Shown here: piece by piece, positions 1-64,000 of the stretch
Layout of the letters: the number at the start of each line of letters is the position of its first letter
Numbering within the stretch: position 1 is the first letter of the stretch
NCBI RefSeq assembly: GCF_004362895.1
Contig: NZ_SNXI01000003.1
Coordinates: 62,001-126,000, forward strand
Direction: 5' to 3'
Length of the DNA: 64,000 nt
From: Idiomarina aquatica
GTDB taxonomy: Bacteria > Pseudomonadota > Gammaproteobacteria > Enterobacterales > Alteromonadaceae
Translations under genes and position numbers: made by a program
Notes under the pieces: model-generated
Databases searched by the model: none
What the model saw: only the letters and a program-made list of their open reading frames with translations
Told to the model about the DNA's origin: nothing

Positions 1-566
1 TGCTTGTCGCCATTATCCTTAGTGAGGTAAAACGCGTTGATACTGTGATATTGCTCGGCGGCAAAACTACCACTGGGCTGGTAGTTATCTTTCCAGGCAA
101 TGAAGTCAGCACTCTCGGGGTGCTCGGCAAAGAATTCTGCAATCGTGCCACTTTGTATCGCTTTAATCTGCTGGTAAAAGGTATGAGGATCGGAAACCGC
201 CATCACCGGCGGTGTATTCATGGCAATGCGCCACTGCTGCGCTGCACTGGTTGCAAAGCTTAACGCTAAGCTACGCACCGGTGCTTTTAAATCCGGTGCT
301 GATGGGTTATTGCCGGCAATAGAAAATCGGCCCACAAAGGGATGAGCGCCTTTATTAAAAACGGCAGCATTCGAATAATCGGTTAGCGAGCCATTGGAGC
401 GAAACTCACCGGTTACGCAAATACCTTTGGCATGCGCCCGCCTAAAGCCTTCATGAGCATTTTGACCCTGCTGCAGATCAACAAACTGCTGTGCAGTAAC
501 TCGCTCGGACTGCTGTGCAAATACTAGCATCGGCAGAGCCAATAATGCGCCAAGGTATTTTTTCAT
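1..566 (-). CDS. Catalase-family peroxidase (SrpA-like), 3' end outside window
   Basis: The minus-strand frame opens at an ATG at 564-566 with a Sec signal peptide (MKKYLGALLALPMLVFAQQ), so the product should be periplasmic. Around residues 45-110 it shows the catalase-like pattern AKGICVTGEF, then VGRFSIAGNNPSAPDLKAP and RSLALSF, typical of the small monofunctional catalase-related peroxidases (SrpA type). These are heme proteins that usually destroy organic or hydrogen peroxides. About 188 codons are visible and the C-terminus, with the proximal heme ligand, lies beyond base 1. It is divergent from a MarR-family gene, and a strong palindrome sits just upstream of its start, so it is probably MarR-controlled. 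The family is seen from sequence; the substrate is inferred. Confidence 0.75.
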   Translation of the reverse strand, partial: MKKYLGALLALPMLVFAQQSERVTAQQFVDLQQGQNAHEGFRRAHAKGICVTGEFRSNGSLTDYSNAAVFNKGAHPFVGRFSIAGNNPSAPDLKAPVRSLALSFATSAAQQWRIAMNTPPVMAVSDPHTFYQQIKAIQSGTIAEFFAEHPESADFIAWKDNYQPSGSFAAEQYHSINAFYLTKDNGDK

Positions 567-587
567 TGTTTAACAGCCTCTCCATAG

Positions 588-611
588 ATTTATCTTGAAT
601 TGAAGATAAAT
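588..611. promoter_or_regulatory. Palindromic operator, probably for the adjacent MarR regulator
   Basis: Arms ATTTATCTT (588-596) and AAGATAAAT (603-611) are exact inverted repeats around a 6-base centre, giving a 24-base near-perfect palindrome. It lies between the divergent catalase-like gene (start 566) and the MarR gene (start 655). The TATCTTGA half-site resembles operators of MarR-family redox or quinone sensors. Binding by the neighbouring regulator is inferred from position and symmetry. Confidence 0.65.
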
Positions 612-654
612 ACCAGTTTAACTGATATTAGGTTCACCGGAGAGTTAAAAATAA

Positions 655-1137
655 ATGCAAGATTTAGAAACGATTCAACAACAATGGGCACATGAGATAC
701 CCGATCTGGACACCTCAACCATGGCGTTAATTGGTCGCATGCAAACTATTCATAAGCAGCTGACTGATACCATGAGCAAAACATTTCGTCGTTTTGGCTT
801 AACCGATGCTGGTTTTGACGTTATTGCTACATTGCGACGTTCAGGTTCACCTTACCGGCTGACCCCCAACCAATTACTTGCACAAATGCTGGTGACCTCG
901 GGCAGTATGACCAGTCGCTTGAGCCGGTTACAAAAACAAGGTTGGATTAGCCGCAGCGCTGATCCTGATGATCGCCGTGTCAGCTGGGTACAGCTCACAG
1001 AAAAGGGATTTACCCAAAGTGAAGAAGTTTTGCGTGCACACGTTGCTACCCAGCAACAGTTATTGGCGCCGTTAGGTGACGAGCACCGCAAACAGCTCAC
1101 TGAGCTGCTTAGCGCCTTCGAGAATGTCTTACAATGA
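655..1137 (+). CDS. MarR-family transcriptional regulator
   Basis: A 160-residue protein of standard MarR length. The winged-helix core is visible at about residues 60-115: a recognition-helix segment LAQMLVTSGSMTSRLSRLQ, then the wing ISRSADPDDRRVSWVQLTEKG, whose DxRR pattern is the family hallmark. Flanking helices at both ends provide the dimer interface. It is divergently transcribed from a catalase-like peroxidase gene with a 24-base palindrome in the gap, so it probably represses itself and that gene and responds to an oxidant or phenolic ligand. The ligand cannot be deduced. No pair of redox-sensing cysteines is visible in the protein. Confidence 0.85.
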   Translation: MQDLETIQQQWAHEIPDLDTSTMALIGRMQTIHKQLTDTMSKTFRRFGLTDAGFDVIATLRRSGSPYRLTPNQLLAQMLVTSGSMTSRLSRLQKQGWISRSADPDDRRVSWVQLTEKGFTQSEEVLRAHVATQQQLLAPLGDEHRKQLTELLSAFENVLQ

Positions 1138-1227
1138 AAAGCGCTAATCGCTTATGCATTGGCGTATTGACGCTCTGCGATAACTGCTCTAGCTTATAGA
1201 AAACAACAACAAAACAGGAAGTTACCT

Positions 1228-1446
1228 ATGTCAGATTTTAAAGAGTATAAAGTCATTCACGTAGCCGAAGGCGGTTGTGGCACGCTGTTATTAGGGTCCA
1301 GTGGACTGCCGCTTAAAAAAATCGAGTCGGTTTTGAATGAAGAAGCCGCCAACGGCTGGCAGATGGTGTTTCAGGTACTTGAACAAAAACGGTTTTGGTT
1401 ATTCTGGACACGCGAAGCAGCTATCCTGACGCTGGGTCGGCGCTAA
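1228..1446 (+). CDS. DUF4177 domain protein
   Basis: A 72-residue protein preceded by a good Shine-Dalgarno (AGGAAG). The sequence fits DUF4177: an N-terminal strand (KEYKVIHV), a central LKKIESVLNEEAANGWQMVFQV segment and a C-terminal strand (AILTLGRR). The family has no established function. It is the first gene of a short run with the YidD-like and TM2-domain genes, 5 bases upstream of the former, so co-transcription is likely. Nothing visible points to an enzyme or to a membrane location. Confidence 0.7.
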   Translation: MSDFKEYKVIHVAEGGCGTLLLGSSGLPLKKIESVLNEEAANGWQMVFQVLEQKRFWLFWTREAAILTLGRR

Positions 1447-1451
1447 CCATC

Positions 1452-1706
1452 ATGAAAACCGCCATATTATCGGCTATTCGTTGGTATCAACGTCGTGGCG
1501 GTTCACGGCACTTTTTTAATATCGACTGTAATTTTGAGCCCTCGTGTTCGGAGTACACCTATCAGGCGATAACGCATTATGGCGTTCGTCGGGGGCTAAA
1601 AATGGGCTGGCGGCGTATTCGCCGCTGTAACAATCCTGATTGTGTACACAAACACTATGATCCCGTGAGGTCTCCCCATGACACTGCCAACAATGCAGGA
1701 ACTTAG
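1452..1706 (+). CDS. YidD-like membrane protein insertion efficiency factor
   Basis: An 84-residue protein starting at the ATG at 1452; an upstream in-frame extension would overlap the DUF4177 gene. It carries the YidD signature in divergent form: IRWYQRR at the N-terminus, CNFEPSCSEYTYQAI around residues 28-42, and a basic GLKMGWRRIRRC followed by the end motif DPV. Canonical YidD helps YidC insert inner-membrane proteins and sits between rnpA and yidC. This copy is elsewhere, has extra cysteines near its C-terminus (RRCNNPDC), and overlaps the next gene by 29 bases. It may serve its membrane-protein neighbour; that is inference. Confidence 0.7.
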   Translation: MKTAILSAIRWYQRRGGSRHFFNIDCNFEPSCSEYTYQAITHYGVRRGLKMGWRRIRRCNNPDCVHKHYDPVRSPHDTANNAGT

Positions 1707-2061
1707 CGATCGCGAAGAGCATCTGCGCGAACAGATTCGGCAACTCAGCGACGAACAACGCAAACACTACTACCGGCTTGAACGGCAACAACTAAAAGAT
1801 CCGGATACTTACGCCGTACTAAATTACTTTTTTATTGCCGGCTTACACCACTTTTATCTGGGCAGAACTAACCGTGGCCTTATCAACATTGCGCTGATGG
1901 TGGTTGGGTTGCTACTGCTGCCGTTATTTGCCCCGTTGGGCGTTATTCTGCTAGTGACCGTGTTTATCGTTGAACTACCGCAGTTGTTTAAATCACAACG
2001 CATTGTTTATGCGCATAACCTGGACTTAATGGACGATATTCTGGAGACAGTACGCGAGTGA
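1678..2061 (+). CDS. TM2-domain membrane protein
   Basis: 127 residues. A charged helical N-terminus (about residues 5-42, heptad-like, possibly coiled coil) precedes a TM2 domain: first membrane helix NYFFIAGLHHFYLGR with the conserved turn GxHxFYLGRxxxG, then a second hydrophobic helix (ALMVVGLLLLPLFAPLGVILLVTVFIV), and a polar tail. The start overlaps the end of the YidD-like gene by 29 bases, implying translational coupling. TM2 proteins have no single established role. Its pairing with a YidD-like factor suggests the latter assists its insertion, which is inference. Confidence 0.75.
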   Translation: MTLPTMQELSDREEHLREQIRQLSDEQRKHYYRLERQQLKDPDTYAVLNYFFIAGLHHFYLGRTNRGLINIALMVVGLLLLPLFAPLGVILLVTVFIVELPQLFKSQRIVYAHNLDLMDDILETVRE

Positions 2062-2075
2062 CGCGCACGCGGCCA

Positions 2076-2684
2076 TTACCAGGCAAGCCGCGCGGATACG
2101 CGCGTCTCTTCAATATTCAGTGAAAACGACCAGCCATTGCGCTCACACAGTCGTTCAACGATACCCAGGCCCAAACCATAGCCATGTGAGGACGGAGTAT
2201 CCGTTGGCGTGTAACGCTCATCGGCGTTGTTGCTCATTTTATTCACTATTAAAAGGTCATGGTCAGTGATAGCAATAGTTACTGCCCCCTGCCCCTCGAA
2301 CGCATGTTCAAAAGCGTTACGCACCAAGTTATTAACCGCGATAGAAAAAGCCTGTGGGTGACCGACGACACTCGGATACGCCTGCGCATCTATATCAACA
2401 TCGATATTCTTGCCATTTAGCAAATGGCGCTGTTGTTCGACCGCCTGGTTAACCATTGGCATCACCATAAACTGCTCGTCATCTAAGCCGTCGTCAGTTT
2501 CGCGGGCAAGACATAAGAACATTTCAATCGTGGTTTTCATTTCGTGGGTTGCGCGCCGGATTCGATCAAGCACCTTCACGTCAGCCGCAGATAAATCGCG
2601 GTGTTCGAGCAGGTCGATGCTGCCAACCGGATTTATCGGATTTTGTTTAGGCAGGTTAGCAAAGGCAATGTGACTAAAAAGTCG
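2076..2684 (-). pseudogene. Remnant of a sensor histidine kinase (C-terminal catalytic half)
   Basis: The open frame runs back to a TAG at 2682-2684 with no convincing start; the only late start candidate is a GTG at 2579. The C-terminal part is a HATPase_c domain: N box NNLVRNAFEHAF, and G box GYGLGLGIVERL near the end. Upstream, SIDLLEHRDLSAADVKVLDRIRR looks like the second half of a HisKA dimerisation helix, but the phospho-acceptor helix is broken (SHIAFANLPKQNPINPV) and no sensor or membrane region exists. The break lies about 20 bases from the end of the Fic gene. It is most simply a kinase truncated when the island arrived. Expression as a short ATPase fragment cannot be excluded. Confidence 0.7.
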
Positions 2685-2704
2685 CTATTAAGAATTCAGT
2701 ACTA

Positions 2705-3838
2705 TTAACTATTAATTGCTGGAATGAAGTCTTCCCTCTCAAGCACTTGAATCAAACTTCTCATCAAATAATTATTCATAAAGCTAACGCTGTAAGTTCT
2801 ACCGTTTGGTTTTAGTGGTCTAATAAAGCCTGCGTCCTTCATTTTAGCAATCAAATGAGTCCGCTGTCGTAACGTTAGGCCATCCAAGGTATCGTCGAGT
2901 TCGCCCGCTTTAAATTGCTGCTTTTCAATACCGATGCTGAGCACCCGAGCTTCTTCCTTTGTAAGATACCCACGCTGTTTCGCTAACTCTAGCGTTGGGA
3001 CAAGGATTTTTCTGTATAGAAACGCAAAGTCGAGTAGCTTGTTTACTTTAGTGACCTCGTGCAAGATCCCTGTTAACACATAGTCACACCAATTAAGTAC
3101 TGACTCATCTGTCCCTTGGTCAGCATCTGCTAGCCGTTCATAATAGTAGTCTCGATCGTTACAAAAGACTGCCGTTGGGTTCAAAATTTTACCGTCCTTG
3201 ACATTGAACCCATACTTAATCAGCAATGCATAAGTTAGCAAGCGGACAACTCGACCATTGCCATTTCCAAAGGGATATATCCATGTGAATCGATGGTGCG
3301 CTATGGCAGTTTTTAATAAATCATATTTTTCCGAACTTTTCTCATTGATAAAATCCAGTAGCTCATCCATGTACGTTTGCACATTAATTGCTTCTGGTGG
3401 CATGTGCGCAGACTGGGATATCTCAACACTCCAAGTTCTGTACGCTCCGGGAGTGCGATCACCCTCCGCTATTAGATCTCCAACAACTAGTGCGTGCAGT
3501 TGTCGAATAAAATGATGGGTAATATCGGAGCCCTCTTCTATGGCTTCTTCAATGAAATCCATAGCCGCCTCGACGTTAGCTATCTCAGAAAACCGCTCGG
3601 AAGCATGCTCGCTTTTTTCAATCTTCCGCTCAATATATTCCGAAATCGTTGTTCGATTTCCTTCGATCCGAGCCGAACCAACACTCTCAAGTATGTGAAA
3701 TATTTCCTTCAGTTGAAAAAATATCCACGGCGCTGTGGTCCCATGCAACCGCAGTTTTCTTAGATGATTCAACTCCATCAACGTATCGGTCAACGGAGAA
3801 TCAAAACTTGGACTCACAACGCGAAGCGGAAACTCCAT
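2705..3838 (-). CDS. Fic-domain protein with Tyr in place of the catalytic His
   Basis: 377 residues with the architecture of class II Fic enzymes. An N-terminal inhibitory helix carries S55-ARI-E59-G60 (the [S/T]xxxE[G/N] motif). The Fic core spans about 100-260, with core motif YPFGNGNGR at residues 188-196. A C-terminal winged-helix-like region (about 290-365) follows. Fic enzymes AMPylate hydroxyl side chains using the His of HPFx[D/E]GN[G/K]R. Here that His is Tyr188 (codon TAT, one base from CAT) and the acidic residue is Asn192. The ATP-binding GNGR and inhibitory Glu are intact, so it may be inactive, altered in chemistry, or a binding-only protein. It lies beside a truncated kinase at the island edge and has an AT-rich upstream region. 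Family call is firm; activity is open. Confidence 0.88.
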   Translation of the reverse strand: MEFPLRVVSPSFDSPLTDTLMELNHLRKLRLHGTTAPWIFFQLKEIFHILESVGSARIEGNRTTISEYIERKIEKSEHASERFSEIANVEAAMDFIEEAIEEGSDITHHFIRQLHALVVGDLIAEGDRTPGAYRTWSVEISQSAHMPPEAINVQTYMDELLDFINEKSSEKYDLLKTAIAHHRFTWIYPFGNGNGRVVRLLTYALLIKYGFNVKDGKILNPTAVFCNDRDYYYERLADADQGTDESVLNWCDYVLTGILHEVTKVNKLLDFAFLYRKILVPTLELAKQRGYLTKEEARVLSIGIEKQQFKAGELDDTLDGLTLRQRTHLIAKMKDAGFIRPLKPNGRTYSVSFMNNYLMRSLIQVLEREDFIPAINS

Positions 3839-4175
3839 AAAAGGAACCCTTTATTTACATAAAATTTAAATATAATTATAAAAATCAAAAGCATAGGTAA
3901 AAATAATTATTAAACTAATTACATTATAGTCACTTCGTTAACTACATAAAAGTTTTTATAGAAATACAATTAAGCATCAGAGGGCAGTTGTTTGCGGCAC
4001 CGAAAGGCTTAACGGACCGTCATGAGTGGAAAAGTGCGAGGTTTAGCGACAAGCAGCGACTTTCGTCGGGCTGTATACGACAACACATACTGGAAAGCGA
4101 CGTTATGACTACTAACATCGTTACTAGCAATTCTCGTAATGTCGCTATAACCAACGAGATTTTATGGAGGCAAGG
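3839..4175. other. Gene-free AT-rich spacer between Fic and DNA ligase genes
   Basis: 337 bases between divergent genes. 3840-3970 is strongly AT-rich with several TATAAT-like strings on both strands and probably holds the Fic promoter. 3971-4163 is of ordinary composition. It contains short frames (for example an ATG at 4022 with 28 codons, overlapped by another ATG at 4105) that match nothing I recognise and have no clear ribosome binding sites. I see no RNA gene or mobile element here. Confidence 0.5.
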
Positions 4176-5051
4176 ATGCAAAGGCTCGCCAGGAGTTATC
4201 TGCTTTATCTAACCATTATGTGTTTCACGGCGCTTATACCCAATGCTGCAGTTGCGCTACAGGTGTCGACGCAAACCCAGCTGGCAAACGTGTATGAAGA
4301 AAATGCTGCCATTCCCGTTAGCAACTACTTAGTCAGCGAAAAGTACGACGGTATCAGAGCAATATGGACAGGCAAGCACTTGCTGACCCGGCAAGGTAAC
4401 CGAATATATGCGCCCAAATGGTTTACTGCACCACTACCTGACGTCTGGCTTGATGGTGAGTTGTGGACGTCACGCCAGAATTTTGAGGCATTGAGCGCCA
4501 TAGTCAGAACCCACATTCCGGAACAAGAACGTTGGCGTGAAGTTAACTATATGGTATTTGATATGCCTGATACCGAGCTGCCTTTTGCGCAGCGATACAA
4601 AAACTATTCAAGCTTAATTGAACAAATAAACGCTGAGCATATTAAGCCGGTAAAGCAGCAACGGTTTCATTCCAACCATGAGTTAAGCAAACACCTGCAA
4701 GCTATGGTTGAAAATGGCGCAGAAGGCCTGATGCTGCACTTAGCAACGGCACCTCATCAGTCTGGCAGGAGCGACGCTTTATTGAAGTTAAAACCCTATT
4801 TCGACGATGAGGCCGAGGTTATCGCCCATTTACCGGGCAAAGGCAAATATACCGGTATGCTCGGCGCCTTACGCGTGCGAAATCAACAAGGCATTGAATT
4901 TTCTATTGGCACTGGGTTTACAGATGCAGAACGCACTAACCCGCCACCTGTCGGGAGTATCATTACCTACAAGTACCACGGCTACACCAATAATGGCGTG
5001 CCGCGCTTTGCCAGTTTTTTGCGAATTAGGGAGGAGCTCGAAGATGAATAA
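4176..5051 (+). CDS. ATP-dependent DNA ligase with signal peptide (LigE type)
   Basis: 291 residues from the ATG at 4176, chosen because GGAGG at 4166-4170 sits 5 bases upstream; the earlier ATG at 4164 lies at the Shine-Dalgarno itself. An N-terminal hydrophobic segment (YLLYLTIMCFTALIPNAAVA) is a signal peptide. The nucleotidyltransferase motif I is SEKYDGIRAIW with AMP-accepting Lys56. Later motifs include DGELW (III), EGLMLH (IV) and LLKLKPY (V). A short OB-fold follows, with no extra domains. This is the minimal exported ligase of Gram-negative bacteria, thought to seal nicks in incoming or extracellular DNA. It lies inside the accessory island immediately before higBA. Confidence 0.88.
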   Translation: MQRLARSYLLYLTIMCFTALIPNAAVALQVSTQTQLANVYEENAAIPVSNYLVSEKYDGIRAIWTGKHLLTRQGNRIYAPKWFTAPLPDVWLDGELWTSRQNFEALSAIVRTHIPEQERWREVNYMVFDMPDTELPFAQRYKNYSSLIEQINAEHIKPVKQQRFHSNHELSKHLQAMVENGAEGLMLHLATAPHQSGRSDALLKLKPYFDDEAEVIAHLPGKGKYTGMLGALRVRNQQGIEFSIGTGFTDAERTNPPPVGSIITYKYHGYTNNGVPRFASFLRIREELEDE

Positions 5052-5097
5052 CTTTTTAAGCAAGGTGTCCATGCGTAGTATACAGAAACTAGAAAAA

Positions 5098-5126
5098 TTG
5101 ACACCCGATACGTTACAGAGTACGAT
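5098..5126 (+). promoter_or_regulatory. Sigma70-type promoter for higBA
   Basis: A perfect -35 TTGACA (5098-5103), a 17-base spacer and a -10 TACGAT (5121-5126) lie just upstream of the higB start at 5133. The transcript would begin at or very near the start codon, so higB may be nearly leaderless. HigA would be expected to bind here to repress the operon. Confidence 0.7.
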
Positions 5127-5132
5127 TTAGTC

Positions 5133-5411
5133 GTGATCCGAAACTTCAAGCACAAAGGTTTGGCTAAGTTTTTCAGGTTCGGTAGCACCGCAGGGATTCA
5201 GGCCAGCCATGCAAAGAGGCTTCGGCTTATTCTCGGTAGGTTGAATGCGGCATCTGGCACAAAAGATATGGATTTGCCAGGTCTTCGACTTCATGAGCTC
5301 TCCGGTAACCGCTCTGGAATTTGGTCAGTGACAGTCAGCGGAAATTGGCGCGTGACCTTCCGATTTGAGGATGGAGATGCCGAGATAGTAAATTATGAAG
5401 ATTATCACTGA
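5133..5411 (+). CDS. higB: HigB-type toxin (RelE/ParE superfamily)
   Basis: A 92-residue protein with GTG start at 5133. It matches HigB: FKHKGLAKFF at the N-terminus, a central LRLILGRLNAA helix, DMDLPGLRLHEL, and the C-terminal GNWRVTFRFEDGDAEIVNYEDYH. HigB toxins are RelE-fold ribosome-dependent mRNA interferases; the family places catalytic His/Lys residues around these strands. It is followed after 9 bases by a HigA antitoxin, the usual reversed toxin-first order, with a near-consensus promoter immediately upstream. The unit should be a type II toxin-antitoxin module stabilising the island. Confidence 0.9.
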   Translation: MIRNFKHKGLAKFFRFGSTAGIQASHAKRLRLILGRLNAASGTKDMDLPGLRLHELSGNRSGIWSVTVSGNWRVTFRFEDGDAEIVNYEDYH

Positions 5412-5420
5412 GGTATTCCT

Positions 5421-5708
5421 ATGTTAATGCACAATCCCCCCCACCCCGGTGAAGTTGTACGAGAGCTTTGTCTCGAACCTCTTAGCTTATCTGTAACCGC
5501 TGCAGCGGAAGCTTTAGGCGTAAGCCGGAAAACGTTAAGTGCTGTTCTGAACGGCAAGGCTGGTATTAGCCCTGAAATGGCTATCAGGCTCTCAATTGCA
5601 TTTAATACTTCGGCGGAGAGCTGGCTAAACCAGCAGTCTCAATATGAACTTTGGCATGCCGAGCAACATCGTAAAGAACTCAAGGTTAAGAAGCTCGTTG
5701 CCGCATAA
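5421..5708 (+). CDS. higA: HigA-type antitoxin (XRE/Cro DNA-binding)
   Basis: A 95-residue protein beginning [15 protein letters not shown], the hallmark HPGE start of HigA/VapI antitoxins. A helix-turn-helix occupies about residues 25-60 ([21 protein letters not shown]), followed by [20 protein letters not shown] and the conserved YELWHAEQ. It should neutralise HigB from the preceding gene and repress the shared promoter. A diverged relic of a second higA C-terminus lies at 8257-8394, on the far side of hipBA. Confidence 0.92.
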
Positions 5709-5729
5709 AAGCACTAAGCGAGGCTCACA

Positions 5730-6077
5730 ATGAACTCAAGCAAAATTAATTACATTGAACTACCAGCGCAGAACCTTGAAGCAACCAAGCGCTTTTTTCA
5801 GCAGGCCTTTGGCTGGGATTTTGTGGACTATGGTCGGGAGTACGCGGCGATTCAAAACGCCGGACTCGATGGTGGGTTTTATCAGTCCGAACTAGTGGCA
5901 CAAACCGCCACCGGTAGTGCCTTGGTAGTGTTATACAGCAAAAACCTTGAACAAAGTTTAAAAAGCGTTGAAGACGCAGGCGGTAGAGTCATTAAGCCTA
6001 TATTTGACTTTCCCGGTGGCCGACGCTTTCAATTTACCTGCCCTAGCGGGAATGAATACGCGGTATGGTCAGAATAA
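5730..6077 (+). CDS. VOC-superfamily (glyoxalase-fold) protein
   Basis: 115 residues forming a single vicinal-oxygen-chelate unit: INYIELPAQNLEATKRFFQQAFGW at the start (a beta strand, then the typical ATKRFFxxAFGW helix), and the C-terminal strand FQFTCPSGNEYAVWSE with the metal-position Glu-Tyr pair. Such proteins include glyoxalase-like, antibiotic-resistance and dioxygenase-like members, and nothing here selects among them. It begins 21 bases after higA and may be a cargo gene on the same transcript. Confidence 0.78.
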   Translation: MNSSKINYIELPAQNLEATKRFFQQAFGWDFVDYGREYAAIQNAGLDGGFYQSELVAQTATGSALVVLYSKNLEQSLKSVEDAGGRVIKPIFDFPGGRRFQFTCPSGNEYAVWSE

Positions 6078-6095
6078 TAAGACTCCGGCACATAA

Positions 6096-6410
6096 CAAAA
6101 TGACTATGACTGGTTTACTGTTTCCAGCCGTGAAACTCTGGTCGACAAAGAGCAGAAGCAGAATACATCTCAAGTAGGTTTTACTCGTCGTTACGAGCAA
6201 GTTCGCGAATGTGGCATATTGTCGTGCCGCACCACTACCAGGCCATCAACGTCTTATGAAACTGGTGTCTTTGTAGGGGGTAATCGCGACAGCGAAGTCG
6301 AAGCCATAATGAGCATTAAGTTCGGTAAAGGTGAGCAACCGGACTCAGAATCAACTTTCGATGCCAGCGAAGTGCATGAAAACCTTAAACCGAAAGCAGA
6401 AGGTTCCTAG
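6096..6410 (+). pseudogene. 3' remnant of an unidentified gene
   Basis: An uninterrupted frame of 104 codons follows a TAA at 6093-6095 and ends at TAG 6408-6410. It has no ATG or GTG near its beginning; the first plausible start is an internal TTG at 6219. Its product looks like real coding sequence: DYDWFTVSSRETLVDKEQKQ, then TGVFVGGNRDSEVEAIMSI, and an acidic, Lys-ending tail. I do not recognise the family. The lack of a start and the position between a VOC gene and hipA suggest the tail of a gene cut during island assembly. Confidence 0.4.
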
Positions 6411-6422
6411 TAACCAGCCTTA

Positions 6423-7748
6423 TTAGGCAAAATCTTTCAACTTGAGGTGCCTGTCAATTGATTCCACAAGCGCTTTGGGCACCTCATGTTCAGTGGCCAA
6501 CTCCCGCCACTGATACACCGCGTTTATCACTTCATCAATAATGGCATCTATTTCTTTGCGCTCTATCTTTGGCAACTGAACGTCTGCAAGTGCATAAAAA
6601 TCGGCGCGGGTATGGCCGCTGCGCTTGCCATTTAACGACATCCAGTGCTGCTCTACCCAAGGGTTTCCGGGCTTAAAGCTAAAGGCAACATCGTAAGCCG
6701 GGCTCAACCGCCATTGCTTGCCCTCCAGCATAAAGCCAAAGTTCTTGGAGTGATCATCGTGGTTGGTTGCTACGTGGTTAAATACCATACGGCGGAACAA
6801 GTCTATAGCGTCCACCCGTGGCAACCTTAGCTGGCGGGCAACCTGAAACAGCTCTTCATAAGAAAACGCACCAATGTCGTGATAGTTCACGTGCTTAATA
6901 GCGGTAAGCGTTTGAATATGCTTTTTCTCATTGCCTATTCTGTCAAAGCGCTTGGTCACAAAATGGCGGCGGTTGCCTTCATCCAGCAGGTGGCATGGCA
7001 TCATATGAATGCCGGCTTGCGTGGCCATTAAGTAATACACATACTCCATGGCACCGTAACCCATCGGGTCGCCAAAGGTTTGCTGAGAAGGGTCGCGCTC
7101 TTTTACGCCGTCAAACTTCAGCAGGTAATGCTCGAACCCTTCGGGCACAAGCCCCTGCCCGGAACGAACCTGGCTGAAGTCCTTATTAAACGCCAATACC
7201 GCTTTTGGTCTTGCGCCACCGGCGCTGGTACCAACCGCTAACAAGGCCTGCATCATTTCTTTGTCTGCCGCGTCGTCAAAGTGCGTGCGCTGACGAAAAC
7301 CCTTTCGTGCATCGAGCACTTCCTGCGCTAATCTCATTAAACTTTCAAGCTCAATGTCTTTGTTTTTGGCGTTGGTTTGATTCTTACGAGCAGGGTGATA
7401 CTCAAGAGCGCCCATGCCCCGCTCACCGGTATACTGAAGTCGCTCAAGCGGACTCAGGGGCTCGGTGCGATCGGGCTGTTGCGCAACCCATTGATTCAGT
7501 ACCGCATTACCAAAGTCGTCGGGCAAAGAGTCTGCCAGCATGCCCGGCAGCCCTCTGAAGGTATCCCAATTTAACCCCGGAAAGGAGTAAATTCGTGCCT
7601 TCTCAGCAGGCATAGTTAAAGGCGCCAGCGGAATGTCTTTTTCGACAAATTCGGATAAGTACTCGAACCGCGCAGCCGTGTCGCCTTTGTTATAACTTAA
7701 GGCACCGACAGGCTCACCTTTGTAGCGAACTTCAATGGTATTAATCAC
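6423..7748 (-). CDS. hipA: HipA-type serine/threonine kinase toxin
   Basis: 441 residues. The N-terminal HipA_N domain (about 1-105) has YKGEPVGALSY and PGLNWDTFRGLPGMLADSLPDD. The kinase-like domain contains the glycine-rich loop TSAGGARPKAVL, equivalent to the segment carrying the autophosphorylated Ser in E. coli HipA. The catalytic motif is NHDDHSKNFGF with D331 as likely general base, and the metal-binding motif is SPAYDVAFS. HipA toxins phosphorylate aminoacyl-tRNA synthetases such as GltX and cause persistence. The gene overlaps the upstream hipB by 4 bases. All key motifs appear intact. Confidence 0.93.
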   Translation of the reverse strand: MINTIEVRYKGEPVGALSYNKGDTAARFEYLSEFVEKDIPLAPLTMPAEKARIYSFPGLNWDTFRGLPGMLADSLPDDFGNAVLNQWVAQQPDRTEPLSPLERLQYTGERGMGALEYHPARKNQTNAKNKDIELESLMRLAQEVLDARKGFRQRTHFDDAADKEMMQALLAVGTSAGGARPKAVLAFNKDFSQVRSGQGLVPEGFEHYLLKFDGVKERDPSQQTFGDPMGYGAMEYVYYLMATQAGIHMMPCHLLDEGNRRHFVTKRFDRIGNEKKHIQTLTAIKHVNYHDIGAFSYEELFQVARQLRLPRVDAIDLFRRMVFNHVATNHDDHSKNFGFMLEGKQWRLSPAYDVAFSFKPGNPWVEQHWMSLNGKRSGHTRADFYALADVQLPKIERKEIDAIIDEVINAVYQWRELATEHEVPKALVESIDRHLKLKDFA

Positions 7749-8065
7749 CAGTCCAGCTCCTTGTCATCAGCGGGTTTCACACGCGTTTTACCGCTCGCTC
7801 GCTTCTTCTGTTTGGTGCTACTTTTGAGTAGTTGCACAGGAGAAACGCCCTCGTCCGGGAACGCGGCCAGTAAATTGTCGATATGTCCCAAAGCCTGAAG
7901 AATAGCGACATAGGTCGGTAAGGTGCTTTTACCACCTTCCGCGGATTTAACCGCATTCAGTGAGACATTAGCTAAGGTCGCTAAGTCCTCCTGAGTTAAA
8001 TCTTGATTCAACCGATACTGCCTGACTCGCTGACCAATGATGGCTGAAACACGTTCAGAATCCAT
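7745..8065 (-). CDS. hipB: HipB-type antitoxin (XRE family)
   Basis: 106 residues. A Cro/C1-type helix-turn-helix lies at about residues 10-65: IGQRVRQYRLNQDLTQEDLA, then LANVSLNAVKSAEGGKSTLPTY. A basic, Lys/Arg-rich tail of about 25 residues (STKQKKRASGKTRVKP) follows. It precedes hipA with an ATG overlap, so the pair is translationally coupled. HipB should repress its own promoter and hold HipA inactive. Its start codon lies inside the left arm of an 11-base inverted repeat (8061-8071 with 8149-8159). Confidence 0.9.
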   Translation of the reverse strand: MDSERVSAIIGQRVRQYRLNQDLTQEDLATLANVSLNAVKSAEGGKSTLPTYVAILQALGHIDNLLAAFPDEGVSPVQLLKSSTKQKKRASGKTRVKPADDKELDW

Positions 8066-8159
8066 ATAAAGAACCTTAAATAGGCTTTAAACTGATAAAT
8101 AGAGTGTAGCAGACTATTTAAGAGACGTAATTATATTTATATAAAAGTCTTTATATGGA
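8061..8159 (-). promoter_or_regulatory. hipBA upstream control region with an exact inverted repeat
   Basis: TCCATATAAAG (8061-8071, covering the hipB start) and CTTTATATGGA (8149-8159) are exact reverse complements about 77 bases apart in a very AT-rich stretch with further TTTATATAAA-like symmetry. This is where the hipBA promoter and HipB operators should be. Assignment of the arms as operators is inference. They do not match the E. coli TATCC-N8-GGATA operator. Confidence 0.35.
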
Positions 8160-8256
8160 CTGCAAAACCATAAATTAATTATAAAAGCACTTTTAAGGGC
8201 TAAAGAAAGTCTAATCCAATACTTCAGAGTAATGCCAAAGTGGTATAAGTCCTGAT

Positions 8257-8394
8257 ATGGCACTACGTTTATCAAAAGCATTAGGCAGAAGCCCTGAGAG
8301 TTGGCTAGCGATGCAGGATGCATACGACTTATGGCATGCTGAGAAAAATTTAAGCTTAGACACAGTGCAGAAAATTGATCTGACCGTCGCGTAA
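8257..8394 (+). pseudogene. Relic of a higA antitoxin (C-terminal third)
   Basis: A 45-codon frame aligns with the end of HigA: MALRLSKALGRSPESWLAMQ then DAYDLWHAE, against [20 protein letters not shown] and YELWHAEQ in the intact higA at 5421. The HTH region and N-terminal HPGE part are missing upstream, and no toxin gene is present. The nucleotide sequence is clearly diverged from the intact copy, so it derives from a different higBA module and not from a recent duplication. Confidence 0.75.
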
Positions 8395-8488
8395 TAATCC
8401 AAACAGACTTCAAAATACGTCCACTACCAAGTACTCTAGAGAACTTAGCATAAAAGCTCCACAGTAAAACCAGGGAAATGGACTCAAC

Positions 8489-10072
8489 ATGACAAGTACC
8501 CAACAGCGCGCCGCACTTCAGCGCCAAATATGGCAAATTGCTAACGACGTTCGTGGCTCAGTCGACGGCTGGGATTTTAAGCAGTATGTACTCGGTACTC
8601 TGTTCTATCGCTTCATTAGCGAAAACTTCGCTAACTATATAGAAGGCGGTGACGAAAGCATTACTTACGCAGCGCTCGACGACTCGGTAGTAACGGACGA
8701 CATTAAAGACGACGCCATTAAAACCAAAGGTTACTTCATATACCCAAGCCAGTTGTTCGAGAACATTGCGAAAACGGCAAACAAAAACGAGAGCCTGAAC
8801 ACCGACCTTGCCAATATTTTTGGTGAAATTGAAAACTCGGCCAATGGCTATGCATCGGAAGACGACATTAAAGGCTTGTTCGCTGACTTTGACACCACCA
8901 GCAATCGCTTAGGTAGTACCGTTAAAGATAAAAACCAACGCTTAGCAGCGGTATTAAAAGGTGTAGCAGGTTTGGACTTCGGCAACTTCGAAGACAACCA
9001 CATAGACCTGTTCGGCGACGCTTACGAGTTTCTTATTTCAAACTACGCAGCCAATGCCGGTAAGTCGGGCGGCGAGTTCTTTACCCCGCAACAGGTGTCG
9101 AAGCTAATTGCCCTGCTTGCCATTAACGGCCAGGAACAAGTCAATAAAGTCTATGACCCAGCAGTGGGGTCGGGCTCTTTGCTGATGAAAGCCAGAAAGC
9201 ACATGGACCCGCACCGCATTCAAGACGGTTATTTCGGGCAGGAAATTAACCACACCACCTACAACCTTGCCCGTATGAACATGTTTTTGCACAACATTAA
9301 CTACGACAAGTTCAATATCCAGTTGGGGAACACACTGACTGATCCGCATTTTCTTGATGACAAACCGTTTGACGCAATAGTCTCTAACCCACCCTATTCG
9401 GTGAAGTGGATTGGTAGTGAAGACCCCACACTGATTAACGACGAACGTTTTGCCCCTGCCGGCGTGTTGGCACCAAAGTCAAAAGCGGACTTTGCCTTTG
9501 TGCTGCATGCGCTCAATTACCTGTCGAGTAAGGGCCGGGCTGCTATAGTTTGCTTCCCGGGTATTTTTTATCGCGGTGGTGCCGAGCAGAAAATCCGTAA
9601 GTATTTAGTCGATAACAACTACGTTGAAACCGTCGTTTCATTAGCACCGAACTTGTTTTTTGGCACCTCTATTGCCGTGAATATTTTGGTGCTCTCAAAG
9701 CATAAACGAGACACCACCACGCAGTTTATTGACGCCAGCGAGTTATTCAAAAAAGAAACCAACAACAACTACCTCACCGATGAGCACATCGAGCAGATTA
9801 TAAAGGTGTTCGAGACTAAAGAAGATGCTGAACACTTCGCTAAGTCAGTGCCGTATGAACAAGTCGCAGAGAATGACTACAACCTCTCAGTCAGCAGTTA
9901 TGTAGAACTCAAAGACACTCGTGAAGTTATCGACATTACCGAGATAAACGCAGAGCTGAAAACCACCGTTGCCAAGATTAATCAATTGCGTGCCGATATT
10001 GATGCGATTGTGGCGGAGATTGAAGGGACTACACCAAATGGAATTAGCATCGCAGGAGGCGAGCCCAAATGA
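8489..10072 (+). CDS. hsdM: Type I restriction-modification methyltransferase subunit HsdM
   Basis: 527 residues. An N-terminal HsdM_N helical domain (about 10-165) is followed by an N6-adenine methyltransferase domain. The SAM-binding motif is [11 protein letters not shown], and the catalytic motif IV is NPPY at residues 300-303 (SNPPYSVKW). [11 protein letters not shown] before motif I is the usual type I signature. With HsdS it methylates adenine in a bipartite target; with HsdR it forms the restriction complex. It heads an operon and overlaps the next gene, a KilA-N protein, by 4 bases. Confidence 0.95.
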
Positions 10073-10893
10073 GCAAAAGTATTGCTGTACTCAACACGGA
10101 AGTAAAAATCAAAACAGTCGAACGCGACGACTTTATTTGTCTGACAGATATTGCCAAATCAAAAAACCCTGAACACCCTGATGATCTCATCCGAAACTGG
10201 CTTCGCAACCGCAATACGCTTGAGTTCCTGGGTATTTGGGAGCAATTAAATAACCCTAGTTTTAATTCCGTCGAATTCGACGGGATTAAAAGCCAAGCTG
10301 GATTAAATAGTTTTGCAATCACCCCCAAGCAATGGATAGCGTCAACTCGAGCTATAGGACTGACATCTAAAGCTGGCCGCTACGGCGGAACCTATGCCCA
10401 CAAAGACGTGGCGTTTGAATTCGCAGCTTGGGTTTCTGTCGAGTTTAAACTGTACTTAATCAAAGAGTTTCAACGCTTAAAAGAAGACGAGCAGAAACAG
10501 CTGGGCTGGGATGTAAAACGCCACCTCACTAAAATTAACTATCACATTCATACCGATGCCGTAAAAGAAAACCTAATCCCTCCGGAGTTAACACCGCAGC
10601 AAACCGGTAGCGTCTATGCGTCTGAGGCAGATTTACTCAACATGGCACTGTTTGGCAAAACCGCTAAGCAGTGGCGTGACGAAAACCCCAACAAAGAGGG
10701 TAATATTCGTGATTACTCGAACGTTTCACAGCTGGTATGTTTGGCTAATCTTGAAGCCTTAAATGCTCATCTGATTCAGCAAGCTGTACCACAAGCGCAG
10801 CGGCTTACCCTGCTCAATAACACCGCCATTCAACAAATGCAGCTGTTGACTGAAGACAAAAGCATGAAGAAGCTCGAAGGAGGTCAGGGATGA
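10069..10893 (+). CDS. KilA-N domain DNA-binding protein embedded in the hsd operon
   Basis: 274 residues. The N-terminal KilA-N domain (about 5-125) shows [29 protein letters not shown] and a conserved end [20 protein letters not shown] then [15 protein letters not shown]. The C-terminal half (about 145-265) is helical and of unknown function, with [19 protein letters not shown]. KilA-N domains are nucleic-acid-binding folds common in phages and viruses. The gene overlaps hsdM and hsdS by 4 bases on each side, so it is translationally coupled within the RM operon. A role in regulating or tuning restriction is inference. All residues needed for the fold appear present. Confidence 0.85.
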
Positions 10894-12143
10894 GTGACGT
10901 TAGCTTTATAGAACGGTTGTTGGATGGGGTTGAGGTGGAGTGGAAGCCGTTTGGAGAAATCGGTGAATTTATTCGTGGTAACGGGCTACAGAAAAAGGAT
11001 TTTATCGAGAATGGGTTTCCAGCTGTGCATTACGGCCAAATATACACAAAATATGGATTGTTCGCAGAAAAGACGTTCACTTTTGTCTCGGAAGAGTTAG
11101 CGGCTAAGTTACGAAAAGCTCGTAAGAATGACTTGTTGTTGGCCACGACATCCGAAAATGATGAGGATGTTGTGAAGCCTTTGGCGTGGCTTGGTCAGGA
11201 CGTTGCGATTTCTGGCGATATGATGCTTTTCAGGCACGAGCAAAATGTAAAATATCTAGCTTACTTTATTCAAACTGCTACTTTTCAGAACGAAAAGCGA
11301 AAGTACATTAGTGGCGCAAAAGTACGTCGAGTATCAAGTAGCAATCTGGCAAAAATCGCGGTTCCAATCCCATGCCCTGAAAACCCAGAAAAGTCGCTGC
11401 AAATCCAAGCGGAAATCGTCCGAATTTTGGACGCATTTACCTCCCTTACCGCCGAGCTTACCGCCGAGCTTACCGCACGCAAAAAACAATACAACTACTA
11501 CCGCGATAAATTGCTCAGCTTTGAAGAGGGCGAGGTGGAGTGGAAGCCTTTGGGGGATATCGCCAGAGTAAGACGGGGCGCATCTCCTAGACCCATATCT
11601 AAATATATTACAGAAGATGAAAGTGGCATCCCATGGATCAAGATTGGGGATACGAAGCCTGGAACTAAATTTATAACCAGTACAGCTCAGAGAGTTACAG
11701 TTGAAGGCTCAAAAAAATCGCGAGTTCTAAATCCAGGCGATTTTGTAATCTCTAACTCGATGAGTTTTGGTCGCCCATACATTTTAGCAATTCGCGGAGC
11801 AATCCATGATGGTTGGGCCGCTATTAGTGACTTTGATGAAATCTTAGATTCAAGTTTTCTTTATCACTTTTTATCGTCGGATATGGTTAGTAATTATTGG
11901 GCGTCGAAGATCAATAGTGGCTCAGTTAGTAACCTAAACGCGGATATCATTAAAACCTTATTAGTGCCGGTGCCGAGCATTACAGAACAGAAAGAGATCG
12001 CAACTATTTTGGACAAATTCGACACACTGACCAGTTCAATCACCGAGGGCCTCCCACGCGAAATTGAGTTACGGCAAAAGCAGTACGAGTACTATCGTGA
12101 TTTACTGCTTAGCTTTCCGAAGCCAGATGAGCAGGCGGCTTGA
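10890..12143 (+). CDS. hsdS: Type I restriction specificity subunit HsdS (type IC-like)
   Basis: 417 residues organised as two half-repeats, each starting with the same block (VEVEWKPFGEIGEF near 15 and EVEWKPLGDIARV near 215). Target-recognition domain 1 spans about 15-165. A central conserved coiled coil follows (AEIVRILDAFTSL then RKKQYNYYRDKLLSF), then recognition domain 2 (about 215-365), and a second coiled coil ending ELRQKQYEYYRDLLLSF. Each recognition domain reads one half of a bipartite site. The central spacer contains two TAEL repeats, as in EcoR124I. It overlaps the KilA-N gene by 4 bases. The target sequence cannot be read from the protein. Confidence 0.93.
   Translation: MSDVSFIERLLDGVEVEWKPFGEIGEFIRGNGLQKKDFIENGFPAVHYGQIYTKYGLFAEKTFTFVSEELAAKLRKARKNDLLLATTSENDEDVVKPLAWLGQDVAISGDMMLFRHEQNVKYLAYFIQTATFQNEKRKYISGAKVRRVSSSNLAKIAVPIPCPENPEKSLQIQAEIVRILDAFTSLTAELTAELTARKKQYNYYRDKLLSFEEGEVEWKPLGDIARVRRGASPRPISKYITEDESGIPWIKIGDTKPGTKFITSTAQRVTVEGSKKSRVLNPGDFVISNSMSFGRPYILAIRGAIHDGWAAISDFDEILDSSFLYHFLSSDMVSNYWASKINSGSVSNLNADIIKTLLVPVPSITEQKEIATILDKFDTLTSSITEGLPREIELRQKQYEYYRDLLLSFPKPDEQAA
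11445..11476 (+). repeat. 12-bp tandem repeat encoding TAEL units in hsdS
   Basis: CTTACCGCCGAG occurs at 11445-11456 and 11457-11468, followed by a partial third copy to 11476. It encodes Leu-Thr-Ala-Glu units in the central spacer of HsdS. In the EcoR124I/EcoR124II pair (known biology) gain of one such unit lengthens the non-specific gap of the target by one base. Confidence 0.9.
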
Positions 12144-12144
12144 T

Positions 12145-12318
12145 ATGTCGATGGCGCTCGGAAATAACAATCTGTTGAGCGTTGCTTACCGAGCGACCGA
12201 GACACTTGCTCTCAAAGGAAGTGCGCGGCCAACCGCAACTGATAAGGATTTCTTAGCAGTTCAAGTCGTTAGTCGATTGAATGGCATTCAAGGAAAAGGA
12301 ATTTCCGATGACCAATAG
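12145..12318 (+). CDS. Possible small protein between hsdS and the RhuM/Fic gene
   Basis: A 57-codon frame starts 1 base after the hsdS stop (ATG at 12145) and ends 8 bases inside the start of the RhuM/Fic gene. The product is mostly polar with one segment LLSVAYRATETLALKG. I do not recognise it, and its ribosome binding site is weak. The continuous packing between two operon genes is the only argument for it. It may just be untranslated spacer. Confidence 0.2.
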   Translation: MSMALGNNNLLSVAYRATETLALKGSARPTATDKDFLAVQVVSRLNGIQGKGISDDQ

Positions 12319-13288
12319 TATTGAAATTTACCAAGCCGATGACGGTAAACTAGAACTCAACGTTACCCTTGAGAACGAAACGGTTTGGCTCACCCAACTA
12401 CAAATGGTAGAGCTATTTGGGCGTGATCAGTCAGTGCTATCTCGACATATTCGCAATGTATTCAAGGACGGAGAATTGTCTGAAAAAAGCAATATGCAAA
12501 AAATGCATATTGCTGGCTCCGACAAGCCGGTAGCCTTTTACTCCCTAGATGTGATCATTTCCGTAGGTTATCGGGTTAAGTCCCAGCGCGGCGTACAGTT
12601 CCGTCAGTGGGCCAACAGAATCCTGAAACAGCATCTCATTGAAGGCTACACGATAAACCAGCGCCGGTTACAAGAGCGAGGTGTTGAGTTCGAGCAAGCG
12701 ATTGCTTTGCTTTCTCGTACACTGGCTAACCAAGAATTAGTGAGCGATGAAGGTGAAGCTGTGCTTGCGGTCATTAATGATTATGCGCGCAGTTGGAGCC
12801 TGTTACAGGGTTATGACGAACAAAGCCTAGCCTCACTAACGAACAAGCAAAATAACATGCTGGCGCTGGAGCTAGACGATGTACTTGTCGCGATTGCCGA
12901 ACTTAAAAAAACGCTCATTGCAAAAGGTGAGGCGACAGAGCTGTTTGGCCAAGTGCGTGGTGACGGCTTGGCGTCTGCACTGGCTACCATAGAGCAAGGC
13001 TTCGCCGACGAATTGTTCTACCCGAACGTTGCAAGCCGTGCTGCACACTTGCTCTACTTTGTCATTAAGAACCATCCGCTTGCCGATGGTAATAAGCGCA
13101 CCGGGTCATTTTTATTTTTATGGTATTTGCGGGTTAATCAGCACCTATTGGCAAAACCTGTTGAGCAATTGATTAACGACAATACGCTGGTTGCGCTGGC
13201 ATTATTAGTTGCTGAAAGCTTACCCGACCAGAAAGAACTGATGATTCGATTGGTTGAGCATTTTATTTTATTAAAAACCGATGAATAA
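12308..13288 (+). CDS. RhuM-family protein with C-terminal Fic/Doc domain
   Basis: 326 residues from the ATG at 12308, which has an AAGGAA Shine-Dalgarno; an earlier in-frame ATG at 12281 is less likely. The N-terminal half (about 1-130) is the RhuM/virulence-protein family: TVWLTQLQMVELFGRDQSVL, RHIRNVFKDGEL, and VKSQRGVQFRQWANRILKQHL. A linker leads to a Doc/Fic-like domain whose core is HPLADGNKRTG at 256-266, with the catalytic His, Asn and Arg retained but Phe replaced by Leu. Such fusions commonly sit inside type I RM loci. The N-terminal half looks nucleic-acid binding and the C-terminal half could modify a protein with a nucleotide phosphate group. Confidence 0.85.
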   Translation: MTNSIEIYQADDGKLELNVTLENETVWLTQLQMVELFGRDQSVLSRHIRNVFKDGELSEKSNMQKMHIAGSDKPVAFYSLDVIISVGYRVKSQRGVQFRQWANRILKQHLIEGYTINQRRLQERGVEFEQAIALLSRTLANQELVSDEGEAVLAVINDYARSWSLLQGYDEQSLASLTNKQNNMLALELDDVLVAIAELKKTLIAKGEATELFGQVRGDGLASALATIEQGFADELFYPNVASRAAHLLYFVIKNHPLADGNKRTGSFLFLWYLRVNQHLLAKPVEQLINDNTLVALALLVAESLPDQKELMIRLVEHFILLKTDE

Positions 13289-13318
13289 AGCGCTGTTGCA
13301 GAAAAAGGATACAAAGGA

Positions 13319-16300
13319 ATGACCACCTACAAACCCATAGCCGAGTCAAAACACTTTATCGTTTTAGATAAGTACACCAAGCAATATGAAGTTGCTGAAA
13401 GCTACCAAAGCGAGAGTGATTTAGAACGCGAACTGATTCAAGATCTAATGAATCAGGGCTATGAATATGTGCCTGGACTGAATAACCCTACTGCAATGCT
13501 TGCCAATGTGCGCGTGCAGTTGCAGACCTTGAACAACGTTGAGTTTTCAGACGGCGAGTGGGCGCGCTTTGTTGAGACGTATCTCGACAGACCCAGTGAC
13601 AGCATCACCGACAAAACGCGCAAAATTCATGACGATTACATTGAAGATTTCGTTTTTGATGATGGTCGCATTCAAAACATCTACCTGGTTGATAAAAACA
13701 ATATTGCACGTAACAAGGTGCAGGTGATCAAGCAGTTTGAGCAGACTGGTTCGCACGCCAATCGTTATGACGTGACCATTTTGGTGAACGGCCTGCCGCT
13801 GGTTCAGGTTGAGCTGAAAAAGCGCGGTGTGGCGATTCGCGAAGCCTTTAACCAAGTGCACCGCTACAGCAAAGAAAGCTTTAACGCCGAGAGCTCGCTG
13901 TTTAAATATTTGCAGCTGTTTATTATTTCCAACGGTACTGACACGCGCTATTTCGCCAACACCGTTAAACGCAACAAGAACACCTTCGATTTCACCATGA
14001 ACTGGGCGAAGTCCGACAACGGCTTGATTAAAGATCTCAAAGACTTTACTGCGACCTTCTTTCAAAAAGAGACCCTGCTCAAAGTATTACTGCACTTCTC
14101 AGTGTTTGATGTCAGCGATACCCTTCTAGTGATGCGGCCTTACCAAATTGCCGCCACAGAACGCATTTTGTGGAAGATTAAGAGTGCGTTTCAGGCCAAG
14201 CAATGGAGCTCAACCGATGCGGGCGGCTATATCTGGCACACCACGGGCTCGGGGAAAACGCTCACCAGCTTTAAAGCGGCGCGCTTGGCGACCGAGCTCG
14301 ACTTTGTCGACAAAGTGTTCTTTGTGGTCGACCGTAAAGACCTCGATTACCAGACCATGAAGGAATATCAGCGCTTCTCGCCCGATAGCGTAAACGGCTC
14401 GGACAGCACCGCTGGCCTTAAGCGCAATTTGAGTAAAGATGACAACAAAATTATTGTCACCACTATTCAAAAACTGAATAACTTGATGAAAACCGAGCGT
14501 GATTTGCCGGTTTATCGTCAGCAGGTTGTGTTTATTTTTGATGAATGCCACCGCAGCCAGTTTGGTGAAGCACAGAAAAACTTACAGAAGAAGTTTAAAC
14601 GCTATTATCAGTTTGGTTTTACCGGAACGCCGATATTCCCTCAGAACGCATTAGGTGCTGAAACCACCGCCAGTGTGTTTGGTCGTGAGCTTCACTCGTA
14701 TGTGATAACTGACGCCATTCGTGACGAAAAAGTCCTGAAGTTCAAAGTAGACTACAACGACGTACGCCCGCAGTTCCGTGAAATTGAAACCGAGCAGGAC
14801 GAGAAAAAACTCAGCGCCGCGGAAAACAAGCAAGCATTACTGCACCCGGAGCGTATACGCGAGATAACGCAGTACATACTGAAGCATTTCCGCCAGAAAA
14901 CGCATCGCAGGGGAGCTGGTGGCCGAGGTTTTAACGCAATGTTCGCGGTCAGCAGTGTTGATGCTGCAAAAGCCTATTACGAGGCGTTTCAGCAGCTGCA
15001 ACAAGATGCAGAGCGGCCATTACGTGTGGCGACTATTTTCTCGTTTGCGGCGAATGAAGAGCAAGACGCTATTGGCGAAATTCCGGACGAGAGCTTCGAA
15101 GTGTCTGCCTTGAACAGCAGCGGCAAAGAGTTTTTAAGCGCTGCTATTGCTGATTACAACGCCATGTTTAAGGTGAACCATGGCGTCGACAGTAAAGGCT
15201 TCCAGAACTACTATCGCGACTTAGCCAAGCGCGTTAAAAGCCAGGAAATTGATTTGCTGATTGTGGTGGGTATGTTCCTCACCGGGTTTGATGCGCCGAC
15301 ATTGAACACCCTGTTTGTGGATAAGAACCTACGCTACCACGGACTTATCCAAGCTTATTCGCGCACCAACCGCATTTACGATGCCACCAAGACTTTCGGC
15401 AATATTGTCACCTTCCGCGACCTGGAAAAGTCAACAGTTGATGCCATCACCTTGTTTGGTGACAAAAACACCAAGAATGTGGTGCTCGAAAAGAGCTACA
15501 AAGAGTACATGGAAGGCTTTACCGACCTGGTTACCGGCCAAGCACGACGTGGTTTTATGGAAGTCGTGTCCGAGCTTGAACAGCGCTTTCCGGATCCAGA
15601 TGACATTGAACGAGAGAAGGACAAGAAAGACTTCGCCAAGTTATTTGGCGAGTATTTGCGTGTTGAAAATATTCTGCAAAACTACGATGAATTTGCCAGC
15701 TTAAAAGCTCTGCAGAAAATCGATACCAGCGATGATGATGCCGTTGAAGCGTTCAAGGTTGAGCATCATTTAAGCGACGACGATATTGCAACGTTGCAAA
15801 CCATTCGCATACCGCCTGAACGAAGAGTACAGGATTATCGTTCGACCTATAACGATATTCGCGACTGGATCCGCCGTGAAAGATCAGCCGAAAACCAAGC
15901 GCAGTCATCTATCGACTGGGACGATATCGAATTTGAAGTCGACTTGCTGAAGTCGCAGGAAATAAACCTCGACTATATTCTTGAGCTGATATTTGAGCAG
16001 AATAGGAGAAACAAAAGCAAAGACGACTTAATAGAAGAAGTTCGCCGCCTAATTCGCGCCAGCCTTGGCAACCGGGCCAAAGAAAGTCTGGTGGTTAAAT
16101 TTATTAACCAAACCGAGCTTGATGAAATACCGGAAAAATCAGAAATTATCGACGACTTCTACAAATTCGCCCAAGCCGAACAGCTACGTGAAGCCGAAGA
16201 ACTCATTCGCTCGGAGAACCTCAACGAATACGCCGCCAAGCGCTATATCGCCGCCTCATTACGTCGCGAATACGCCAGCGAAAACGGCACCGAGCTGAAC

Positions 16301-16417
16301 TCAACACTGCCGAAACTAAGCCCGCTAAACCCGGAATACCGAACCAAGAAGCAAACTGTGTTTCAGAAGATTTCGGCGTTTGTAGAGAAGTTTAAAGGGG
16401 TTGGTGGGCAGGTTTAG
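13319..16417 (+). CDS. hsdR: Type I restriction endonuclease subunit HsdR
   Basis: 1032 residues. An N-terminal PD-(D/E)xK nuclease has D151 (YDVTILVNG) and E165-x-K167 (VELKK). A two-RecA superfamily 2 motor follows: Walker A TTGSGKT with K313, motif II D408-E-C-H411, motif III FTGTPIF, and later motifs TGFDAP and [10 protein letters not shown] helical C-terminal domain contacts the methylase core. It translocates DNA using ATP and cuts unmodified DNA far from the site. It follows the RhuM/Fic gene after 30 bases and closes the operon. Length and motifs are complete, so it should be active. Confidence 0.95.
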
Positions 16418-16472
16418 TATTTTGCGGTAGTCAGGTCGTCGCGTAGTTTTAAATAACCACAGGATAAAAACT

Positions 16473-16703
16473 ATGAAAGTTGATGAAGACAAAGTCGATG
16501 AGGCCGTGCTTGCTTTGCTACAGCTGACTTTGCACGATGGTTGTCGGTCGTGGAAGTCCTTCGATTGGGATGTTATGAATAGGCTCCATGAAAAGGGTCT
16601 TATTGGGAATCCAGTTGGTAAAAGTAAGTCTGTCCTGCTCACAGAGGATGGTCTGAAAGAGTCAGAGCGCCTGTTCAAGAAATTTTTCGCTAAGCACGAT
16701 TAA
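16473..16703 (+). CDS. DUF6429 family small protein
   Basis: 76 residues that fit DUF6429 well: VDEDKVDEAVLALLQLTLHD, then SWKSFDWDVMNRLHEKGLI and VLLTEDGLKESERLFKKFF. The pattern of helices and a short beta wing resembles a winged-helix fold, though no function is established. It lies 55 bases after hsdR with an AGGA ribosome site and is followed by a bidirectional terminator, so it may end the island. Confidence 0.75.
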   Translation: MKVDEDKVDEAVLALLQLTLHDGCRSWKSFDWDVMNRLHEKGLIGNPVGKSKSVLLTEDGLKESERLFKKFFAKHD

Positions 16704-16729
16704 GTCTCGGAAGTCGGCAATCAATACAA

Positions 16730-16753
16730 AAAGCCCTCTAACCAGAGGGCTTT
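16730..16753. terminator. Bidirectional rho-independent terminator
   Basis: Stem AAAGCCCTCT (16730-16739), loop AACC, stem AGAGGGCTTT (16744-16753). A-rich and T-rich flanks serve both the DUF6429 gene on the plus strand and gcvP on the minus strand. Confidence 0.85.
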
Positions 16754-16801
16754 CGAATAACCAAACTTTAGTGCTGTAGAGCACGTGCGCCGGGGCGCAC
16801 G

Positions 16802-19690
16802 CTACCGGTATTCGTCAATGCTCGGGCAGGAGCACATCAGGTTGCGGTCGCCAAACACGTCATCAATACGGTTAACGGTTGGCCAGAACTTGTCGTAGCC
16901 AACGGCTTCTACCGGATAGGTTGCCGTTTGGCGGTCGTATGGGCGATCCCATTCAGCATCAGTAATATCCGCTAGGGTATGCGGTGCATTTACCAGCGGG
17001 TTATTGTCTTTCGGCCAGTCGCCGGCGGCAATCTTATCGGCTTCTTGCTTAATGCTAACCATCGCTTCGATAAAACGATCCAGCTCAGCTTTAGACTCAG
17101 ACTCTGTCGGCTCAACCATAATGGTACCCGCTACCGGGAAGCTCATGGTTGGCGAGTGGAAGCCGTAGTCCTGCAGACGTTTAGCAACGTCGATTTCGGC
17201 AATGCCGGCCGCTTCTTTTAACGGACGCAAGTCGATAATGCACTCGTGTGCAACGCGGTTGTTACGACCACGGTACAGGATCTTGAAGTGTTTGCTTAAC
17301 TGCTCAGCCACGTAGTTTGCGTTCATAATAGCCACTTCAGAGGCTTCACGCAGACCGCGGCCACCCATCATGGCAATATACATCCACGAAATTGGCAGAA
17401 TGCTGGCACTACCAAACTGTGCACCCGATACGGCGCCGTTACCGGTTTTAGTCGACTCGATGTTGATCACGCTATGGTTTGGCAAAAAGTCTTTCAGGTG
17501 TTCTTTAACACCGATGGGGCCCATACCCGGACCACCACCGCCATGCGGGATACAGAAGGTTTTATGCAGGTTAAGGTGCGATACGTCAGAGCCTATGTAA
17601 CCTGGCGAGGTCACGCCAACCTGAGCGTTCATGTTGGCACCGTCCATGTAGACCTGGCCGCCGTAGCTGTGGACTAAGTCACAGATTTCGCGAATGCCTT
17701 CTTCGTATACACCGTGCGTAGACGGGTAAGTGACCATGATGCACGACAAGTTATCGCCGGCTTCTTCAGCTTTCGCTTTCAGGTCAGCCATGTCGACGTT
17801 GCCGTGTTTGTCGCAGTCTACGACCACGACTTTCATGTTCATCATTTGCGCTGAGGCCGGGTTAGTACCGTGCGCCGAGCTTGGGATTAAGCAAATATCG
17901 CGATGTCCGTCGCCGCGGCTTTCATGGTACTTCTGAATCGCCAGCAGACCAGCGTATTCGCCTTGCGCACCGGAGTTAGGCTGCATCGACAACGCGTCGT
18001 AACCGGTAATATCAATTAACCAGTCAGACAACGTCGATACCAATTCAGCATAACCCTGCGCCTGATCGACCGGGCAGAACGGGTGCAACTGGCCAAACTC
18101 AGGCCAGGTGACCGGGATCATCTCAGCGGTTGCGTTAAGCTTCATGGTGCACGAACCCAGCGAAATCATCGAATGATTTAATGCTAAGTCTTTGTTTTCC
18201 AGCTTTTTGATATAACGCAGCATTTCGGTTTCTGAGTGGTACTCGTTAAATACCGGGTGCGTTAAAAAGTCCGACTGGCGCACCAACGCCGCAGGAATCG
18301 ACTCAACGTCACCGCTTGCAACACGGCTGTCTAATACGTCGATATCCAGGCCGTGATTTTCGCCAAACAAGACAGTAAACAGGGCTTCGACATCGTCACG
18401 AGTTTTGGCTTCATCCAGGCTCACACCAAACACGCCCTCGCCGTCGTTGCGCAGGTTCAGCTGTGCTGCCTTAGAGCGCGCCAACACGTCTGCCGCGTTG
18501 TCTTTCATTTCGAAAGTCAGGGTGTCAAACCAATGACCATTTTGAATCTCTACGCCTTTGTCTTTTAAGCCCAGCGCCACGATGTCGGTCAGACGGTGGA
18601 TACGATTAGCAATACGACGCAGGCCTTGCGGGCCATGGTAGACCGCATAAAACGACGCCATGTTAGCCAGCAGTACCTGCGCGGTACAGATGTTTGAATT
18701 CGCTTTTTCGCGGCGGATATGCTGCTCGCGAGTTTGCATTGCCATGCGCAATGCAGGGCGGCCGCGGCTGTCTTTGGACACACCAATTATGCGACCCGGC
18801 AATGAACGCTTAAACTTGTCGCGAGTTGCGAAGAACGCGGCATGAGGACCGCCGTAACCCATAGGAACACCAAAGCGCTGAGCGTTACCGAACACCATGT
18901 CGGCACCCATTTCGCCCGGAGACTTAAGCATCAACAAGCTCATTAAATCAGAGGCAACGGCAACGATGGCCTTTTTCTCTTGTAACTCGCCAATCAGCTG
19001 CTCGATATTATGCAGCTCACCAGTTTTATCCGGGTACTGTAATAACGCACCGAACACGTCATGGTCAGAGGCCTCACGCGCCGGACCTACAATGATCTCA
19101 AAACCGAAGTACTCTGCACGTGTTTTAACTACGTCGATGGTTTGTGGGTAAACGTTGTCAGCAATATAGAACGCATTCGACTTTTTATTTTTCGATACGC
19201 GTTTGGCCATCGCCATTGCTTCGGCGGCCGCAGTCGCTTCATCCAGCAACGAGGCGCTGGCCAAATCCAGGCCAGTTAAATCCATGGTCATTTGCTGGAA
19301 GTTAAGCAGTGCTTCCAGACGGCCTTGTGCAATCTCCGGCTGATACGGCGTGTACGCTGTGTACCAACCCGGGTTTTCCAGTACGTTACGCAAGATCACG
19401 TTAGGCGTTACGGTGTCGTAATAGCCCATGCCGATATACGACGTAAAAATTTGATTCTTTTTGGCTATCGCTTTCAGCGTTGCCAACGCTTCGCGCTCGC
19501 TTTGTGGCTCGCCCACCTGCAAAAACGGTTCGCGCAGGATAGTACCCGGCACCGTGTCTTTAGTCAGCGCTTCCAGCGAATCCGCACCAAGCACCTCAAG
19601 CATCGCTTTTTGCTCGTCAGCGCTGGGGCCAATGTGGCGGCCAATAAATTCGTCGTGATGTTCTAATTGCGTCAGGGTAGTACTGGTCAT
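16802..19690 (-). CDS. gcvP: Glycine dehydrogenase (decarboxylating), P protein
   Basis: 962 residues, the standard length of the fused P protein. Two homologous halves are visible; the catalytic half carries the PLP-binding segment [17 protein letters not shown] with Lys710. It decarboxylates glycine and passes the aminomethyl group to the lipoyl arm of GcvH. It is the third gene after gcvT and gcvH on the minus strand. A clear hairpin with a U-rich tail separates it from gcvH, so its expression may be partly uncoupled from the other two. Confidence 0.98.
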
Positions 19691-19727
19691 TTACCTCGGC
19701 CTCGTACAAATAGGAAAATTTTCTGTG

Positions 19728-19767
19728 TAAGAAAAACAACGAACCCCGGCTGTTGGCTCCGGGGTTC
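19728..19767 (-). terminator. Terminator-like hairpin between gcvH and gcvP
   Basis: GAACCCCGG (19741-19749) pairs with CCGGGGTTC (19759-19767). Read on the minus strand it is followed by a U-rich run opposite 19728-19740. It should stop or attenuate transcripts coming from gcvTH before gcvP. Confidence 0.75.
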
Positions 19768-19800
19768 GCGACGTTCCATGTCTGCTAATGCATGACGAAA

Positions 19801-20190
19801 TTAATCTTCGTCAATTGACGCTTCATAGGCGTCTGCGTCCAACAGGTTTTGCAGCTCGCTACTGTCGTCCGCTTTAATTTTGAATAACCAACCGTCGCCA
19901 TACGGGTCGTTGTTGACGGTTTCTGGCGAATCTTCCAAATCTTCATTAATAGCAACGACTTCGCCGCTAATGGGTGCATAGATATCGGATGCCGCTTTTA
20001 CTGACTCAGCGACTGCAATATCGTCACCGGTTTCGACTTTATCGCCAACATCAGGCAACTCGACGAATACCATATCACCCAACAGGTCCTGGGCATGCTC
20101 ACTGATACCAATGGTGAAGGTACCGTCACCCTCGTCGCGAACCCACTCGTGGGTTGATGCATACTTTAAATCGGCTGGAATGTTGCTCAT
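19801..20190 (-). CDS. gcvH: Glycine cleavage system H protein
   Basis: 129 residues with the lipoyl-domain fold. The lipoylated residue is Lys65 in [15 protein letters not shown], at the same position as in E. coli. GcvH shuttles the aminomethyl group between GcvP, GcvT and the dihydrolipoyl dehydrogenase. It is 34 bases after gcvT and has a good Shine-Dalgarno (AGGAAGT). Complete and conventional. Confidence 0.97.
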
Positions 20191-20224
20191 AATGACTTCC
20201 TGTTATTAGTCTATAAAAACGTGA

Positions 20225-21304
20225 TTATAAAACAGATTGACCGTTTCGCACGAAGCTTGGCTTAACGACTTTTACCGGTACTTGCTTCTTACGCATTTCT
20301 ACCTCGGCTGTATCACCAACGCTGGCCGGTACACGAGCCATCGCGACAGAGAATCCAAGTGTAGGCGAGAATGTACCAGAAGTGATGATACCTTCGCCAC
20401 CTTCAACGGTCACTTTTTGACCGTGACGCAGTACCCCTTTTGCTTCCATTACCAGACCAACTAACTTGTCGTGGCCCTTTTCTTTTAAAGCTTCTAATGC
20501 TTTGCGGCCAATAAAGTTGCGGTCTGCCGGTTCAAACGCCACACTCCAGCCCATGTTTGCTTCCAGCGGGGTAATGTTCTCGTCCATATCCTGGCCGTAC
20601 AGGTTCATGCCAGCTTCCAGACGCAGGGTATCACGCGCCCCCAAACCGCACGGTGCAACATCGGCTTTTAACAGAGCATCCCACAGCGCTTCCAGCTGCT
20701 GCGATGGCACGACAATTTCGTAGCCCTTCTCGCCGGTGTAACCGGTGGTAGCAATAAAGTAGTCGTCTACTTGTTTACCCACAAATGGTTTCATGCCGTC
20801 AATTTCGGCGTACTGATCTGCGCTAATTACCTGTTGGATTTTTTCTGCCGCGTTAGGACCTTGCAGCGCAACCATGCCCATGTCGTCACGTTCGTTGGTG
20901 GTTACGTCAAAATCAGCAGCGACTTTTTCGATCCAGGCTAAATCGCGATCACGGGTCGCTGAGTTGACTACCATACGGTATGAGGTGTCAGAGAAGTGAT
21001 AAACGATAAGGTCGTCAATAACACCACCGCTTTCGTTTAACATGCTGGTGTATTGTGCTTTGCCTTCGGTTTTTAGCTTGGCTACGTCGTTAGCAAGCAA
21101 GTAGCGTAAAAACGCCTGAGCTTGCGCACCTTCAACATCCACAATGGTCATGTGCGAAACATCAAAAACACCGCAGTCTCGGCGCACGGCGTGGTGCTCT
21201 TCGATTTGCGAGCCGTAGTTCAATGGCATATCCCAGCCATGGAAGTCGACCATTTTGGCGCCGGCTTTGACGTGTGCATCATACAACGGAGTTTTGCTGC
21301 CCAT
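20225..21304 (-). CDS. gcvT: Aminomethyltransferase, glycine cleavage T protein
   Basis: 359 residues with the folate-binding GcvT core. Landmarks are [13 protein letters not shown] near the start, GVFDVSHM, the YTGEKGYEI strand and [18 protein letters not shown], where the conserved Asp for the tetrahydrofolate reaction lies. It releases ammonia and forms 5,10-methylene-tetrahydrofolate from the GcvH-bound intermediate. It is the first gene of gcvTHP and diverges from a LysR-type regulator. A promoter with a -35 box inside a palindrome lies upstream. Confidence 0.97.
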
Positions 21305-21345
21305 AACGCGATCCTTTTAAAATAATGACGAGCTAATGGGCGCAA

Positions 21346-21386
21346 ATTATAGGCGTGATCGGCTTAAACTAACAATGAATATTGTT
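21346..21386 (-). promoter_or_regulatory. gcvT promoter overlapped by a palindromic operator
   Basis: On the minus strand, -35 TTGTTA (21370-21375), an 18-base spacer and -10 TATAAT (21346-21351) precede gcvT. The -35 lies in an inverted repeat AACAAT (21371-21376) / ATTGTT (21381-21386) located between gcvT and the divergent LysR gene. Binding by that LysR protein is inferred from position only. I see no glycine riboswitch in this 135-base gap. Confidence 0.6.
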
Positions 21387-21439
21387 TATAATTGCATTAA
21401 TTATTTAAATACCCTATCTCGACTTTATAAGGCTTTATA

Positions 21440-22294
21440 ATGAAGCACTTGTCCCTTGAGGCGTTGCGAAGTTTTACTGCAGTCATTGAGCTGGGCAGCA
21501 TGACGGCGGCCGGAGAACGTATGGGCCGCTCGCAGCCGGCCATTAGCCTGCAGCTAAAAAAGCTGGAACAGCAAATTGGTGTTGAGTTACTCACACGACA
21601 CGGTGCCGGCTTTGCCCTGACCGCCGATGGCGAAGTGTTATTTGATTACGCCCAACGTTTGTTAGCGCTTAATGATCAGGCCTGGGCGCAATTCGAACCG
21701 CAGCAAGTCAGTGGTAAAGTACGGCTGGGTATTACCAGTGAGTTTGCCTCTAGCTTGTTGCCTAAAGTTTTAGGGCAATTCGCGCAGGTCTACCCACAGG
21801 TTACGCTGCAGGTGACGTCAGCGCTGAGTAAGGACTTACTGGCTGGATTGGGTCAGCAATTTGATATTATTCTGGCACTGCGGGAACAGACCAATAAAAG
21901 TGACGTGCTGATTCAGCGCGAGGAATTAGTCTGGGTGGGCTCACCGGCGTTATCGCCGGCGCTGCTTGAACAACCCAGTTTACCCCTAGTCGTTGCCCCC
22001 GAAGGCTGCATTTACCGGCGCCGCGCCGAACAAAGCCTGCAACGTATTCATCAACCTCATCGTATTACCTACACCAATACCGATTTTTCCGGTCTGACGG
22101 CCGCAATCAATAGTGGACTGGGTATCACGGTGCTTGCTCGCAGCACGGTCCCGGACGCCATTTCTGTTATCGATACACTACCCGATGGCAAGCGGTTGCC
22201 TCATCCGGGCTCGGTTAACGTGATCATGCGGCTCGCGGGCGGTGCATCCACCGCAGCCTCGCAGTTAGCGGACTACCTAAAAGCCAGGATCTAG
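21440..22294 (+). CDS. LysR-family transcriptional regulator
   Basis: 284 residues. The N-terminal winged HTH (about 1-60) reads LSLEALRSFTAVIELGSMTAA, then RSQPAISLQLKKLEQQIGVELL. A periplasmic-binding-protein-like effector domain follows (about 88-284). It is not the classical GcvA by sequence, but it is divergent from gcvT across a short intergenic region with a palindrome over the gcvT promoter, so control of the glycine cleavage genes is plausible. The effector is unknown. The gene ends where a GC-rich repeat element begins. Confidence 0.85.
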   Translation: MKHLSLEALRSFTAVIELGSMTAAGERMGRSQPAISLQLKKLEQQIGVELLTRHGAGFALTADGEVLFDYAQRLLALNDQAWAQFEPQQVSGKVRLGITSEFASSLLPKVLGQFAQVYPQVTLQVTSALSKDLLAGLGQQFDIILALREQTNKSDVLIQREELVWVGSPALSPALLEQPSLPLVVAPEGCIYRRRAEQSLQRIHQPHRITYTNTDFSGLTAAINSGLGITVLARSTVPDAISVIDTLPDGKRLPHPGSVNVIMRLAGGASTAASQLADYLKARI

Positions 22295-22477
22295 GCTCGC
22301 TGTGCTCGCGGTTTAGGGCTACGCCGGTTTGGGCTTGCTGCGCTCGTGGTGTAGACGCTACGCGTGGTGTCGGGCCTGCGGCCGTTAAGCCGCGAAGCCT
22401 AAACCGCGAGCGCAGCGAGCTTATACCGCGAGTGCAAAGCACGAGCCCAAACCACGCGAAGCGTCTACATCGCGAGC
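22295..22477. repeat. GC-rich intergenic element with interleaved inverted repeats
   Basis: Two pairs of long arms interlock. The first is 22295-22317 with 22398-22420 (23 bases, 1 mismatch). The second is 22342-22368 with 22451-22477 (27 bases, 3 mismatches). A shorter exact pair GGTTTGGGCT (22326-22335) and AGCCCAAACC (22444-22453) adds to it. The motif GCTCGCTGCGCTCGCGG recurs on both strands. It lies between the convergent lysR and ubiI genes and its right end runs into the ubiI 3' end. It resembles dispersed REP/BIME-type elements; copy number cannot be judged here. Confidence 0.75.
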
Positions 22478-23634
22478 TGCGCTAGCCGGCGCTTTAACGG
22501 AGTAAGCTTATTGGGTATCGCGAAGGCGATGGCGCGCATGCCTTTCACCAGCGGATTAGCGGTGCCAAAGCCACGTTTGAAAGCTTCCATACCGGCGATC
22601 ATCAGTTGGGTGTCGGCGCGGCGTTCGCGGCTGTATTTACTTAATGCCTTGTTCAATTCAACAAGGGATTTTAAATCCCTTGTGTCTAAATGTTGCGCCA
22701 GTGCTCGCACATCGGCAAAACCCAAATTTGCACCCTGCCCCGCCAATGGATGAATGGTATGCGCGGCATCACCGGCTAACACAATGCGGCCATGCTGCCA
22801 CTGCCGGGCGTACTGCATGCGCAGAGGGAAAGCCTTAATATCAGAGACACATTTACAGCCACCTAATACTCGTTGTGACTCGGTTTCTACGTGCTTGGCA
22901 AAGCGCTCTGCCGATTCATGTAACAACTGTTCAGCCAGCGCCGTGTCAGCCGACCAAACAATCGACACAGTGTGCGCATCGGGAGTCGGCAGCAACGCCA
23001 GCGGTCCGGTCGGCAAAAATATCTGCCGCGCGACGCCGCCATGAGGCTGCTCCGTTTTAATATTAGCGACAATACCCTGTTGCTCATAATCCCAGAACGT
23101 TACGGGTAATTCGCTCCATTGCCTTACCAGCGAGCGACCACCGTCAGCGCCTACCAACAACGACGCAAAGACTAAGTCATCACCCACTTTTATTTCGACC
23201 AGACTATCGGCATCCCCTTCGTTAAGCAGTTTCCACTCGTCAACTTGCTGAATATCAACACCCAGTTGCAGTGCCTGCTGCCACAAAAAGTGCTCAACCA
23301 CGTTATTTTCGGCAATCGCACCCAAGTCGTCCTGATTAATTTCTGCGGCACTAAACTCGATGTGTGCAGGGCTGTCTTTATCCCACACTTCCATGCTGGT
23401 ATAAGGCCCAATGCGGTAATCGTCAATCAGCGGCCAGGCGCCGCAATCCCGCAGTACCTGACGGCTGCGATTATTAAGCGCACTGACACGCAGCGCGAGC
23501 TCATCGCTTAATTGCGGCTGCGAATGACGCTCCAACACAGTCACCTGACGTCCTGCCTTGGCCAGTAAACACGCCAGGCTCAAGCCAATCATACCGGCTC
23601 CGACAATGACAATGTCTGCTTGTTGTCGTCTCAT
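22465..23634 (-). CDS. ubiI: UbiH/VisC-family FAD monooxygenase (probable ubiI)
   Basis: 389 residues of the flavin aromatic hydroxylase family. The N-terminal Rossmann FAD motif is DIVIVGAGMIGLSLACLLAKAG. The second FAD motif is LAGDAAHTIHPLAGQGANLG at about residue 285. It follows ubiH directly in the ygfB-pepP-ubiH-ubiI order known from E. coli, which supports assignment as the ubiquinone C5-hydroxylase UbiI. Its start overlaps the ubiH stop by 4 bases. The last codons extend into the GC-rich repeat element downstream. Confidence 0.88.
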   Translation of the reverse strand: MRRQQADIVIVGAGMIGLSLACLLAKAGRQVTVLERHSQPQLSDELALRVSALNNRSRQVLRDCGAWPLIDDYRIGPYTSMEVWDKDSPAHIEFSAAEINQDDLGAIAENNVVEHFLWQQALQLGVDIQQVDEWKLLNEGDADSLVEIKVGDDLVFASLLVGADGGRSLVRQWSELPVTFWDYEQQGIVANIKTEQPHGGVARQIFLPTGPLALLPTPDAHTVSIVWSADTALAEQLLHESAERFAKHVETESQRVLGGCKCVSDIKAFPLRMQYARQWQHGRIVLAGDAAHTIHPLAGQGANLGFADVRALAQHLDTRDLKSLVELNKALSKYSRERRADTQLMIAGMEAFKRGFGTANPLVKGMRAIAFAIPNKLTPLKRRLAQLAM

Positions 23635-24782
23635 ACCCTCATCCCCATGGTTAAGCGAGCGAACGCAGACTTTAACGGCGCTATATGATGCAACCCCAGT
23701 AATGCCATATTGCGCGGCACCACCATCGGCCCATAGTGGTTGGAAAAGCCTCTGACTAACAAATCGGTCAGGTTGATAATGGCATCGTAATCCTGCTGGC
23801 GTTTGTTGTGGTAGTCATTCAACACCGAAAATTCGCCCGGGTCGTTAACCCGCGCCAGCGACGCTACCAGCGTCTCGACATCACGCAGCCCCAGGTTAAA
23901 ACCCTGCCCTGCAATTGGATGTAACGCGTGTGACGCATTGCCAATTATCACACTGCGGTGACGAATAGAGCGCGTTGCCCGCCGTAATTGCAGGGGATAA
24001 AAAAAGCGCTCCGAGGTAGCGGTTATTGCGCCGGCCCGATAACCAAATGCCTGCTGGCAGGTTTTGATAAAATGTTCATCCTGCCAGTGCCTTGCCTGTT
24101 CTGCCGCGTCGCCGGTAAAGGTCCAGACCAGCGAAGCCTGATTATTGGGCATCGGTAACAATGCAATCGGGCCGTGCTCGGTAAAACGCTCGTAGGCCCA
24201 GCCATTGAGGGGCCGATCCAGGGTTAAGGTAGCAATACAGCCAACCTGGTCATACTCTTCGACCTCGCTGGGTAAACGAAGCGCTTCGCGTACCAAAGAA
24301 TGCTGACCATCCGCTCCCACCAACAATTCGGTCGCGAGTTGTTGCCCGTTATCGAGTTTGATATCTATCTGCGCTACCTGCTGATCGATGGTCTCGACCC
24401 GACTCGCACTAAGCCATTCGACATTCGGTAACTGTCGGCAACTTTCGTATAACCGCTGAACCAACTGAGCCGCAGGCACGACCACGCCGAGCGCGTCGAC
24501 ACCCTCGGTTTCGGCGTGTAATTCTGTTGCCCCAATAAAGCCGCGGTCGCTGATGTGAATGTGCTCGATTGGGGTTTGTGTAATGTGCTCATTCAGCACA
24601 CCGAGTTGTTTTAAACGTTTTGCCGACGCGGCCGCCAACGCAATGATGCGCTTATCCTGAGGTGGTCCATCGGCACGAGGTTCTACCACCACAATCGGCC
24701 AGTCAGGCCGTTTTTGCGCTAACATTAAGGCGGTTAGCGCACCGACCAGACTACCGCCGGCAATTACAACTTTTGCATCCAC
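23631..24782 (-). CDS. ubiH: 2-octaprenyl-6-methoxyphenol hydroxylase
   Basis: 383 residues with FAD-binding VVIAGGSLVGALTALMLAQ at the N-terminus and the second motif IIGNASHALHPIAGQGFNLG near residue 280. The usual GD of that second motif is replaced by GN here. It hydroxylates the ubiquinone ring in the aerobic pathway. It overlaps pepP upstream by 19 bases and ubiI downstream by 4, so all are translated from one message. The paralogy with the next gene is evident. UbiH is favoured for this one by gene order. Confidence 0.88.
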   Translation of the reverse strand: MDAKVVIAGGSLVGALTALMLAQKRPDWPIVVVEPRADGPPQDKRIIALAAASAKRLKQLGVLNEHITQTPIEHIHISDRGFIGATELHAETEGVDALGVVVPAAQLVQRLYESCRQLPNVEWLSASRVETIDQQVAQIDIKLDNGQQLATELLVGADGQHSLVREALRLPSEVEEYDQVGCIATLTLDRPLNGWAYERFTEHGPIALLPMPNNQASLVWTFTGDAAEQARHWQDEHFIKTCQQAFGYRAGAITATSERFFYPLQLRRATRSIRHRSVIIGNASHALHPIAGQGFNLGLRDVETLVASLARVNDPGEFSVLNDYHNKRQQDYDAIINLTDLLVRGFSNHYGPMVVPRNMALLGLHHIAPLKSAFARLTMGMRV

Positions 24783-26086
24783 GCTTCTATCTCTTCCACC
24801 GTTTTCGGTACTGACGCCGTCATGTTCTGAAAGCCGTCTTCGGTAATAACTAAATCGTCTTCGATACGAATACCAATACCGCGCCAGCGCTCATCTGCGC
24901 CTGATTCGCGCGAAATATAAATACCCGGCTCAACCGTAATAACCATACCCGGCTCCAATTTAACCGGTTGGTTGTCAGCATCTTTGTAGCGGCCGACATC
25001 ATGTACATCCAGACCCAACCAGTGACTTAGGCCGTGAATAAAGTATTTTTTCCAGCGCTGCTGTTCGAAATTCTCGTCCGCATCCCCTGTTAAAATTTCC
25101 AGTTCTGTCAGGCCATCATTGATAACACGCGCCGCTGCCTGGGTGGCTTGATTCAGGTCAGAGCCGGGTTTGATTTTTTCAAATGCGGCCAGCTGCGCTT
25201 TTAAGACCAATTCGTACAACAGCTTTTGTTCATCCGAAAATTTGCCGTTAACCGGGAAGGTGCGGGTAATATCCGCAGCATAGCCCTGATATTCAGCGCC
25301 GGCATCGACAAGTACCAGATCGCCGTCGTGTAATTGGTCGCGGTTATCGGTGTAGTGCAGCACACAGGCATTGGCACCACCGCCGCAAATCATGCCGTAG
25401 GCCGGGTATAATGCGCCATTCATGGCAAATTCGTGATGCAGTTCAGCGCCCAGTTGATACTCATACGCGCCAGGCTGGACAAATTTCATGATGCGTTTAA
25501 ACGCGTCGCTGCTAATGCGCGCGGCTTCCTGCATTACTTGCAGCTCGTGCGCCGATTTGATTTGTCGCATGCGATCGACCAAGGGTCTGAGATCGTCGAT
25601 ACGGTGCGGGACCTTGTTACCGCGTTTTTCGGTCTCACGCAAATACGCCATTGCCTGGTGAACCTGATGCTCGAGCTCTTCGTCTTCGCCTAAAATTAAA
25701 TAGACGCTCTCGGCACCGTTGAGTGTTTCGGGCAGGCGTTCGTCGATTTCTTCGATATCAAAGGCCTGTTCAATACCCAGAGCGTTGGGTGCATTGTGAT
25801 ACCCCAGCCGCAGTCCATGCCAAACTTCGGCATCCGGATCTTTGTCCTGACAATAAAGTGTGCTGCCGGCGTGGTCAGACACCGTGCTTAACACCAATAC
25901 CGCATCCGGCTCGTTAAAGCCCGTCAGATAATGAAAATAGCTATTCTGTCGAAATGGATATTCGGTATCGTTGCTGCGCGTCAATTCTTGGTTTGCAGCG
26001 ACCAACGCCACCACGTTATCGGGTAGCTGTTCGAGCACGCGTTTACGGCGTTGTAAAAACTCATCCTGGGGTATCACGGGTTTCAT
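24764..26086 (-). CDS. pepP: Xaa-Pro aminopeptidase
   Basis: 440 residues, E. coli PepP length. An N-terminal aminopeptidase P domain (about 1-170) precedes the creatinase-fold M24 catalytic domain. Dinuclear-metal ligands lie in LVDAGAEYQGYAADITRTFP, the HGLSHWLGLDVHD segment, and the Glu residues of TVEPGIYI and GIGIRIEDDL. It removes N-terminal residues preceding proline. It lies between ygfB and ubiH in the conserved gene order, with its 3' end overlapping ubiH. Confidence 0.96.
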   Translation of the reverse strand: MKPVIPQDEFLQRRKRVLEQLPDNVVALVAANQELTRSNDTEYPFRQNSYFHYLTGFNEPDAVLVLSTVSDHAGSTLYCQDKDPDAEVWHGLRLGYHNAPNALGIEQAFDIEEIDERLPETLNGAESVYLILGEDEELEHQVHQAMAYLRETEKRGNKVPHRIDDLRPLVDRMRQIKSAHELQVMQEAARISSDAFKRIMKFVQPGAYEYQLGAELHHEFAMNGALYPAYGMICGGGANACVLHYTDNRDQLHDGDLVLVDAGAEYQGYAADITRTFPVNGKFSDEQKLLYELVLKAQLAAFEKIKPGSDLNQATQAAARVINDGLTELEILTGDADENFEQQRWKKYFIHGLSHWLGLDVHDVGRYKDADNQPVKLEPGMVITVEPGIYISRESGADERWRGIGIRIEDDLVITEDGFQNMTASVPKTVEEIEAWMQKL

Positions 26087-26132
26087 CAGTTCACCTCTTA
26101 ACGAGCAACTTAAAACGAATTTTTATAACCAA

Positions 26133-26699
26133 TTAATGAAGTGTTTTACTGATATCATTAGCCGCCGGCTGGTGACGTCCTAATTCGGTAAAGCACATCA
26201 TGGCAGAAATACGCAGGTATTCAGCGACTTCAAAATAAGCACGCTCCGCGTCTTCGCCTTCTTCATCATCAAAGTCCAGTTTGGCAATTTCGATCATGTC
26301 ATCCAGCGCTTCGCGTAAATCGCCGGAAGCCGTTGCTACGCTTGACTGGTTTACGCCAAAACCGACCAAAAAGGATTGCACCCAGCCACCTAAGGCCTGT
26401 AAGCGGTCCACCAAAGGTGCTTTATCGTCGGGTAACAACAACTGATAACCCATATCACGATCGCCCAATGACACCTGAATTTCTTCGGCCTGCTCGCGGA
26501 TAAGATTTTTCAGCTCTGCCGGCATGGCGTTGCCGTCATAGGCCAGGTCAGTCATTAACGTCAGCAGTTCATCACTGTCGGCGCGCGTACCGGTTGCAAT
26601 TAGGCCGGTGAGCATGCCCTGTACTTCGGCAGCCGAGGGCGTCATATCAAACTGCGCGAACATTTCCGCTAAGCGGTCATAATTAAAACGTGTCGCCAT
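26133..26699 (-). CDS. ygfB: YgfB/UPF0149 family protein
   Basis: 188 residues from the ATG at 26699, chosen because AAGGAC lies upstream and the protein then begins MATRFNYDRLAEMF, as homologues do; a longer frame to 26738 is unsupported. The family pattern is clear: PSAAEVQGMLTGL, VGFGVNQ and the acidic ALDDMIEIAKLDFDDEE, ending in a helical tail. It is a soluble helical protein of unclear function, first in the ygfB-pepP-ubiH-ubiI operon and divergent from zapA. Confidence 0.9.
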   Translation of the reverse strand: MATRFNYDRLAEMFAQFDMTPSAAEVQGMLTGLIATGTRADSDELLTLMTDLAYDGNAMPAELKNLIREQAEEIQVSLGDRDMGYQLLLPDDKAPLVDRLQALGGWVQSFLVGFGVNQSSVATASGDLREALDDMIEIAKLDFDDEEGEDAERAYFEVAEYLRISAMMCFTELGRHQPAANDISKTLH

Positions 26700-26758
26700 T
26701 GTAAAAGTCCTTGAATTCGCTTGCTTACATCCTAACACTGGCCTTTATAATACGCTAG

Positions 26759-26788
26759 CTGACAAGCGCTCGCCGCTCGTGTCATAAT
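26759..26788 (+). promoter_or_regulatory. Probable sigma70 promoter for zapA
   Basis: CTGACA (26759-26764), an 18-base spacer and CATAAT (26783-26788) lie about 57 bases upstream of the zapA start in the ygfB-zapA divergent gap. Single-base departures from consensus make it moderately convincing. Confidence 0.45.
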
Positions 26789-26844
26789 AGTGGGGTTGGC
26801 ACAGATTACTGTGTTGTTAGAATAATAAGCAGGGAGTCTGCAAA

Positions 26845-27159
26845 ATGGCAGGTCGTACCATGGATATCACCCTTTTGGACAGAAACTACAAAGTTAACTG
26901 CCCGGCGGGTCAGGAAAGCGCGTTACAACAAGCTGCGGATGCGTTAGATGAGCGTCTGCGCGACACCAGGGAGCGCACCAGTCTGACCAACGTCGAACAA
27001 ATTGCGGTGATGACAGCGTTGAACCTGTGCCACGAATGGATTCAGGATCAAAATGATCAAGCTGCACGCACGGCTAAATTGGAAGAAAAGATCCAATTAC
27101 TGCAGGCAACCATAGAACAAGCAATGAGTGAACAACGATCGCAGCGCGGTTCACGCTAA
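26845..27159 (+). CDS. zapA: Cell division protein ZapA
   Basis: 104 residues. The N-terminal globular part (MDITLLDRNYKVNCPAGQE) is followed by a long helix that forms the coiled-coil dimer and tetramer (LEEKIQLLQATIEQAMSE). ZapA bundles FtsZ filaments at the division ring. It is followed directly by the 6S RNA gene, the conserved zapA-ssrS arrangement. The Shine-Dalgarno is AGGGAG. Confidence 0.93.
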   Translation: MAGRTMDITLLDRNYKVNCPAGQESALQQAADALDERLRDTRERTSLTNVEQIAVMTALNLCHEWIQDQNDQAARTAKLEEKIQLLQATIEQAMSEQRSQRGSR

Positions 27160-27172
27160 ATTAAAGTACCCT

Positions 27173-27370
27173 TTTCTGCGGTTTCCTGGGGCGTACGACA
27201 CGTAGGCGAATGTCCCTGAGCCGATGCTTATATCTAAAGGGGACCACTGGCCCGTCATGAGCAAGCCCGACACGTATCGGGAAGCCTACGATGGATCCCA
27301 TTTGCTCCCCGCCTTGAACCAATGGGTTCAAGGGCTAACGCCCAACAACGGCGCCGCCGGGAAACCACCC
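27173..27370 (+). ncRNA. ssrS: 6S RNA
   Basis: The segment matches gammaproteobacterial 6S RNA in order: TGTCCCTGAGCCGATGCTTA (compare E. coli CCCCTGAGCCGATATTTC) near 27210, and the 3' hairpin CCTTGAACC..GGGTTCAAGG near 27312. A closing stem is formed by GGTTTCC near the start and GGAAACC near the end. It would fold into the long rod with a central bubble that mimics an open promoter and sequesters sigma70 RNA polymerase. Boundaries are approximate, set from the closing stem. It follows zapA and ends just before a strong terminator. Confidence 0.93.
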
Positions 27371-27375
27371 TATTT

Positions 27376-27403
27376 AAAAAGCATCACTGGCGTGATGCTT
27401 TTT
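27376..27403. terminator. Strong bidirectional terminator after ssrS
   Basis: A 12-base stem AAAAAGCATCAC (27376-27387) and GTGATGCTTTTT (27392-27403) around loop TGGC, with runs of A and T on both sides. It ends the 6S transcript and, on the other strand, overlaps the last codon and stop of the amidohydrolase gene. Confidence 0.9.
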
Positions 27404-28952
27404 CTTTAGCAACAATACGTTTTACATCTTCAAGCAGTGCTTGTGCATCGTAAACAATGCCGTCCTTGATGGTGTATTTGATACCCTCAGTACGGATCGG
27501 CTGGTTGTCGTCATTTAATTTAAAATGACCGGTACCGTATAGCACTTTGAAGTTAGCCAACGGGTTTTCTTTTACAATCACCATATCGGCTTTTTTACCC
27601 AGTGCGATACTGCCAATTTCGTCTTCCATGTCGAGTGCTTCTGCGCCAGCTAAGGTTGCTGCATGAATCACTTCTAGTGCGTTCAAACCTGCCTCACGCA
27701 GCAGTTCCATTTCGCGGATGTAGCCAAAACCATAAATTTTGTAGATATAACCCGCATCTGAACCCAGGGTAATACGGCCACCATTGGCGTGGTAATCTTT
27801 CAAAAACGCCATCCATTTTTGGTAGTTTTTCTTCCACGCAATTTCGTTATCGGTGGTCCAGTCAAACCAATACGAACCATGCGCATAGCGGCTCGGCTCG
27901 AAAAAGTCCCATAACCGCGGCAGAGTATATTCATCGTGCCAAATTGCCTGACGTTCACGCATCAGATCGCGCGACGCCTCATAAATGGTTAAGGTCGGGT
28001 TAATGGTAAAGTCTAATTCGATCAGCTCGTCGCGAACCGCATTCCATTTTTCAGAGCCTGGCTCCGCCGCCTGTTGCCACAGTTTTCCAGCTTCTTCAAA
28101 GCGGTGTTGTTCATTGTTGTAATTGTAATGCGCCGGATAGTTCTGAATTCGTTTGTCTTCAAACAACGCTTCGGGCAACCCATACCAGTGCTCCATAGAA
28201 GTTAAACCGAGCCGCGCAGAGTCCAGTGCATTCATCGACATCACGTTAAGCTGCGCATGATGCATCATGGTTCCCAAGCCCTGTTTGTTGGCTTCATCAA
28301 GCGCCGCTTCCATCACCTTACGTGATGCGCCAAAAAACTTAATACCGGCGGCGCCGCGTTTTTTGATGTAACGCACCCAGTCACGTGCCTGCTCAGCGTT
28401 ATAAATGGGTTCCTCCCAGCCCTGTCCAAAGCCCACATAAGGCACAATGCGCGGCGAGGCAATATCATTGTCTTTAGCCTCAGCCTGATGCCATTTTACC
28501 CAGTCCAGACCATTAAAGCTGCCTGGCTCACGAATGGTAGTAATGCCATGGCCCAGCCATAGCTTCAGCACGTACTCGGCAGGTATGCCCTCGGCTGAAC
28601 CACCAATATGTGCATGCATATCGATAAAGCCCGGTAAAATATAGTGCCCGGAAACATCAATTTCTTTATCGTCGGCACCGGCTTTAGGCCGACGTGATTC
28701 AATCACCGGCACGCCCGGATTACCAACGCTGACAATTTGCACGATACGGTCATCTTCAATGATAATATCAACCGGCCCCTGTGGCGGTGCGCCCTCGCCG
28801 GTAATCACAGTACCACCGCGTAAAATTAAGCGCTCGTATGGGCCATCACCCTGGGCTCGTTCCGGCGCTTTGGGTGGCGCCTGCCATGCCAGAACTGCAC
28901 TGCTCATCGTCAGCGCGACGAGTCCGACTAACATCGTTTTTAATGCCTTCAT
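27384..28952 (-). CDS. Exported amidohydrolase (metal-dependent hydrolase)
   Basis: 522 residues with a Sec signal peptide (MLVGLVALTMSSAVLAWQA), so probably periplasmic. The amidohydrolase fold is clear: a beta-sandwich start (LILRGGTVITGEG), the metal motif DMHAHIGGS, later MMHHAQLNVMS, and the Asp region TLGSDAGYIYKIYG, with a second sandwich part IALGKKADMVIV. Relatives act on peptides or cyclic amides such as Xaa-Pro dipeptides; the substrate is not evident. It is inserted, in opposite orientation, between ssrS and fau, which are adjacent in E. coli, and diverges from fau across 43 bases. Confidence 0.85.
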   Translation of the reverse strand: MKALKTMLVGLVALTMSSAVLAWQAPPKAPERAQGDGPYERLILRGGTVITGEGAPPQGPVDIIIEDDRIVQIVSVGNPGVPVIESRRPKAGADDKEIDVSGHYILPGFIDMHAHIGGSAEGIPAEYVLKLWLGHGITTIREPGSFNGLDWVKWHQAEAKDNDIASPRIVPYVGFGQGWEEPIYNAEQARDWVRYIKKRGAAGIKFFGASRKVMEAALDEANKQGLGTMMHHAQLNVMSMNALDSARLGLTSMEHWYGLPEALFEDKRIQNYPAHYNYNNEQHRFEEAGKLWQQAAEPGSEKWNAVRDELIELDFTINPTLTIYEASRDLMRERQAIWHDEYTLPRLWDFFEPSRYAHGSYWFDWTTDNEIAWKKNYQKWMAFLKDYHANGGRITLGSDAGYIYKIYGFGYIREMELLREAGLNALEVIHAATLAGAEALDMEDEIGSIALGKKADMVIVKENPLANFKVLYGTGHFKLNDDNQPIRTEGIKYTIKDGIVYDAQALLEDVKRIVAKEKASRQ

Positions 28953-28995
28953 CGGTTATCCTTATTGTCATTGTTATTTTACCTATCGCTTTAGC

Positions 28996-29577
28996 ATGAC
29001 CCGAGATGCCTTAAGACGCAAGTTACAGCAGACCAGAGCACAGCTTTGTGAGGCCAGCCGCAAGCAGGCAGCCGAGGCGGTCGCGGCGCGCGTAAAACAG
29101 CGGCTAGATTTAAACCACGGCGGCATTGCAGCAATTTTTAAAAGCTTTGCTGCAGAGCTGGATACAACCCCAACTATCAACGCGTTATGGCAGCAGGGTA
29201 TAACCACCGTATTGCCAGTGTTACATCCCTTCAGCAAAGGACATTTGCTGTTTTTACGCTACAACCCGCACACAACGATGATAAAAAACCGTTACGGTAT
29301 CGCCGAGCCAGCGCTTGATTGTCAAAACATTGTTCCACTGGCACAAATCGATTGGCTATTTATGCCGTTGGTTGGCTTTGATCGACAGGGCAATCGTCTG
29401 GGCATGGGCGGCGGTTATTACGATCGCACCCTGGCGCGATGGCGCGACGGCTTGTTAACGCAGTTAAGCCCCATTGGGCTTGCCTACGACCAACAAGAAG
29501 TCGAATCCATTCCGGTTGAGTCCTGGGACGTACCTATCCCTGAGGTGATTACGCCGACAAAACATTGGCGTTTTTAA
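28996..29577 (+). CDS. fau: 5-formyltetrahydrofolate cyclo-ligase
   Basis: 193 residues from the ATG at 28996; the open frame extends further upstream but into the divergent amidohydrolase gene. Family landmarks are LRRKLQQTRAQL at the start, FMPLVGFDRQGNRLGMGGGYYDRTL (phosphate-binding loop) and the end IGLAYDQQEVESIPVESWDVP. It converts 5-formyl-THF to 5,10-methenyl-THF using ATP. It is E. coli ygfA/fau, normally co-transcribed with 6S RNA; here that link is broken by the amidohydrolase gene. Confidence 0.92.
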   Translation: MTRDALRRKLQQTRAQLCEASRKQAAEAVAARVKQRLDLNHGGIAAIFKSFAAELDTTPTINALWQQGITTVLPVLHPFSKGHLLFLRYNPHTTMIKNRYGIAEPALDCQNIVPLAQIDWLFMPLVGFDRQGNRLGMGGGYYDRTLARWRDGLLTQLSPIGLAYDQQEVESIPVESWDVPIPEVITPTKHWRF

Positions 29578-29662
29578 CAGATGTTGCGGTGCAGTCAACC
29601 GTAAAAAGCCGTATACTAAACATTGATTTTTTTGCGCAACAAATAAACAGGAAAAATTGATC

Positions 29663-30325
29663 ATGGCAGCAAGCGACGAAATGAAAAAAGCAGCCGCGGA
29701 AGCAGCATTAGAGTACGTCGAGAACGGTACCATTGTCGGCGTAGGCACGGGCTCGACCGTTAACTTTTTCATTGACGCGCTGGCAACCAAAAAAGACGAT
29801 ATCGAGGGGGCTGTATCAAGCTCTGAAGAATCGACCGCACGTTTAAAAGCGCATGGCATACCCGTTTTTGACTTGAACGCGGCAGGCCCGGTACCGGTTT
29901 ATATTGATGGCGCTGACGAAATTAATGAGCACGGTCAAATGATAAAAGGCGGTGGCGCGGCGTTAACGCGCGAAAAAATTATTGCCGCCGTAGCCGAAAA
30001 ATACGTGTGTATTGCGGACCAAAGCAAAATGGTTGGCATACTGGGCAAGTTCCCGTTGCCTGTCGAGGTTATCCCCATGGCTCGATCTTATGTGGCACGT
30101 GAAATTGTTAAGTTAGGTGGTGACCCGGAATGGCGTCAGGGCGTTACTACCGACAACGGCAACTGGATCCTGGACGTACACAACCTCGAGATCATGAAAC
30201 CGATGGAGCTGGAAGACAAGCTCAATAATATTGTCGGTGTGGTTACCAACGGTTTATTTGCGGCTCGCGGCGCGAATATTGCCCTATTGGGTAGCCCTGA
30301 CGGCGTTAAAAAATACGAATTTTAA
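29663..30325 (+). CDS. rpiA: Ribose-5-phosphate isomerase A
   Basis: 220 residues from the ATG at 29663, preceded by AGGAAA. The typical RpiA signatures are all present: [46 protein letters not shown] and [12 protein letters not shown], including the catalytic Asp/Lys segments. It interconverts ribose-5-phosphate and ribulose-5-phosphate. It precedes serA by 42 bases, the pairing seen in E. coli in the opposite arrangement. Confidence 0.97.
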
Positions 30326-30367
30326 ACTCTCATAACCTATTCATCACTAATAAGAATAAAAACCACC

Positions 30368-31603
30368 ATGAGCGTAGTAAAACAATCGTTGTCAAAAGAC
30401 AAAATCAAAATCCTGATGCTCGAGGGCGTGCACCCCAGCGCCATAAAATTATTTGAACGACACGGTTACACCAATATGGAGGTGTTACCCAGTTCGCTGT
30501 CCGATGACGAGCTAATCGAAAAAATGAAGGATGTGCACATCGTTGGCATTCGCTCACGCACGCAACTTAACGAACGCGTGTTTGCCGCAGCAGAGAAACT
30601 GATTGCAGTTGGCTGTTTTTGTATTGGCACCAATCAAGTTGATTTAGCCGCCGCTAAGCGCCATGGTGTAGTCGTGTTCAACGCGCCCTTTTCCAATACC
30701 CGCAGTGTTGCCGAATTGGTATTAGCCGAGGTGATTATGCTGTTACGCGGCATTCCGGCTAAAAATGCCTCAGCCCACCGCGGGGGCTGGCTTAAATCAG
30801 CAAAAAACTCGTTTGAGGCGCGCGGCAAAACACTGGGTATTGTTGGTTATGGCCATATTGGTAGCCAGCTCAGTGTATTAGCCGAGCAACTGGGCATGCA
30901 GGTTATCTATTACGATATCGAAGACAAGTTGCCGCTGGGTAATGCGATGCCGGTGCACACGCTGGATGATCTGCTCAGTCAGGCCGATATTGTGACCCTG
31001 CACGTGCCGGAAACCGAGCAAACGCAGATGATGATGGGCGTCCGCCAATTTAGCCGCATGAAGCCCAACAGCCTGTTTATTAATGCCTCGCGCGGCACCG
31101 TGGTGGATATCGAGGCGCTGGCTTCAGCATTGCAAGGTGGCCACTTAGCGGGCGCAGCCATTGATGTATTCCCGGTCGAGCCAAAAGGTAACAACGAAGA
31201 GTTTTTATCACCCTTGCGTGGTATTGATAATTGTTTGTTAACTCCGCACATCGGCGGCTCAACCATGGAAGCTCAGGAAAATATTGGTACTGAAGTCGCG
31301 GGTAAATTAGTGCGTTACTCCGATAACGGGTCGACCCTGTCAGCTGTAAACTTCCCGGAAGTCAGCCTGCCAACACACGACACCACCCGTCGTTTGTTGC
31401 ATATCCATAAGAATCAGCCTGGCATGCTTAACGCGATTAACAGTATCTTGAGTGAATATCAGATTAACGTCGCGGGTCAATATCTGCAGACGGACGAAGC
31501 CGTGGGCTATGTGGTGATGGATATTGACAGTAATAATGGCAGCGAAATACTTGCGCGGATGCGGAAAATACCGGGCACCATTCGTGCCCGGCAATTATTT
31601 TAA
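30368..31603 (+). CDS. serA: D-3-phosphoglycerate dehydrogenase
   Basis: 411 residues (E. coli SerA has 410). The substrate-binding halves enclose an NAD domain with GIVGYGHIGSQLSVLAEQLG and the catalytic region INASRGTVVDIEAL and LTPHIGGSTMEAQ. A C-terminal ACT domain (about 335-411; LLHIHKNQPGMLNAINSIL) gives serine feedback. It catalyses the first step of serine synthesis. Its stop codon overlaps that of the convergent phoU (shared TTAA), leaving no room for a terminator between them. Confidence 0.97.
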   Translation: MSVVKQSLSKDKIKILMLEGVHPSAIKLFERHGYTNMEVLPSSLSDDELIEKMKDVHIVGIRSRTQLNERVFAAAEKLIAVGCFCIGTNQVDLAAAKRHGVVVFNAPFSNTRSVAELVLAEVIMLLRGIPAKNASAHRGGWLKSAKNSFEARGKTLGIVGYGHIGSQLSVLAEQLGMQVIYYDIEDKLPLGNAMPVHTLDDLLSQADIVTLHVPETEQTQMMMGVRQFSRMKPNSLFINASRGTVVDIEALASALQGGHLAGAAIDVFPVEPKGNNEEFLSPLRGIDNCLLTPHIGGSTMEAQENIGTEVAGKLVRYSDNGSTLSAVNFPEVSLPTHDTTRRLLHIHKNQPGMLNAINSILSEYQINVAGQYLQTDEAVGYVVMDIDSNNGSEILARMRKIPGTIRARQLF

Positions 31604-32322
31604 TCGCGGTTTTTGCCCAGCACCGTGCGTTCCATGCTCTCTGGCGATACATGACGCACGTCTTTGCCTTTAACGAAAAAGATGATGTATTCAGCAATGT
31701 TCTGACAGCGATCGCCCATCCGCTCCAACGAACGTGCTGACCACAGTACATCCATAATTTTCGGGATCGAACGTGAGTCTTCCATCATGTAGGTCATCAA
31801 TTGACGCGTCAGTGCTTCGTACTGACGATCCGCCTGCTCATCCTGTTGATGCACTTCGTATGCCGCCTCTAGATCCATGCGAGCAAAAGCGTCCAGCACT
31901 TTACGCAACATGCCCAGAATGTGCTGTCCCAGATTCTCCAGGCTAACCAACAGTTGCTGCTGGTCTTTGCTGAAGCTCTCTTTCGCCACTTTAGCAATAC
32001 GCTCAGCTTCGTCACCGATGCGCTCAAGATCAGCTATGGTTTTGATGATCGCAATCACCAACCGCAAGTCGCTGGCAGCCGGCTGGCGTTTAGCGATTAT
32101 ATGCACACACTCTTCGTCTATCTGTACTTCCAGCTTATTGATCTTGTGATCACTGCTCAGTACTTTTTCGGCCAACTCAACGTCCGCTGTTTGAATCGCT
32201 TCGAGGGCATCGCTGATTTGCTGTTCAACCATGCCACCCATGCTTAATACTTTATTACGGACCGCTTCCAGCTCCTCGTTAAACTTTCCGGAGATGTGTT
32301 TGCCCATATTCATTTTATCCAT
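31600..32322 (-). CDS. phoU: Phosphate signalling regulator PhoU
   Basis: 240 residues from the ATG at 32322, which has a perfect AAGGAG site; the open frame extends further back into pstB. Two three-helix PhoU repeats are visible, with metal-site patterns ERIGDEAERIAK in the first half and ERMGDRCQNIAEYIIF in the second. PhoU links the Pst transporter to PhoR and dampens PhoB phosphorylation when phosphate is plentiful. It is the last gene of the pst operon, 10 bases after pstB. Confidence 0.96.
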   Translation of the reverse strand: MDKMNMGKHISGKFNEELEAVRNKVLSMGGMVEQQISDALEAIQTADVELAEKVLSSDHKINKLEVQIDEECVHIIAKRQPAASDLRLVIAIIKTIADLERIGDEAERIAKVAKESFSKDQQQLLVSLENLGQHILGMLRKVLDAFARMDLEAAYEVHQQDEQADRQYEALTRQLMTYMMEDSRSIPKIMDVLWSARSLERMGDRCQNIAEYIIFFVKGKDVRHVSPESMERTVLGKNRD

Positions 32323-32332
32323 CACTGTCTCC

Positions 32333-33151
32333 TTAACCGTAACGGCCGGTAATATAATCTTCGGTTTGCTTTTCTGACGGCGTTGTAAATAGCGTATCGG
32401 TATCGGCATATTCAATCAATTTGCCCATATACAAAAACGCCGTTTGATCGGATACACGCGCTGCCTGTTGCATGTTATGCGTAACAATAACGACGGTGAA
32501 CTGCTTTTTAAGATCCGTAATCAACTCTTCAATGGTCAGTGTTGAGATCGGGTCCAACGCCGAGGTTGGCTCATCAAGCAGCAGGATTTCCGGCTCTATT
32601 GCGATAGAGCGAGCAATAACCAGACGTTGCTGCTGACCGCCAGACAAACTAAACGCGCTGGCATTTAAACGATCTTTAACCTCATCCCACAAAGCTGCAC
32701 CACGCAGCGATGTTTCCACCGCTTCGTCAAGCACGCGACGGTCTTTAACCCCCTGTAAGCGCAGGCCGTATACGACGTTTTCGTAAATCGACTTAGGGAA
32801 AGGATTAGGCCGTTGGAACACCATGCCAATACGACGACGCAGCGCTGCTACGTCAACGTCTTTGTCATAGATATTCTTGCCATGCAGCTCGATGTCGCCT
32901 TTAACCTTACAAATTTCGACCAGGTCGTTCATACGGTTAATACAACGCAACAGCGTCGATTTACCGCAACCAGACGGACCGATGAACGCAGTAACACGGT
33001 TCTTCGGTACATGCATCGAAATATCGTACAGCGCTTGATCCTGTCCGTAGAACAAGTCGAGGTTCTTGATGCTCAATGCTGTTTGCTCTGGTGATAAGTT
33101 TTCCAGATCTAGCTTTTCTGCGTTACTTGTAGTCGGGTTTACCGAAATCAT
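32333..33151 (-). CDS. pstB: Phosphate ABC transporter ATP-binding protein
   Basis: 272 residues. Walker [17 protein letters not shown] signature [14 protein letters not shown], Walker [15 protein letters not shown] and the switch His in [16 protein letters not shown] are all present. It powers phosphate import through PstA and PstC. It lies 28 bases after pstA and 10 before phoU. Confidence 0.98.
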
Positions 33152-33179
33152 AATTTAAAACCTTCTCGACAATTCAAAC

Positions 33180-34841
33180 TTAGTGTTCAAGCGAACGATA
33201 CTTTTCGCGTAAATGGTTACGCACGCTTATCGCCGTTAAATTGAGTCCAACAATGACCGTAATCAACAAGAACGAGGTGGCATAAACCAGCGGTCTTGCT
33301 GCTTCCACGTTCGGGCTCTGAAAGCCGACATCGTAGATATGGAAGCCCAGGTGCATAAATTTACGGTCAAGATGGAAGTACGGGAAGTTACCGTCAACCG
33401 GCAACATCGGCGCTGATTTAACCACACCAACCAGCATCAACGGTGCTACCTCACCCGCTGCACGCGCAACTGCCAGGATTAAACCGGTCATAATAGCCGG
33501 CGATGCCATCGGAATAATAATCCGCCAAATGGTCTCCCACTTCGTCGCACCCAACGCTAATGAGCCTTCGCGCAAGGTACTGGGAATGCGCGACAGGCCT
33601 TCTTCTGTGGATACAATCACCACCGGCAAAGTCAGTATCGCCAGCGTTACTGCAGACCATAGTACACCAGGCGTGCCAAACGTTGGGTTCGGCAAGGCTT
33701 CCGGATAAAACACCTGGTCAAGGCTGCCTCCGACCATGTAAACGAAGAAGCCCAGGCCAAATACACCGTAAACAATGGATGGGACACCGGCCAGGTTTAT
33801 CACCGCGATACGGATTAACTTTGTGATCGAGTTTTTACCGGCATATTCGTGCAGATAAACAGCAGCCACCACACCAAACGGCGTCACGATGACGGACATC
33901 AGCAACACCATAAATACGGTACCAAAGATAGCAGGGAAAACACCGCCCTCGGTATTCGCTTCGCGTGGGTCTTCGCTGACAAATTTGCCGATTTGTTGGA
34001 AAAAGTGTCCTACTTTGGCAAAAAATCCCATGTCGTTAGGGAAATTTACATCCAGCACCCGGTACATGGGTACCGTAACTTCCTCGCCACGAAAGTCTTT
34101 TACCAGCAAGGTGTCGCGCTGCGCCTGCTCACGCAGGTCAAACAGTTGCTCTTCATAGACCTGATAGTCCTGTTGCAACTTCTCGCGCTGTTCCTGCAGA
34201 TAAGCCACAGCCTGGTCCGTTAGCTCGTCTTCCAGTTGCAACCGTCGACGTTCGAGTTCCAGCTCGCCCATGGCATAGTTAACCGAGGCAATTTCGCTTT
34301 CCTGTAAGCCCATCGCCTGTTCGTTCAGCTCGACCGCGCGTTCCACGCGCTCAAACAGCAGCTCACGGAAGTCGGCATCGCCCTGACGGGCAATCACGTT
34401 ACCTTGTTCAGTAATCGCCGTAATACGACCGTAAAAATTACCGTCTTTACTGCGCTCGATAACGGCTAAATCGGCCGGGGTGGTGTCTTCGGTCACCAAC
34501 GATTCCAGTACCCAGGTAAAATCCAGCGGCACGTATTCGCGGTTACCAATTTTCATCAGGTAACGAGTAATTGTTTCTGACTCAATTTCAGCCAACTCGA
34601 CCATAGACTGCGGCAACCGCGTGGTCGGTACTATTTCGCTGTCATAGATTTCACCGATGATGTGCTTAGTGCCGCCGTCGGCTTGCTTTACATCCATCTC
34701 GTGAATCGCTGATGGCCAGAAAAAGGACAAGCCGCGCCAGCCAATCATGATCACCAGCCCAATGACCGCGACCAGGCTGATACTAACAGAGCCTGCGGTT
34801 AGCCAAATCCAGGGTTTGCCGGTTCTAAACCACTTTTTCAT
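33180..34841 (-). CDS. pstA: Phosphate ABC transporter permease PstA, long form
   Basis: 553 residues, about 250 more than E. coli PstA. One N-terminal membrane helix is followed by a large soluble, partly coiled-coil region (about 50-290, with ELERRRLQLEDELTDQ-type heptads). The permease core comes after it (about 300-550), including the EAA-like loop SLALGATKWETIWRIIIPMA. The long form is known in many marine and pseudomonad-type proteobacteria; the role of the extra domain is unknown. It follows pstC by 20 bases. Confidence 0.95.
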   Translation of the reverse strand: MKKWFRTGKPWIWLTAGSVSISLVAVIGLVIMIGWRGLSFFWPSAIHEMDVKQADGGTKHIIGEIYDSEIVPTTRLPQSMVELAEIESETITRYLMKIGNREYVPLDFTWVLESLVTEDTTPADLAVIERSKDGNFYGRITAITEQGNVIARQGDADFRELLFERVERAVELNEQAMGLQESEIASVNYAMGELELERRRLQLEDELTDQAVAYLQEQREKLQQDYQVYEEQLFDLREQAQRDTLLVKDFRGEEVTVPMYRVLDVNFPNDMGFFAKVGHFFQQIGKFVSEDPREANTEGGVFPAIFGTVFMVLLMSVIVTPFGVVAAVYLHEYAGKNSITKLIRIAVINLAGVPSIVYGVFGLGFFVYMVGGSLDQVFYPEALPNPTFGTPGVLWSAVTLAILTLPVVIVSTEEGLSRIPSTLREGSLALGATKWETIWRIIIPMASPAIMTGLILAVARAAGEVAPLMLVGVVKSAPMLPVDGNFPYFHLDRKFMHLGFHIYDVGFQSPNVEAARPLVYATSFLLITVIVGLNLTAISVRNHLREKYRSLEH

Positions 34842-34861
34842 TGTTAAACCTCAAGTCCGGA

Positions 34862-37129
34862 TTACATTGAGCTGTATTTGTCGCGCAAGCGTTGGCGCAC
34901 AAATTCAGCAATGGTGTTAAAGAAGAAGGTGAAAATAAACAGCACAAATGCCGCCAGGAACAGAATCCGGTAGTGCGAGCTACCCACTTCTGACTCAGGC
35001 ATCTCGACCGCTATATTGGCAGACAAGGTGCGCATGCCTTCAAAGATGTTCCAGTCCATGATCGGCGTGTTACCTGTCGCCATTAACACGATCATGGTTT
35101 CGCCGACCGCACGGCCTAAGCCCATCATAACCGCCGAGAAAATACCCGGACTGGCTGTCAACAGCACCACTTTAGTCAGTGTCTGCCACGGCGTAGCGCC
35201 CAGCGCCAGCGAGCCATTAGATAGGTGTTTAGGCACACTAAATACGGCGTCCTCTGCAATCGAGAAAATAGTCGGAATAACCGCAAAGCCCATGGCAATG
35301 CCTACTACCAAAGAGTTACGCTGGTCAAAAGTCACGCCAAGCTCGTTAGTAATAAAGCGACGTGCATCACCGTCAAACAGTACCTGCTCTATCCAGGGAC
35401 TAATTTCGAAAGATAACCAACCCATCAACAATACAACCGGTATCAGCAGTAAACTGGCACGCCCATCGTTCACTTTAGACTTAATGTTGGTTGGCATCTG
35501 ACTCCAGATAGCTGCCATCGCTATAATAGAGGTCGGTATCAAAATTAATATGGCAATAAATCCGGGTAAATAGGCCTCGACTAACGGCGCTAGCCATAAG
35601 CCCGCCAAAAAACCCAGGATAACGGTCGGTAGTGCTTCCATGATTTCGACCGTTGGCTTAACGAACTTACGTACCGACGGTGACATAAAGTAAGCCGTGT
35701 AGACTGCAGCAGCCAGGCCAATCGGCACCGCAAATAACATCGCGTAGGCCGCCGCTTTGATGGTACCGAATGAAATGGGCACCAGGCTAAATTTAGATTC
35801 GAAATCATCCGATCCCGAGGTCGACTGCCAGGTGTAATCAGGTTCAGGATAACCCTCGTACCAGACTTCCTGCCATATGCCACTCCAGGTTACTTCCGGA
35901 TGTTCGTTATCAACATCGAATAAGCTGTACCCTGACGCCGTTTTCATCAATAGATAATTTGCACGCGGATCAACCATCACGCGCTCAACGTCGACTTCGG
36001 CTGGTTTGCCCTGGTATAAGTCAGCTTCTGAGGTGGTATGAAAAATATTTAATTCACCATTCTCAGACAAGGTGTAAAACGTGCGGCGATAGTATTCCAC
36101 TTCAACATCAGTTACCGGTGAACCCGCATCAAACTGGCGAATATACTGGTATTGGCGACCTTCGTCACCGGGAACTTCAAACCATTGTGAGACCAAACCG
36201 GTATCATGGGTTAACAGGATAGACGACGCCCCAGCCAACAAGTACATTCCGGTTGCGTTACCAAGTTCACCTTTGCGCATCGGTAGTAGATCGCGTTCGC
36301 TAACTTCACCACTAATCGATATATCAAATATGTGTACACGGTTTTCACGGCGCACCATCACCTGGCGCAGATCCGGCGTAACCACAATGTCATCAATAGC
36401 GCTGTTAAGCGGAATTTCAGTGTAGTTTGGCGTCAGTGTGACCGCGCCGGTCATAAAGTTTTCTTCGGCAACAAAGTGCGTGATCAGCAACGTGCTGCCA
36501 TCCACCGCTGCCGCAAACAACATTCCATCGCCATCAGTTTCGTAGGCAAGTTTTTGCAAAGCACGTTGTTGCTCATCAATGACCAACGGCTGACCATCAT
36601 TCTTCACCTCAAAGCGCGGGGTAATAATCCGCTCAACACGGTCGGTGGCGGAAGTTGAAGCTGTTTCAGGAAAGGTCACGTTGAATTTTGGTTCAACCAC
36701 CACAGCTTTGCCGTCGTTTAAACCATAAACGTACTGTTTGTTGACCGGTAAGGTTTTCGCAAAACTACTGATTTTATCCGCATCGGCAAATTGCTCGCTA
36801 AGCAAAATTTCGCCGGCTTGACGTTCGTTTTTGTCAATTAATGCGAAAAACTCTAATTTACCGCTTTGCAAAAAGCGATAACCGATTTCTGCTTGTTCTT
36901 CCATCCCCACCGCTTCAACTTGCTGCGCTTGCGGCAAGTTAAATTCGTTTACTTTTTTAAGGCTAACCGATTCGAAAATCGGCTGTACCACATAAAGCAG
37001 GTAGAAAAAGATCAAAAGCAGTGCAACCAACACCATAATGCCGCCAGCGGTAACTCCGTAGCGGGCAAATCGGTCTTTAAACAACCGCGTGCGATTGGCA
37101 GATAACTGCTGGGCAGATTGTGTCGCCAT
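34862..37129 (-). CDS. pstC: Phosphate ABC transporter permease PstC, long form
   Basis: 755 residues, more than twice E. coli PstC. After a first membrane helix (GIMVLVALLLIFFYLLYVV) comes a roughly 400-residue periplasmic domain rich in beta strands, with propeller-like repeats such as IDDIVVTPDLRQVMVRRENRVHIFD. The permease core occupies about 450-755 with the loop SLALGATPWQTLTKVVLLTA. It pairs with PstA. A separate Pho-box-like site and a pstS terminator upstream suggest it has its own promoter apart from pstS. Confidence 0.95.
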   Translation of the reverse strand: MATQSAQQLSANRTRLFKDRFARYGVTAGGIMVLVALLLIFFYLLYVVQPIFESVSLKKVNEFNLPQAQQVEAVGMEEQAEIGYRFLQSGKLEFFALIDKNERQAGEILLSEQFADADKISSFAKTLPVNKQYVYGLNDGKAVVVEPKFNVTFPETASTSATDRVERIITPRFEVKNDGQPLVIDEQQRALQKLAYETDGDGMLFAAAVDGSTLLITHFVAEENFMTGAVTLTPNYTEIPLNSAIDDIVVTPDLRQVMVRRENRVHIFDISISGEVSERDLLPMRKGELGNATGMYLLAGASSILLTHDTGLVSQWFEVPGDEGRQYQYIRQFDAGSPVTDVEVEYYRRTFYTLSENGELNIFHTTSEADLYQGKPAEVDVERVMVDPRANYLLMKTASGYSLFDVDNEHPEVTWSGIWQEVWYEGYPEPDYTWQSTSGSDDFESKFSLVPISFGTIKAAAYAMLFAVPIGLAAAVYTAYFMSPSVRKFVKPTVEIMEALPTVILGFLAGLWLAPLVEAYLPGFIAILILIPTSIIAMAAIWSQMPTNIKSKVNDGRASLLLIPVVLLMGWLSFEISPWIEQVLFDGDARRFITNELGVTFDQRNSLVVGIAMGFAVIPTIFSIAEDAVFSVPKHLSNGSLALGATPWQTLTKVVLLTASPGIFSAVMMGLGRAVGETMIVLMATGNTPIMDWNIFEGMRTLSANIAVEMPESEVGSSHYRILFLAAFVLFIFTFFFNTIAEFVRQRLRDKYSSM

Positions 37130-37178
37130 CGTGACCTCAAGTATTTAAAGTGACTCTAAATTAACTGAGTACTAGTTT

Positions 37179-37207
37179 AGTAAAGTTTTATGACAGTACT
37201 GTTACAG
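37179..37207 (-). promoter_or_regulatory. Pho box upstream of pstC
   Basis: On the minus strand three 7-mers spaced by 4 bases are seen: CTGTAAC-AGTA-CTGTCAT-AAAA-CTTTACT. This matches the PhoB direct-repeat pattern. It suggests pstCAB-phoU can be induced separately from pstS. Confidence 0.65.
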
Positions 37208-37244
37208 TGCTGTCATATTTTGTTCACCAAAGTGTAAAAATATA

Positions 37245-37278
37245 AAAAGCCGGCAACCTCAAATGGGATGCCGGCCTT
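37245..37278 (-). terminator. Terminator after pstS
   Basis: GCCGGCA (37249-37255) pairs with TGCCGGC (37269-37275). On the minus strand the hairpin is followed by a U-rich stretch. It would limit readthrough from pstS into pstC, matching the higher pstS expression expected of a binding protein. Confidence 0.75.
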
Positions 37279-37294
37279 CTAAAAGGTTTATAAT

Positions 37295-38293
37295 TTAGTG
37301 GCTTAAACCAAGTTTTTCCAGTTCAGCATCGACAACCGCTTTGGGTAGACCGATATAGCCATCTTTATTGACAATATCCTGGCCTTGTTTTGACAGAATC
37401 ATTTTCATGAATTCAGCTTCTGCTTTACCCAGAGGCTTATTCGGGTGCTTGTTTACATATACGTACAAGAAGCGTGCTAGTGGATACTTTCCTGCCAATG
37501 CGTTTTCGCGTGTCGCCGCAATAAAGTCTTCACCGTCGCCTTTGGCAATAGGTACTGCTTTAACGCCAGAGGTAACATAACCAATACCAGAGTAACCAAT
37601 CGCATTCAAAGAAGTAGAAACTGACTGTACTACTGAAGCCGAGCCAGGCTGTTCGTTAACGTTAGAACGAAAATCACCATCACACAAACCGACTTCTTTA
37701 AAGTAGCCATAAGTACCTGATACCGAGTTACGACCATAAAGCTGTAAATCACGACCTGCCCATTCGCCGTCTAAATCTAAATCGCCCCAACGGTTAACTT
37801 GCTTGCTGGCGCCGCATTTGCGGGTAGAAGAGAAGATTGCATCAACTTCGGCAATAGAAAGACCCTCGATAGGATTATCTTTGTGCGCGAATACGGCCAA
37901 GGCGTCGATAGCAACACGCACAGCCGTTGGCTTATAGCCATGACGCTTTTCAAACGCTTCGATTTCTTTCGACTTCATCGCCCGGCTCATTGGGCCAAAG
38001 CTTGACGTGCCTTCGGTTAACGCTGGCGGTGCAGTCGATGAGCCGGCGGCCTGGATTTGAATATTAACGCTGGGATACATGCGTTTAAATTCTTCACCCC
38101 AGAAGGTCATCATGTTGGCCAGTGTATCAGACCCAACTGATGAAAGGTTACCAGACAGACCAGACACTTTATTGTATTCCGGCAGGTCATCGGTATTAGC
38201 TGCCACGGCACCACTAAATGCCACGCCGCCCGCTAAAGCAATAACTGAAAATGATTTACTGAAGGATTTTAATGATTTGAACATTGTGTTCAC
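37295..38293 (-). CDS. pstS: Phosphate-binding periplasmic protein PstS
   Basis: 332 residues with an N-terminal signal peptide ([18 protein letters not shown]). The phosphate-binding signatures are evident: [28 protein letters not shown], and the ligand loop [16 protein letters not shown]. It delivers phosphate to PstCA. It stands alone in its transcript, preceded by a Pho box at 38353-38379 and followed by a terminator. Confidence 0.96.
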
Positions 38294-38352
38294 CTCTTAG
38301 TCATCATCGATTTGATGAGTTTGTTTCGATGATGAAAGTATAGGCAAGTAAT

Positions 38353-38379
38353 GTGACAGTTTGATGACAAATATGACAG
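38353..38379 (-). promoter_or_regulatory. Pho box upstream of pstS
   Basis: On the minus strand TTGTCAT-CAAA-CTGTCAC (38353-38370) forms an 18-base PhoB box with correct 11-base periodicity, and an extra CTGTCAT half-site lies at 38373-38379. It sits about 60 bases upstream of the pstS start. Confidence 0.85.
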
Positions 38380-38408
38380 ATTTTTAACGCTTTTATGATG
38401 GCGCTTTT

Positions 38409-39710
38409 TTATTTGCGGTTTTGAATTAAGCCCGCTGACAACCGAAACCAAAAACGCGAACCGGCGCCAGGTTTACTATTAACTTCTAAATGGCTGTTGT
38501 GGTGTTCCAGCGCTTGCTTAACGATCGATAACCCAAGCCCGGTGCCACCATTTTCACTGTTACGATCGGCGTCGACCCGGTAAAAGCGCTCAGTTAAACG
38601 CGGTAAATGTTCACCATCGATACCCGGGCCGTTATCTTCAACGCTAAATTCAACTTCATCGCGAACACGCCGCCAGGTAACCCGCACATGACCCTCGTCC
38701 TGAATATAACGTATGGCGTTAGTGATTAGGTTTTGCATTGCGCTGCGCAGCAAGTCGCGTTTACCGTAAACATTAATCGGTTCGATATCAAAGGTCAGTT
38801 GCAATGCTTTGTCAGTTGCCAGTTTTTCAGCCTCAGCACGTAGCTCGCCAATTAGTGCTGGCATCTCAACTACTTGATCAAACACATCATGGCTCGGCGT
38901 TTCCATGCGGGATAACTGCAATAACTGGTCAACCAAGTTCTTCATCCGCTCGCTTTGTAGCTGCATTTGCTCTACCGCTTTGGCTGTCATTGCAGGGGGC
39001 GTATGCTGCGGTTCATCCAACATCTCTAAGTATCCCTGTAACACCGTCAGTGGGGTTTTCAATTCGTGTGAAACGTTAGCAACAAAGTCGCGGCGCAAGT
39101 TCTCGAGCTGCTTTAACTGCGTCACGTCACGGGCAACCAATAAAAACTGGTCATCACTGTATGGCATAACGCGAATTTCGATGTCTAAGGAGTCGCGCAC
39201 GGGTGATGGTATGGTTAACGCCTCACCAAATTCACCCTTGTTGAGATAAACAAAAAACTCCGGGTGACGGATCAGGTTAGACAAACGCATGCCCGCGTCT
39301 TCCGGCCAACGCAGGCCGAAATAAAATTGCGCTAATTTATTGCTCCACAGTAACGAGCCATCTTTACGAAAAACAATGGCTGCATCAGGAAGCGCTTCGG
39401 CAGCTTCGCGGAATCGACGTAACAGCCGCGCCAGCGATTTACGGCGATACTGACTACGACGTTGGTTGCGATAAATGCCATCGTAAATGTAGCTCCAGCT
39501 ACCCGGTGCGGTCGGTGGTAAAAGATTACGGCTTTTCCATAACCATTTAGTCAGCCGTTGTTGGTAGTAATAATGCCATAGCACAAGGCCGGCAAGCGCA
39601 AAGGTAAGTACCGGCCAAAACAAGTCTAACAGCCAGCCAATAACACCAAAGGGAATCAGGTAAAGCAGCAACCCGCGCACAGCAATTAAATTTGAGTAAT
39701 CACGGTCCAT
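38409..39710 (-). CDS. phoR: Phosphate regulon sensor kinase PhoR
   Basis: 433 residues. The N-terminus has two close hydrophobic segments (LLLYLIPFGVIGWLLDLFW and VLTFALAGLVLWHYYYQ), then a PAS domain (about 85-195, with AIVFRKDGSLLWSN). The HisKA H box is NVSHELKTPLTVLQGY, and the HATPase has NAIRYI, VEDNGPGI and GGTGLGLSIVKQAL. It phosphorylates PhoB when phosphate is scarce. It follows phoB by 27 bases. Confidence 0.96.
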   Translation of the reverse strand: MDRDYSNLIAVRGLLLYLIPFGVIGWLLDLFWPVLTFALAGLVLWHYYYQQRLTKWLWKSRNLLPPTAPGSWSYIYDGIYRNQRRSQYRRKSLARLLRRFREAAEALPDAAIVFRKDGSLLWSNKLAQFYFGLRWPEDAGMRLSNLIRHPEFFVYLNKGEFGEALTIPSPVRDSLDIEIRVMPYSDDQFLLVARDVTQLKQLENLRRDFVANVSHELKTPLTVLQGYLEMLDEPQHTPPAMTAKAVEQMQLQSERMKNLVDQLLQLSRMETPSHDVFDQVVEMPALIGELRAEAEKLATDKALQLTFDIEPINVYGKRDLLRSAMQNLITNAIRYIQDEGHVRVTWRRVRDEVEFSVEDNGPGIDGEHLPRLTERFYRVDADRNSENGGTGLGLSIVKQALEHHNSHLEVNSKPGAGSRFWFRLSAGLIQNRK

Positions 39711-39737
39711 GAATTGCGCGGTCCCTGTTAATACCTG

Positions 39738-40424
39738 TTAGCGACTTGAAAAGCGATAACCGACACCACGAACCGTCTGAATTAGACGATCATAGCCGTG
39801 CTCGGTCAGTGCTTTGCGTAACCGGCGAATATGCACGTCGACGGTTCGATCTTCAACATAAACATTAGTGCCCCAAACGTGATCAAGCAATTGTTCGCGG
39901 CTATACACGCGTTCCGGGTGAGTCATAAAAAAGTGCAACAGCTTGAACTCGGTCGGCCCCATATCGATGCTTCTGTCATTAGCCGATATACGATGCGAGA
40001 CGGGATCTAGTTTTAAGCCTTCAAAATCAAGTGGCTCATCCAACACCGTTGGCGCAACACGTCTGAAGACTGCCCGCATGCGAGCCATCAATTCTTTTGG
40101 CGAGAACGGTTTAGTGATGTAGTCGTCTGCCCCGACTTCCAGCCCTTTGACTTTGTCTTCCTCCTCACCGCGAGCGGTCAGCATAATAATGGGAATGTTA
40201 CGAGTAAAATCGTCGCCCTTTATTTTTTTCGCCAGCTGAATACCCGATCCACCGGGGAGCATCCAGTCTAATAGCACCATATCGGGGTAAGGTTCGGCAA
40301 TTTTACTGATCGCAGTGTCAAAGTCCTTGGCTTCCACTGCCTGATAGCCATGCTGCTCCATCACGAAACTTAACATTTCGCGAATGGGAGCCTCATCTTC
40401 AACAATTAATATTCTGCGTGACAT
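39738..40424 (-). CDS. phoB: Phosphate response regulator PhoB
   Basis: 228 residues. The receiver domain has phospho-acceptor D53 ([11 protein letters not shown]) and Lys in [13 protein letters not shown]. The C-terminal winged helix (about 130-228) carries [15 protein letters not shown] and VRGVGYRFS. It binds Pho boxes; several such sites occur in this window upstream of pstS, pstC, phoB, a porin and a DUF3450/TonB operon. Confidence 0.97.
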
Positions 40425-40460
40425 TTAGGGATTCCTGCACTGTTGGGATGCCCTGATTAT

Positions 40461-40478
40461 TAACAATTAATATGACAG
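40461..40478 (-). promoter_or_regulatory. Pho-box-like site upstream of phoB
   Basis: On the minus strand CTGTCAT (40472-40478) is followed after ATTA by ATTGTTA (40461-40467), a good first half and a weak second half. Another TTGTCAT lies at 40501-40507. This is consistent with PhoB autoregulation. Confidence 0.5.
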
Positions 40479-40512
40479 TTTTATTAAAACACGTCACTTT
40501 TATGACAACATT

Positions 40513-41436
40513 TTATGCCAGCCACTGTAATAACTGGTAGAAAAGTGGCAGTGACACGAACGCAAACAGAATGCCATAACCTACCATTGCGGCAGCCAGA
40601 CTCGGCGCCAGACCAGCCATTATGGCTACTGCACCTGCGGTAATCATCGGCGGCATAGCACTTTCAAATACCGTGACTTGCACCAACTGCGAATCAAAAC
40701 CAAATGACCACAGTAAACCGATAGTGATTAGGGGCATTATCAAAAGTTTGGTCACTAAACCTACAAATAAGGGGGTTTTACTACCTTTTGGCAGCCTGAA
40801 TTTTAGCTGAAACCCGACCGCTACCATAATCACCGGTACCAGCGTCACCGCCAGCGACTGCACTAATTCAGCAAATATTGGCGGATACTGCAGGTCTTTG
40901 ATAAATAATGCGATAACCAAAGCAATAAAGGGCGGAAACAAGATTATTTTTTTGCCAATCCCCAGCACACTGGGCCTGCTAGTCTCACCGTCGGCGCCTT
41001 CAGCAAATAGTGCAATAATCACGGTCGAATAGATGGCCAGGCCAAAGAAAGAACCAAACTGGTCATATAGCAGACCATACAAAATCGCGTCGCTGCCATA
41101 AAAGGCCTCGATCATCGGGAAACCAAAAAAGGAAGTATTACCCAGCGGCACGCATACTAGCAGCGCACCAATAATGCTGCGACTCCACCCCAATAGGCGA
41201 CCGACCGCGTAAATAAAAACCGCACTGATACATAACAGTACCCAGGGTATAATCACCGGAATTAATAAATCAGTAGAGAATTGAAGTGATGGGATCTTGG
41301 TAAAAATCACACCGGGTAGCGCGGCATAGATGACATACAGATTAAGAACCTGCGCGGTATTGTCGGGGAATTTACCCGCGCGTTTTATCACCAGACCAAT
41401 CAAAAGGTAAATGCCCAGAACAGCCAGATTGGTCAT
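40513..41436 (-). CDS. AEC-family transporter (auxin efflux carrier fold)
   Basis: 307 residues, almost entirely hydrophobic, with about ten membrane segments in two halves. Family features are NLYVIYAALPGVIFTKIP near the start, LLVCVPLGNTSFFGFPMIEAF in the middle and ESAMPPMITAGAVA near the end. AEC carriers export or import small organic acids such as malate or auxin-like compounds; the substrate here is unknown. It lies between phoB and the porin but has no Pho box of its own that I can see. Confidence 0.85.
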   Translation of the reverse strand: MTNLAVLGIYLLIGLVIKRAGKFPDNTAQVLNLYVIYAALPGVIFTKIPSLQFSTDLLIPVIIPWVLLCISAVFIYAVGRLLGWSRSIIGALLVCVPLGNTSFFGFPMIEAFYGSDAILYGLLYDQFGSFFGLAIYSTVIIALFAEGADGETSRPSVLGIGKKIILFPPFIALVIALFIKDLQYPPIFAELVQSLAVTLVPVIMVAVGFQLKFRLPKGSKTPLFVGLVTKLLIMPLITIGLLWSFGFDSQLVQVTVFESAMPPMITAGAVAIMAGLAPSLAAAMVGYGILFAFVSLPLFYQLLQWLA

Positions 41437-41475
41437 AACAGTGAACTCCCTATATTACGCTTTACAGGGCGTAGT

Positions 41476-41502
41476 GTAGCCTCTATCGATGACAGAGGCT
41501 AC
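41476..41502 (-). terminator. Hairpin after the porin gene, possible terminator
   Basis: GTAGCCTCT (41476-41484) pairs perfectly with AGAGGCTAC (41494-41502), between the porin stop and the AEC gene. A strong stem but no U-rich tail, so termination may be weak or the hairpin may stabilise mRNA. Confidence 0.45.
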
Positions 41503-41518
41503 TGAAGTCAGATAACCG

Positions 41519-42517
41519 TTACCAGGAGAAGTCGTGACGAATACCGACAGCCAAATAGTCTTGTTCAGTGCCTGGTGTGGCACTACAACCACGACTTTCA
41601 TACTGTTGAATGTCGCACTCGCGGCCGGTAAACCATGCATACACGCGGGTATCACCACTAAAGAAGTAGTCGGCACCAAACGAAAACGAGGCATCAGTAT
41701 CGCCACTTTCGTCAACTGATTGATATTGGCCTTTAAATACCCAGTTATTGTATGGGTAGGCAGCACTCACTAAATAGCCATCACCGTCGTAAAGGCCGTT
41801 AATACTTTCAAATTGTTGTATTGCAGCACCAACCCGAACGTCACCAAATTTGGTCGCTACTGACAATTGTTCAATATCGTAATTGGCAACATCGCGGTCA
41901 ACGGCAATTGCCGCATAAAAATTGGTTTTGTTGAGCTTCGCATCGCCGTATAACAAGCCGAACGAGACTCCATCATCGCCATCTTCATCGTCAGAGGCAA
42001 TGTAAGTCATACCAAATTTTATGTTGTTAAAAGCTGGTGAATAATAGGTTAACGTATTATCCGGACGGTTTTCACCGCGGAACAAGCTTTTAAGGTCAGC
42101 TTCGTAATCAGTAAACTCGTCAATCTTGCCTTGCGAGTCTTTCAGGAACGTATCATAACGACCCAACATGACCTCGCCGAAATTACCACGCAAACCCACG
42201 ACCTGGTTACGGTTAGTGACAGCATCATCACCTTCGTCAAAATCTGCCAGATCAATACCAAATTCAAGTTGGTAAAAAACTTCCAAGTCGTTTTCTAAAT
42301 CGGCGAAACCTTTAAAGCCGAAGCGTGATGAGTTACTAACAACATCGGTATAACGCCCGTCAGCGTTGCCTTCATCGTTACTCTGAAAAGATACATTTGC
42401 ACGACCATAAACCGTTAATGCATCGTTATCCTGTGCCTGCACCGGCGAGACAACCGTTGCACTTAGCGGAAATGCCAGCACGGCTGCAACCGCAACATAA
42501 CCTAGCAGCTTGTTCAT
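41519..42517 (-). CDS. Outer-membrane porin (Gram-negative porin family)
   Basis: 332 residues from the ATG at 42517. A signal peptide (LLGYVAVAAVLAFPLSATVV) is followed by the porin opening LTVYGRANVSFQSND, then SSRFGFKGFADLENDLEVFY, RNQVVGLRGNFGEVMLGRYD and a final strand ending DFSW. Alternating hydrophobic residues indicate a 16-strand barrel. The terminal residue is Trp where Phe is usual. With a Pho-box-like site upstream and phoBR/pst adjacent, it could be a phosphate-starvation porin similar in role to PhoE; selectivity is not deducible. Confidence 0.9.
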   Translation of the reverse strand: MNKLLGYVAVAAVLAFPLSATVVSPVQAQDNDALTVYGRANVSFQSNDEGNADGRYTDVVSNSSRFGFKGFADLENDLEVFYQLEFGIDLADFDEGDDAVTNRNQVVGLRGNFGEVMLGRYDTFLKDSQGKIDEFTDYEADLKSLFRGENRPDNTLTYYSPAFNNIKFGMTYIASDDEDGDDGVSFGLLYGDAKLNKTNFYAAIAVDRDVANYDIEQLSVATKFGDVRVGAAIQQFESINGLYDGDGYLVSAAYPYNNWVFKGQYQSVDESGDTDASFSFGADYFFSGDTRVYAWFTGRECDIQQYESRGCSATPGTEQDYLAVGIRHDFSW

Positions 42518-42627
42518 AAAAAGACCCTGTATTAACAATAACTAAATGGAGCATTAAACAACGCTATAATATATTTTAAACCATTACAGCGAAGATTACA
42601 GATTCATTTCTGATCTGTGTCCATGTT

Positions 42628-42645
42628 ATGTCTTTTTTATGACAG
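42628..42645 (-). promoter_or_regulatory. Possible Pho box upstream of the porin
   Basis: On the minus strand CTGTCAT (42639-42645), AAAA, then AAGACAT (42628-42634): one perfect half and one degenerate half, with PhoB spacing, about 110 bases upstream of the porin start. Suggestive only. Confidence 0.4.
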
Positions 42646-42686
42646 ATTTATGGCATTGTGATAGTTGAGTGAATTTTTGATGTCAC

Positions 42687-43949
42687 TCAGATGTCAATGT
42701 TGGCCATTTGTTGAGCATGTTTTTCCTGAGCCTTAGCATATTTTGCCCATTGTTGAGCTGCTGCTTGCGTTTCCTCAAATTCAGCTGCACGGGCAAATGC
42801 TGTAATTGCTTGTTCAAAATCTTTGTTATTTACGTGAGCCATACCTTGCACCAGATAAAGGTTGCCCGGGCTTTTAACCTCGCCCGCTGACAATGCCCGT
42901 TTAGCCAGCTGCAACGCTTGCTCGTTGTTATCTATGTTAATAGCTAACTGAGCAGCCTGAGCCAGCATTTCTGCTGTATCGCCCAAATCAGCAGCGGTTT
43001 GATAAGCTGCTATTGCCGCGTCATATTCTTTGGCTTGCGTTAAACTTTGCGCGTAAAATTTTTGGTTACTCAGATTACGCTCAAGCACACCCTCATCAAA
43101 GAATTTTTGCATCAACTGCGCAGCTTCATAGGGTAATTCGTTCAGGTAATATACCTGCGCCAGATTGCGAATATCGCTGGCTGTAGTAACAAAACCCTGC
43201 TGGTAAGCCGCCTCTAACACCGCCAGTTGCTTTTTATTTTGTTCCAGCTGACCATAAATACCGGCTAGTTGTAACCAATACTCGGGTTTACTGTAGTTAA
43301 CCACTAACTGTTCGAGCATACGCGCAACACCTTCGGTTTGACCCAATTCATAGTGCACTGCGCGTGCCAAAATCAGCCAATTTTCTTTGGCTATATCGCC
43401 TTTCTTTTCTGCGTTTTCAATTGCTCGCTGTATCGGTTCAAGCGCAGCTGCGTAGTCGCCTTTTTGATAGTAGGCCTGCGCTTCTAAAATCCATGCCTTA
43501 GCTAACTCTTTTTCTTCCGCCAGAGTTTTCCAGTCACTGAGGTAAGTCAGTGACTTTTGGTACTGGCCGTCACTCAATGCTAACTGCGACAAGCTGAACA
43601 AGGTGCTCTTTTTTAACGATGCTGGGATTGGCGTTTCGTTTACCACCTTGCCGAAATATTCAATGGCCTTGGTCGTATCGCCATTGTCATAGTGCATAAA
43701 ACCGAAAAAGTTCCAGAGCATCGCCCGCTCATAGCTATTCATGCTATCCGCTCGAGATTCTATCTCACGCAGCACAGCAATACCTGCTGCGTTATTTTGC
43801 TCGTCAGCAACCGACTGTGCCCGGGCCAACTGACTATAAACTTTCTCGCGTAACGCCGGTACACGTTCTGTTTGTTGCGCCAGCACCGGTTGTGCCGATA
43901 CAAAGAGTGCAACACCCGCACATGCCAGCGTCTTTAACAGTTTATTCAT
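42687..43949 (-). CDS. Periplasmic TPR-repeat protein of a TonB2-type system
   Basis: 420 residues from the ATG at 43949, supported by GGAGAG upstream. A signal peptide (LACAGVALFVSAQPVLAQ) is followed by about ten helical TPR units, for example NFFGFMHYDNGDTTKAIEYF and YYQKGDYAALEPIQRAIEN-like segments, to the end. It is the last gene of the DUF3450-ttpC-exbB-exbD-tonB operon, 11 bases after tonB. A similar TPR protein accompanies Vibrio TonB2 systems (TtpA) and is thought to assist energy transfer. Role by analogy. Confidence 0.8.
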   Translation of the reverse strand: MNKLLKTLACAGVALFVSAQPVLAQQTERVPALREKVYSQLARAQSVADEQNNAAGIAVLREIESRADSMNSYERAMLWNFFGFMHYDNGDTTKAIEYFGKVVNETPIPASLKKSTLFSLSQLALSDGQYQKSLTYLSDWKTLAEEKELAKAWILEAQAYYQKGDYAAALEPIQRAIENAEKKGDIAKENWLILARAVHYELGQTEGVARMLEQLVVNYSKPEYWLQLAGIYGQLEQNKKQLAVLEAAYQQGFVTTASDIRNLAQVYYLNELPYEAAQLMQKFFDEGVLERNLSNQKFYAQSLTQAKEYDAAIAAYQTAADLGDTAEMLAQAAQLAINIDNNEQALQLAKRALSAGEVKSPGNLYLVQGMAHVNNKDFEQAITAFARAAEFEETQAAAQQWAKYAKAQEKHAQQMANIDI

Positions 43950-43960
43950 GACGCTCTCCA

Positions 43961-44563
43961 TTAATTCATTTCAAAGGTCATGCGGTTTTGCACGCCTTCG
44001 ACTTCGACGGGTTCACCATCGATTACCCGCGGCTTGTATTTAAATTTCATGACCGCATCCAGCGCCGATTGCTCGAAGATCCCCTCAGGCTCGGCTTGCA
44101 CGACCACCGGGTCACGCACAGTGCCCTGCCGGGTAACGGTAAACTCAACGACCACGTAACCTTCGATACCTCGCTGTAAAGCCCGGCGAGGATAAGTTGC
44201 CTGCACTTTAACGATGGGCAGATATTCGCCATCAGAGGCTTGTAGCGAAGCGCCATTACCAATATCAGCTGCTGCATCGACATTGGCCGAAAAGTCATAG
44301 CCAGCGCCGGTATCGGCTTCGACATTGGTGTCCATTTGTGGCTGTGGTAAATCTTCCGGTGGCTGCTCAGGCTCGGGCGGGCGCTCAGGCTTTCTTTCCT
44401 TTTCCTGAACTTGCTCTGGTTCGGGGGTACGCACAAAATCAAGCACGCTACCGCGCACAGGTTCTGACATCGCCCCCTCGCCGCCGCTGATTAGCGACTG
44501 CATCAGATAAAACAACCCAATGGTGATGCCTGCGGCAGCTAGAATTGCAGCAAGATAACGCAT
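43961..44563 (-). CDS. tonB: TonB-family energy transducer (TonB2 type)
   Basis: 200 residues, the short TonB2 form. One N-terminal membrane helix (YLAAILAAAGITIGLFYLMQ), a Pro/Glu-rich linker (PERPPEPEQPPEDLPQPQ), and the C-terminal TonB domain with YPRRALQRGIEGYVVVEF and VMKFKYKPRVIDGEPV. It transmits the proton-motive force from ExbB/ExbD to outer-membrane receptors. It follows exbD by 1 base. No TonB-dependent receptor gene is in the window, so its client is unknown. Confidence 0.92.
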   Translation of the reverse strand: MRYLAAILAAAGITIGLFYLMQSLISGGEGAMSEPVRGSVLDFVRTPEPEQVQEKERKPERPPEPEQPPEDLPQPQMDTNVEADTGAGYDFSANVDAAADIGNGASLQASDGEYLPIVKVQATYPRRALQRGIEGYVVVEFTVTRQGTVRDPVVVQAEPEGIFEQSALDAVMKFKYKPRVIDGEPVEVEGVQNRMTFEMN

Positions 44564-44564
44564 A

Positions 44565-44972
44565 TCACTGTTCGTCCGTTGCTACTGACACGTCGAATAC
44601 ACCGGCTGAACGCGCGGCATCCATCACCTGAATCAGGGTTTTGGTATTGGCCTGCTCATCCGCCTGGATGACCACCGAGCCTTGCGGGTTCTCGGCATAT
44701 AAGCGTTCAATATTTGCCTGTACCGCACGCGCATCAACCTGGCGTTTGTTAATCCAGATCTCGTTATTTTCGCTAATCGCGACCAGGATATTGGCGCGGC
44801 TTTTTTGCACCGCTGTTGAAGCGTCCGGTCGGTTAACGTCGATACCCGCTTCTTTCACGAAAGACGCTGTAACTATAAAGAAAATCAACATGATAAATAC
44901 AACGTCCAGCATCGGCGTCATATCAATTTGGCTTTCTTCTTCTTCCACTAAGTTGGCAAAATGCTGTTTCAT
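44565..44972 (-). CDS. exbD: Biopolymer transport protein ExbD
   Basis: 135 residues. A single membrane helix with the proton-carrying Asp (IDMTPMLDVVFIMLIFFIVTA) and a periplasmic domain ending VSVATDEQ. With ExbB it forms the proton channel energising TonB. It lies 14 bases after exbB and 1 base before tonB. Confidence 0.94.
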   Translation of the reverse strand: MKQHFANLVEEEESQIDMTPMLDVVFIMLIFFIVTASFVKEAGIDVNRPDASTAVQKSRANILVAISENNEIWINKRQVDARAVQANIERLYAENPQGSVVIQADEQANTKTLIQVMDAARSAGVFDVSVATDEQ

Positions 44973-44986
44973 TGTTGGCGCTCCAA

Positions 44987-45517
44987 TTAATGACGCTCAA
45001 GTAAAATGCGGTCTTCTAATTTCATTTTTTCGCGGCGGGTGGTGCGCTGTAACCAGGTTGCAGCAAACACCCCCGATAAAGCACCGACCATGCCTGCCAT
45101 CGTCGGGATAGTCGCTTTCGACACGCCCGAAGCCATTGAACGTGCGCTCCCGGTACCGGTAATTGCCATCACGTCGAACACCTCGATCATGCCGGTTACG
45201 GTGCCCATAAGGCCCAGCAACGGACACAGTGCTACCAATGCTTTTATCACCGGCAGGTTGCCGCCTAAACTCAATGCCACCCGTGAAATCATCGCCTGGC
45301 GAATTTGTTCGGCGTGCCAGGAGGACTTGTCCTCACGCTGCTGCCAGCGTTTTAGTGCGTCTTTGACACGGGCACGATGGCCACGAAAAAAATAAAAAAT
45401 TCGTTCTAAAATCATCAACCACATCGTAAAGATGAGGATTCCGATGACCAGCAGCACCTGGCCGCCGGTCTCCAGGAAGTCACGTAACGCGTGACTAAAT
45501 TCAATGAGGAATAACAT
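44987..45517 (-). CDS. exbB: Biopolymer transport protein ExbB (ExbB2 type)
   Basis: 176 residues with three membrane helices. The MotA/TolQ/ExbB signature is KALVALCPLLGLMGTVTGMIE then ATIPTMAGMVGALSGVFAAT. Shorter than E. coli ExbB, as expected for the ExbB2 form that works with TtpC. It follows the ttpC-like gene by 3 bases. Confidence 0.92.
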   Translation of the reverse strand: MLFLIEFSHALRDFLETGGQVLLVIGILIFTMWLMILERIFYFFRGHRARVKDALKRWQQREDKSSWHAEQIRQAMISRVALSLGGNLPVIKALVALCPLLGLMGTVTGMIEVFDVMAITGTGSARSMASGVSKATIPTMAGMVGALSGVFAATWLQRTTRREKMKLEDRILLERH

Positions 45518-45520
45518 GAC

Positions 45521-46894
45521 TTATGCTCCTCGCTCAGAACGCTCCGCAATGATGCCCGACGCTTGTTCCTGCAGGATATGAATCATGTTTTTGCTGCGGG
45601 TATGTAACATCGCAAATAACAGCGTCATTGGAATCGCCACAACCAAGCCCAGTACGGTAGTAACCAATGCCTGCGAGATACCACCAGCCATCAGCTTAGG
45701 GTCACCAGTACCGAATAAGGTGATCGCCTGAAAGGTATTGATCATGCCGGTGACGGTACCTAACAGACCCATTAGTGGCGCGACGACCGAGATGATTTTA
45801 ATAAAGGTTAGATTACGGGTGATCTTAGGCACCTCGCGTAAAATTCCCTCGCTTAACTTCAGCTCCAGTGTTTCGGTGTCAGCTTGCGGGTATTTGTCCT
45901 TAATGAGCATGACGCGACCCAGCGGGTTGTCATTGCTCGGCTGCGGCTTCTTGAGCTGGCGTTTAACTTTGTTGCCAATCAACATCAGCGACACAAATCG
46001 TTCCAGCGCGAATAGTAAACCGACCACGCCCAGCGCCAGGATAATATAGCCCACAGTACCACCTTGCTGGACACGCTCTTTTAAACTGGGCGCCTGCACT
46101 AGCAAGCCTAATATCGATCCACCGGTGGGGTCTAAGCCAAAGTTCACCACGCCCGAATCGACTTCCTGTATCGCCTCTGCCGAATCAAGATAGCGCCCGG
46201 CCGGTTGTCGCACTAACTCGGCAATATTGCCGGTGGTGCTGTTATATTCCAGGTAGTTACCGTCAGCCACCAGGTTAAAGCTACCAACGCGAACGACCGA
46301 TTGTTGTTCTTTCTCGCCATCTGCTTCAGTCACTTCAGCAGTGAATTCAGCAATTTTGCCGGACTCAGTCATTTCTTTTTGCAAAGCAAACCAGACCGTT
46401 TCAATCTCTTCTATCGACGGCAACTTAGATGAATTACCGACTTTTTCCGCCAGTGCAGATAGTTGCTCCGCCCGGCCGGGGAATTGCGCAGATATTACCG
46501 AATTCTGGAACTTACCCGCCGCGTCACTGGTTACCTGTTGCAATACACCAAACAGCTCTTTCAGCGAGCCCATGCTTTGCTCAAGGTTATTTTCCAGCTC
46601 AGCCAGGCGAGTTTCATTGCCTTCAAACTGTGTCTCTAAATCTGACGCTTGTTGCTCCAGCGCGTTGCGCTGCGCGATGGCCTCTTGCAGGATTTGTTCT
46701 TGCTGTGCTTCCTGCTGCCTGAAACGCGCTTCACGCGCTTTATTCTCTTCCGACTGCGAGAATTGACCTTGCTGCAACTGTTGTAATAACTGATCTAAAT
46801 TAATCGGATCCTGCGGTTTTGCCGCGCTTGCCGACATGGCCAGCAAAGAAGCCGCTGCAGCCAGGGTCAATTTTTTTAACGAGTGACGTAACAT
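45521..46894 (-). CDS. TtpC-like MotA/TolQ/ExbB proton-channel family protein
   Basis: 457 residues. A signal-like N-terminus precedes a long periplasmic coiled coil (about 30-130, rich in Gln/Glu) and a beta-rich region. A C-terminal channel domain (about 265-440) carries VVAPLMGLLGTVTGMINTF and GGISQALVTTVLGLVVAIPM. This is the arrangement of Vibrio TtpC, a fourth component of TonB2 systems that bridges the inner-membrane complex and the periplasm. It is followed directly by exbB. Confidence 0.88.
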   Translation of the reverse strand: MLRHSLKKLTLAAAASLLAMSASAAKPQDPINLDQLLQQLQQGQFSQSEENKAREARFRQQEAQQEQILQEAIAQRNALEQQASDLETQFEGNETRLAELENNLEQSMGSLKELFGVLQQVTSDAAGKFQNSVISAQFPGRAEQLSALAEKVGNSSKLPSIEEIETVWFALQKEMTESGKIAEFTAEVTEADGEKEQQSVVRVGSFNLVADGNYLEYNSTTGNIAELVRQPAGRYLDSAEAIQEVDSGVVNFGLDPTGGSILGLLVQAPSLKERVQQGGTVGYIILALGVVGLLFALERFVSLMLIGNKVKRQLKKPQPSNDNPLGRVMLIKDKYPQADTETLELKLSEGILREVPKITRNLTFIKIISVVAPLMGLLGTVTGMINTFQAITLFGTGDPKLMAGGISQALVTTVLGLVVAIPMTLLFAMLHTRSKNMIHILQEQASGIIAERSERGA

Positions 46895-46905
46895 ACCAGA
46901 GCTCC

Positions 46906-47679
46906 TTATTGACCCGAGGTTTTATTGGCGAGAAGAGGTAACATCAGCATGTCCGGTGCTTTTTGTTTGCGGGCAATGCTAATCGCTTGGTCGATGGCTA
47001 TAAGGTGGCTATTGTCTAAAGGCTTCCATTCGCGCGCCTGTTGATCCCAAATACCTAATTGCTGCCCATCACGGGTTTTGTAAATTAATGCCAGCCGACC
47101 GATACGCAAAAAGGTCACATCCTGCAGCTGACCATTGACGGAGTGCTCTGCACTGTAGGCTTCGATATTGCGACCGTATTCGGCTTCGATTTGATAAGCT
47201 TCCATGACCCGGCGGAATTTTTCAGAAACCTCAACGTTGGCACGCTGCATCAAGTCATTTAGGCCTGCCAGGCGGTCTGTACGTTCTTTTTCTAAAAACG
47301 GTACATCCAGTTCTACAAAGGTTTCCAGTGCATCAATCATGCGAGTCATTAAAGGCGATACCTGACGCTCGACAATGCTCACCTGATCAAGTGACTGGTT
47401 CAGGTCATCCATTTCCTGTTGCTGGCTACCAACCTGCTGCTGTAGCTGCTGGGTATAGACTTGCAAACCATCAATCTCCTTCATGATTTGCTTATACTGT
47501 TGCAGGCGCTCTTGCATTGACTCTGCTATCGTATCGACAGTTAATTGTGACTGCCGTGCGGACTGGTTGATTTGTGCGGCATTTTCTACCACCGGCTCAA
47601 GATTGGAATCCTGAGCATTTACAGACAGTGATAGCGTGGCTGCGAGAGCTAACGCGGTGCTTGTTGCTAACAACCTCAT
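46906..47679 (-). CDS. DUF3450 domain protein of the TonB operon
   Basis: 257 residues with a signal peptide (LATSTALALAATLSLSVNAQ). A long coiled coil (about 40-115, QLQQQVGSQQQEMDDLNQSL) is followed by a conserved C-terminal part RIGRLALIYKTRDGQQLGIWD. DUF3450 proteins regularly accompany TtpC-ExbB-ExbD-TonB clusters and are periplasmic. The molecular role is unknown. It is the first gene of the operon and its upstream region contains a good Pho box. Confidence 0.85.
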   Translation of the reverse strand: MRLLATSTALALAATLSLSVNAQDSNLEPVVENAAQINQSARQSQLTVDTIAESMQERLQQYKQIMKEIDGLQVYTQQLQQQVGSQQQEMDDLNQSLDQVSIVERQVSPLMTRMIDALETFVELDVPFLEKERTDRLAGLNDLMQRANVEVSEKFRRVMEAYQIEAEYGRNIEAYSAEHSVNGQLQDVTFLRIGRLALIYKTRDGQQLGIWDQQAREWKPLDNSHLIAIDQAISIARKQKAPDMLMLPLLANKTSGQ

Positions 47680-47743
47680 AAGTGGGACCTTCGCTATTTA
47701 ATCAAGGGGAATTAAGCCCCCATGTGAAAGATGCGACAACTTT

Positions 47744-47772
47744 AGTGATTTTTCGTGACAGCTTGATGACGG
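47744..47772 (-). promoter_or_regulatory. Pho box upstream of the DUF3450/TonB operon
   Basis: On the minus strand CCGTCAT-CAAG-CTGTCAC-GAAA-AATCACT, three 7-mers at 11-base spacing. The first 18 bases (47755-47772) match the pstS box at 15 of 18 positions, including the spacer start CAA and the exact second half. Confidence 0.7.
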
Positions 47773-47878
47773 CTATATGTCAGCTTTGTGACACGCCTTT
47801 TTATTGCGTTACGGGCGAGAATGTTTTAGCTTAAGCGATAATTATCCGCATAGAATAAACGGCGATTGTTACTCTTTT

Positions 47879-49624
47879 ATGGCCAATAAAAGTATTTCTA
47901 CCTCACTACTCACTCGCGTTTTGTCAGTCTATTTTCTACTGACATTAATGGTGACAGCGATCCAGATTGGGGCCGAATACTTTGATACTAAACGCGCACT
48001 GCTGGCCGAACTGGAAAACCAACAAAGTACCTTTAGCGGTTCCCTGACTCGCTCGCTGTGGGAGTTTAATAACCCGCAAATAGATACCATTGCCGATGGC
48101 TTAATCAGTATTCCGGCCATTGCCGGCGTTTTAATTCGCGATGACAGCGGTAACGTGGTGGTGCAGTTAGGCGAAACAATATCGGTTGACGAGCTTCCGG
48201 AGCAAGTAGCCGACGGCTACACGCTACAAGAACAGAACGGTATCTTTGGTTATTTTAATACGCTCATTTTTGAGTTTTCCGGACACTCTACCCGCGTCGG
48301 TGATGTCACGCTATTTTCGACCCGCGATATTGCCATTGACCGGATTAAGCTCAGCCTGGCCTTTATTGTCGGTAACGCCATCATCAAGAGTACCTTCCTG
48401 CTGATTCTATTTTCGCTGGCTTTTAATCGCATGCTTAATCGCCCGTTAAATGACCTGACCCGGCAGATTCGTTCGTTCCGGTTAGATAACCTGGAAGCCT
48501 CGCGAGTACGTCTACACGACCAACACAACAATGAATTGGTATTAATTGAACACGCTTACAATCAGCTTATTGATAATATCGAGGAATATCAGGACGACCT
48601 GGAGCGCACACAGCACAAACTGAAACTGGCTAACCGCCAGCTGGATGAGCAAAATGCTATTCTGGAGCAGGAAGTCGCCCGCAAGACCTCGCGCCTGAGC
48701 CAGGTGATGCTAGACTTGGAGCAACGTAAAAACGAACTGGAAATGCGCCAGGAGAAGCTGGAACGGGAAATCAGCCAACGCCGTACCATGGAAAAAACGC
48801 TGCGCGACTCAAACCAGCGCCTGGAAGCGTCTCTGCAACATTTAAAAGAAACCCAACAGCAACTGGTTGAATCAGAAAAAATGGCCTCACTGGGAGGTTT
48901 AGTTGCCGGTATAACACATGACGTGAATACGCCCATAGGCATCAGTGTTACCGCGACTTCCTTTATGCAGGAAAAGTTGGAAGAATTGGCACAAGCACTG
49001 GAGTCCAAACAGCTCACCCAGCCGCAACTGAAAAAGTTTATTACCGAAGGTCAGGAGAGTCTGGGCCTGCTTGACAACAATTTGCAGCGCGCCTCTGAAC
49101 TTATCAGCAGCTTTAAACAGGTTGCTGTTGACCAAGCGTCAGATGCTATTCGCGATATTAATTTAAAGCGCTATGTAGAAGACTTAATCCAGTCACTGCA
49201 ACCGCAACTTAAAAAAACGCAACACCAGATACATATCGAGTGTCCCGCCGATTTGTATATCCGCTGCCCGGCCGGCGCCATATCACAGATTTTCACAAAC
49301 CTTATTATGAATTCGCTACTGCACGGCTTTGATGGCATTAATAGCGGTAATATGTGGATAAATATCACTACCGAGCATGATGGCGAGCAAGATCTGCTGC
49401 GTATTCGCTACAGCGATGATGGCATTGGTATTGATGAACAAAAGCTGAATCATTTGTTTGACCCGTTCTTTACCACCAAACGTGACCAGGGCGGCAGCGG
49501 TCTGGGCACGCACATTGTAAGAAACCTCGTAACACAGACATTAAAAGGCGATATTAACGCCTACAGTGAGCCAGGTAATGGCCTAACTTACGAATTTACC
49601 TTCCCGGTAATCATTCTTAATTAA
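47879..49624 (+). CDS. Membrane sensor histidine kinase
   Basis: 581 residues from the ATG at 47879, so that the protein begins just before its first membrane helix (VLSVYFLLTLMVTAIQIGA); a longer frame reaches 47804. A periplasmic sensor (about 40-160) and a second helix (IIKSTFLLILFSLAFNRML) lead to a long coiled coil (about 225-345). The kinase core follows: H box GITHDVNTPIGI, N box NLIMNSLLHGF, and GSGLGTHIVRNL. No response regulator is adjacent. It is divergent from the Pho-boxed DUF3450 operon; the signal is unknown. Confidence 0.88.
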   Translation: MANKSISTSLLTRVLSVYFLLTLMVTAIQIGAEYFDTKRALLAELENQQSTFSGSLTRSLWEFNNPQIDTIADGLISIPAIAGVLIRDDSGNVVVQLGETISVDELPEQVADGYTLQEQNGIFGYFNTLIFEFSGHSTRVGDVTLFSTRDIAIDRIKLSLAFIVGNAIIKSTFLLILFSLAFNRMLNRPLNDLTRQIRSFRLDNLEASRVRLHDQHNNELVLIEHAYNQLIDNIEEYQDDLERTQHKLKLANRQLDEQNAILEQEVARKTSRLSQVMLDLEQRKNELEMRQEKLEREISQRRTMEKTLRDSNQRLEASLQHLKETQQQLVESEKMASLGGLVAGITHDVNTPIGISVTATSFMQEKLEELAQALESKQLTQPQLKKFITEGQESLGLLDNNLQRASELISSFKQVAVDQASDAIRDINLKRYVEDLIQSLQPQLKKTQHQIHIECPADLYIRCPAGAISQIFTNLIMNSLLHGFDGINSGNMWINITTEHDGEQDLLRIRYSDDGIGIDEQKLNHLFDPFFTTKRDQGGSGLGTHIVRNLVTQTLKGDINAYSEPGNGLTYEFTFPVIILN

Positions 49625-49664
49625 TCCTTGTTTACATAAATAATCAACTTAAAGAGACCTCAGC

Positions 49665-50567
49665 ATGTGGTTTAGGAATTTACGCTTTTATCGCTTTAGC
49701 GACACTTTTGCATTGCCCGAAGACTTTGAAAATCAGTTACAGGACTATCTATTTAAGCCGTGCGGGCGCCAGGATCAAAGTAGCTTTGGCTGGTGTTCTC
49801 CCTTTGGCGCAGACAATGCGTTACTCACACACAGCTTAAATAATTGCCACTTGCTCTGTGCCCGGCGCGAAGAAAAGGTATTACCCGCGACCGTCGTTAA
49901 CGCAGAAGTGGACGAAAAAGTTCGTCAAATCCAGGAAACTGAGGGACGTCCGGTTAATCGCAAAGAAAAACAAAACCTCAAAGAAGACTTGGTACACCAG
50001 ATGCTGCCACAAGCATTCAGCCGCTTTCGCCTAAGCTGGGGATACATCGATTTAACCCGCCAGTTGATTGTCATCGATGAATCAGCAGCGAACAGAGCAG
50101 AAGACTTCCTGGGGCTGTTGCGTTCTACGCTAGGCTCACTACCGGTGCAGCCGGTGAGCCCGGCAGAATCAATCGAACTAACCCTGACCGAATGGCTTAA
50201 GTCCAATCACGTTCCTAACCCGTTTGAATTTGGTGACGAAGCCGAACTAAAAGCACCACAGCAAGACGGTGGCATATTACGTTGCAAAAACGAAGATCTT
50301 AGCCGTGAGGATATTCAAGCTCACCTGACATCCGGTAAACAGGTAACGCGGCTGGGGCTAACATGGCAAGAGCATATCGACTTTATTATTGAGACAGATT
50401 TTGCATTAAAACGGGTCAAGGCAACCGATATGCTAATGGATGAGCAAGATGATCTGGTCGACCCAACAGCGGAGCAAAAAGTTGACGCTGATTTTATGCT
50501 GATTTCAGCACAAGTGGGTCAGTTATATGATGACCTGGTTCGTGCCTTTACGGGTTCTGACGCTTAA
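49665..50567 (+). CDS. rdgC: Recombination-associated protein RdgC
   Basis: 300 residues, the usual length. It begins MWFRNLRFYRFSD, with QSSFGWCSPFG and CARREEKVLPATVVN downstream, the typical RdgC opening. RdgC forms ring dimers on DNA and restrains RecA. It lies 40 bases after the kinase gene. Its stop overlaps that of the convergent HDOD gene in a shared TTAA. Confidence 0.95.
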   Translation: MWFRNLRFYRFSDTFALPEDFENQLQDYLFKPCGRQDQSSFGWCSPFGADNALLTHSLNNCHLLCARREEKVLPATVVNAEVDEKVRQIQETEGRPVNRKEKQNLKEDLVHQMLPQAFSRFRLSWGYIDLTRQLIVIDESAANRAEDFLGLLRSTLGSLPVQPVSPAESIELTLTEWLKSNHVPNPFEFGDEAELKAPQQDGGILRCKNEDLSREDIQAHLTSGKQVTRLGLTWQEHIDFIIETDFALKRVKATDMLMDEQDDLVDPTAEQKVDADFMLISAQVGQLYDDLVRAFTGSDA

Positions 50568-51415
50568 CTTAGCGTCTCCAGCATCGTTTGATAGGCTGCT
50601 TGTATGGACTCTTCCTGCCAGAAACCACTGGCAGGAATAATTTCCCGCTGTTCATATTCGGCAATGGTCATAGCCGCTTTATCTGCTTCGGCATTTTCCG
50701 TTAGCAAACTCGCCAGATGCACGATATCGCAGTAGTTCACAACAATTGCATCGTCGAGCAACTTCATACGGCCACAGCGAAAATAGTGTGGTACACGAAT
50801 TAAATTAGGCGTGAACTCCCAGTGTTTGAGCACATCGACTCCCAACTTGCCGCCGAAACCCCGCATTGTACCGTTAATTAACGACGGGTTAGCAAAACTA
50901 TCATCAAACTCATCTGCCAGCTTTAAAATTGGTGCCAGCCCGATGCGCGATACCATACCCGCCAATAATGCCACATCCTGATGTAACCGGTGGCCAATGC
51001 CGCGCTCCTGCAGATGTTGTGTGATAACAACCGACGCAGCCGCGATCTCGCGTGTCTGCCGAACATAGCGTTGTGCATATTCGCGCACAATATCATTAGC
51101 CGGGCAGAATACTTGTTCTACCGCCATCGCTAATGCCAACGTTCTTATCCGCCGCAGCCCAATGCGGGTTAGCGCCTGCATTAAACTTTCTGCCTTGCTT
51201 CTGCTCCCTAGGTACGCACTATTAGCCAATCGAATTAAACGCGCCGACAAAGCCGGGTCATGCTGAATGATTCGCGCCAGCTCCTGCAAATTGCAATTAG
51301 GGTTCAGCGTTGCCTCCCGCACCCGCTCTGCGGTTTCAGGTAAGCCCGGTAATTGCAGTTCATCGCGTTTTAAACGGTCGTCGATTAATAGGTAAAGCGC
51401 ATTCGGCGCTGCCAT
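50564..51415 (-). CDS. HDOD-domain signalling protein
   Basis: 283 residues. The HDOD core (about 20-215) begins LPGLPETAERVREATLNPNC, then LARIIQHDPALSARLIRLAN and SLMQALTRIGLRRIRTLALAM. The metal-binding His/Asp of true HD phosphodiesterases are absent, as in other HDOD proteins, so it is probably a scaffold in signalling. It converges on rdgC with overlapping stops. Partners are unknown. Confidence 0.85.
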   Translation of the reverse strand: MAAPNALYLLIDDRLKRDELQLPGLPETAERVREATLNPNCNLQELARIIQHDPALSARLIRLANSAYLGSRSKAESLMQALTRIGLRRIRTLALAMAVEQVFCPANDIVREYAQRYVRQTREIAAASVVITQHLQERGIGHRLHQDVALLAGMVSRIGLAPILKLADEFDDSFANPSLINGTMRGFGGKLGVDVLKHWEFTPNLIRVPHYFRCGRMKLLDDAIVVNYCDIVHLASLLTENAEADKAAMTIAEYEQREIIPASGFWQEESIQAAYQTMLETLS

Positions 51416-51512
51416 TGCCGTATCCTTATTATTTAGTCTCGCTTGCGCCCGCTGGTAGTAAGCAGTACTTTATAGATCGTGTAACCGCTACTATAACCAA
51501 AAAAACACCGTT

Positions 51513-53189
51513 ATGTTAAAACAAATATTTACCTTAGCTCCTTTATGTTTAGCCCTGGTCGCTTGCAGCGATCAACCGACATCATCAACCGATAGCGCCG
51601 AGCAATCATCGACTGCTACAACAGTGCAATACAGCGTCGCTGATGGCGCCGAAAGTCGCTTTGATATATACACTGACTATGAGTTGAATTCAGATTTGAG
51701 CCATCTGAGTGATAACCAAAAGCGCATGATCTCACTATTAATCGACGCATCAGTGATCATGGATGATTTATTTTGGCAGCAAGCGTTCCCACGCGACCGC
51801 GACGAGTTTTTATCCTCCGTTCCCGAGTCAGCGAAAGAATTTGGACGAATTAACTACGGCCCATGGGATCGTCTCAACGGCGACAAGCCGTTTATTGCTG
51901 AGTTCAGCGAAAAACCTGCCGGCGCCAATTTTTATCCCGCCGACATGACTAAGCCGGAATTTGAGGCCTTCGACAACGATCAGAAAGACAGCTTGTACAC
52001 TTTAATCCGTCGCGATAGCAACGGGCAGTTAACTGCAGTCCCTTATTCTCAAGCTTATCAACAGCAGCTGCAAAAAGCGGCTGACCTATTGCGCCAGGCA
52101 GCTGATTTAGCGGAGAACCAGGATTTTGCAAATTATCTGCGTTTGCGCGCCGACGCTTTTTTGAGTAACGAATACCAGCCCTCTGATCTTGCCTGGATGG
52201 ATATGACCGGCAATGATATCGACGTCGTCATCGGCCCGATCGAGAATTACGAAGACCAGTTATTCGGCTACAAAACTGCATTTGAGTCCTACGTTTTAAT
52301 TAAGGACAAAGCATGGAGTGAACGATTAGCTAAGTACGCGCAATTCTTACCAGAACTGCAACGAGGCCTGCCGGTTGCGGACAAATACAAGGCAGAAATG
52401 CCCGGTGCTAATGCACAACTTAACGCCTACGACGCTATTTACTACGCCGGCCACTCCAACGCCGGTAGTAAAACAATTGCCATCAACTTACCTAATGACG
52501 AGCAAGTTCAGCTAGAAAAAGGTACCCGTCGCCTGCAGTTAAAAAACGCCATGCAGGCTAAGTTTGATAAAATTCTGGTGCCTATTGCCGAACAGCTTAT
52601 TGTGCCCGGGCAACGAGGTAATATTACCTTCGATGCATTCTTTGCCAATACCATGTTCCACGAAGTCGCCCATGGTTTAGGTATTAAAAACACCATTAAT
52701 GACAAGGGCACCGTCCGCGCTGCGTTAAAAGAACATGCCTCGGCACTGGAAGAAGGTAAAGCCGATATCCTGGGTCTGTATATGATCACCCAGTTGTTCG
52801 AAAAAGGCGAAATCGAGACCGGCAAACTGGAAGATTACTACACCACCTTTATGGCCAGTATCTTCCGTTCTGTCCGCTTCGGTGCCTCCAGCGCCCACGG
52901 CAAAGCCAATATGATTCGTTTTAATTACTTTGCCAACGCCGGTGCCTTCACCCGCAACGCCGACGGCCAGTACGCAATTAATATGGGCAAAATGCGTCAG
53001 GCAATGAACGAGCTGTCAGAAAAAATCCTGACCCTGCAAGGCGACGGTGATTACGACGGCGTTGCCGAACTGGTCAACAGTCTGGGTGTGATCAATACGC
53101 AACTGCAAGCCGACCTTGACCGCCTCAGCGATGCCGGCATTCCGGTTGATGTTGATTTTATTCAGGGTAAAGAAGTGCTGGGCCTATAA
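51513..53189 (+). CDS. M49-like zinc peptidase lipoprotein
   Basis: 558 residues. A lipobox (LCLALVACSD) indicates lipidation at about Cys18, so it is envelope-anchored. The zinc motif is H383-E384-V-A-H387 followed 25 residues later by E413-E414-GKAD, the second-Glu pattern of dipeptidyl-peptidase III relatives (EECRAD-like). Classical M49 enzymes have HEXXXH; this one has HEXXH, as in a bacterial M49-related subgroup. It probably cleaves small peptides or dipeptides. It converges with an S9 oligopeptidase lipoprotein across an inverted-repeat element. Confidence 0.78.
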   Translation: MLKQIFTLAPLCLALVACSDQPTSSTDSAEQSSTATTVQYSVADGAESRFDIYTDYELNSDLSHLSDNQKRMISLLIDASVIMDDLFWQQAFPRDRDEFLSSVPESAKEFGRINYGPWDRLNGDKPFIAEFSEKPAGANFYPADMTKPEFEAFDNDQKDSLYTLIRRDSNGQLTAVPYSQAYQQQLQKAADLLRQAADLAENQDFANYLRLRADAFLSNEYQPSDLAWMDMTGNDIDVVIGPIENYEDQLFGYKTAFESYVLIKDKAWSERLAKYAQFLPELQRGLPVADKYKAEMPGANAQLNAYDAIYYAGHSNAGSKTIAINLPNDEQVQLEKGTRRLQLKNAMQAKFDKILVPIAEQLIVPGQRGNITFDAFFANTMFHEVAHGLGIKNTINDKGTVRAALKEHASALEEGKADILGLYMITQLFEKGEIETGKLEDYYTTFMASIFRSVRFGASSAHGKANMIRFNYFANAGAFTRNADGQYAINMGKMRQAMNELSEKILTLQGDGDYDGVAELVNSLGVINTQLQADLDRLSDAGIPVDVDFIQGKEVLGL

Positions 53190-53219
53190 GCGCTGGGAAC
53201 CTCGGGGAGTTCGGGCATA

Positions 53220-53374
53220 TCAACTCTGCAAAGACGGGCTAGTTGGTATGCCGGGGGCTCGCGCAAGAGGGACGCTGCAAGTACATCCCTGTACGCTTGT
53301 TTCCGGCCATCCATGGCCTCCAACACCCTCTTGCGCGAGCCCCCGGCACACCAACGCCCATCTATGCAGAGTTG
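53220..53374. repeat. Long intergenic inverted-repeat element
   Basis: Arms of about 50 bases (53220-53271 and 53326-53374) are imperfect reverse complements, including the exact block CCGGGGGCTCGCGCAAGAGG and its partner. The loop itself holds two small palindromic parts, GTACATCCCTGTAC (53281-53294) and GGCCATCCATGGCC (53305-53318). It fills the gap between the convergent M49-like and S9 peptidase genes. It resembles dispersed intergenic elements seen in marine gammaproteobacteria and could act as a bidirectional terminator. Confidence 0.8.
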
Positions 53375-53402
53375 ATAGACAAGCTCGCTCCCTTAACCGC
53401 GC

Positions 53403-55580
53403 TTATTGCTCGAGAAGATCGAGAATAAACGCATACTCCTCAGCTACTTCTTCAAGTCGCGAGAAGCGGCCTGAACTGCCACCGTGACCGGCTTCCATGT
53501 TGACACTAAATACCAGCGGGTTGTTGTCGGTTTTCATATCGCGGAGTTTAGCCACCCACTTTGCGGGCTCAAAATACTGAACTTGTGAATCGTGCAGGCC
53601 GGTGGTAACCATCAATGCTGGGTAGTCCTGGGCGCTGATATTATCGTACGGCGAATAGGACAACATGTAGTTGTAATACTCTTCTTGTTTTGGGTTACCC
53701 CACTCATCAAATTCGTTGGTCGTTAGCGGAATCGACTCATCCAGCATAGTGGTGACGACATCAACGAAGGGCACGTGTGCAACCATACCGCGATACAAAT
53801 CCGGTGCCATATTGGCGACAGCTCCCATCAACAGTCCGCCGGCACTACCGCCCATGGCAAACACTTTGTCCGGATGAGCGTAGCCTTCTTTTACTAAATG
53901 CTCGGTCACGTCGATAAAGTCGGTAAAGGTGTTTTTCTTATTCAACAACTTGCCGTCTTCATACCATTCGCGTCCCATTTCCTGACCACCGCGAATATGC
54001 GCGATTGCGTAAACAAAGCCACGATCAACCAACGATAACACCGTAGAGCGGAAATACGGGTCTGACGAGGAGCCATATGAGCCATAGGCATATTGATACA
54101 GTGGTGCGGTGCCGTCGTGCTCAAAATCACTGCGCATTAACAGCGATACCGGGATTTCCGTGCCGTCGTCCGCTTTCGCCCAAACACGTTTGGTGCGGTA
54201 ATTCGATGAATCAAAATCTCCCAGTACTTCGTCTTGTTTGAGTAACTCTTGTTCACCAGTTTTCATGTCGTAGGCGTAGATCTTGGTCGGTGTTTTTAAC
54301 GAGCTAAAGCCGTAACGCAGTGTGTCAGTATCCTGTTCCGGGTTGCGTTGAGAGTACATCACGAAAGGTGTTTCTTCGGCTTCGATATAGCGTTGTTGCT
54401 CAAAGTCCTGCCAGGGCAGCACGCGAATACGGCGAAGACCATCACTACGCTCGTTAATGGCTAAGTAATTGGTAAAGGTGGTAAAGCCCTGAATAAAGAC
54501 ATCGTCGGAGTGTTCAATCAATGGTTGCCAGTTATCGCGTGAACCAACCTCGTCAGCGTCAACCTGCATGACTTTAAAGTTAGGCGCGTTCCAGTCGGTG
54601 CGAATAATCCAGCGACCATTAATATGTTCAGCACTGTATTGAACACCACGTTCACGCGGCGCAAAAACAGTCATGTCGGCATCTGGAGTGCTGGTATCCA
54701 GGATACGTAACTCATCTGCGACAGTACTGCTCATCTGCACTTTTACGTACTGGTTATCGCGGCTGTTACTAAGCCACATATAAAACGACTCATCTTGCTC
54801 TTCGTAAACTAACTCCGCTTGTTCTGCGGGCGCATCAAGCTGATGTTTAAGCACGCGAGTTGATAACAATGTCTGCGGGTCGTTTTCGATAACAAACAGA
54901 GTTTTATTGTCTGCCGCCCAGGCAATGCTGGATGATAATCCATCCAGACTTTGCTTACGCATCTCGCCACTGGTTAAGTCTTTAATCCACAGTTGGTATT
55001 GGCGTCGTCCATTAGTATCAACCATATACGCCAATAAATTTTGATTCGGGCTAATGGTTAAGTTCGCTGCAGTGTAGTAGTCATGGTCTTTTGCCAGTTC
55101 GTTCACATTCAAAAGTATTTGCTCTTCACCGCCAGACACCGGTTTACGCGCATGGATCGGGTATTCACTGCCTTCCTCGTAGCGTGTGTAATATTCGTAA
55201 TCGCCTTTCACGTAGGGCACGCTGCTATCGTCTTGTTTTATGCGCCCAATAATTTCGTCGGTTAAGGTTTGTTCCAGCTGCTCATAGCTTTTTCGGTAAG
55301 CGTCGTAGTACTCATTTTCTGCCTCAAGGTAAGCCAATACCTCAGGGTCTTTGCGCTCGTCATCACGTAACCAGTAGTAAGTATCGACGCGGTCAGCAAC
55401 CGGTGACTCGACGATAAAGTCCTTTTCTACCGCGTCAGGCGGTGCCGGCAACTGCGACTGTTGTTCCGTCTGCGAGGCTTGTTGGCTGTTGGTTTGTTGC
55501 TCTGTCTGATCACTACAAGCCGCGAGTGACAGACCCAAAATTATGGCGATTGAAACAGATAGTGAGCTGCGTTTAAGCAT
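53403..55580 (-). CDS. ptrB: S9 family oligopeptidase B, lipoprotein form
   Basis: 725 residues. A lipobox (LGLSLAACSDQ) precedes a Gln-rich linker, then the seven-bladed propeller (about 55-460) and the alpha/beta hydrolase domain. The nucleophile is S579 in AMGGSAGGLLMG, and the catalytic His lies in MEAGHGGSSGR near the end. It matches oligopeptidase B, which cleaves after Arg/Lys in short peptides. Cytoplasmic in E. coli, here it should be envelope-anchored. All active-site residues are present. Confidence 0.92.
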   Translation of the reverse strand: MLKRSSLSVSIAIILGLSLAACSDQTEQQTNSQQASQTEQQSQLPAPPDAVEKDFIVESPVADRVDTYYWLRDDERKDPEVLAYLEAENEYYDAYRKSYEQLEQTLTDEIIGRIKQDDSSVPYVKGDYEYYTRYEEGSEYPIHARKPVSGGEEQILLNVNELAKDHDYYTAANLTISPNQNLLAYMVDTNGRRQYQLWIKDLTSGEMRKQSLDGLSSSIAWAADNKTLFVIENDPQTLLSTRVLKHQLDAPAEQAELVYEEQDESFYMWLSNSRDNQYVKVQMSSTVADELRILDTSTPDADMTVFAPRERGVQYSAEHINGRWIIRTDWNAPNFKVMQVDADEVGSRDNWQPLIEHSDDVFIQGFTTFTNYLAINERSDGLRRIRVLPWQDFEQQRYIEAEETPFVMYSQRNPEQDTDTLRYGFSSLKTPTKIYAYDMKTGEQELLKQDEVLGDFDSSNYRTKRVWAKADDGTEIPVSLLMRSDFEHDGTAPLYQYAYGSYGSSSDPYFRSTVLSLVDRGFVYAIAHIRGGQEMGREWYEDGKLLNKKNTFTDFIDVTEHLVKEGYAHPDKVFAMGGSAGGLLMGAVANMAPDLYRGMVAHVPFVDVVTTMLDESIPLTTNEFDEWGNPKQEEYYNYMLSYSPYDNISAQDYPALMVTTGLHDSQVQYFEPAKWVAKLRDMKTDNNPLVFSVNMEAGHGGSSGRFSRLEEVAEEYAFILDLLEQ

Positions 55581-55644
55581 TATAATTAACCTTCTGATTG
55601 TTGTTCTTGTGTTAACTAATGTACCGCTTTTTCAAAAAAATGAA

Positions 55645-55667
55645 AGTTCCCCCGTGGGGGCGGAACT
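55645..55667. other. GC-rich hairpin between ptrB and the stress-protein gene
   Basis: AGTTCCCCC (55645-55653) pairs with GGAACT at 55662-55667 plus a GGG run, with a small bulge. It lies in the divergent gap between ptrB (start 55580) and the universal stress gene (start 55724). It would be in the 5' leader of one of them. Role unknown. Confidence 0.3.
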
Positions 55668-55723
55668 CATAGCTAAAATCGCTATCCCATGGTAGTATTC
55701 TGGCCGAAAATAAGGATGCATTA

Positions 55724-56572
55724 ATGAAGCATGTTTTTGCCTGCGTCGACGGTTCCGCGTCGACCACCGCAGTTTGTGATTACGCCAGTTGGGCAGCTCA
55801 ACGACTCGCCACTCCGTTAACGTTATTACATGTACTTGACGAGTTACGATATCCAGTTAACTCAGACTTAACCGGCACTATAGGACTGGGCGAGCAACAG
55901 CAATTGCTTGAACAACTTGCTGAGTTGGAGCACCAGCGCAACGAACTCGCTTTGCAGCATGGCCGTAATATGCTCGAGGCTGGCCATCGCCGCGCTATCG
56001 AAAATGGTGTCGGTGAAGTTTTTAAAAGTCAACGCCATGGTCAGCTAGCGCAAGCTTTGGCTGAAGTGGAGGCTTCGATACGCCTGCTTGTTGTGGGGTT
56101 ACATGGAATTGATAGTAATGACAGCTTGCGCGTCGGTAGCCAGCTAGAGACATTGATTCGCTCGTTGCAAAAGCCTACTTTGGTGACACCTAAGTTATTC
56201 CGGGCACCGCGCAGTGTCATGCTGGCTTTTGATGGCAGTGATGCATCGCGCAAAGGTGTTAAAATGTTAGCGGAAAGTCCAATTTTTAAAGGGATGCAAA
56301 TTACGCTGGTGACTGTAGGTCAAAATAGCAACGAGGTAGTTGCTGCAATTGAAGCTGCTGCTAATCATTTACGTGAATATCGCCATCAGGTAGATTTTGA
56401 AATTATTACCGGTGAGGTAGAGTCTGCATTGCTTGACTATCAGCGTAAGCATCATATTGATCTGATAGTCATGGGTGCGTTTAGGCACTCCAGGGCACGG
56501 CAATGGTTTTTAGGCAGTACCACCCGAAAACTTCTGCAGGCAGCGGACGTTCCGTTATTATTACTTCGGTAA
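55724..56572 (+). CDS. Tandem universal stress protein (UspE-like)
   Basis: 282 residues with two Usp domains. The first (about 1-150) begins HVFACVDGSASTTAVCDYAS. The second (about 155-282) begins VMLAFDGSDASRKGVKMLAE and ends IDLIVMGAFRHSRARQWFLGSTTRKLLQAADVPLLLL. The second has the nucleotide-binding GX9G(S/T) pattern (GAFRHSRARQWFLGST) and the first looks degenerate. Such proteins help survival under stress in ways not well defined. Slightly shorter than E. coli UspE. Confidence 0.85.
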   Translation: MKHVFACVDGSASTTAVCDYASWAAQRLATPLTLLHVLDELRYPVNSDLTGTIGLGEQQQLLEQLAELEHQRNELALQHGRNMLEAGHRRAIENGVGEVFKSQRHGQLAQALAEVEASIRLLVVGLHGIDSNDSLRVGSQLETLIRSLQKPTLVTPKLFRAPRSVMLAFDGSDASRKGVKMLAESPIFKGMQITLVTVGQNSNEVVAAIEAAANHLREYRHQVDFEIITGEVESALLDYQRKHHIDLIVMGAFRHSRARQWFLGSTTRKLLQAADVPLLLLR

Positions 56573-56634
56573 ACAGTGCGATACTTCGCGAAGAAAAACC
56601 GCTGGCTTAACCAGCATATCGATTAAGGGCTTTC

Positions 56635-57849
56635 ATGGCAATCGACTGGCAAGATTTAGAACTCGACGAATCACTAATATTCCCGTTGCTGGAGCAAGGC
56701 TTAAACAAGCCGGCTAAAGTGCAGCAAGAAGTCATCCCTACAGCATTGGATGGCATGGATGTGTTGCTCAGCTCGCCAACGGGTAGTGGTAAAACATTAG
56801 CCTTCCTGTTACCCGCATTGCAGCATTTGCGTGATTTCCCGCGCAAATCACCCGGTGGCGCGCGCATTTTAGTGTTGGCTCCGACTCGCGAGCTTGCCGA
56901 GCAAATTTATCAACAGGCATGCCTGTTTTCTAAGTCATCAGGCCTTAGCGCAGTCGTGGTAACCGGCGGTATCAACTACGGTTCTCAACTCAGTCAATTA
57001 GAAAAATCACATGATTTACTGATTGCCACGCCCGGACGGCTACTGGATATCTTACAAGCTGAGCAATATCAGCTTGAAACGGTAGAATGGCTAGTCATCG
57101 ATGAGGCAGACCGTATGCTGGACATGGGATTTGCCAAGCCGGTAGAAGAGATCGCCCGGCACGCCCGCCATCGTCAGCAGAGTATATTATCGTCAGCTAC
57201 TCTGGCCAGCGCCGGAGTAGAGTCGTTTGCCAAAAAATTGCTTAATGAACCGGTGCGCATCGAAGTAGAGCCCCCAAAACGCGAGCGTGGCAAAATTCTC
57301 CAGTATGTGTATTTGGCAGACACCCTGGAGCATAAACAGAACTTGTTGCTACGGGTACTTAAAGAATTTGAAGGTCGTCAGATTGTTTTTGTTAAAACTC
57401 GTGACAAAGTCGCTCAGTTAGCTGGCACCTTGCAAGCAAATTTAAGCTACCCGGTATTGCATCTACGCGGGGATCTGCCACAAGCAGAGCGTCAACGGAT
57501 CATCGAACAATTTAAAGCGCATCCAAAAGCCGTATTAGTCGCGACTGACGTTGCCTCGCGTGGGCTTGATATTGATGACGTTAGTGTTGTCGTTAATTTT
57601 GATTTGCCGAAACAAGCGGACACCTACGTGCACCGAATTGGTCGTACTGCGCGTGCCGGAGCAAAGGGCGTTGCTATTTCACTGGTCGAAGCGCACGACG
57701 CGTTATTGCTTGGTCGCATCGAGCGTTATACTGGCCAGGCCTTAGATCGGCGGGTATTCAGCGACTTAAAGCCCCAGCATAAATTTCCGGCGACGGATAA
57801 AAAACGTAGTAAAAAGAAGAAAACCGCGAAGAAAAACAAAAAACGCTAA
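56635..57849 (+). CDS. srmB: DEAD-box RNA helicase SrmB-like
   Basis: 404 residues. Q motif region LEQGLNKPAKVQQEVIP, Walker A SPTGSGKT, PTRELAEQ, DEAD box IDEADRMLDMGF, SAT motif, and in the second domain VATDVASRGLDI and HRIGRTARAG. The C-terminus is a short basic tail (KKRSKKKKTAKKNKKR), as in SrmB, which acts in 50S ribosome assembly. A terminator overlaps the end of the gene. Assignment to SrmB over other DEAD proteins is by length and tail. Confidence 0.85.
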   Translation: MAIDWQDLELDESLIFPLLEQGLNKPAKVQQEVIPTALDGMDVLLSSPTGSGKTLAFLLPALQHLRDFPRKSPGGARILVLAPTRELAEQIYQQACLFSKSSGLSAVVVTGGINYGSQLSQLEKSHDLLIATPGRLLDILQAEQYQLETVEWLVIDEADRMLDMGFAKPVEEIARHARHRQQSILSSATLASAGVESFAKKLLNEPVRIEVEPPKRERGKILQYVYLADTLEHKQNLLLRVLKEFEGRQIVFVKTRDKVAQLAGTLQANLSYPVLHLRGDLPQAERQRIIEQFKAHPKAVLVATDVASRGLDIDDVSVVVNFDLPKQADTYVHRIGRTARAGAKGVAISLVEAHDALLLGRIERYTGQALDRRVFSDLKPQHKFPATDKKRSKKKKTAKKNKKR

Positions 57850-57863
57850 CATCAGTTAGCGTT
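57842..57863. terminator. Bidirectional terminator shared by srmB and the VanZ-like gene
   Basis: AACGCTAAC (57842-57850), loop ATCA and GTTAGCGTT (57855-57863), followed by a run of T on the plus strand and, reading the other way, a long U-rich run. The stem contains the srmB stop codon and the VanZ-like stop codon. Confidence 0.88.
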
Positions 57864-58217
57864 TTTTTTACGTTGTTTAAACAATAAAACCAACGAGAAA
57901 TAAGCAATAACGCCGGCGGCGTCAGCCAGCCAGTCATAAAAATCTGAGCCCCGTCCGGGAATATAGTTCTGCCCTATTTCTATCAACAGGCCATATAAGC
58001 CTAGTAATAAAAATGACACTCGCCCGCTTAATGCGAACGCCTGATGCAAGGTAAAACTCAGCAGGAAGAAAACACCGACATGAACGTATTTATCAAAGTA
58101 CGGTATTTTACTTGCTCCAGTCGTTGGTACCTGAACAAAAAACGCCACCGTCGCGGCAATTAACAAACCGATAAAAACGAGCCGAGCCAAAAGCTTTGAA
58201 CGTTTGGAGCGTAACAA
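57852..58217 (-). CDS. VanZ-like membrane protein
   Basis: 121 residues if started at TTG 58217, which has AAGGAAG 6 bases upstream and leaves 16 bases after thiI; an upstream ATG at 58271 would overlap thiI by 38 bases. Four hydrophobic segments with the VanZ-like pattern IPYFDKYVHVGVFFLLSF and EIGQNYIPGRGSDFYDWLAD. This family, related to phospholipid phosphatase-like and teicoplanin-resistance VanZ proteins, has no settled function in Gram-negatives. The conserved GRGSDFYDWLAD motif is typical. Confidence 0.8.
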   Translation of the reverse strand: MLRSKRSKLLARLVFIGLLIAATVAFFVQVPTTGASKIPYFDKYVHVGVFFLLSFTLHQAFALSGRVSFLLLGLYGLLIEIGQNYIPGRGSDFYDWLADAAGVIAYFSLVLLFKQRKKNAN

Positions 58218-58233
58218 ACTGACTTCCTTTATA

Positions 58234-59694
58234 TTATTGATAGACGGATACGTTACTGTAGCCGGCTTCATGCAGTAACAGCGCCTGCATTTTACTCATA
58301 ACGCCTTGCGCACAATACAACAAGTAATGTTGGTTAGCATCCAGCTTTACAAACTCTGACTGTAACTTGAAAAACGGAATTTCCATAACCGGTAGCTCAC
58401 TGCGTAGCGGCATTTCTTCAATTTCGTCGCGGTTGCGGATATCAATAATTGTTTGTGGCTTACTTTCGTTGACTTGATCAACGGCTACTGTGGTTTGCTG
58501 TTCAGCCTGTTCCGCAATATCCTGCATACTCAGCACATCCGCATTCCTGACAACCTGCTTGAGCAAGTCCATATCCAGTTTCGCCTCTTCTGCTTCGACT
58601 TCGTCAGGTAAGGCTCTGACCGTAGGCTTTATCGAAATAACGCCACAGTATTCCGGGATCGACTTAGCTAATGCCTCGGTACCTATGCGCTTAGCGACAT
58701 CAACAATTTCTTGTTTATCTTTAGTAATCAATGGCCTCAGCACCAAAGCATCGGTAGCCGAATCTATAACCCGCAAGTTGGACAAGGTTTGGCTGGATAC
58801 CTGACCGATGGCCTCTCCCGTAACAAGCGCCTGAGCTTTTAAAAAGCGCGCAACATGCGAGGCTGCTCGTAACATTTGCCGTTTTAATACCACACCCATT
58901 ACGCCGTTATCGCAATGACTGAGAATATCTTCAACCACTGGCGCAAAATCGACACTGACAAATTTTATCGGATGCGATGAGCTATAGCGCTGCCACAAAT
59001 AATGACTAATTTGCCTTACAGCTACCTCGTGCGCGTCACCACCCAAGTTAAAAAAGCAAAAATGCGTGCGCGCACCCCGGCGCATGAATTCGAAACTTGC
59101 GACACTGGAGTCGAAACCCCCACTCATAAGGCTAACGACAGTTTCCTGGGTTGGGATCGGAAAACCGCCCAGCCCCTCCTGCCGGTCGCCCAGCAAATAA
59201 ATCGTCTGGTCGGTAATCTGCAAGTTAATTTCGGTATCGGCATCTTTTAACTGCACCCGGCTATTAGGTGCGGCCTTTAGTAGGTAGCCACCAACATAGC
59301 GCTCGAGTTGCTGCGATTTAAATTCGTGATGACCTTTGCGTTTTACCCGCACAGCAAAGCTCTTATCTTGCAGACTTTTGGCCCAGTGCTCGCCAACCCA
59401 ATTGGCGACATCATCAAAGTCGCCCAGCGTTCGTTCCTGTACTTCTGCAAACCATGAAATACCGGGCGTACAGCTCACCCCCTCAGCAATCGCCTTACCG
59501 ATAGCATTGGCGTCAGTAGCCGATTCTGGTGTAACCGAAACCTCGATGCGGTCCCATAACCACTTTACATAAACATCGGCATCGTCACGAGCCAACACCT
59601 TGCGCAGATTGTTAGTCAGTACTTTACCGTGACGTTTGCGGACAGAGCGGCTTTTGATAGTAATTTCTGCGTGGAGGCGAGCAACAAATTTCAT
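58234..59694 (-). CDS. thiI: tRNA 4-thiouridine synthase ThiI
   Basis: 486 residues (E. coli 482). An N-terminal ferredoxin-like and THUMP region (about 1-170) precedes the ATP pyrophosphatase motif SLMSGGFDSSVASFEFMRRG. A C-terminal rhodanese domain (about 400-486) has the sulfur-carrying Cys in LLYCAQGVMSKMQAL. It makes s4U8 in tRNA and supplies sulfur for thiamine. All three domains are complete. Confidence 0.95.
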   Translation of the reverse strand: MKFVARLHAEITIKSRSVRKRHGKVLTNNLRKVLARDDADVYVKWLWDRIEVSVTPESATDANAIGKAIAEGVSCTPGISWFAEVQERTLGDFDDVANWVGEHWAKSLQDKSFAVRVKRKGHHEFKSQQLERYVGGYLLKAAPNSRVQLKDADTEINLQITDQTIYLLGDRQEGLGGFPIPTQETVVSLMSGGFDSSVASFEFMRRGARTHFCFFNLGGDAHEVAVRQISHYLWQRYSSSHPIKFVSVDFAPVVEDILSHCDNGVMGVVLKRQMLRAASHVARFLKAQALVTGEAIGQVSSQTLSNLRVIDSATDALVLRPLITKDKQEIVDVAKRIGTEALAKSIPEYCGVISIKPTVRALPDEVEAEEAKLDMDLLKQVVRNADVLSMQDIAEQAEQQTTVAVDQVNESKPQTIIDIRNRDEIEEMPLRSELPVMEIPFFKLQSEFVKLDANQHYLLYCAQGVMSKMQALLLHEAGYSNVSVYQ

Positions 59695-59721
59695 AGATTA
59701 ACCAATTAAAACAAACAACAA

Positions 59722-59756
59722 AGCCGCCATAACGTTTTGCAACGCCGATGGCGGCT
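59722..59756 (-). terminator. Terminator after pomAB
   Basis: AGCCGCCAT (59722-59730) pairs with ATGGCGGCT (59748-59756). On the minus strand it is followed by a U-rich run opposite 59703-59721. It ends the pomAB transcript before thiI. Confidence 0.8.
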
Positions 59757-59800
59757 AATTAAGAAAACCTGCTTATTATACGAAATTTTTAGACTGACGG

Positions 59801-60733
59801 CTATTCCACCACGTTAACCGGATCTGACTCTTTTGCTTTACCCTGCATAATTGCAATATCGACACGGCGATTCTGAGCGCGGTTAGCTGCCGAGTTATTC
59901 GGCACGATGGGTTTAGTGTCTGCATAACCCATAGTGACCAGACGGTCTGCTTCAAAATCCTCGACTTGCAACATTTCCTCGGCTACAGCAACAGCTCGCT
60001 TGGCCGACAAGTCCCACTTAGAGGTATAAATTTCCGATACCAACTGCTGATTATCGGTGTGTCCGGAAATCGTAATCTCGCCCGGGATATCTTTTAACGC
60101 CTCAGCCACCTCGCGTATTACCGGTTTAAACTGTGGCTGCAAAAACGCTGAGCCTTCGGGAAATGAACCGCGCTCACGAATCCGAATTAAAATCTGTTGA
60201 CCAAACTGCTCAAGCTCCAGTGTGCCGGCCTGCATTTCTTGTTGCAGTTGACGTTGAATTCGTTCCAGTAACTCTTTGGTTTTTTCGCTAGCGGCTTCTG
60301 AGTTGCTCTCCGACTCAGCGCTTTGTTTGTCTTCTTCACTTTCTGCCTGCTGTCCACCACGTTCCGTTTGCTGGCCACCGGCAAAGTCAGACTCGCCCTC
60401 CTGAAACTCCAGCATTTGCTGAGTCATCTCTACCGTTTGCTGCTGAATCGTTTCGATTGGCGTCGGTTCAGGGCGTCCCGGACGAAACTCTTGCGCTATA
60501 ACGCTGGTTCCTTTGGGAATATCTTTGACTTCGATTTTGTTTTGTACACCCAGGGCAAACTTCATCGAGCCTGCTATTTGTTTAAACTTCAACACATCCA
60601 TTTCGGAGAACGACAGCAACAACACGAAGAAGCACATCAACAGTGTCATAAGATCGGCAAACGTCGCCATCCAGCCCGGTAACCCCGGGGGCGGGCATTT
60701 GCACTCTTCTTTGTCTTCCGCTGCTACAGCCAT
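59801..60733 (-). CDS. pomB: Flagellar motor stator subunit PomB (MotB family)
   Basis: 310 residues. A short Cys-containing cytoplasmic start precedes one membrane helix with the ion-binding Asp27 (GWMATFADLMTLLMCFFVLL). A linker rich in Gln/Glu/Ser follows, then the peptidoglycan-binding OmpA-like domain (about 185-300): ITISGHTDNQ, and GYADTKPIVPN then NRAQNRRVDIAI. With PomA it forms the stator; Na+ use is inferred from similarity to PomB. It follows pomA by 5 bases. Confidence 0.9.
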   Translation of the reverse strand: MAVAAEDKEECKCPPPGLPGWMATFADLMTLLMCFFVLLLSFSEMDVLKFKQIAGSMKFALGVQNKIEVKDIPKGTSVIAQEFRPGRPEPTPIETIQQQTVEMTQQMLEFQEGESDFAGGQQTERGGQQAESEEDKQSAESESNSEAASEKTKELLERIQRQLQQEMQAGTLELEQFGQQILIRIRERGSFPEGSAFLQPQFKPVIREVAEALKDIPGEITISGHTDNQQLVSEIYTSKWDLSAKRAVAVAEEMLQVEDFEADRLVTMGYADTKPIVPNNSAANRAQNRRVDIAIMQGKAKESDPVNVVE

Positions 60734-60738
60734 GCGTT

Positions 60739-61506
60739 TTACTCGTCGCCCTCATCCGCGGTGGCTCGTTTCGATTCTGCTAAATAGTTACGCAGCATCC
60801 CTTCGATTACCCGCGGGTTTTGACCATCCTGAATACCCAAAATGGCATCCAGAATTAATTGTTGATTCAGCTTTTCCTGATCAGCACGTAGCATTAACTT
60901 GTTTTTAACCGGGATACAGAACACGTTCGCCATAAAGGCGCCATAGAGTGTGGTCAGTAGCGCAACTGCCATGGCCGGGCCGATAGCCTTAGGGTCATCC
61001 ATATTGGATAACATACCCACCAGACCGATCAAAGTACCGATCATACCCATCGCCGGTGCGATGTCGGCTAGAACCGAGAAGAACCGAGCGCCCTCCTCGT
61101 GGCGGGTGTAGCTCATCTGAATATCTTTAGAAAGTGTCTGGCGAACCACCTCGGCATCATGCCCGTCGACCAGCATGTCGATACCTTTACGGAAAAATCG
61201 ATTTGGTATTTCTGCCTCTTCCAATGCCAGAAAGCCCCCTTTACGGGCGGAATCTGCCATTTCAACAGCGGTGTCGATAAGCTCTTGCGGGTGCTCAATT
61301 TTAAAGAAAAAAGCTTTTGCCATAACTCTACCGGTGGCAAAAAACTGGCTTAAGGAAAAGTTGGCTAACGCCACAAACAGGGAACCACCCACCACGATAA
61401 GAATGGACTGTACGTTGATAAACAGGCCCACGTCTCCGCTTAACACGATAGCCGCAACAACAAAACCTATTGCACCTATAATTCCTATCAGCGTTGCGAT
61501 ATCCAC
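60739..61506 (-). CDS. pomA: Flagellar motor stator subunit PomA (MotA family)
   Basis: 255 residues with four membrane helices. The proton/sodium channel signature is LADIAPAMGMIGTLIGLVGML, with MAVALLTTLYGAFMANVFCIP next. The cytoplasmic loop carries the charged residues that contact the rotor. Length and sequence match Vibrio PomA. It heads the pomAB operon; the xseB cluster is divergent upstream. Confidence 0.92.
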   Translation of the reverse strand: MDIATLIGIIGAIGFVVAAIVLSGDVGLFINVQSILIVVGGSLFVALANFSLSQFFATGRVMAKAFFFKIEHPQELIDTAVEMADSARKGGFLALEEAEIPNRFFRKGIDMLVDGHDAEVVRQTLSKDIQMSYTRHEEGARFFSVLADIAPAMGMIGTLIGLVGMLSNMDDPKAIGPAMAVALLTTLYGAFMANVFCIPVKNKLMLRADQEKLNQQLILDAILGIQDGQNPRVIEGMLRNYLAESKRATADEGDE

Positions 61507-61713
61507 TCAGCGTCCCCCGAAATCAATTAAGCTGGCCGGTATTCCGGTTGCAGCGCGTTAGTCTATCCATTGCAGTACGTTCATTTTTAATCATCACGGC
61601 GCCGCTGACAAGCGATTACACAAAGTTCCTGCGCCAAGTTAGCTTATCATCGGCTGACATTGCTAAATCTTTATTAGATAATGGCGACTATCCGCTGGCA
61701 ACGAGCACACATT

Positions 61714-61953
61714 ATGACTGATAAAAAAACACAAGAACCATCTTTTGAGCAGGCGCTACAACAACTTGAACAACTGGTAAATGAACTGGAACATGGTGAT
61801 TTACCGCTGGAAGATTCATTAAAAAAGTTTGAACAGGCTATCGCCCTCTCTCGTTCCAGTCAGCAGCAACTGCAACAAGCGGAACTAAAAGTTAAACAGT
61901 TGATTGCGCAAAACGGCGAGCAACAATTACAAGATCATGAGGCCAGTGAGTGA
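61714..61953 (+). CDS. xseB: Exodeoxyribonuclease VII small subunit
   Basis: 79 residues from the ATG at 61714; the upstream part of the frame is unsupported. The family pattern is clear: SFEQALQQLEQLVNELEHGDLPLEDSL, then KFEQAIALSRSSQQQLQQAE. It binds XseA to form exonuclease VII. Its stop overlaps the ispA GTG start by 4 bases, the conserved xseB-ispA-dxs operon. Confidence 0.95.
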   Translation: MTDKKTQEPSFEQALQQLEQLVNELEHGDLPLEDSLKKFEQAIALSRSSQQQLQQAELKVKQLIAQNGEQQLQDHEASE

Positions 61954-62834
61954 GTATCAAATCGCTTACCGAGGACGTTCGCCAACGCGTTGACCACGCC
62001 CTTGATGAACATTTGCAGCGCGCCAGCATTGACGAGTCCCTGGCCGCAGCGATGCGGTACGGCGTGTTACTTGGCGGCAAGCGTATCCGGCCCTATCTGA
62101 CACTGGCTGTAGCTGAAATATGCCGTGGTGATATGTCAGCCGCATTAACTGCCGCATGCGCCATCGAATCAGTCCACGCATACTCGCTGATTCATGACGA
62201 CTTGCCGGCCATGGATGACGACGCCCTGCGGCGAGGTAAGCCAACCTGCCATATTCAATTTAACGAGGCCACAGCTATATTAGCCGGTGACGCCCTGCAG
62301 TCTTTCGCTTTTCAGTTGCTATCGCAGCCTCTGCCCAACATAACTCCGGAGCGCCAGTTACAGATGATGCATGTGCTAGCCAAAGCCAGCGGTGGTAACG
62401 GCATGTGCGGTGGTCAGGCACTGGATTTAGCAGCCACTCATAAAACACTATCAGAAAACGAATTGCAGCAGGTACATCTGCACAAGACAGGGGCATTGAT
62501 TCAAGCCAGTGCTGAGCTGGGTGCTTTGTGTGGCGAAGAAGATGCCCTGGCTTATCGGCGACAATTTAGTGAATTCGCACAACAGCTGGGGTTAGCATTT
62601 CAAATTCAGGATGATATTTTGGATGTCACCAGCTCTACCGATGTTTTAGGGAAGCCTCAGGGTTCTGATGAACTTGCCGAGAAATCAACTTACGTTAAGC
62701 TACTCGGGCTTGACGGCGCCCGGCAAAAACTGCTTTTATTGCACCAACAAGCACTACAGTCGCTAGCGGATATACCGTACAATACTACACAGCTAGAACA
62801 ATTTTCTACGGTTCTGTTAACCCGGGACCATTAA
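61950..62834 (+). CDS. ispA: Farnesyl diphosphate synthase
   Basis: 294 residues with GTG start at 61950. The two Asp-rich motifs are [10 protein letters not shown] (first) and [13 protein letters not shown] (second), and [13 protein letters not shown] near the N-terminus binds the substrate. It makes C15 farnesyl diphosphate for ubiquinone and undecaprenol synthesis. Coupled to xseB by stop/start overlap and followed by dxs after 13 bases. Confidence 0.95.
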
Positions 62835-62847
62835 ACCAAAGAGTATT

Positions 62848-64000
62848 ATGACTTCACTTCTTGACCGTATCGAGTTACCTGCGGATTTACGCCGCCTGCC
62901 CAAGCACCAACTCAAGCAGGTTTGTGATGAGGTTCGCCAATTTTTACTAAACTCGGTGAGCAAAAGTAGTGGCCACTTAGCGTCGGGCCTGGGAACCGTC
63001 GAACTGACCGTTGCCTTGCATTATGTTTACAACACCCCGGACGATAAGTTGGTCTGGGATGTTGGCCATCAGGCCTATCCGCATAAAATTTTAACCGGCC
63101 GTAAACAGCAGCTACATACGATTCGTCAAAAAGATGGTTTACACCCCTTCCCCTGGAGGGACGAGAGCCCTTATGACGTGCTTTCGGTCGGCCATTCGAG
63201 TACTTCAATATCTGCTGCTCTGGGTATGGCTGTTGCAGCTGAGCGTCGTCGCAGCCGGGAAAAAGTCGTGTCTATCATAGGCGATGGCGCAATGACGGCA
63301 GGCATGGCCTTTGAGGCCATGAATCACGCCGGTGATATTAAACCCGACATGCTGGTGGTGCTTAACGACAACGACATGTCGATATCGGAAAATGTTGGCG
63401 CACTTAACCGACACTTTGCGCGATTATTGTCGGGTAAAGTCTATACCTCGATACGTGAACAAGGCAAAAAGTTACTCAAGCCACTGCCGCAAATTCATCA
63501 CCTCGCCAGCCGCGCCGAAGAGCACATGAAGGGCATGATGGCGCCGGGAACGATTTTTGAAGAGCTTGGCTTTAATTATATTGGCCCGATTGATGGTCAT
63601 GATGTTGACGAACTGGTCGAGACCCTGGCCAACATGCGCGACTTAAAAGGTCCGCAACTACTTCACATTGTGACGCAAAAAGGTAAAGGCTATCAGCCGG
63701 CGGAAAACGACCCGATTGGTTATCATGGCGTGCCAAAATTTGATCCCACGCTGTCGTCATTACCGGTGAAAGCCCCGGGCATTCCCAGTTATTCAGAAAT
63801 TTTTGGCCAGTGGCTTTGTGATGTTGCGAGTCAGGATTCTGCACTCATGGCGATCACTCCCGCAATGCGCGAGGGCTCGGGTATGGTTGAGTTCTCAAAA
63901 CGTTTCCCGCAGCAGTATTTTGATGTTGCTATAGCCGAACAGCATAGCGTTACTTATGCGGCAGGTTTGGCCATTGCCGGTCTTAAACCTGTAGTCGCTA
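62848..64000 (+). CDS. dxs: 1-deoxy-D-xylulose-5-phosphate synthase, 5' part
   Basis: 384 complete codons are visible and the gene continues past the window. It starts at the ATG at 62848 ([18 protein letters not shown]). Thiamine-dependent features are [41 protein letters not shown] and [11 protein letters not shown]. Later [11 protein letters not shown] and [16 protein letters not shown] begin the second domain. It catalyses the first step of the MEP isoprenoid pathway, feeding IspA. Last gene of the xseB-ispA-dxs operon. Confidence 0.96.

Follow-up and report, generated by a model that had tools for sequence, protein, structure and literature searches.

A type IC-like hsd locus with a tandem array in hsdS

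We found that the window, by which we mean the whole 64,000-nucleotide stretch of Idiomarina aquatica DNA that was analysed, carries three hsd genes in one locus with two further genes interspersed among them, all on the forward strand. The methyltransferase subunit is encoded by hsdM (8489-10072; 527 amino acids), which matches PF02384 and PF12161 and scores over the cut-off of the TIGR00497 hsdM model, and the specificity subunit by hsdS (10890-12143), whose frame is open and intact over 417 amino acids with two Methylase_S stretches (PF01420). The EcoR124 HsdS structure (PDB 7bst) aligns to residues 1-413 of this protein with an E-value of 6.1e-77. The restriction subunit is encoded by hsdR (13319-16417; 1,032 amino acids), which scores over the cut-off of TIGR00348 and matches PF04313, PF18766 and, with an E-value of 7.5e-72, the EcoR124 C-terminal domain PF12008 (EcoR124_C). 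Between hsdM and hsdS lies a KilA-N domain gene (10069-10893; 274 amino acids; PF04383) that overlaps each of its two neighbours by 4 nt and is outside the switch discussed below, and between hsdS and hsdR lies a RhuM-Fic fusion gene (12281-13288; PF13310 and PF02661). Homologues of the KilA-N gene are present in 6 of 212 loci (L060, L073, L185 and three that are the window's own region), while the RhuM-Fic fusion gene is matched in 35 of 212 (three again being the window's own), its place among the hsd genes varying. Upstream of the restriction locus we observe HigBA-like (5133-5708) and HipBA-like (6423-8065) gene pairs, and their position beside the hsd genes suggests a defence and toxin-antitoxin island.

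Taken by its sequence, this is a complete EcoR124-like (type IC) restriction-modification locus. The three hsd genes are complete and lie together, HsdR ends in the EcoR124 C-terminal domain, HsdM passes the type I hsdM model, HsdS is homologous to EcoR124 outside the recognition domains, and tandem tetra-amino-acid repeats, which sections of a paper on S. xylosus give as a type IC trait (PMC10030836), occupy the central conserved region of HsdS. The other S-subunit loci in the window's genome (C3, C11 and C21) have no such central array in the stretches examined.

The array spans 11445-11476 and reads CTTACCGCCGAG CTTACCGCCGAG CTTACCGC, which is 2.67 copies of a 12-bp unit and, in the hsdS frame, two TAEL units within the peptide L-TAEL-TAEL-TAR (HsdS residues 186-197). 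The sequence-only reading had described two perfect 12-bp TAEL copies and a partial third in the centre of HsdS, and Tandem Repeats Finder confirms this exactly, reporting a period of 12, 2.7 copies, 100% matches and a score of 64, the best among its 13 rows for the whole window. With 20 matched bases, it is also the window's sole period-12 run to reach 10 or more; in 100 dinucleotide shuffles, such runs reached at most 11 matched bases, and 91 of the 100 lacked any run of at least 10. Given the peptide, two LTAE units would share all codons by chance with a probability of approximately 0.011, with codon usage taken from five genes of the window, and of approximately 0.0008 if the partial third copy is included with its L and T.

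Structure models were built with AlphaFold2 for the window's HsdS and for the three-unit HsdS of Pseudidiomarina mangrovi (locus L048), each from an alignment of 80 sequences, namely the window's and 79 picked from 125 distinct full-length relatives, and their comparison was used for fold and helix lengths only. In the window's model (mean pLDDT 89.9), the two recognition domains are joined by a helix of residues 166-208 (11385-11513) that carries the repeat, and a second long helix, the distal counterpart of fixed length, is formed by residues 364-408 (11979-12113). The boundaries of the recognition domains are approximate, with the first at residues ~14-161 (10929-11372), placed from the model's secondary structure and the 7bst alignment, and the second at residues ~216-360 (11535-11969), placed from the model and the PF01420 match at 216-393. 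The central helix is modelled at 43 residues in the window and 47 residues (165-211) in L048. In the PDB, Foldseek matches both models to type I S subunits, and the TM-score to 7bst is 0.60 for the two-unit and the three-unit model alike, a measure that does not resolve a domain shift. The central segment of 7bst, LTAELTAELNMRKKQYNYYRD, is as long as the window's, LTAELTAELTARKKQYNYYRD, and likewise has two units; the PDB gives the molecule name as EcoR124II and the entry as EcoR124I. By eye, the window's first recognition domain (10929-11372) resembles the second of an E. coli allele (L193), and the second recognition domain of L048 resembles the first of L193, so that recognition domains appear to move between positions in HsdS.

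Unit number and unit DNA among relatives

Relatives were gathered by a family search of the window's genome, by a protein search of 196 genomes (64 matched) and by scans of genome contigs and viral contigs, which together yielded 192 loci and 164 central arrays, 153 of them distinct, with the window's own counted in. Unit number was taken as segment length in four-residue steps, the units not always being TAEL. Among the 153 distinct central segments, two units are the most frequent (90), followed by three (54), one (5), none (1) and five (1), and the two segments of odd length both come from one divergent locus, L180; a 60-residue pattern at L163 is an artefact of the anchors, the array there having three units. 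Whether repeat number is invariant was the check that the sequence-only reading had proposed for its switch, and in the relatives it is not. In the genome-contig scan, the best 80 of 578 relatives comprise 49 arrays of two units, 24 of three, four of one, one of none and one of five, a ratio biased to two units because relatives were ranked against a two-unit query. In the viral-contig scan, of which 80 of 85 relatives were kept, there are 32 arrays of two units, 28 of three, one of one and two of odd length, and the ratio of 32 to 28 is less touched by the ranking bias. With the same anchors, the distal counterpart segment is 28 residues long in all 123 distinct relatives in which it was recognised; recognition was by a short motif, segments lacking the motif being uncounted, and two segments misread as 45 were corrected to 28. 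Since the central segment varies and the distal one is fixed, the length change belongs to the repeat-bearing helix and proceeds in four-residue steps.

Next, we compared the DNA of the units. Adjacent units with the same peptide are identical at the DNA level in 159 of 166 pairs, against a mean of 31.8 and a maximum of 48 in 2,000 shuffles; the two L180 arrays, whose lengths do not fit 16 + 4n, were omitted, and it is the effect size that counts here and not the P value, because related loci are not independent. When identical arrays are collapsed, 52 of 59 adjacent pairs are still identical. Between loci the unit DNA differs, with 27 unit sequences among the identical pairs, and LTAE units (150 pairs) differ on average by 0.05 bases within arrays versus 1.63 between them. 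Peptide variants too are often shared by a whole array, as with LTTE in L016 and LTSE in L020 and L021. Exceptions to this homogeneity are the seven of 166 same-peptide pairs that differ in DNA and the arrays of L010 and L018, in which peptides are mixed. Unit DNA that is the same within arrays and different between loci is the mark of repeated duplication and loss.

Natural pairs were observed in which repeat number differs by one 12-bp unit and the recognition domains are unchanged. The proteins of L156 and L160 are 100% identical outside the array and have two and three units, respectively, and those of L122 and L136, at 99.7% identity, likewise have two and three. Closer to the window, in its own family, L048, from the sister genus, has three copies of exactly CTTACCGCCGAG and differs from the window at two positions over the 70 nt upstream of the array, while two units are found in P. 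donghaiensis (L039), L012 and L017. Within the window's genus, no variation in unit number was seen among three type IC hsdS genes, those of the window, L012 and L018 all having two units (3/3 among fetched loci). Relative to the window, L012, L039 and L048 have HsdM proteins of 89-91% identity and HsdR proteins of 92-97%, with HsdS at ~40%, and the recognition domains are plainly shuffled among these three loci.

Both array lengths in E. coli plasmids

Two E. coli plasmid loci, L193 and L194, have the same gene order from an antitoxin to an IS1 element. Over the 1,242 nt of hsdS compared, they differ by a single 12-bp unit and at one further base, and their flanks differ at 3 of 3,245 bases upstream and 8 of 5,355 downstream; compared base by base, the unit DNA is alike in both forms. 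Probes of 400 and 412 bp, covering the array and reaching into both recognition domains, were searched at an E-value of 1e-180 against 5,426 E. coli genomes. The sequence-only reading had proposed counting repeats in related strains, and here one near-identical allele is present in both lengths, with two units in 145 records from 145 genomes and three units in 174 records from 173 genomes. Neither probe counted the other length, because all matches have at least 99% identity. The matches are predominantly on plasmids (144 of 146 places for two units, 171 of 174 for three), and PLSDB, whose 72,556 records overlap the E. coli genome set, holds 136 two-unit and 143 three-unit matches, one of the 143 being below 99%. 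Of the probe matches, 60 were listed for each length. An IS1 transposase is annotated under an hsdS match of this allele that falls into two pieces in 5 of 60 E. coli records of a different listing, including NZ_CP187212.1 and NZ_CP187196.1. A methylome of ST131 was considered as a source of the recognition motif of this allele and rejected, as sections of that report describe the strain's one plasmid methyltransferase as a type II orphan.

From the two length lists, 20 loci were picked by hand across identity ranks, and all 20 had the array length implied by their list. Compared from 3,400 bp upstream to 3,750 bp downstream, the 20 loci resolve into nine haplotype strings (L204 being compared to 1,700 bp downstream only, and L199 having 2,007 bp downstream), and three of these strings hold both lengths with no other difference. 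The first comprises L194-L197 with three units and L208 with two, the second L198 and L200 with three and L193 and L203 with two, and the third L201 with three and L205, L207 and L212 with two. Three haplotypes with both lengths imply at least three length changes, unless short segments were exchanged, and in these hand-picked loci the result could in part come from short-segment exchange between plasmids instead of slippage.

The 20 loci show 10 substitutions over 7,150 bp and at least three changes of length, from which we obtain a length-change rate of roughly 2,000 times the per-base substitution rate; the ten-site count leaves out nine variable sites at -3400 to -3389 that set L204 apart and belong to a rearrangement junction. 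With a substitution rate of ~2e-10 per base and generation, this corresponds to ~4e-7 length changes per generation, an estimate good to an order of magnitude at best and drawn from a sample chosen to hold both lengths. At 2.67 copies, the array is short for slippage and fast phase variation is unlikely. The short array and the rough rate together therefore suggest a slow mutational switch, with variants present in any large population, rather than classical phase variation.

A probable length-setting repeat, its alternatives and its meaning

In sections of the Loenen review (PMC3874165), EcoR124I is described with two and EcoR124II with three 12-bp repeats and with gaps of 6 and 7 bp, so the claim of the sequence-only reading that repeat number sets gap length in this pair was right (N6 versus N7). 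The same sections report that an extra unit moved the domains by 0.34 nm and rotated them by 36 degrees, and that the changes in hybrids matched prediction. The window resembles EcoR124I and EcoR124II (EcoR124/3) in its hsdM-hsdS-hsdR locus, in the EcoR124_C domain of HsdR and in the TAEL units of the central helix; in contrast, it has other recognition domains, and it has the KilA-N and RhuM-Fic genes in the two intervals between the hsd genes. The type IC systems EcoDXXI and EcoprrI carry the TAEL repeat in the corresponding helix according to the parts of the review that treat them (PMC3874165), but with three units and 7-bp gaps, whereas the window has two units. In Neisseria gonorrhoeae, a partial text on NgoAV (PMC6789123) links the number of LEAT (or EATL) tetrapeptides, together with a downstream frameshift, to GACN6TGC and GACN7TGC in natural strains; tetrapeptide number is thus tied to a gap of N6 or N7 there too, but the NgoAV motif change includes a frameshift that truncates hsdS, whereas the window's hsdS is full length.

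We consider it likely, with a probability of roughly 0.85, that the array sets the length of the linker in a type IC (EcoR124-like) specificity subunit, in which gain or loss of one unit changes the gap of the recognition site by 1 bp. In the model, the two TAEL units sit in the helix that joins both DNA-recognition domains. Replication slippage or unequal recombination would add or remove one 12-bp unit with the frame kept, the central helix would grow or shrink by four residues next to a distal helix of fixed length, and the gap between the half-sites would shift by 1 bp, as between EcoR124I and EcoR124II. As the window is in the two-unit state, its predicted gap is 6 bp. The gap effect of unit number is taken from print, and the present data contribute the array, the locus, the modelled helix, the spread of relatives over two states, the natural pairs and the recurrence in E. 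coli. We infer that the window's gene changes length as its relatives do, that with three units it would remain active, and that such a change would be rare per generation. The suggestion of the sequence-only reading that slippage acts as a specificity switch holds at the level of the family, where specificity change by slippage is well supported and repeat number varies among relatives (90 two-unit, 54 three-unit); for the window's own gene, the TAEL-slippage mechanism is likely, and it may act as a switch within the population.

Among the alternatives, it is rather unlikely that length variants spread by recombination of hsdS alleles, with domains shuffled at breakpoints in the conserved centre, and not by slippage in the array. 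Alleles whose recognition domains differ still share nearly identical central regions, which would make crossing over easy, and the shuffled domains of L012, L039 and L048 are in keeping with it, but the three E. coli haplotypes differ in length alone from 3,400 bp upstream to 3,750 bp downstream, and the unit DNA of L193 and L194 is identical in both forms. We give less credence to a fixed coiled-coil motif that plays no part in switching and that selection, in this lineage, holds at two units. The three type IC hsdS genes seen in the window's genus, all with two units, speak for such a motif, as do the 144 of 153 segments with two or three units, which indicate strong structural limits; selection on the peptide, however, leaves unexplained both the synonymous codons shared in 159 of 166 adjacent pairs, in units that differ between loci, and the two- and three-unit forms on identical E. 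coli haplotypes. A high-frequency phase-variable switch, with mixed methylomes in every culture (a phasevarion), would agree with the recurrence of length changes in E. coli and with an in-frame unit that should alter activity and not abolish it, but is made improbable by an array of just 2.67 copies and by the E. coli rate of ~4e-7 per generation, itself an order of magnitude at best. Phase-variable type I systems, based on simple sequence repeats or shuffling hsdS genes, turn expression on or off or exchange domains. Their repeat-driven change of a methyltransferase would be shared by the locus described here, whereas the frame of the window's hsdS is kept and the gap alone should change.

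If the array sets length as proposed, a one-unit change would give a new restriction target without a new gene, and phages or plasmids shielded from one form would be cut by the other. Gap switching by TAEL units is already known, and a 2020 survey of repeat-bearing type I genes is cited in sections of the S. xylosus paper (PMC10030836); the window's gene adds another type IC example. Three things are added here: units are homogeneous in a wide range of loci, a distal helix of constant length provides an internal control, and in E. coli the two lengths are almost equally common and length change recurs. A literature search found no methylome paper for Idiomarina, and none of the listed titles and abstract openings describes TAEL number surveyed across a population of E. 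coli plasmids. The near-identical allele, present in both states in more than 300 of 5,426 E. coli genomes, extends the classic EcoR124 observation to the level of populations, and because both states circulate on fixed E. coli backgrounds, public reads and long-read methylation data can be used to measure how often gaps switch and what benefit this brings. More tentatively, type IC hsdS genes across many phyla may hold a live two/three-unit gap switch that is fast relative to synonymous divergence and near-equal in plasmid populations, and through which sister plasmids would restrict one another; if so, sister plasmids with the same recognition domains would protect different sites.

Finally, at the extremes of unit number, a locus of an uncultured Thiothrix (L081, 3573-3680) has five identical units and one of Nitrosomonas sp. 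HPC101 (L115, 3573-3620) has no full unit, and both could serve as natural tests of how short or long the linker may be.
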